From: a virus
IMG/VR virus record: IMGVR_UViG_3300046323_000245
Span: 1 to 20,388 of that record
Direction: 5' to 3' (one strand)
DNA: 20,388 bases
This document shows, piece after piece, positions 1-20,388 of the stretch (its first letter is position 1; each line of letters opens with the position of its first letter). A program made the translations under genes and the position numbers. The notes beneath the pieces were generated by a model. That model did not search any database, was not told the DNA's origin, and was given only the letters and a program-made list of their open reading frames with translations.

Positions 1-201
1 AATTGCAGCCTGAGCCATTGACGTAAATCCGCCAGCAGCAGCCTCAGCGCCATCGGCCAAAGTCTGAAGTCCAGACCCTTTTTTATCTAAAGATTTTCCA
101 ATTGATTTACCAGATTTTTCAGCTTGTTTTTCGAGAGATAAAAATCCCTCTTTAACATCACCATTATCTAGTACAACCTTTATGCGTAGTTCATCAGACA
201 T
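1..201 (-). CDS. Tape measure protein, N-terminal fragment
   Basis: This is the first 67 codons of a gene that runs off the left edge. The tape measure protein sets tail length and fills the tail tube. The N-terminus (MSDELRIKVVLDNGDVKEG) leads into a Lys/Ser/Gly-rich helical stretch and then an Ala/Gly-rich segment, as is common at the start of tape measure proteins. The ATG at 201 overlaps the TAA of the chaperone extension (TAATG), with GGGTAAATA upstream. The main support is position: it directly follows the G/GT chaperone pair, as in lambda-like tail operons. The diagnostic long coiled body is outside the window. Confidence 0.75.
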   Translation of the reverse strand, partial: MSDELRIKVVLDNGDVKEGFLSLEKQAEKSGKSIGKSLDKKGSGLQTLADGAEAAAGGFTSMAQAAI

Positions 202-488
202 TATTTACCCAATAATTTCTGCATTTGATCTGCTGTAATATAATTTTTCTTTTTAATTTCCGAGGGGTAAGCTTTTGAGAATAATTCTTTGTGCATCTTA
301 GTCCTCGCAGCCTTTTTCATATTAGGCCAGTCAGCAACACTTAGTTTCTTTAACTGTTCTTGAGCCTCTATTGAAGTAATTGCCAACCATAAAGACTCAA
401 TCTTATCAGAATCAGTGTTTTCAATTTCACTAAGGCTCATGCCATAAAAAGAACAAAGCTTTGCAACAACGTAATCAGACGTGCTTAG
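201..488 (-). CDS. Tail assembly chaperone T extension (read by -1 frameshift)
   Basis: This frame is open from the slippery run at 488 down to the TAA at 201-203 and would be added to the preceding chaperone to make a GT-type fusion of about 177 residues. The first codons after the shift read LSTSDYVVAKLCSFYG and run in frame into MSLSEIENTDSDKIESLWLA. An ATG at 440 exists but has no ribosome binding site, which favours frameshift entry. Features such as LWLAITSIEAQEQ, DWPNMKKAAR and AYPSE fit a phage tail chaperone C-terminal part. In lambda, G and GT act with the tape measure protein before the tube assembles. The neighbours here match that order. Confidence 0.8.
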   Translation of the reverse strand, partial: LSTSDYVVAKLCSFYGMSLSEIENTDSDKIESLWLAITSIEAQEQLKKLSVADWPNMKKAARTKMHKELFSKAYPSEIKKKNYITADQMQKLLGK

Positions 489-733
489 TTTTTTTTTGAA
501 GCTGTTACAGTTTCCATAAGCTGCGTGATGTGATCAAACTCTAAGGTTTCAAACACACCTAATGGCAAACCCAACAACTCAAGAAATTCCTGCATTACAG
601 TCGCAGCGTCGCCAGTTTCGCCAATTTTCAAAAGGCTTTCACGGTACGCTTGAGTTTCTTTAAACTTTGGCTTTCTTAGCTCAAACTTTTTATCGTCTAA
701 TTCAATTTCAAAAACTGTTCTAACTAATTTCAT
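485..733 (-). CDS. Tail assembly chaperone G
   Basis: An 82-residue protein sitting between the tail tube gene and the tape measure gene, the usual place for the G-type tail chaperone. It has a short beta-like N-terminus (VFEIELDDKKFELRKP) followed by an acidic helical region, and ends ASKKN at a run of nine A. The ATG at 733 has AGGGAC just upstream. The end of the gene carries the slippery site that allows a -1 shift into the next frame, so it would be made in two forms. The assignment rests on size, position and the frameshift arrangement rather than on a strong motif. Confidence 0.78.
   Translation of the reverse strand: MKLVRTVFEIELDDKKFELRKPKFKETQAYRESLLKIGETGDAATVMQEFLELLGLPLGVFETLEFDHITQLMETVTASKKN
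488..494 (-). other. -1 ribosomal frameshift slippery heptamer A AAA AAC
   Basis: On the minus strand nine A are followed by C, read as TCA AAA AAA AAC TAA in the chaperone frame. The heptamer A AAA AAC fits the X XXY YYZ rule, and the zero-frame stop comes immediately after it. The -1 frame is open on both sides of the slip and joins the downstream chaperone domain. I did not find a convincing stimulatory stem-loop by eye. Confidence 0.75.
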
Positions 734-735
734 AA

Positions 736-776
736 GTCCCTAGTGTTGAGCCGATCCTGAGACCGTCCCTTGTGTT
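736..776. repeat. Short direct repeat between tail tube and chaperone genes
   Basis: GTCCCTAGTGTT at 736-747 recurs as GTCCCTTGTGTT at 765-776, twelve bases with one mismatch. Read on the minus strand, the second copy in transcription order supplies the AGGGAC ribosome binding site of the chaperone gene. It may be a small local duplication or chance. Confidence 0.4.
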
Positions 777-778
777 AA

Positions 779-1693
779 TTAATAACCAGCTTTTTCAGCA
801 TCGCCCTGCATCCAGAATTGGATCCCTTTTGGCTTTGTGTTGTCTGGGTAGATTGTAAATGTCGCAGGAATCTCGGATAAGTTTTCGCCTGAGAAATTGA
901 ATGATTCTAAGCCTAATTCACAAGCCCAAAAATTGTAATCAGATGATTTATTTGAATCATCCTCATTCGCATCATGCAAACGTACTTTGATCTTTGGATT
1001 GCTTGAACCAACATTAGCAGGTCCGTATCCAAAGACCGCTTCTTTGTCTACGCCAACAGGTGTGAATACTGGCATTCCGTACATAACCATAAGTTTTTGT
1101 AAAGATGCCTTATCAGTTTCTTGGAAGGTCATGTTCAATACTGGCTTATCGTATCCAGTGATTTTCTCGTCTTGAACAGTTGTACCTGTTACATGACAAG
1201 TGATTTCAATTTTCTGTTGAGCTAAACCCTCTAAAGTGATGTCACCTTTTAAGCAAGTAGCCTCAACAACAGTTTGACCTAAAGTAATAACTTTAAACGC
1301 GAAAGCTGTAGGTGCAGCAACAGAATCAATTGCAGGTTGAGCATAACCGATTGCTGTGTGCGTAAGTGTAACAGTTGATCCCGATGCAGTAGCGTCAAAT
1401 CCGGTAACAGCAGTTAAAACAGCAGCCAAAGCCGTTGCGACAGCAGTTGCAGAATCATTTGCAGAAATTGCAACAGCGTGACCAGTCCAACCACCAGCAG
1501 GCGCAGGATCAGTTCCAAGAGTAGCAACATTGAACCAAGCATAGCGTTTTGCGCCAGCAGCATCATGAAATAAAAAATACTTGTTTTGTAAGCTTGATGA
1601 AACATCAGCAACACATTTAATAGATTGAACCTGAGCTAAGTCAGAACCGAAATAAACTTTTTGAGGTCTTAAATCGACATTTGCTAAAGACAT
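779..1693 (-). CDS. Major tail tube protein with inserted domain
   Basis: A 304-residue structural protein expected to form the stacked rings of the tail tube. The start is well marked by AGGAGAAATTTAAATG. Residues about 35-120 look like an inserted domain seen in many phage structural proteins: a beta start (KYFLFHDAAGAKRYAWFNV), a helix rich in Ala with NDSATAVATAL, and a Thr-rich strand pair. The flanks read as tail tube material, such as GDITLEGLAQQKIEITCHVTG near the middle and a C-terminus ending IPATFTIYPDNTKPKG. It lies between the tail terminator and the G/GT chaperones, the classic place for the tube gene. The inserted domain could be exposed on the tube surface; that is inference. 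Confidence 0.8.
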   Translation of the reverse strand: MSLANVDLRPQKVYFGSDLAQVQSIKCVADVSSSLQNKYFLFHDAAGAKRYAWFNVATLGTDPAPAGGWTGHAVAISANDSATAVATALAAVLTAVTGFDATASGSTVTLTHTAIGYAQPAIDSVAAPTAFAFKVITLGQTVVEATCLKGDITLEGLAQQKIEITCHVTGTTVQDEKITGYDKPVLNMTFQETDKASLQKLMVMYGMPVFTPVGVDKEAVFGYGPANVGSSNPKIKVRLHDANEDDSNKSSDYNFWACELGLESFNFSGENLSEIPATFTIYPDNTKPKGIQFWMQGDAEKAGY

Positions 1694-1749
1694 TTAAATT
1701 TCTCCTTGAAAAAATGGTTGAATAACCTTCAAGTGAAATTCTGAATAGA

Positions 1750-2193
1750 TTAACAGTTTAAGTCTAATCCAAGTCCGAACATGATTGTAATATTGAACGT
1801 GAGTTTAATCTGTATCGCATTGTCGTTTGATTCTAACGGCTGTGCTTCAATAGACTGGCAGACAACATTTTTAATAAATGTTTGACCTGAGTATTTAGCG
1901 CGTCTTAAACAGTTGAGCCTATATTTATTCGCTATGTCCATTGCTTCGTCAAGCTCCTCTGTTGAGTTTCTTGATCCGCTAAAAAACAAAGTAGTCGTAG
2001 CTGTTACAACATCAGTCGTTGTGTTTTGATTAGACACTGTTGTGTCCACTGAGCCATAAAAAATGTGATATCTTTTATCGAAGTTATTATCTCCGACTTG
2101 ATCTGAATTAAACCCACTATCAAATACTGAAAAATCAGAATCAATTTCAGTCAATCTATCTGCTAAAAATGTTCTGATTGGTTTAAAACTCAT
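1750..2193 (-). CDS. Tail terminator / head-tail joining protein
   Basis: A 147-residue protein between the connector and the tail tube gene. Its N-terminus (FKPIRTFLADRLTEIDSDF) matches the opening helix of tail terminator proteins, which cap the finished tube and dock it to the head. The middle alternates beta strands (YHIFYGSVDT, DVVTATTTLFFSG), followed by a helix (LDEAMDIANKYR) and more strands ending near FNITIMFGLG. This order of folds, the length and the position all fit. The ATG overlaps the end of the previous gene by ATGA. A more general head-tail joining role cannot be excluded. Confidence 0.65.
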   Translation of the reverse strand: MSFKPIRTFLADRLTEIDSDFSVFDSGFNSDQVGDNNFDKRYHIFYGSVDTTVSNQNTTTDVVTATTTLFFSGSRNSTEELDEAMDIANKYRLNCLRRAKYSGQTFIKNVVCQSIEAQPLESNDNAIQIKLTFNITIMFGLGLDLNC

Positions 2194-2888
2194 CCTCGTC
2201 TCACAATCACAGTATGCAGATTTGTTTTTTCTGTAACAGTTGAAACAGTATCTTTGTCGTAATCTAAAGACAATTGAGATCTAGATGCTTTGGTGTTTGA
2301 AAGCTGTTCATATTTTGCAGCTTTAATGCTAAATAAATCACCGACAACATTTGAGTTGCCTTCGAATATGAATTGCAATGTTTTATAAGTTGATAATTGT
2401 TTAACTTGTTGTTTGTCCAGAATATCTGAAGCAGTGTATTTAGATCCGTCTTCTGCAAATATTCCTTTTTCATCGAGCATATCGATGATCCAATCTTGTG
2501 CTCGTAAATGAACAATATTCCAAGATGACCACTTTTTTGGTCGATATTGATCAATTTCTGGTTCATAGCCATAAAGATCAAAGTCAGATGAAAACAATCC
2601 TGCTGTTGCAAGATTTAAAACTGTAACATCTTTTGTAAATGTTTGTGTGCTAGGAAGTGTTGTTGTAATTCGAAGTGAAATTGTCTTAGTTCCTGCTGTA
2701 GTAAAAACCCAATCAATGTATTTTTTAGTCGTAACATTATACCAAGTGACACCAGCATCAATAGATATTTCATGTGAAATTGTAGCAAATGTTAAGTCAG
2801 GCGCTATGAAAGATTCACTGACATCGATTCGTAATTTGTCACCTGTGAAAACTTTTTCATCAGCTTTGATGATTCCAAAAATTGACAT
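2190..2888 (-). CDS. Head-tail connector-like protein with Ig/PKD-like N-terminus
   Basis: A 232-residue protein that appears to have two parts. Residues about 10-95 look like an Ig or PKD-type beta sandwich (ISHEISIDAGVTWYNV, then TAGTKTISLRITTT). Residues about 110-232 are helical and carry a pattern I associate with phage neck or connector proteins: W-x-x-VHLRAQDWIIDML, GSKYTASDIL, GDLFSIKAAKYEQL and finally SLDYDKDT. In relatives the last motif is usually an acidic LDxDxDG-like stretch. It is preceded by GAGGGG and lies just upstream of the tail terminator. Connectors sit under the portal and join head to tail. The added Ig-like domain would probably face outwards. Confidence 0.55.
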   Translation of the reverse strand: MSIFGIIKADEKVFTGDKLRIDVSESFIAPDLTFATISHEISIDAGVTWYNVTTKKYIDWVFTTAGTKTISLRITTTLPSTQTFTKDVTVLNLATAGLFSSDFDLYGYEPEIDQYRPKKWSSWNIVHLRAQDWIIDMLDEKGIFAEDGSKYTASDILDKQQVKQLSTYKTLQFIFEGNSNVVGDLFSIKAAKYEQLSNTKASRSQLSLDYDKDTVSTVTEKTNLHTVIVRRG

Positions 2889-2890
2889 CT

Positions 2891-3421
2891 TTACCCCTCA
2901 GTCAGTGATTGCCACTTAACATTGTTTTCATATCTATCAGATAGGACTTCCATGTCCTTTAAGCCGATCTTGTCATGCGATTCTGTAGGAGCAAACCCCC
3001 AGAACTTCTCTGCAAAACGTGATCCAAGCTCGGTGCATACCATCGCCCTATTGCCATTCAAAACAAGTTTATTAAAAATCAAATTGAGCCAGCCAAAAAC
3101 TATTGTTAAACCAATAAAAATTATTTGCTCAATCGCGTATCTTTTCCCAACTTGATTTTCTAGCCATTCATATACCTGAGATTGTAAATGCTCAGGAACA
3201 GACCATTGATATTCTTTTACAAGCGTGTAGTGTTTATTCCACTCTGACCGAGTTAGCTTTTGAAATCTTGGAAAGATTGACTCATAGACTTTAGGCTCGC
3301 CAAATGTTTCAAGCTCAATGGCAAAATGACCAAAAGGAACGATTTCGCCAATTTGTAAAAGCTTGTTTCCAAGTTGCTTGTACCACACCAAAGGATTTCC
3401 AAATAGAAACTTGATCGTCAT
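2891..3421 (-). CDS. Permuted papain-like (YiiX / NlpC-type) protein
   Basis: I place the start at the ATG at 3421, which overlaps the previous stop as ATGA and has CGGAG upstream, rather than at a longer open frame; the product is 176 residues. GHFAIE (His32), VYES (47-48) and MVCTEL (Cys129, Glu131) give the His-then-Cys order of circularly permuted NlpC/P60-like YiiX-type cysteine enzymes. Between them, after GKRY, lies a hydrophobic stretch at 98-122 (IIFIGLTIVFGWLNLIF) that could be a membrane segment. Related enzymes cut peptide or lipid-linked bonds. Its place among connector and fibre genes suggests a particle-borne activity, perhaps for entry. The fold call is from motifs only. Confidence 0.5.
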   Translation of the reverse strand: MTIKFLFGNPLVWYKQLGNKLLQIGEIVPFGHFAIELETFGEPKVYESIFPRFQKLTRSEWNKHYTLVKEYQWSVPEHLQSQVYEWLENQVGKRYAIEQIIFIGLTIVFGWLNLIFNKLVLNGNRAMVCTELGSRFAEKFWGFAPTESHDKIGLKDMEVLSDRYENNVKWQSLTEG

Positions 3422-4296
3422 ATTGTAAGCTCCGATATTAAAAATTGTCTGATTGTTACACCATATGGAGTCATTGAATTGATCCAAGGATAGTTTGAAA
3501 CACTAGCGTATCTCGCGTGAGCTGGGCTTTGAAAGCACGAAACAATATCCCTATTTGATTCATCAACAAAAGCATCAAATTCTTTTTTGTAATCAAATAA
3601 AAATCTTCGACCTTCTAAAATAACCGTCGAACTTGGCATTGGAGATCCAGTCATAGCAAGTGAGATTAAACCAATACAAGGCATTTGAAGATTATCAACT
3701 AAGTTTCCGCGTCTAGTTTTTCCTTCTTGTATCTTTTCCAAAGAATTATAATATTTTGCCCAGTGTTTTGACTCTGGACTTTCTAGACCGTTTTTGTCGT
3801 AAAAGTGTAGATGCGAAGACCTTACAACGGGAAAGCCTAACGGATCTCTTGTAAAAGAATGGTGTTCTGAAACAATTAAATTTGAATAACTTAAAACTCC
3901 TTGCGCGTTTACGCTACAATTCTCATAGTATTCTTCACTCACGCACTCGCCCTTAATTAAAATAGATTTTCTGTGAAGCATCTTTGTTAAAGAAGTTCTA
4001 AAATCTAAAGCCAAAGGAACTTCGCTTGTGTTATAAGCTTTTTTATCTATTACGAAATCATAAATTTTGTAATATTTAATTAAGTCTGATTGAGTTTGTA
4101 GCCATGAATCAAAGGCCGCCTGATGTGCTGCTTTGTATGCCGTATACTGCGTTAGACTCATAATGGTAAAATTTAATTGTTCAAATTGTTCTATCTGAAA
4201 GTCCTCACAAGGAAGTTCTTGCCAAGGCCAAACCAATGGAATGTTTATAGGTCTTTCAGATTCTGGACACAAAGAAAATGTTTTAAATGCTATCAT
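3418..4296 (-). CDS. Unknown structural protein
   Basis: A 292-residue protein I do not recognise. The start has AGGGAATTGTAATG and overlaps the preceding fibre stop by one base; the end overlaps the next gene by ATGA. It has no signal peptide or clear membrane helix and is rich in aromatic residues, with a Trp/Pro-rich start (NIPLVWPWQELPCEDF), a central charged helical part (HLHFYDKNGLESPESKHW, YYNSLEKIQEG) and a C-terminal stretch with NYPWINSMTPYGVTI. Tight coupling to the fibre gene suggests it is a virion component or works with the fibres, for instance as an adaptor. No enzyme motif is visible. Confidence 0.6.
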   Translation of the reverse strand: MIAFKTFSLCPESERPINIPLVWPWQELPCEDFQIEQFEQLNFTIMSLTQYTAYKAAHQAAFDSWLQTQSDLIKYYKIYDFVIDKKAYNTSEVPLALDFRTSLTKMLHRKSILIKGECVSEEYYENCSVNAQGVLSYSNLIVSEHHSFTRDPLGFPVVRSSHLHFYDKNGLESPESKHWAKYYNSLEKIQEGKTRRGNLVDNLQMPCIGLISLAMTGSPMPSSTVILEGRRFLFDYKKEFDAFVDESNRDIVSCFQSPAHARYASVSNYPWINSMTPYGVTIRQFLISELTI

Positions 4297-5561
4297 TACA
4301 ATTCCCTCACAGATATAAATGACCCTGCTAAGACCGTAATATTTGTTCCGTTGTTTTCAGATCTGAATTGTGGAGCTATTGATCCTGATGTCGTACACAC
4401 AAAAACACCTGTGATGACTGCGCAATAATTTACGTTTGCTACTGGAGTTCCTGTAGACAAAACAATGTCACCCGAAGCATTAATAGTTCCGTTAAAGTTT
4501 GCTGTTGTACCATCTCCGAGAGTCGGAATTTGTACGCTTAAAGCCAGATTGCCAACCGCTGTAGTCAGTGCGGCTGTTAAAACAATACCAGTATTTGCGT
4601 TTGCAGACTGATATAAAATCGTAGCAAGAATTTGATATGATCGACCTGCTGTTACTGTAAATCCTAAATCACTGATTGTGGACAAAGTTACGTTTGATCC
4701 GCTCACAATATTTGCTGCTGTCTTTTGTATTCTGGTTTTACTAATTTGAGCTTGCAACTTTCCAATCGCTTGCAAAACCGAATCGGTTGCAGATACTAAA
4801 GAAAAGTCAGTCAAAATTAAGCCTGTTAAAATATTGTCTGCTTTTAAAGATACGGAAGTAATTAAACTATTGATCTGAGCTTGTAGCTTTCCAAAAGCTA
4901 ATAACAAAGAGTCTGTATCTAAAATTGAAGAGCTTGTAGCAAAAGAAATTCCAGTTAAAACCGTAGACAAAACTGAAGATGCAACAGAAGATGCGAAATC
5001 AGAAATTGTCGAAGCTGTTTGAGTGCCAGTGTGATTTGCTCTATTTCTATTATTTGTATCACGCGTGTTTAACTGAGTAGTCGTTTCGTAGTTGTTAGGA
5101 TTACTAGCATCATACTTTAAATTTAATGCTGTCTGTGTTGCTGTTGATATTGCTTTATTAAGGTCAGAAGTATTTTCAACATTTTGTAAATCAATATTAG
5201 TTTTTGCATTTGTTTTTTGTGTTCCGCTTAAACCTTGCGCTGCTGTATCTACTCTAAGTCTGCTGGCAAGCGCTGTCGTTTGAGTGGCTGCAAAGTTTGG
5301 ATCATTTCCTAGTGCCGTTGCGATTTCATTTAAAGTGTCAAGAGTGGCTGGGCTAGCAGCAACCAAAGAAGCAATCTGCGCCGTAGTAAATGCGTTAGCT
5401 GTTGTAACTGCATTGTTTGCTGCTGTTGTAACTTGCGCCGCAGTTTGAAATCCAGAAGGGTTACTTGCGTCATATTTATTTGAGAGCGCACTATTTACTT
5501 GCGTACTTAGTGGCGCGTCTATTGAGTTTTCTACTGTTAAATTATCAATAAATTGAGCCAT
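4296..5561 (-). CDS. Fibre protein with internal repeats
   Basis: A 421-residue fibre-type protein. Familiar fibre phrases are present: SPATLDTLNEIATALGNDPN at about 70-89, LQNVENTSDLNKAIS at 125-139 and ANHTGTQ at 175-181. Two internal repeats stand out: KYDASNP at 29-35 and again at 149-155, and a roughly 45-residue unit ending in AFGKLQAQI (222-230) and AIGKLQAQI (265-273). Residues about 280-421 look like a beta-rich knob and end GSFISVREL. It starts at a good site (GGTGAGG, TAATG). Fibres of this kind bind host surface or decorate the particle; the location near capsid genes leaves open a head-fibre role. Confidence 0.75.
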   Translation of the reverse strand: MAQFIDNLTVENSIDAPLSTQVNSALSNKYDASNPSGFQTAAQVTTAANNAVTTANAFTTAQIASLVAASPATLDTLNEIATALGNDPNFAATQTTALASRLRVDTAAQGLSGTQKTNAKTNIDLQNVENTSDLNKAISTATQTALNLKYDASNPNNYETTTQLNTRDTNNRNRANHTGTQTASTISDFASSVASSVLSTVLTGISFATSSSILDTDSLLLAFGKLQAQINSLITSVSLKADNILTGLILTDFSLVSATDSVLQAIGKLQAQISKTRIQKTAANIVSGSNVTLSTISDLGFTVTAGRSYQILATILYQSANANTGIVLTAALTTAVGNLALSVQIPTLGDGTTANFNGTINASGDIVLSTGTPVANVNYCAVITGVFVCTTSGSIAPQFRSENNGTNITVLAGSFISVREL

Positions 5562-6238
5562 TAACCAACCTCACCATTTAAAACAGCATACCAGCTTGTC
5601 TCGCCACTTAATGCAGCGTTTGCATTTGCGTTGATTACAAATCCGTTAACCGTTTTTGTTTCGTATGTCCAAGTCCTTGCCGTTGCGCCTGTGATAACGA
5701 CTGAATAATTAACAGAAGGCATCGCGGTCGAAAATGTTACCGTAGCTTTTCTTGGCGCACCCAAAAAAGATCCTGCTGCAATTATTCCAGATTTAAAAAC
5801 AACAGCGTTTAATTTTGTTTTATCTGCTGCGCTCATAAAGCCAGCAACAGATATTGTCGCATTTGCGTGTTCTGCGCCGCCACTACCCACGTGTGACAAT
5901 GGAGCCGCACCAACTTGCGCCGCTGTGGTCGCATGAGGATTAGAGGTATTAGAAATATGTGAATCAATTTGTGTGTGCGAGTTTATTTGACCTGTAGTGT
6001 GTGAAATGAGCGTGTAAGCTGCATTGCCTTCAGCAGAAGTCAAATACTGAGGATGAGGATCAGGCAAGGCAACGTGAGCTGCAACCGCCGCAGTGCCAGA
6101 ATATATTTGAATATTACCAGCATCGTCTTTTGATTTAGTAATACCGTCTGTAGAGTCTGTAAACTCGTTAATTTTCCCAGTTGATGCATTTGGAACTGCA
6201 CCAGCCGGAACTTTTAGCCTTGTTATGTATGAACTCAT
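5561..6238 (-). CDS. Fibre protein with DPHPQYL and ADKTKL motifs
   Basis: A 225-residue protein. DPHPQYLT at 60-67, NPHATTAAQVGA at 100-111 and GFMSAADKTKLNAV at 133-146 are typical of phage fibre and collar-fibre proteins and form trimeric shaft and hinge elements in relatives. Residues about 150-225 make a beta-rich end domain with the order VTFSTAMPSVNYSVVITG, then WTYETKTVNGFVI. The ATG follows GAGGTTTT and overlaps the previous stop (ATGA), and the end overlaps the longer fibre gene (TAATG). The two are probably made together and may form one assembly. Receptor binding or capsid decoration are both possible. Confidence 0.75.
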   Translation of the reverse strand: MSSYITRLKVPAGAVPNASTGKINEFTDSTDGITKSKDDAGNIQIYSGTAAVAAHVALPDPHPQYLTSAEGNAAYTLISHTTGQINSHTQIDSHISNTSNPHATTAAQVGAAPLSHVGSGGAEHANATISVAGFMSAADKTKLNAVVFKSGIIAAGSFLGAPRKATVTFSTAMPSVNYSVVITGATARTWTYETKTVNGFVINANANAALSGETSWYAVLNGEVG

Positions 6239-6453
6239 AAAACCTCAAGCCTTCCACAGACCTCTAGCACGCCCTCTATTTCTAAGGGGCCAGTGATAAC
6301 ACTAGAACAGAACTCTGGTATTACATAGCTTTCGCCGCTTGCAATAAAATACTTTTGAAAACTAGAACCAGCGCTTGCACTACGAATAGTATCACTTGCA
6401 GGGATCTGCGAAATTTTACCATCGATAAGTGCAAGTGCTATTTGCTCAGGCAT
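6235..6453 (-). CDS. Small beta-rich structural protein
   Basis: A 72-residue protein. The second half (FIASGESYVIPEF followed by GPLEIEGVLEVCGRLEVL) looks like the short beta-solenoid or hairpin ladder found in small phage fibre-associated proteins, in which a G-x-L-x-I-x-G-x-L pattern repeats. The first half, LALIDGKISQIPASDTI, resembles the start of the next gene upstream (LQLVNGKITQVEAT), so both may share an N-terminal docking element. Its stop overlaps the fibre start by ATGA. It may serve as a fibre anchor or a surface decoration. Confidence 0.6.
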   Translation of the reverse strand: MPEQIALALIDGKISQIPASDTIRSASAGSSFQKYFIASGESYVIPEFCSSVITGPLEIEGVLEVCGRLEVL

Positions 6454-6456
6454 TTA

Positions 6457-6966
6457 TTAAGCCAAAACAATACAGTCGTCGATATCAGTATCGATTTCTG
6501 TTGCTGAAATTGCTGATCCAACAAGTTGAGAAATTGTAGCGCCGCCTGCGAAAGTCGGAGGAGTTGCTGTAACGCCGCCAGCAGTTCCTAAAAATTGACG
6601 TGCTCCTGCTGTTAAACCAGAAAGATCATTGTTTGTTCCTTCAAAATAAACAGTGGCATTTGCTGCCGCTACAACTGCGTCTAATAAAAATCCGTGAGCT
6701 TCACGTGAATTTGAGTTATCTGCAAGGCGAACTTTTGGAGTTCCAGCATCGTCAAAAATATTAATGTATTTCCCAGCCCCGATATTTTCAGATGCTAAAA
6801 TTACCTTAACATTTGGACCAACGCCAACAGGCAATACAGAAACATCGATTTTACCTGTTGAATCTAAAGCCACAACTTCGCCAGCGTCCCCTGCTCCTGC
6901 AGAGACTACAGTTGCTTCGACTTGTGTTATTTTTCCGTTAACTAATTGAAGTGGTTTTTGTGCCAT
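6457..6966 (-). CDS. Decoration or head-fibre-like protein
   Basis: A 169-residue protein with a clear start (AAAAAGGATTTTAAATCATG). The opening PLQLVNGKITQVEA is followed by GDAGEVVALDSTGKIDVSVLP, a linker seen in fibre proteins. Residues about 50-140 then form a compact beta domain with ENIGAGKYINIFDD, EAHGFLLDAV and LTAGARQFLGTAGGVT. The beta domain resembles the end of the 159-residue protein encoded just before it. The position three genes after the major capsid gene suggests a capsid-bound decoration or head fibre, though a tail-fibre accessory is also possible. Confidence 0.6.
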   Translation of the reverse strand: MAQKPLQLVNGKITQVEATVVSAGAGDAGEVVALDSTGKIDVSVLPVGVGPNVKVILASENIGAGKYINIFDDAGTPKVRLADNSNSREAHGFLLDAVVAAANATVYFEGTNNDLSGLTAGARQFLGTAGGVTATPPTFAGGATISQLVGSAISATEIDTDIDDCIVLA

Positions 6967-6981
6967 GATTTAAAATCCTTT

Positions 6982-7461
6982 TTAAAGTGTTATTGGTTCT
7001 TGTATGTTAATAAAAATCGCACCACTACCTTGAGACGTTGCGACCAAAGTCCTAAAACCTGTTATCGGAGCCGTATCAGTTAATGATCCATTTATGTCTA
7101 AATATAATTGCGTGTTTACTGGCCATGTGAAACTTGAGTCTCTTAATATGCCGTATGTTTTGACTTGAGTTGATTCATTCGTTTGAGCCGCTACAATTGT
7201 AATTCCTAAAACTGTGGCACTTGAAAAATCAATATTATTATTTGCGTAGATTACTGTGTTTGGAGAAGTGACTGTCACACACTTTAAAGCGCTCATGATT
7301 GCGCCTGCATTGACAATTTCTAATGAACTATCAGAACCGCCGCCAATTTCACTTGCATTAGCTACCACAACCTCGACAGCAGTTTTATTTGCGCGAGTTG
7401 GTGACTCAATAAAAGCATCATGCATTCTTTCGCCTGTTGATGTTCTTATTGGTCCAGTCAT
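6982..7461 (-). CDS. Structural protein with C-terminal beta domain
   Basis: A 159-residue protein read from a good start (AAAGGTAAGTAATG) that overlaps the previous stop. The N-terminal 50 residues are mixed. Residues about 60-159 are mostly beta: VTVTSPNTVIYANNNIDF, then VKTYGILRDSSFTWPV, LYLDINGSLTD and finally GAIFINIQEPITL. The strand pattern (a G-x-L turn, a short acidic-Asn-Gly turn and an I-x-I-x-E-P end) parallels the beta domain of the next gene product, so the two may share ancestry. No enzyme motif is visible. It is probably a virion surface protein. Confidence 0.55.
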   Translation of the reverse strand: MTGPIRTSTGERMHDAFIESPTRANKTAVEVVVANASEIGGGSDSSLEIVNAGAIMSALKCVTVTSPNTVIYANNNIDFSSATVLGITIVAAQTNESTQVKTYGILRDSSFTWPVNTQLYLDINGSLTDTAPITGFRTLVATSQGSGAIFINIQEPITL

Positions 7462-7673
7462 TACTTACCTTTTGGTTTTATTTTCTTATAAAGATCAATG
7501 CTCTCGTAGTACCATGCGATCCAAGATCCGTTTACAAATTGAATATCGAAATATTTAACCTCAGACTTCATCTTGAGATTATTCATGAGCATCAACTCTC
7601 GAAGTAAATCAGGAGTTGATGCTTTAATAAAGTTAGGAACTACCGCTAAATTAGTTTCGTTCCCGACAGTCAT
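7461..7673 (-). CDS. Small unknown protein after the capsid gene
   Basis: A 70-residue protein starting a few bases after the capsid stop, with a weak ribosome binding site, and ending in a TAATG overlap with the next gene. It has an N-terminal helix (TPDLLRELMLMNNLKM) and an aromatic beta-like end (YFDIQFVNGSWIAWYYES) followed by a Lys-rich tail. I do not recognise it. The tight packing in the head block suggests a small virion or assembly factor. Confidence 0.55.
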   Translation of the reverse strand: MTVGNETNLAVVPNFIKASTPDLLRELMLMNNLKMKSEVKYFDIQFVNGSWIAWYYESIDLYKKIKPKGK

Positions 7674-7678
7674 TCTAA

Positions 7679-8533
7679 TTAGCCGATCTCAGCGATCAAC
7701 GGTGACGCTGTACCTGCTAATGGAGCACCAGCAGATGTTAAGCCTTGACCTAATTGTAAAGCCTTAAAGCCAAACAATTGATCAATTGCCGCTAACATTG
7801 AACCAGTACCATAACGGATATCCTTTTGCTCATCGTACTGTGGAGCCTTTTGTAAACCGAAAGCTACAGCAGATTTTTCAAAGATGAATGATTTAGCTAA
7901 GTCTGGCTTAGAGTGAATCATTACGTTTAATCCGTAGATCTTACCGATAACACCAGATGGAATGTTTGAATTTCCATAAGCATCAGCGCGAACAAACTCA
8001 GGGATAGCTAACAATAAAGACTCATCATCTGGATTTACAACCATTGTGCAATCAGATAATACAGCCTGATTCTTTAACAACCATTTACGAGCATTTAAGA
8101 TTTTAGTTTGGTCGATACCAGCAGCTTGAACATATCCAGATGAAGCATCTAAGATTGTTAAAACTTGCTCATCTAAGTTACGAGCGTGAGCAGTTGATGC
8201 GCGCTTGATATACTCAGCTTGAACGTCAACATTTGATTGATACTCATCAACAGAGTCAACAGTCCAACCGATATACGCACGGTAGTTAAGATCTAATTGC
8301 TCTTTAGCAAAAGTTAAATCTTGAATTGTTCCTGCTGTTGCAGAAGCTCTGTTTTCAACAGTGAATGAACCAGCTAAAGGAAAGCTAATTGACTTTGATC
8401 CTTTTACTGCAAACGCTGAAACGTCTGAAACTGTGTTGATTAATTTAGCTTGAAACTTTAATTCTTTCTGAACCAAAGCTGCAATTAAATCTTGTTTTGT
8501 AGCGCCTAACTGTGTGTTACCTGTTACTGCCAT
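7679..8533 (-). CDS. Major capsid protein (HK97-like fold expected)
   Basis: A 284-residue protein directly after the scaffold gene with a strong start (AAGGAGTTTAAAATG). Capsid-like features run in the usual order: an N-terminal helix with LINTVSDVSAFAVKGSKSISFP (extended arm), TIQDLTFAKEQLDLNYRAYIGWTVD, a long spine-like helix (EYIKRASTAHARNLDEQVL), TMVVNPDDESLLLAIPEFVRAD, and a late GVIGKIYGLNVMIHSK strand-turn that matches the loop before the last strands of HK97-type capsids. The end is rich in Ala, Gly and Ser. It would assemble on the scaffold into the procapsid. No protease domain is seen next to it. Confidence 0.85.
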   Translation of the reverse strand: MAVTGNTQLGATKQDLIAALVQKELKFQAKLINTVSDVSAFAVKGSKSISFPLAGSFTVENRASATAGTIQDLTFAKEQLDLNYRAYIGWTVDSVDEYQSNVDVQAEYIKRASTAHARNLDEQVLTILDASSGYVQAAGIDQTKILNARKWLLKNQAVLSDCTMVVNPDDESLLLAIPEFVRADAYGNSNIPSGVIGKIYGLNVMIHSKPDLAKSFIFEKSAVAFGLQKAPQYDEQKDIRYGTGSMLAAIDQLFGFKALQLGQGLTSAGAPLAGTASPLIAEIG

Positions 8534-8547
8534 TTTAAACTCCTTGT

Positions 8548-9111
8548 TTATTTAGCTTGTTTTAATAGTTCTTTAATTTCATTCTCAGAGAGATCAGACA
8601 GATTCTTTGTAGGCATTTGACCATTTGACGGATTAAGGTCATTTGGTAATTTAAAGTCTTTTTTAAAAAGATAAGCTCTAGATTTGGTTAAGCCTTGGAT
8701 TTTGTCCTGTAGCTTTTTACTGTCATATTCAAATTCAGCATCCATTTCTAAATCAGAAAAATCAGTTAATTGAAACGCGGCTTCTGCATCTACACAGCCT
8801 AGTTTTTCAATCTCACGAGTGAATTGGCTTTTCGCGGCCTTACTTCCTACTCGTTTAATGATCTCAACATTGTCATTCTTGAATTTCTCAGTAAGCTTTT
8901 TTTGATTCTCTAAGGCTTCTTTTAGTTTGCCCTCAGCCTCAAGTTTTGCCTGCTCATATTCTTCAAGTCTGGATTGAGCCTCACTTAATTTTTCTTGTGT
9001 CTTTTTCTTTTCGCTTAAAACTTTGCTGTAACTTTCATAAGCTACAGTGCCTTTGCCTTGATCGCTGCCACTGGCTTGATCGTTTGTTCCACTGGAACTA
9101 TTATCCGACAT
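8548..9111 (-). CDS. Capsid scaffolding protein
   Basis: A 187-residue acidic, highly helical protein just upstream of the major capsid gene, where scaffold genes usually lie. The N-terminus is Ser/Gly-rich. Residues about 30-80 are a coiled coil rich in Glu, Lys and Gln (KLSEAQSRLEEYEQAKLEAE, then KLKEALENQKKLTEKF). A middle region carries FQLTDFSDLEM, and the C-terminus (KNLSDLSENEIKELLKQAK) is a charged helix that in relatives contacts the capsid protein. The start is well supported by AGGAGAAATTCATG. Scaffold would be released or cleaved when DNA is packaged. Confidence 0.82.
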   Translation of the reverse strand: MSDNSSSGTNDQASGSDQGKGTVAYESYSKVLSEKKKTQEKLSEAQSRLEEYEQAKLEAEGKLKEALENQKKLTEKFKNDNVEIIKRVGSKAAKSQFTREIEKLGCVDAEAAFQLTDFSDLEMDAEFEYDSKKLQDKIQGLTKSRAYLFKKDFKLPNDLNPSNGQMPTKNLSDLSENEIKELLKQAK

Positions 9112-9123
9112 GAATTTCTCCTG

Positions 9124-9753
9124 TTACGTTGTTAATTTTCGCTTTACTTTATTGTAGAGCGATAGCTGTTTTGCTATTTGTTGTCGCAATTTAACCTCAA
9201 GCATAGTCTGAAGTTTGTCAGACATGAAAAGGAATTTTCGACCTTGTTTTTCTAGGTCGTTTTTAATCTCTGTGTTGTTCTTGTTTTCATCTTTTGCCTG
9301 CATCATTAAGTGACCAATAGCATAGTAAAAGCCTTGCTTCTTTTTAGGCTTTGATTTCGCGATTTCTTTGATTTGATCAAGCGTAGGTTTTTTTAATTTG
9401 TTACGACCTTCTTTTAAAAAGATAATTATCTGCGCTGTTGCAGCATCTGATTTGTTTTTAATCGATGATAATAACTGACCTGATAAAGTTAAATTAGAAG
9501 TCTTTGGCTTTGTTAGCTGATCAAGGTTGTTTACTCTTGTCGCGATATCACGACTTACAACAGTTGATTCAGCCAATGGCTTTTGTTTATATTCATCAAG
9601 ACGTGCTGCTGTTCTTTTGTTAATTTGATCTGCTAAGTCAGCACCAATTGAATCTAAAATACGCTTGTCTTTTGCAACATTATTTAAGAACTTAAGCGCA
9701 TTTGCTTGAGCCGCACCTACACCTTTAATAGTTACAACAGCTTTTTTAGCCAA
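9124..9753 (-). CDS. Virion morphogenesis / tail completion-like protein A
   Basis: A 209-residue basic protein starting at TTG at 9753, with GGAG eight bases upstream and an eight-base overlap with the previous gene. The centre has LTLSGQLLSSIKNKS, a match to the LTxTGxLLxSI element of phage virion morphogenesis (gpS/gp10-like) proteins. A C-terminal stretch reads GRKFLFMSDKLQTML, also typical of that group. In relatives such proteins finish the neck or tail. Its position between portal and scaffold is unusual for a tail completion factor, so a head-neck role is also possible. It shares both key elements with the gene before it. Confidence 0.55.
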   Translation of the reverse strand: MAKKAVVTIKGVGAAQANALKFLNNVAKDKRILDSIGADLADQINKRTAARLDEYKQKPLAESTVVSRDIATRVNNLDQLTKPKTSNLTLSGQLLSSIKNKSDAATAQIIIFLKEGRNKLKKPTLDQIKEIAKSKPKKKQGFYYAIGHLMMQAKDENKNNTEIKNDLEKQGRKFLFMSDKLQTMLEVKLRQQIAKQLSLYNKVKRKLTT

Positions 9754-10279
9754 CTAATTTCTCCAATAGTTTTAATGCAGCAGCATCAGAAATTGTGTTC
9801 TTTTTATTAACCTCTGGCTTGATTGCGTTTGCGATTTCTTTTAATTCTTTATCGGTCCAGCCAAACCATTCACGTTTTCGAACTTTACCGTCAAGTGTTG
9901 GATGACCTTTAAACCCTGTCATGTGCGCGTAAGCTTTTGCAGCTTCTAACTCGTCTATGATTCCAATTTTCATTTTACTGTTTTTAGAATCAAGCTCTGA
10001 GATTGATGTCAGCATATCGCCTGTTAATTGCATATTGACCGGATTAGATTTGCCAAACACTTTAAATGCTAATGAGTTTTTGTATGACTCAGAATAAGTG
10101 CCTAGTTGTCCATTAACTGACCGACCTTCGTCGAGTCGCTTTTGTAATCTATCTACAGCAGCCTCAAAGAATACAGCGCGTACAGCCTCGTTACGAGCTG
10201 CACCGCCTAGTAGTTTCTCAAGATCAATGTCTGTTGAAACTTCTTCTTCTTTAAGAGTTTTTTTCTGTAGATCCGACAC
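9746..10279 (-). CDS. Virion morphogenesis / tail completion-like protein B
   Basis: A 177-residue protein starting at GTG at 10279, which overlaps the portal stop as TAGTG. The order YSESYKNSLAFKVFGKS, VNMQLTGDMLTSI, a short beta pair (KMKIGIIDE), AKAYAHMTGFKG and KREWFGWTDKEL is characteristic of the phage virion morphogenesis / gp10-like group: the LTGxML element, a His-containing loop and an R-x-W-F-G-x-(T/S)-D end. These proteins act at the neck or in tail completion. It is followed at once by a second protein with the same elements, so this locus holds a divergent pair. Confidence 0.62.
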   Translation of the reverse strand: MSDLQKKTLKEEEVSTDIDLEKLLGGAARNEAVRAVFFEAAVDRLQKRLDEGRSVNGQLGTYSESYKNSLAFKVFGKSNPVNMQLTGDMLTSISELDSKNSKMKIGIIDELEAAKAYAHMTGFKGHPTLDGKVRKREWFGWTDKELKEIANAIKPEVNKKNTISDAAALKLLEKLVG

Positions 10280-11955
10280 TAATTAAATGAGCTTTGAGAC
10301 TTTAATTCAGCAGGATCAATTTTGAATGATTTTCCTGCCTGACCTAAAATCTCAGTAGCCTCATCCTCTGTTACGTTAAACGATCTGACAATCATCGACT
10401 GAGCTGCATCGTAAGACAACAAGCCTGCTGCAACCTTAGAAACGATCTCAACAAGTGAACTAACCTGAGCGCCATTAAGTGCAGTTTTAGCAGCGTCTTG
10501 ACCTGTTGCAACCATCTTAGAAAGCATATCAATTTTTCTTTGCTCGATTTCTTCAATTTTTTCAACAGCAAGCGCCTTGGTTAATCCGTCAACATCCATT
10601 AGCGTAGTGACTTTATCGGCAACACCTAAATCAATTTTCTTTTTAGCATTATCTAACGCCTCTGCTTTTGTTTCAATGATCTCAGGCTTTGCAAAATTAA
10701 CTGTAAGCTCAGAGTTAACGATTCCTTGAGTTACATTGTATTTGGGATCTAAAAACTCAGTGTTTGATAAAAGTGCTAAATACTTAGTTGTGATCTTGTG
10801 TAGCTTGTGCTCAACAACATTAAATAAATCAAAGTCTTCTTTAGAGGCTCTAAATTGATCAATCATCACCATTAAACGCTCTAGAGCCGATGAGTAATTA
10901 CCTGAGCCGCTTGTAGAGCTTGAAACAGCTTTAGAGTCGATTGATCTTGTTGATAGAAAAGTGTTAACCAATGAATCAATGCACTTTAAAGTTGAATCTA
11001 GATCAGGTGATGGATTTTTAAAGTCTAATGTTAAGTTTGACTCTGGATTGTTAGGATTTTGCGGCAAGAACAAAAACCGATTAGGTCCAACAGTCATAGA
11101 CTCAGGCTTTAACTCTGGATCACCACTGACAACGCCAACAGAATATCCTTGAAGTCGTGCAATGTATAAAAGATCAGACCATGTCACATTAAAATCAATT
11201 GTGAAATCTGTTAAGGCTTGTCCAATTCTAACGAAAAACTCAAAGTCTTTTTCTTTTGCAATATCAATAAATGGCAGCTCGTCAATCGGGTTAGGATTTA
11301 TCTCGCTTACAACGTCACCCTTGCCATTCATTGTGAAAACATATTCTTTTGTCCAGACCTGATACCTCTCGGCATTTGATTTGTAATCGTCCGCATCTGC
11401 TGTGATTTGATTGTTGTTGTCTTGATTAGCTTTTAAGTAATTTGATTTATCAAAGCTTGAAATAATAAATGCAAATGCCGTTTCTGGATCATCTGAATCA
11501 GGAATCACGTCGATATTGTGCGCGTGTAAAACTCTGAGTTTAAGCTTTCCTTGCTTTGGAACTACCTGCAAAAATGATTGATTCATCAGCTTGTAATATT
11601 TGTTTGCTTTAGCAAGTGATGTGTTAAATCCAAAATCTGCATAAGCTTTTTCTAAAACTTCCTCATCAGATTCTAGAATTTCCTCATAGTCTCTAGTCGG
11701 TGAGTCTGTGTAAATCTGAGCCTCTTTATTCACAACAGCTTTAGCAACATTTAGATTTGAAACAATTGGCATTAAGTCAGCAGTTTGTTTCGATAACTGA
11801 CAAGCAATTGCGTCGTAAACATACGGCTTTGCATTGTCGTTATATACTTCGTAAGCTTTCAAAGACTTTGCTTTTCGGTTTACATTCTCCCATGATTTAA
11901 TATCTGCTACGACTTGTTTTCTAGTATTTGCGTCTAATAAATTTGGATTTGCCAT
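10279..11955 (-). CDS. Portal protein
   Basis: A 558-residue protein whose ATG abuts the stop of the large terminase gene. Length, position and overall shape fit a phage portal: an N-terminal helix (DIKSWENVNRKAKSLKAYEVY), a region resembling the wing (FIDIAKEKDFEFFVRIGQALTD), a central segment with IARLQGYSVGVVSGD and GPNRFLFLPQN, helical crown or stem regions (ERLMVMIDQFRASKEDFDLF), and a helical C-terminus with NVTEDEATEILGQAG. The C-terminal third is acidic and rich in helices, as in SPP1 gp6-type portals. Portals form the twelve-part ring through which the terminase pumps DNA. The family subtype is uncertain. Confidence 0.82.
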   Translation of the reverse strand: MANPNLLDANTRKQVVADIKSWENVNRKAKSLKAYEVYNDNAKPYVYDAIACQLSKQTADLMPIVSNLNVAKAVVNKEAQIYTDSPTRDYEEILESDEEVLEKAYADFGFNTSLAKANKYYKLMNQSFLQVVPKQGKLKLRVLHAHNIDVIPDSDDPETAFAFIISSFDKSNYLKANQDNNNQITADADDYKSNAERYQVWTKEYVFTMNGKGDVVSEINPNPIDELPFIDIAKEKDFEFFVRIGQALTDFTIDFNVTWSDLLYIARLQGYSVGVVSGDPELKPESMTVGPNRFLFLPQNPNNPESNLTLDFKNPSPDLDSTLKCIDSLVNTFLSTRSIDSKAVSSSTSGSGNYSSALERLMVMIDQFRASKEDFDLFNVVEHKLHKITTKYLALLSNTEFLDPKYNVTQGIVNSELTVNFAKPEIIETKAEALDNAKKKIDLGVADKVTTLMDVDGLTKALAVEKIEEIEQRKIDMLSKMVATGQDAAKTALNGAQVSSLVEIVSKVAAGLLSYDAAQSMIVRSFNVTEDEATEILGQAGKSFKIDPAELKSQSSFN

Positions 11956-13338
11956 TTAAAAATTACCACCTTTGATAATTACTTTGTTTTGTGATGTATA
12001 AACAACTCTGTATCCGATTGCAGTTGTAACGTGCTGATATTCTTTGCTATCGTCTTCAATGTACTCAGCACCTTTTTTGAGTGATGTTAAGCGCATTCCC
12101 TCATGTGCAATTTTACATTTTTTGTAGATAAACAAACGCACGTCGCCTTTTGCATTCTTACAGTATGCATTTAAAATATTATGTCTTTCTCTGATTGGTG
12201 GGTTCTGCGTAGGTATTAAAAGCTTATGTCTAACCTTGAGTAGAGGATCTAGCTTTGATCTATAGAGCTTTAAGAATTGATCGATGACATCATAGTTTGA
12301 CCATTTACTATTTGTTGTGCGCGAGCCACCTGTTGCATCTCCGTGAATTTCCCACATGACATTTACGTATTCAAAGTAGCCTCGAGCTGCTAACTCTTCT
12401 AAGATGTCTTCTGTTCTTGATCCGTGAATTACAACCTCATCAAAGAAATGGAACGTATCTGTCGGCCTATTGTATTGTGAAAGGATACATGACATTGGTT
12501 TTCCGATACCAATATTAAAATCCCAAGCGATACTAACTGGAATCTTAGGATCAATTATATAATCAGTGTTTTTAAAATTAACATCAGGATTGTAGGCATA
12601 GTATAAACGCTCGCGATCTATCTCAACCCACTTGCCAAAAATTTGTCTTTCTGCCTCTTTAAAAGGAAGGTCGCGCTTTAACTGTTCAACGTAAGACTTA
12701 GGTAAAAAAGGATTTTGCTCTGTAAGTGAAAAGTAAATGTGCTTTGTAGGTTGTTTTTCATCAAAGAAATATTTGTAAAGATGCGATGCTGGCGATCCTG
12801 GATTTGTGCAGTATAGAATTATGTTTTCTGAAACATGTGGTACTCGACCAACGCGCTGTCTGATTTCTACAAAGGCCTGCAAAGAATCATGTTCGTTTTC
12901 TATGGCCTCCTCAAAGGCAAAAAAAGAATAGACGCGTGATCTTAATTTAGCCCAACGCTTATCTGACCAGCTAACGCCTTCAATTGTTGATCCGTTTGTT
13001 AAATAAACTTGTGCAGATGTTTCTAAAACTTTATCGACGTAGGGCTTTACGTTTTCATCGTCAATGTGCTCTAGTATTGTTCGAAATATCGTAGCCTTCA
13101 AGTCGGGCAGACTCCGGCGGCCTATTCCAATTCTAGAGTTTGGAAACCTTAGCGCGTGATCAATAATTAAATGCGCAGCAAGTACGCTTTTTCCGCTTCC
13201 GATTGCACCCGATAATAGCACCTCATGCGTACCAATCGAATAATCATATTTGTATTTAATGTCCGCAACAACTTTTAGCTGCCAAGGAATAACTGCAGGA
13301 TCATATTCAGAATATATTGGTATTGATCTATTTTCCAT
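11956..13338 (-). CDS. terL: Terminase large subunit
   Basis: A 460-residue DNA packaging ATPase and nuclease. Walker A is GAIGSGKS at 44-51. The Walker B region is YSFFAFEEA at 137-145, where a Glu pair (143-144) stands in for the more common Asp-Glu. A coupling motif YCTNPGS is at 176-182. The nuclease domain begins with SIAWDFN (Asp273) and has GDATGGSRTTN (Asp334). In related nucleases a late Asp near His is the third metal ligand; here the matching stretch reads QHVTTAIGY (435-443) without an acid, so Asp430 or Glu433 may serve. The start at 13338 has only a weak GGGATA site. Confidence 0.92.
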   Translation of the reverse strand: MENRSIPIYSEYDPAVIPWQLKVVADIKYKYDYSIGTHEVLLSGAIGSGKSVLAAHLIIDHALRFPNSRIGIGRRSLPDLKATIFRTILEHIDDENVKPYVDKVLETSAQVYLTNGSTIEGVSWSDKRWAKLRSRVYSFFAFEEAIENEHDSLQAFVEIRQRVGRVPHVSENIILYCTNPGSPASHLYKYFFDEKQPTKHIYFSLTEQNPFLPKSYVEQLKRDLPFKEAERQIFGKWVEIDRERLYYAYNPDVNFKNTDYIIDPKIPVSIAWDFNIGIGKPMSCILSQYNRPTDTFHFFDEVVIHGSRTEDILEELAARGYFEYVNVMWEIHGDATGGSRTTNSKWSNYDVIDQFLKLYRSKLDPLLKVRHKLLIPTQNPPIRERHNILNAYCKNAKGDVRLFIYKKCKIAHEGMRLTSLKKGAEYIEDDSKEYQHVTTAIGYRVVYTSQNKVIIKGGNF

Positions 13339-13353
13339 TATCCCATTGAAGCT

Positions 13354-13560
13354 TTAGCAGTAGTATATTCCATTTTGATCCTTTATAACTTCACAAGAAA
13401 TTGTTAACTTAACATTTGGGTTTATGAAGTTTTCAATGGTATCACGCTCTTGCGATTCCAACAAAGCAAAGCACATGTCAAATAGTGAATCGACTTCATC
13501 CTGCAATTGCTCTGCGCTCATCTGCTTATAAATTCCAATTAGCTCGTCAGTTTTTTTCAT
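13354..13560 (-). CDS. Small unknown protein before the large terminase
   Basis: A 68-residue protein overlapping the end of the probable small terminase by 14 bases and ending 15 bases before the large terminase start. The first half is an acidic helix (SAEQLQDEVDSLFDMCFALLES); the second half looks like beta strands (VKLTISCEVIKDQNGIYYC) with two Cys. No family is recognised. Its place inside the packaging operon suggests a helper or regulator of packaging, but this is only context. Confidence 0.5.
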   Translation of the reverse strand: MKKTDELIGIYKQMSAEQLQDEVDSLFDMCFALLESQERDTIENFINPNVKLTISCEVIKDQNGIYYC

Positions 13561-13945
13561 CAGATGCAGCAGCCTTTTTAAGTGACTCCTCTGAGTATGA
13601 TAAAATGATGCCTGTTGATCCTTGCTCTACTGTGTGTTCAATCGCTTTTCGTTTTGGATACATATAACCGATTAATATTTTACCAGCCTCTAAGCGATCC
13701 TTGAGCGTGATAACTTGTTCTTCAATTAATGCGCCTTGAAATCCTTGCTTTGTAATCACTGGACTATCGTAACCTAGACCTTGATAATCATTCTTAAGAA
13801 TTAAAACCATTTGTTCTACTGGATCAATGTTGTGTTTTTTGCAGATAGTAAATAAATGATCTGTTGATTTATTTGGTGTGCCCTTTTGCCTTCCGCCTGT
13901 CTTTTGATGCGTTGTGCTAGTTTTTTCTACTTTAGACTGAGCCAT
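13547..13945 (-). CDS. Probable terminase small subunit
   Basis: I use the ATG at 13945 (MAQSKVEKT), which has GGTGG five bases upstream, not the in-frame TTG further up; the product is 132 residues. Near the start is GGRQKGTPNKST, a basic DNA-binding opening seen in many phage small terminases and related packaging proteins. A helical middle (LFTICKKHNIDPVEQMVLIL) and DRLEAGKILIGYMYPKRKAIEH near the end match the same group. Small terminases pick the viral DNA and guide the large subunit. The gene lies one gene upstream of terL, and its first bases overlap the HTH gene before it. Confidence 0.6.
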   Translation of the reverse strand: MAQSKVEKTSTTHQKTGGRQKGTPNKSTDHLFTICKKHNIDPVEQMVLILKNDYQGLGYDSPVITKQGFQGALIEEQVITLKDRLEAGKILIGYMYPKRKAIEHTVEQGSTGIILSYSEESLKKAAASDEKN

Positions 13946-14201
13946 TAAAACCACCAATCAATCTGTTTTTAATTTCTTCAATTTCTTTAATCTTAAGTAA
14001 ATAATTATTGTAGCTCACAATTAACTCATGCTGGCCTTTGACGTTAAACCGATCATACAGCCTGCGCTTTCTGTCTTTAATGCAAGCGAGTGACATATTT
14101 AATTTACTCGCAATTTGACTGGCTGACATTCCTTGCATCACGCAATTTAAAACATCGCGCTCGCCTGACTTTAAAAATATTGGAGTTAATCCTGTTGTCA
14201 T
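13932..14201 (-). CDS. LuxR/GerE-type HTH protein, second of a pair
   Basis: An 89-residue protein consisting almost only of a LuxR-type four-helix DNA-binding domain. The segment SGERDVLNCVMQGMSASQIA followed by SKLNMSLACIKDRKRRLYDRF, then the short V-K-G element, follows the GerE pattern: an R-E-x-x-V-L-like opening, G-x-S-x-x-x-I-A, and the recognition helix with K-x-x-x-R-x-L. There is no receiver or sensor domain. The start overlaps the previous HTH stop by ATGA. It may control late phage genes or bind DNA in packaging. The next gene is the probable small terminase. Confidence 0.72.
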   Translation of the reverse strand: MTTGLTPIFLKSGERDVLNCVMQGMSASQIASKLNMSLACIKDRKRRLYDRFNVKGQHELIVSYNNYLLKIKEIEEIKNRLIGGFNGSV

Positions 14202-14584
14202 TTAATCTCTTTCCTTAAGTGCGCTAGCATATCAACATTGATTGAAAATGATTGCTTGATACCATTCTCTGTCGTGAAGTGTAGGCCCTCTTTAGACGCT
14301 TTGTTGATAAGCTGTAATCTGTTTTCGACGTTAAATTTCCAATAGACGTGTGACAGTCTCCATTTCACACAAGCTATTGTTCTATAAATAAGTTTAGCGA
14401 TTTCTATGATCTCAACACCTGATAAGGTCATGTGCATGATTTGTAGTTCAAGTGTTGATAATTCTGGCGTTCCTTCAAATCTTTCTTGTAAGTTTGCTAC
14501 AGGTAATGCAAAGCCTTGTTCATAAGCCTTTTGATTCCTGTCGTTTTCTTCTTTGCTCGCAAATAAATTAGGCTGAAATCCCAT
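14198..14584 (-). CDS. LuxR/GerE-type HTH protein, first of a pair
   Basis: A 128-residue protein. Residues about 42-105 form a divergent LuxR-type HTH: LSTLELQIMHMTLSGVEIIE, then IAKLIYRTIACVKWRLSHVY and WKFNVENRLQLINKA. The G-V-E-I-I-E-I-A-K-L-I helix and the following T-I-A-C-V-K-W-R recognition helix are shared in spacing with the next protein. The N-terminal 40 residues are polar with no known domain; the C-terminus is basic. The ribosome binding site is weak. An inverted repeat lies 60-90 bases upstream of the start and could be a binding site for this pair. Confidence 0.65.
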   Translation of the reverse strand: MGFQPNLFASKEENDRNQKAYEQGFALPVANLQERFEGTPELSTLELQIMHMTLSGVEIIEIAKLIYRTIACVKWRLSHVYWKFNVENRLQLINKASKEGLHFTTENGIKQSFSINVDMLAHLRKEIK

Positions 14585-14644
14585 GCCATAATTGCACCAG
14601 CTAGTTTTGGATTAGTCTAGTTATTTCTATCGTGATATATTCTT

Positions 14645-14671
14645 GTTCAGAATCATATACCTTTTCTGAAC
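14645..14671. promoter_or_regulatory. 27-bp dyad, possible operator, between RusA-like and HTH genes
   Basis: GTTCAGAA at 14645-14652 and TTCTGAAC at 14664-14671 are perfect 8-base inverted halves around an 11-base AT-rich centre. On the minus strand a loose sigma-70-like pair overlaps it (TTGAAT at 14681-14676 and TATATG at 14659-14654, spacer 16). The 89-base gap at 14585-14673 is one of the few non-coding gaps in the window and leads into the two HTH genes. An operator or a weak hairpin are both possible. The rest of the gap shows nothing I can support. Confidence 0.4.
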
Positions 14672-14673
14672 CA

Positions 14674-15135
14674 TCATTCAACAAGCTTGGCAAAATAAGA
14701 TTCTTTCGGGCGTGATAATTTAATTTCTAGCCAGCATTGATTGTCTTTTGTTGGCCTTCTGTGGCTGTGTCCGTGGTTAACAATATTAGTATCGTTCTCA
14801 ATGACTTTCGCCTCTTGTAGGCAATCCTGTACGTTTTCATAGAGGTTTGAAAGATCTGGCAATGTCTTTGATCTGATTCCTTTTTTAGTAAAGAACTTAG
14901 TCTCTGGAAAGTAAAAAACAAATTCAGCAACGACATCCTCTGTAATCGTATCAAGTTTTTGTTTTAATCTCTCAGAAAATAGCTTTTGATTAAGCCATTT
15001 CTTAGCAAACAGGGCTTTGTCATTTGATCGGATGAATGATTTTCCTGTGGCCCTATTAAATGCAATTTGTTTATTGTTCTTTTTTATTCCATGAAATGGC
15101 ACGGGTATTCTGATTTGAAACAGAACTTCATTCAT
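14674..15135 (-). CDS. RusA-like endodeoxyribonuclease
   Basis: A 153-residue protein with the RusA layout: a basic N-terminus (IRIPVPFHGIKKNNKQIA), a helix with WLNQKLF, a beta strand with VVAEFVFYF, and then the active-site region LPDLSNLYENVQDCL and KVIENDTNIVNH. RusA cuts Holliday junctions with three Asp. Here the first (PD) and the late one (END) are present, while the second is Ser, as in a variant form of the family that reads PDLSNL. It may resolve junctions before packaging. The start overlaps the previous stop (TAATG). It stands just before the HTH genes. Confidence 0.8.
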   Translation of the reverse strand: MNEVLFQIRIPVPFHGIKKNNKQIAFNRATGKSFIRSNDKALFAKKWLNQKLFSERLKQKLDTITEDVVAEFVFYFPETKFFTKKGIRSKTLPDLSNLYENVQDCLQEAKVIENDTNIVNHGHSHRRPTKDNQCWLEIKLSRPKESYFAKLVE

Positions 15136-15437
15136 TATTTGCAGTTAGCTTTCTGCTTAATATAATTATTGTAATAATTTAAATTGTATTGAACCTGATC
15201 TGGAGGAATACAAACCCAACCATTCATTTCAGTTATTGGCTTTGTTGTGCCTGAGTATTTAAACAAGTAATCAGGACCACCGCACTCTTTAGGTTCAATC
15301 TTTTCAGCTGTGTATACTCGTCCGTAACCTTTATTTGTATCTAAAAAAATAGGGGTGTTGTTTTCAATCTTGTATGCAGCACAACCCACAAAGATCGGCA
15401 TAAATAACCAAATCATAAACACGTCTAATTTAATCAT
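15135..15437 (-). CDS. Small lipoprotein of unknown function
   Basis: A 100-residue protein with a hydrophobic N-terminus (DVFMIWLFMPIFVGCAAYK). FVGC is a plausible lipobox, giving a mature protein anchored at Cys19. The mature part is polar with three further Cys (KECGGPDYLF, GWVCIPP and a final Cys), which fits the periplasm. It overlaps the previous gene by ATGA and the RusA-like gene by one base. In a phage lysis region such lipoproteins can be outer spanin subunits, but it lacks the high Pro content typical of Rz1, so I leave the function open. Confidence 0.55.
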   Translation of the reverse strand: MIKLDVFMIWLFMPIFVGCAAYKIENNTPIFLDTNKGYGRVYTAEKIEPKECGGPDYLFKYSGTTKPITEMNGWVCIPPDQVQYNLNYYNNYIKQKANCK

Positions 15438-15742
15438 TTGCGACCGCCATTTAATAAATCAGTTTCAATGTCGATTAATTCTTGCTCAGGCGCATTGTTC
15501 TTAATTGCGTCTTTGTATTTTTCTAAAATCTCTTTATCTTTTTTTGCTTGATCTGCAATTGCAGCTGCTTGATCGGCTTGCTTTTTTGCGTAGATAAAAA
15601 CTCTGGTTAACAGAAACGACACGACCTTGGTCCAGATGCCGCCTGTTACGCCAATTGTTTTAAGAATGAACGAAACTGCGTATTTCTTTACATAGCTGTT
15701 GAATAGTATTGAGAAAGATTCTACGAGTTTCGTCCAAGTCAT
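15434..15742 (-). CDS. Membrane-associated protein with coiled coil, lysis candidate
   Basis: A 102-residue protein. Residues about 18-52 are hydrophobic (YAVSFILKTIGVTGGIW followed by TKVVSFLLTRVFIYA). A charged coiled-coil follows (KKQADQAAAIADQAKKDKEI and EKYKDAIKNN), and the C-terminus is acidic with IETDLLNGG. The shape, a membrane helix then a long coil, resembles an inner-membrane spanin or a small holin partner. The ATG at 15742 has no good ribosome binding site, and the end overlaps the lipoprotein gene by ATGA, so this pair could be a two-part spanin. This is inference from order and topology. Confidence 0.45.
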   Translation of the reverse strand: MTWTKLVESFSILFNSYVKKYAVSFILKTIGVTGGIWTKVVSFLLTRVFIYAKKQADQAAAIADQAKKDKEILEKYKDAIKNNAPEQELIDIETDLLNGGRK

Positions 15743-15745
15743 AAA

Positions 15746-15961
15746 CTAAACCGGAACCGGAGTTGCTACAAGCTTTTCAATCCAAGCGATAGCAGCATCA
15801 TCAATGGGCGTTGCAGTTTTAGCAGCAAGTTTTTTGATTTCAGCTAACAAATCAACCTCAACAGATGCAGAAACTTTAAGCTTTAATTCTGGAGTTACGT
15901 CAACAGTTACAGAGCCAACTTGACCAATTTTTTGTTCGAATTCTGTGCCTTCTAAAACCAT
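15746..15961 (-). CDS. Small unknown protein of the lysis region
   Basis: A 71-residue acidic protein with a strong start (AAAGGAAAATAACATG). The first half reads as beta strands (VGSVTVDVTPELKLKVSASV); the second half is helical (DLLAEIKKLAAKTATPIDDA and IAWIEKLVATP). No Cys, no signal peptide and no membrane helix are visible. I do not recognise a family. It sits between two membrane proteins in the lysis region and is probably co-translated with them. Confidence 0.5.
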   Translation of the reverse strand: MVLEGTEFEQKIGQVGSVTVDVTPELKLKVSASVEVDLLAEIKKLAAKTATPIDDAAIAWIEKLVATPVPV

Positions 15962-15962
15962 G

Positions 15963-16187
15963 TTATTTTCCTTTGTTTATTTGTTCTAATGTCGCGTCTA
16001 TGCGCTCCACCTTGATTTTTATTGTGTTAATATCGTCTTTGATAGATTCAAGCTTGTCAATTCTTTGAGCCATTAGTTCTTGTCGTGTTAACGCAGAACT
16101 TGCAATAAATATGACAAATATGACAGACGTGATTATCGCCCAGAACTCCGTGATGATGTAAGCAATATTTGAAAGTTTCTGTTTCAC
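15963..16187 (-). CDS. Small membrane protein with C-terminal coiled coil, holin-like
   Basis: A 74-residue protein with a GTG start at 16187. Residues about 9-33 are one hydrophobic helix (YIITEFWAIITSVIFVIFIA), followed by a charged coil with heptad Ile/Leu spacing (LMAQRIDKLESIKDDINTIK). Phage XhlA-like and class III holin-related proteins have a coil and a single membrane helix, but usually in the opposite order, so the match is loose. The start codon lies within a hairpin and has no clear Shine-Dalgarno sequence, suggesting poor or controlled translation. It is a reasonable lysis accessory candidate. Confidence 0.45.
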   Translation of the reverse strand: MKQKLSNIAYIITEFWAIITSVIFVIFIASSALTRQELMAQRIDKLESIKDDINTIKIKVERIDATLEQINKGK

Positions 16188-16192
16188 AGAAA
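16176..16192. repeat. Hairpin over the GTG start of the small membrane protein gene
   Basis: TTTCTGT at 16176-16182 and ACAGAAA at 16186-16192 are perfect 7-base inverted arms with a 3-base loop. The GTG start at 16187-16185 sits at the loop edge, so the folded mRNA would hide it. The 88-base gap upstream has no convincing promoter or gene. Confidence 0.4.
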
Positions 16193-16275
16193 ACAGGATA
16201 GTATTTTGTATTGATTTTTATAAGATCAGACGCTCAAAAGATTGATGTTTAGACGTGAGTCAAAGCTAGGATAGA

Positions 16276-16482
16276 TTAAGCCTTGTATCTTTTTTGATCT
16301 ATTTTTTTGGCTTTGTACTCAGAAATCAAATGAAAAAGATTTGCATAGATAATAAAATACGCCTCAGATTGAGGCTTTACTTTGGCCTTACTAAACGAAA
16401 TTTGTAAACTCCACCCTTCAAGTAATGATTTTTTTACAATCTCCGTTTTCTCTTTAATTTCTTGATCTGTTAGTTCTCTCAT
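16276..16482 (-). CDS. Small unknown helical protein
   Basis: A 68-residue basic protein with a clear start (AGGAACCAAATG). It is mostly helical: an N-terminal helix with DQEIKEKTEIVKKSLLEGW, a middle with AYFIIYANLFHLISEYKAK, and a Lys/Arg-rich end. No signal peptide; the hydrophobic middle is too short and mixed for a confident membrane helix. The N-terminal pattern of a charged helix, an EGWS turn and a SKAKV segment hints at a small HTH-like fold, but I cannot confirm it. Confidence 0.5.
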   Translation of the reverse strand: MRELTDQEIKEKTEIVKKSLLEGWSLQISFSKAKVKPQSEAYFIIYANLFHLISEYKAKKIDQKRYKA

Positions 16483-16550
16483 TTGGTTCCTAATTATTAG
16501 CCCACTTAACCGCAGGGCTTGCTCGTTCGTATAATTATCACCTAGTTAGT

Positions 16551-16781
16551 TTAAATTATTTTTTCTTTGCTGTTGCTTTTTTTGTTACTTTTTTTGCTGG
16601 CTTCTTTGAAGTTGCTTTCATTTTTATCCTTTCCACTGTCTTTTAATACAGTCAAATCTAGCTCGTAAAGAGCATTAAATATTAAGCTAATAGCCTCGCG
16701 CCACGCGCCTGCGTTAAGCTTTAGTTTTTCATTCTGCTTTGCGGATACAATTTTGACAATCTGATTTATTATTTTTTTGTT
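16551..16781 (-). CDS. Open frame of 76 codons with no ATG, after the endolysin stop
   Basis: Directly after the TAG of the endolysin gene the same frame stays open for 76 codons to a TAA at 16551. It reads like protein: IVKIVSAKQNEKLKL, then GAWREAISLIFNALYELDLT, and a Lys/Ser-rich end (SKKSNKKSNS). It contains no ATG or GTG. Initiation would need a rare codon (ATA or ATT near the top, or TTG late), or the TAG is read through to extend the endolysin. It may also be a gene that has lost its start. The end overlaps, in another frame, the 21-residue peptide listed next. Confidence 0.4.
   Translation of the reverse strand, partial: NKKIINQIVKIVSAKQNEKLKLNAGAWREAISLIFNALYELDLTVLKDSGKDKNESNFKEASKKSNKKSNSKEKII
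16556..16621 (-). CDS. 21-residue Lys/Ala-rich peptide, histone-tail-like
   Basis: A short ORF with a strong site (GGAAAGGATAAAAATG) that encodes MKATSKKPAKKVTKKATAKK plus one more Lys. The K-K-P-A-K-K and K-K-A-T pattern is that of histone H1 and of the Lys/Ala tails of some bacterial HU-like proteins, which bind DNA by charge. It has no folded domain. It lies in a different frame from the 76-codon ORF and shares its last 66 bases. I think translation is plausible given the start site, but the length makes any function a guess. Confidence 0.5.
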   Translation of the reverse strand: MKATSKKPAKKVTKKATAKKK

Positions 16782-17363
16782 CTACCTTGTTGATTCATTG
16801 TCTTTTGTTTTAGAGCTGCAATTCACTGATTTTAAAATCTTGTCAGGCTTTGGATAGTCTTTAACATCTTTAGGCCATCGAACAGCGCAAATTTCACCAA
16901 CAGAGTATGTTGATACCTTCCAGGTGTTTCCCTGATTACCTCCGTAAAGATCAATCGTTGCATTTTTCTTCGTAAGGTCTTCTACAGTACAATCTCCATT
17001 TGCTTGAGCAATATGATTTGAACTAGATGAGCCGCACTTTGTATGATTGATTTGAACAATTGCACCTTGAGGAATACCGTCTTGTTTCCAATCAATTTCA
17101 ACACCGTACTTAGCCCAGTTTCTCGCTAGTGCGCCATTCTTAGCGTAGTCAACACCGACTCCTGATAATGCAACAGCCATAGCAAGCCCACACCATGCGG
17201 CCCACGACTCTTTAATGGTTCCAAGATTCATCCCAAAAAGCTTCCATTTTGCAGACATCTCTTTGTTGAACTCAGGTTCATTTTCGTTTCTGCCTTTGTA
17301 TTTTAATGCAAATAAATACCAAGGTGGTGACTTCTTTTTTTGTTCTTTTTTTTGATCGGCCAT
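16782..17363 (-). CDS. Endolysin-like cysteine peptidase/amidase (TIGR02594-like)
   Basis: A 193-residue protein with a good start (AGAAGGATGTAACTAATG). The motifs match the TIGR02594 / CHAP-like group: SWAAWCGLAMAVALSGVG with the likely catalytic Cys58, then ALARNWAKYG, PQGAIVQINH, SSNHIAQANG with the likely His117, and DLYGGNQGNTWKVSTY followed by AVRWPK. These enzymes cut peptide parts of the cell wall. The first 45 residues are basic and unusual for the group. There is no signal peptide, so a holin would be needed for release. The gene before it encodes a transglycosylase, making a two-enzyme lysis set. Confidence 0.8.
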   Translation of the reverse strand: MADQKKEQKKKSPPWYLFALKYKGRNENEPEFNKEMSAKWKLFGMNLGTIKESWAAWCGLAMAVALSGVGVDYAKNGALARNWAKYGVEIDWKQDGIPQGAIVQINHTKCGSSSSNHIAQANGDCTVEDLTKKNATIDLYGGNQGNTWKVSTYSVGEICAVRWPKDVKDYPKPDKILKSVNCSSKTKDNESTR

Positions 17364-18064
17364 TAGTTACATCCTTCTAATTTGTTAAGTGCTGCGTTTA
17401 TTTTAAGATAAGATTGTCTAGGCTTTTCGTCAAATGTAGGTCTAACTACGGCCCAATACCTACTAAGCCCTTTCCACTTTTCATCAACTTTACCAGTAAC
17501 AATCTTGTCTTGAGTAAAATAGTTCTTTGCTATGTGCAGTGCGCATTTAATGTTTAAGTATTCATTATGCAGGTCACTAGATTGATTGATCCAAGAACAC
17601 CCAAGCCCACGAGAACTGCTAACACTAAGCTGAAATAATCCTCTACTGACAGCATAACCACCATCAAGCTTGCTAGAGGTAACGCGACAGAAACCGCGTA
17701 CAGGATCAGTGAAACAACCACTAGAATAATAGCACTTAGCTTTAGCACATTCATAATACGCTTCTTCATTTTTAAACCCCGACTCATGTCTGATCATTTC
17801 GTAAAATAATGTTGTGTAAAATAAATTCAAATCCTTTGGAGTTTTTGAACAGAATGGAAGATAGCTCGTTTGAAGTGGCTCAAAATCTTTTGCGGCAATC
17901 GATAGTTTTTCTTTCAACGTCAACGGCTTTGGAGTCGTTTGATCTGCGCTGGCCACAGTTGAATCAACACTTGCAATAGTCGCATCATGACTTGCTACTG
18001 TTTCTGTTGTCTTTGGCTCTTCACAGCTTACTAAAAAAAGTGCTGCGATAATTAAATATTTCAT
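17363..18064 (-). CDS. Lipoprotein lytic transglycosylase (SLT-type)
   Basis: A 233-residue exported enzyme. The start follows AAAGGAGAAGAAGAA. A signal peptide ends in LVSC, with the lipid-bearing Cys14; a Thr/Ser/Ala-rich linker covers about 15-47. The SLT domain shows MIRHESGF with catalytic Glu94, VSRGLFQLS at 139-147, then LHIAKNYF at 176-183 and LSRYWA at 200-205. These match the E-S, G-L-x-Q and late Tyr motifs of the family, which cut glycan strands. The domain has many Cys (CAKAKCYYSSGC and others), probably disulfides in the periplasm. An outer-membrane-bound enzyme could aid lysis or act at the next step of infection. Confidence 0.82.
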   Translation of the reverse strand: MKYLIIAALFLVSCEEPKTTETVASHDATIASVDSTVASADQTTPKPLTLKEKLSIAAKDFEPLQTSYLPFCSKTPKDLNLFYTTLFYEMIRHESGFKNEEAYYECAKAKCYYSSGCFTDPVRGFCRVTSSKLDGGYAVSRGLFQLSVSSSRGLGCSWINQSSDLHNEYLNIKCALHIAKNYFTQDKIVTGKVDEKWKGLSRYWAVVRPTFDEKPRQSYLKINAALNKLEGCN

Positions 18065-18267
18065 TTCTTCTTCTCCTTTGGTTTACGCTTCTTCGGTTCA
18101 TTAATTTTAAAATCTTGAATCTCTATGTTTTCAGTACTGAACATGAACTTTTTATGTGATCTGGAACAATTAAAATATTGGTCAAAAGCTAAGTCGGCTG
18201 TCGGTTGTGTCGAGTAAAACTCGTATATCTTTGTCGTTGTAATTGCTATTGTGAGTGTGTTTTTCAT
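18061..18267 (-). CDS. Small unknown protein with basic tail
   Basis: A 68-residue protein overlapping its neighbours by ATGA at both ends. The N-terminal stretch (TLTIAITTTKIYEFYST) is beta-like; the last 15 residues are nearly all Lys, Pro, Glu and Arg (KINEPKKRKPKEKKK). One Cys is present. The start has only a weak GAAAG site, so it probably depends on coupling. No family is recognised. Confidence 0.5.
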   Translation of the reverse strand: MKNTLTIAITTTKIYEFYSTQPTADLAFDQYFNCSRSHKKFMFSTENIEIQDFKINEPKKRKPKEKKK

Positions 18268-18659
18268 GATTCAATTTCTTTCAAAGCTTGACGCGCTTTT
18301 TTACCACCAACTCGCGCTTGGTACTTTTCTATAAACTCATCGTCATTATTTAATGAGTCGATTGTGTGAAACTCCTGATCCTCAACATAACTTTCTCTGT
18401 CAGCATAATATGCCAAAGCCTCCACCGCCACTTTCAGCTTCGATTTGAGCTGTTCAATCTTGTTAACAAATTGAGGCTCTAATATTTCATTGTATTCGGT
18501 TTTTTGCTTTTCTATAATTATTTTTAATTCTGCGTTTTCTTTTCTCAGAATAGCGGCCTCCGAAGACTGTTGTGCCAAACAAAAAGACACTAATTTAAAA
18601 TCTATTGAAAGCTTTCGACAGTCATCTTTCATTCCGCATCTTTGTATATTAAAGTCCAT
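18264..18659 (-). CDS. Coiled-coil phage accessory protein
   Basis: A 131-residue acidic protein. The middle, about 34-80, is a coiled coil (AAILRKENAELKIIIEKQ, IEQLKSKLKVAVEALAYYAD). The last third has the common phage ending with ALAYYAD, an acidic gap, and GGKKARQALKEI, which I have seen in many small early phage proteins of unknown role. The strong ribosome binding site (GGGAGGGG) is made by the C-terminal codons of the gene before it, and the start overlaps its stop (TAATG). Four Cys are clustered in the first 30 residues. Confidence 0.6.
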   Translation of the reverse strand: MDFNIQRCGMKDDCRKLSIDFKLVSFCLAQQSSEAAILRKENAELKIIIEKQKTEYNEILEPQFVNKIEQLKSKLKVAVEALAYYADRESYVEDQEFHTIDSLNNDDEFIEKYQARVGGKKARQALKEIES

Positions 18660-18997
18660 TATTTCCCCTCCCTTAATTTTTGCAGACGTGTGTTTGTTTC
18701 GGATAAAACACCTTTAGCTAAATCGCCGCTACAATACTCCTCAACGTCTGGACATATTTCTTGGCAATGTTTAAATGTCATTGCGTTTGCGTGATACCAG
18801 CTCAACGCCTCACTCTGACTTTGTATAATATCAATAAGCTCTGAAATTATGGCGGAGTAGTGCCTCTCGTGATGACCAACTGTTTCTGCGTATGTTGGAA
18901 CATCGCCAGTTGTTTGCATATAGTTACTAATATATTTATTTGAGTTGATCGGTTCGCACAACTTCTCTTTCAACTCTGCGAAATCTGGGTTATTCAT
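18659..18997 (-). CDS. Unknown protein with Cys cluster
   Basis: A 112-residue protein. A helical centre (HYSAIISELIDIIQSQSEAL) leads to ALSWYHANAMTFKHCQEI, with CPDVEEYC just after and a helical end (SETNTRLQKLREGK). The three Cys and two His in the second half (H-C, C-x6-C) could bind a metal, but the spacing does not match a known finger. The start has AAAGGTGATTTATG and overlaps the previous stop. Its last codons carry the ribosome binding site of the following gene. Function unknown. Confidence 0.55.
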   Translation of the reverse strand: MNNPDFAELKEKLCEPINSNKYISNYMQTTGDVPTYAETVGHHERHYSAIISELIDIIQSQSEALSWYHANAMTFKHCQEICPDVEEYCSGDLAKGVLSETNTRLQKLREGK

Positions 18998-19221
18998 AAA
19001 TCACCTTTTTCGACAGCTTCTGGAATAGTATTTTCAAAAATAAATCTATTAAATTGGATAAACATTCTGTTCGATATTCTCTGCACAATAAGATATTTCT
19101 CATTGTCCGTTAAATCAGGAAACTCATTCACAGTTCTATCCGTAATCAATTTGTACGCATCACAAAATGTATTGTGAACAAACTTATTTACTTTTAATTG
19201 GTATTCTTCTAATTCATTCAT
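18994..19221 (-). CDS. Small unknown helical protein
   Basis: I choose the ATG at 19221, which has GGAGGGTGAGATT before it, over an in-frame GTG at 19236 that would use up that site; the product is 75 residues. It is acidic and helical: NELEEYQLKVNKFVHNTF, then FPDLTDNEKYLIVQRISNRM and a hydrophobic end with FIQFNRFIFENTI. It ends in ATGA with the next gene. I do not recognise it; the pattern fits a small cytoplasmic regulator or inhibitor. Confidence 0.55.
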   Translation of the reverse strand: MNELEEYQLKVNKFVHNTFCDAYKLITDRTVNEFPDLTDNEKYLIVQRISNRMFIQFNRFIFENTIPEAVEKGDL

Positions 19222-19313
19222 AATCTCACCCTCCACACAATTTCACTCACATAAATTATTAACACTATTGGCACGATTCAGATTAGGAATAGTGTTGATA
19301 GAATGCGGTTCAT
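19218..19313 (-). pseudogene. Small membrane peptide ORF split by an in-frame TGA
   Basis: Between two genes lies a 32-codon frame that overlaps both by ATGA. It reads MNRILSTLFLI, then TGA at 19280-19278, then IVPIVLIIYVSEIVWRVRL and a final TGA. If the inner TGA were TGG (Trp), the product would be one 31-residue membrane helix with a basic end. TGA is used as a true stop in the flanking genes, so this is either a recent nonsense change, rare readthrough or a sequence error. A GTG at 19274 could start a shorter form but has no ribosome binding site. Confidence 0.5.
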
Positions 19314-19678
19314 TTCGCGCTCCAAGTTGCTCGCAATTCAACATGACAATGTTTACAAATAACATGTTCAGATAAATTCACATCACCCAGACCGTCAATA
19401 AACATGCTCTTAGCCTCATGCTTACAAGGCTCTTTATCTATTTCTTCAACGAGCGCTAGTCGGGCCTTGTGGGTATCTTCCGGTCTTTGTTGAGAAAGGT
19501 CTCCACCCGAATATCTTGGTATGAAAAATGATAACTTAGTTGTTCCATAAACCACAGGCCAAGACTCAATCAGCGCCTTTAGTTTTTGGTTTGCTGCTTT
19601 AGCTACTTGTTCACACTGAAAATATTTTATATCCACTGCATCTTTAACAAAATCTTCCCATATAAAAAAATCTTTCAT
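19310..19678 (-). CDS. Small protein with C-terminal Cys/His zinc-binding pattern
   Basis: I choose the ATG at 19678 (MKDFFIWEDF), with GGGGTG upstream and an ATGA overlap, rather than starts further up that run through another gene; the product is 122 residues. The N-terminal part is helical. The C-terminus has PCKHEA (Cys85, His87) and ICKHCHVEL (Cys108, Cys111), a CxH...CxxC set ending in L-x-A-x-W. That ending is common in small phage proteins with a zinc ribbon. DNA or RNA contact is possible but not shown. Confidence 0.62.
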   Translation of the reverse strand: MKDFFIWEDFVKDAVDIKYFQCEQVAKAANQKLKALIESWPVVYGTTKLSFFIPRYSGGDLSQQRPEDTHKARLALVEEIDKEPCKHEAKSMFIDGLGDVNLSEHVICKHCHVELRATWSAK

Positions 19679-19755
19679 GCTAACACCCCACAAATAAAAT
19701 AAATTATTACAAACACGCATCCTATAACGACTGGCAACCAGTGAATCTGTTTCAT
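19675..19755 (-). CDS. 26-residue membrane peptide
   Basis: A short ORF with a strong site (GTGAGGAAAACAAATG) that gives MKQIHWLPVVIGCVFVIIYF plus six more residues, a nearly complete membrane helix after a short basic start. It overlaps both neighbours by ATGA. Small membrane peptides of this type in phages can affect host membrane proteins or block a second infection, but nothing here shows which. Base composition matches its neighbours. Confidence 0.65.
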   Translation of the reverse strand: MKQIHWLPVVIGCVFVIIYFICGVLA

Positions 19756-19931
19756 TTGTTTTCCTCACTAAAAAAATTTTCATCACAAATCTTTTCAATA
19801 ATTTTCAAAAGACTTTCTAATGATTCGGCTACAAAAATTCTGTTACTAAATGCGCCTTGGTAAGTAGGCGTAAAACTTATTGCATACCCGTTCAATTCTT
19901 TTCTTATTGAAATTTGCTCGTTTGTTTTCAT
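19752..19931 (-). CDS. 59-residue unknown protein
   Basis: A short gene starting at 19931 (MKTNEQISIRKELNGYAISF) with AGGATAATTTTGAA before the start. The middle reads TPTYQGAFSNRIFVAESLES and the end LLKIIEKICDENFFSEENK, so a beta-beta-helix fold is likely, with N-G-Y at the strand turn and a V-A-x-S-L-E-S-L-L helix start as in many small phage proteins. It overlaps both neighbours by ATGA. Function unknown. Confidence 0.65.
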   Translation of the reverse strand: MKTNEQISIRKELNGYAISFTPTYQGAFSNRIFVAESLESLLKIIEKICDENFFSEENK

Positions 19932-20008
19932 TTCAAAATTATCCTATTCTTTTTTCTTTGTGCAGCTGTGTATTTTGGCGATCTGAATGCTCTAAACTGT
20001 ACTTTCAT
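19928..20008 (-). CDS. 26-residue basic peptide
   Basis: A short ORF reading MKVQFRAFRSPKYTAAQRKK plus six residues, highly basic. Its end overlaps the 59-residue gene by ATGA. Its start overlaps the stop of a five-codon ORF (MKQNK, 20022-20005) that itself overlaps the HU stop. No independent ribosome binding site is seen, so it would be made by re-initiation. It may be a real nucleic-acid-binding micro-protein or a leader that only passes ribosomes on. Confidence 0.45.
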   Translation of the reverse strand: MKVQFRAFRSPKYTAAQRKKNRIILK

Positions 20009-20018
20009 TTGTTTTGTT

Positions 20019-20309
20019 TCATTTTAGCTTTTCCAAACTTGTTTTATGAACATAGCCAATATTTAGTTGCTTAAAAGAAATCAGCTCTCTTGATTCTGTT
20101 AAAACCTTTTCGCCCGTTTGAATATTTCGATAGTTTCTAGCCTTTGTTTTTTTTAGAAAGAATCTGCCAAACCCTAAAATCTTAAGAACATCACCAGACA
20201 AAACCTGATTGGAAATTATTTCAGTCAGGCTGTTTAAATATGATTCTGCTTGTTGAATTGTTATTTTTTCTTTATCTCTTAGTGCAGTTATGAGTTGCGT
20301 TTTGTTCAT
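20019..20309 (-). CDS. HU/IHF-like DNA-binding protein
   Basis: A 96-residue protein of the HU/IHF family, which bends DNA and compacts it. The start at 20309 (MNKTQLITAL) has AAGGAAAATGTAAA upstream. Family marks: LITALRDKEKITIQQAESYL at the start, GDVLKILGFGRFFLKKTKAR at 39-58, then NYRNIQTGEKV at 59-69. In HU the arm tip reads RNP with a Pro that wedges into DNA; here the same place is RNI (Ile63), so bending may be changed. The final 25 residues (about 72-96) differ from typical HU. It may condense phage DNA or aid replication or packaging. Confidence 0.88.
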   Translation of the reverse strand: MNKTQLITALRDKEKITIQQAESYLNSLTEIISNQVLSGDVLKILGFGRFFLKKTKARNYRNIQTGEKVLTESRELISFKQLNIGYVHKTSLEKLK

Positions 20310-20388
20310 TTTACATTTTCCTTTTCTTCTTTGGATAAGCAACATCTTTCGCTACCGCGACCCCGACCATGACCGCGACCCCGACCGC
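20306..20388 (-). CDS. C-terminal end of a Gly-Arg repeat protein (partial)
   Basis: The gene enters from the right edge. The minus-strand bases repeat a hexamer GGTCNN six times with one change, coding GRGRGHGRGRGS, followed by ERCCLSKEEKENVK and a TGA that overlaps the HU start by ATGA. The overlap matches the rest of the operon and favours this frame. A second frame is also open to 20311 (VGVAVMVGVAVAK-like, ending in PKKKRKM). The GC-rich repeat contrasts sharply with the AT-rich surroundings. An RG-rich tail would bind nucleic acid; that is inference. Confidence 0.5.
   Translation of the reverse strand, partial: GRGRGHGRGRGSERCCLSKEEKENVK

Follow-up and report, generated by a model that had tools for sequence, protein, structure and literature searches.

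Closest relatives of the small gene

The closest counterparts of the gene considered here are two unannotated open reading frames (ORFs) in related contigs that were reached via terminase homologues. The first, a 75-aa ORF at 2860-3087 or 2869-3087 of contig L002 (IMGVR_UViG_3300046336_000058), shares the same core, and the second, an 80-aa ORF at 67-309 of contig L004 (IMGVR_UViG_3300049845_000305), shares the core motif and carries a Lys-rich end behind an internal Shine-Dalgarno sequence (SD) and ATG. A third contig, L019 (IMGVR_UViG_3300015360_001240), has a Lys-rich mini-ORF with an SD at 3454-3540 whose peptide resembles that of the locus described below; the core gene was looked for in this contig and none was found. 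Literature searches returned nothing on this core gene. For the Lys-rich peptide, histone H1-like Lys/Ala-rich bacterial proteins such as the chlamydial HctA (PMC8343073) offer a comparison: these are likewise small and very basic, a likeness in composition only, whereas the phage peptides have just 18-23 residues and no homology between the two was shown.

The stretch of DNA analysed here (the window) is a 20,388-base contig of an uncultured phage whose genes lie on the minus strand. As in the window, the L002 gene follows an endolysin gene, precedes homologous small genes and the terminase, and ends in a Lys-rich segment; unlike the window, its ATG overlaps the endolysin stop (ATGA), its Lys-rich end lies in the same frame, and its endolysin is an unrelated Amidase_2 protein. 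The L004 gene is more distant (about 50% identity), has a strong SD and an ATG, and is followed by a gene that differs from the one downstream in the window; its contig ends just upstream of the core gene. The features of the window that bear on the comparison are as follows.

16782-17363, minus strand: upstream cell-wall hydrolase (plausibly an endolysin), 193 aa, stop TAG at 16784-16782 (PHROG 1259, TIGR02594)
16782-16784, minus strand: TAG stop of the endolysin, aligned to the start Met that is conserved as ATG in L002 and L004
16772-16798, minus strand: out-of-frame ATG (16798-16796) reading into an A7 run (16778-16772), where a -1 slip would, we infer, join the core; no SD ahead
16626-16781, minus strand: 52-codon conserved core of the start-less gene, NKKIINQ...DSGKD (homology to L002:2872-3027 and to L004 from position 70 on; pN/pS)
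16551-16625, minus strand: remainder of the reported open frame, 24 codons and TAA (the C-termini of the relatives, ..KKK and a stop, match another frame)
16556-16621, minus strand: overlapping small ORF for the Lys-rich peptide MKATSKKPAKKVTKKATAKKK (21 aa), with its own ATG, an SD-like AAAGGA at about 16632-16627, and a stand-alone relative at L019:3484-3540

The label of the 193-aa ORF is based on a match to PHROG 1259 (tail lysozyme) at E 4e-15 and on TIGR02594 at 32.5 bits, below the cut-off of 70.55, and 'endolysin' is thus given here as a plausible name.

A conserved core in the start-less frame

An earlier note, made from the sequence alone, had described 76 codons that stay open in the frame of the endolysin stop without ATG or GTG, and this was confirmed on the minus strand, where the open codons run from 16781 to 16554 and end at TAA 16553-16551 (NKKIINQIVKIVSAKQNEKLKLNAGAWREAISLIFNALYELDLTVLKDSGKDKNESNFKEASKKSNKKSNSKEKII) with no in-frame ATG or GTG among the 76. 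The sole in-frame TTG is codon 43 (GAT TTG ACT), codons 4-5 are ATA and ATA, and codons 8 and 11 are ATT. The accompanying statement that the other frames have stops stood in part: both remaining forward frames over 16551-16781 contain many stops, yet the far end of one is open and reads MKATSKKPAKKVTKKATAKKK up to its stop. In first-order Markov sequence of the window's dinucleotide make-up, a given spot stayed open for 76 codons with a probability of 0.002-0.005; since the window has 38 genes, openness by itself is weak or mildly notable evidence, and it is therefore the conservation in relatives that settles the coding nature of the frame.

A tblastn search with the window frame found L002 at E 4e-22 and L004 at E 4e-8. 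Over the first 52 window codons (16781-16626), 35 of 52 residues (67%) are identical in L002, identity between L004 and the window core is about 50%, and the core motif QN[DE]xLKLNAGxxREAI is present in all three, its L004 form being QNDTLKLNAGQIREAI. Comparison of the window and L002 cores gave a pN of 0.20 against a pS of 0.89, whereas the out-of-frame controls in shifted frames displayed no such contrast (pN 0.35-0.38, pS 0.24-0.39), and 33 of the 53 nucleotide mismatches fell at third positions (P = 1.5e-5). Because pN lies far below pS in this frame only, purifying selection at the protein level is indicated for the core frame. Judged from these sequence comparisons, the core frame is a real conserved small phage gene and not a chance opening. 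The proposal of the earlier note that the frame is protein-coding is thus upheld by the L002 and L004 homologues; both in-frame conservation and an ATG were found in these related phages, and the core does not display the contrary pattern that it had named, synonymous-site patterns free of protein constraint. Considering the distance to L004, with which the window shares 20 of 38 core residues and L002 shares 19 of 38, the window is as near to L004 as L002 is, and hence nothing points to long neutral decay. Constraint as strong as that on the core argues for a gene still in use, which counts against the reading of a lost start given below.

A core profile run against the 6254 ORFs of the loci found the L002 and L004 genes only; profile and motif scans of a viral contig collection gave no core relatives beyond these two, and the corresponding scans of a genome contig collection, as well as tblastn and blastn of phage records, gave no core match. 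Pfam, PHROGs, NCBIfam and PDB sequences yielded no significant profile or sequence match to the core protein. One further record, L032, matched the motif pattern and was left uncounted, being a 58-kb record chosen by that very pattern and otherwise untied to the group. AlphaFold, run on three sequences, reached a mean pLDDT of 63, too weak for a fold search, with helices at 3-17 and 25-41 in L002, which suggests a short core protein with two predicted helices. The result is a conserved small gene family that is absent from the searched family libraries and whose member in this record would be missed by gene callers.

Probable loss of the start codon and possible alternative decodings

The L002 and L004 genes both open with ATG AAT (protein MN...), and the window codon aligned to that start Met is exactly the endolysin TAG; the next Met of L002 aligns with ATA in the window. 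In L002 the start ATG overlaps the preceding endolysin stop as ATGA in a different frame, and in L004 the gene has its own ATG with a strong SD. An own ATG start (MN...) beside the preceding gene, by which the core family is recognized, is lacking in the window. Since the Amidase_2 endolysin upstream of the L002 gene is not homologous to that of the window, a module boundary lies exactly at this junction.

These comparisons suggested a course of events in which the ancestral start would have been an ATG (protein beginning MN) that overlapped the endolysin gene or followed it directly, and this ATG would have gone in the window, replaced in position by the endolysin TAG. The simplest cause would be a deletion of 1-2 bases at the junction when a different endolysin recombined in, or an error in the assembled sequence. 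We therefore consider it the better supported reading, held with moderate confidence, that this is a missed gene and not a case of exotic decoding; as far as we can infer, a small deletion probably removed its start recently, or the start is missing through a sequence error. That the small gene belongs to the lysis region of the phage is part of this best explanation and is rated as likely to the same moderate degree. The suggestion of the earlier note that the gene may have lost its start thereby gains support from the position of the relatives' ATG at the window's TAG.

As to the sequence quality, the 18 runs of at least seven A or T inside intact window genes are all in frame, and 99 ORFs of five relatives match the window, none with a frame break inside a gene; the two multi-frame matches in this comparison are paralogous helix-turn-helix domains, and the Lys-rich end of the L002 gene is too short for this test to reach. 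With the runs in frame and the ORFs unbroken, the assembly is not error-prone, and a base error at this one site is possible but amounts to a special plea, given the generally good assembly.

Readthrough of the TAG, giving an endolysin with a C-terminal extension, had also been proposed earlier and was not borne out. The frame is indeed open and in phase with the endolysin, but in the relatives the domain is a free protein that starts from an ATG of its own, preceded by an SD in L004, and the L002 copy lies behind an unrelated endolysin in another frame. Since the genes upstream of the domain in the window and L002 are not homologous, it is unlikely that a readthrough fusion has been conserved; TAG also functions as a stop elsewhere in the window, and we regard readthrough as highly improbable. 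A recoding of TAG was rejected as well, for TAG ends both the ORF at 15746-15961 and the portal-like gene at 10279-11955.

The sequence might instead be translated as it stands by a non-canonical route, either by a restart after the TAG on AUA (16772 or 16769) or by a -1 slip from the ATG at 16798 on the slippery heptamer A AAA AAA (MNQQGRTKK-IINQIVK...). The strong constraint on the core favors such a route in general. For the AUA start, an SD-like AAGG with an energy of -4.7 lies 12 nt ahead of the first ATA, but it is weak and its spacing long, and neither L002 nor L004 starts in that way. For the slip, the A7 run is in the right register with a 0-frame TAA immediately after it, and a conserved A9 -1 site occurs in the probable tail chaperone pair of the same phage group; against it, the ATG at 16798 has no SD (+0.3), no stimulating RNA structure lies behind the run (z +1.4), AAAAAAA occurs in frame six times in other window genes, and the site is not conserved, L002 and L004 needing no shift. 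Translation by either route is a possibility that we hold to be doubtful, and the rare ATA or ATT start that the earlier note had raised is likewise a possibility. Should the start-less form really be translated, it would offer a natural system in which to test near-cognate or slip-coupled initiation. Unlikely, too, is a fuller proposal, in which the core protein would be made from this sequence without ATG, GTG or TTG (by AUA restart or A7 slip), so that its amount would depend on how much endolysin is translated, and the Lys-rich peptide that overlaps it would be started separately, in nested, overlapping and stand-alone forms.

The Lys-rich peptide at the far end

A separate and better supported small ORF, overlapping the distal third of the reported frame in another frame, had been missed in the earlier note. 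In the window it is preceded by AAAGGATAAAA. The L002 and L004 proteins end in a Lys-rich segment from an internal ATG behind an SD (MKKTSAKKATKKVVPKKK; MKNGKKAAVKKAKPAAKPLPKKK); the segment lies in the frame of the core in these two and in another frame in the window. A similar peptide, MKKSATKKTTKKTATKKK, occurs by itself in L019, following AAAGGGG and immediately preceding a likely homologue of the window ORF 16276-16482. An SD and an ATG thus mark the start of the inner ORF in four phages, the window, L002, L004 and L019, with SD energies of -5.4, -5.4, -6.6 and -7.8, respectively, where 10% of random sites reach -5.4. Considering that the Lys-rich C-termini of the relatives match the other frame, the last 24 codons of the reported frame are probably not a real or ancestral protein end and are instead an out-of-frame overlap.

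The Lys-rich peptide probably has its own gene, which is nested in frame in L002 and L004, overlaps in the window and is separate in L019; the peptides are of low complexity, and location and start signals carry more of the case for their homology than identity does. In the relatives, one stretch of mRNA would give a long protein and, from an internal start whose use is deduced from these signals, a short basic peptide. With a net charge of about +10, the peptide may be guessed, from charge alone, to bind nucleic acid. The short helical protein together with the Lys-rich peptide in its in-frame, out-of-frame overlapping and separate forms offers a testable nested-gene case.

It has also to be weighed whether two errors or mutations in A runs (16772-16778 and 16621-16625) split one gene, comprising the MNQQGRTKK N-terminus, the core and the Lys-rich end, so that the window would have no separate peptide gene. 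Both breaks fall at A runs and jointly preserve the frame, and the core and the Lys-rich end share one frame in L002 and L004; nevertheless, the window is without other frame breaks, and in each of the four phages the tail comes with an SD and an ATG of its own. Because the tail is so equipped and occurs by itself in L019, no error is needed to account for the second break, and such a split is quite improbable.

Other genes of the window

Several further observations were made, all on the minus strand. At 16782-18064, two different putative cell-wall enzymes stand in tandem, a transglycosylase-like lipoprotein (by eye) and the TIGR02594-like protein. At this place L002 has just one gene, of the amidase type, and so apparently do L008 and L019; this was read as a swap of lysis modules. 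The 68-aa ORF at 16276-16482 has weak relatives, L019:3597 and L008:6621, with a common GWSLxxSxSK. At 201-733, adjacent ORFs of 82 and 79 aa are joined by TCA AAA AAA AAC TAA, where a -1 slip on the A9 run would give one fusion; L006 has the identical site and no ATG at its downstream ORF. A PHROG search of the two ORFs gave no match, and their arrangement is probably that of a G/GT-type tail assembly chaperone frameshift, for which a review of frameshifting serves for comparison (PMC5009743). The adjacent small proteins at 13932-14201 and 14198-14584, with LuxR-like helix-turn-helix stretches (by eye), are apparent paralogues (33% identity) that lie near the terminase genes and are conserved in relatives. 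The 108-aa protein at 20019-20345 resembles, by eye, a DNA-binding protein of the HU/IHF type.
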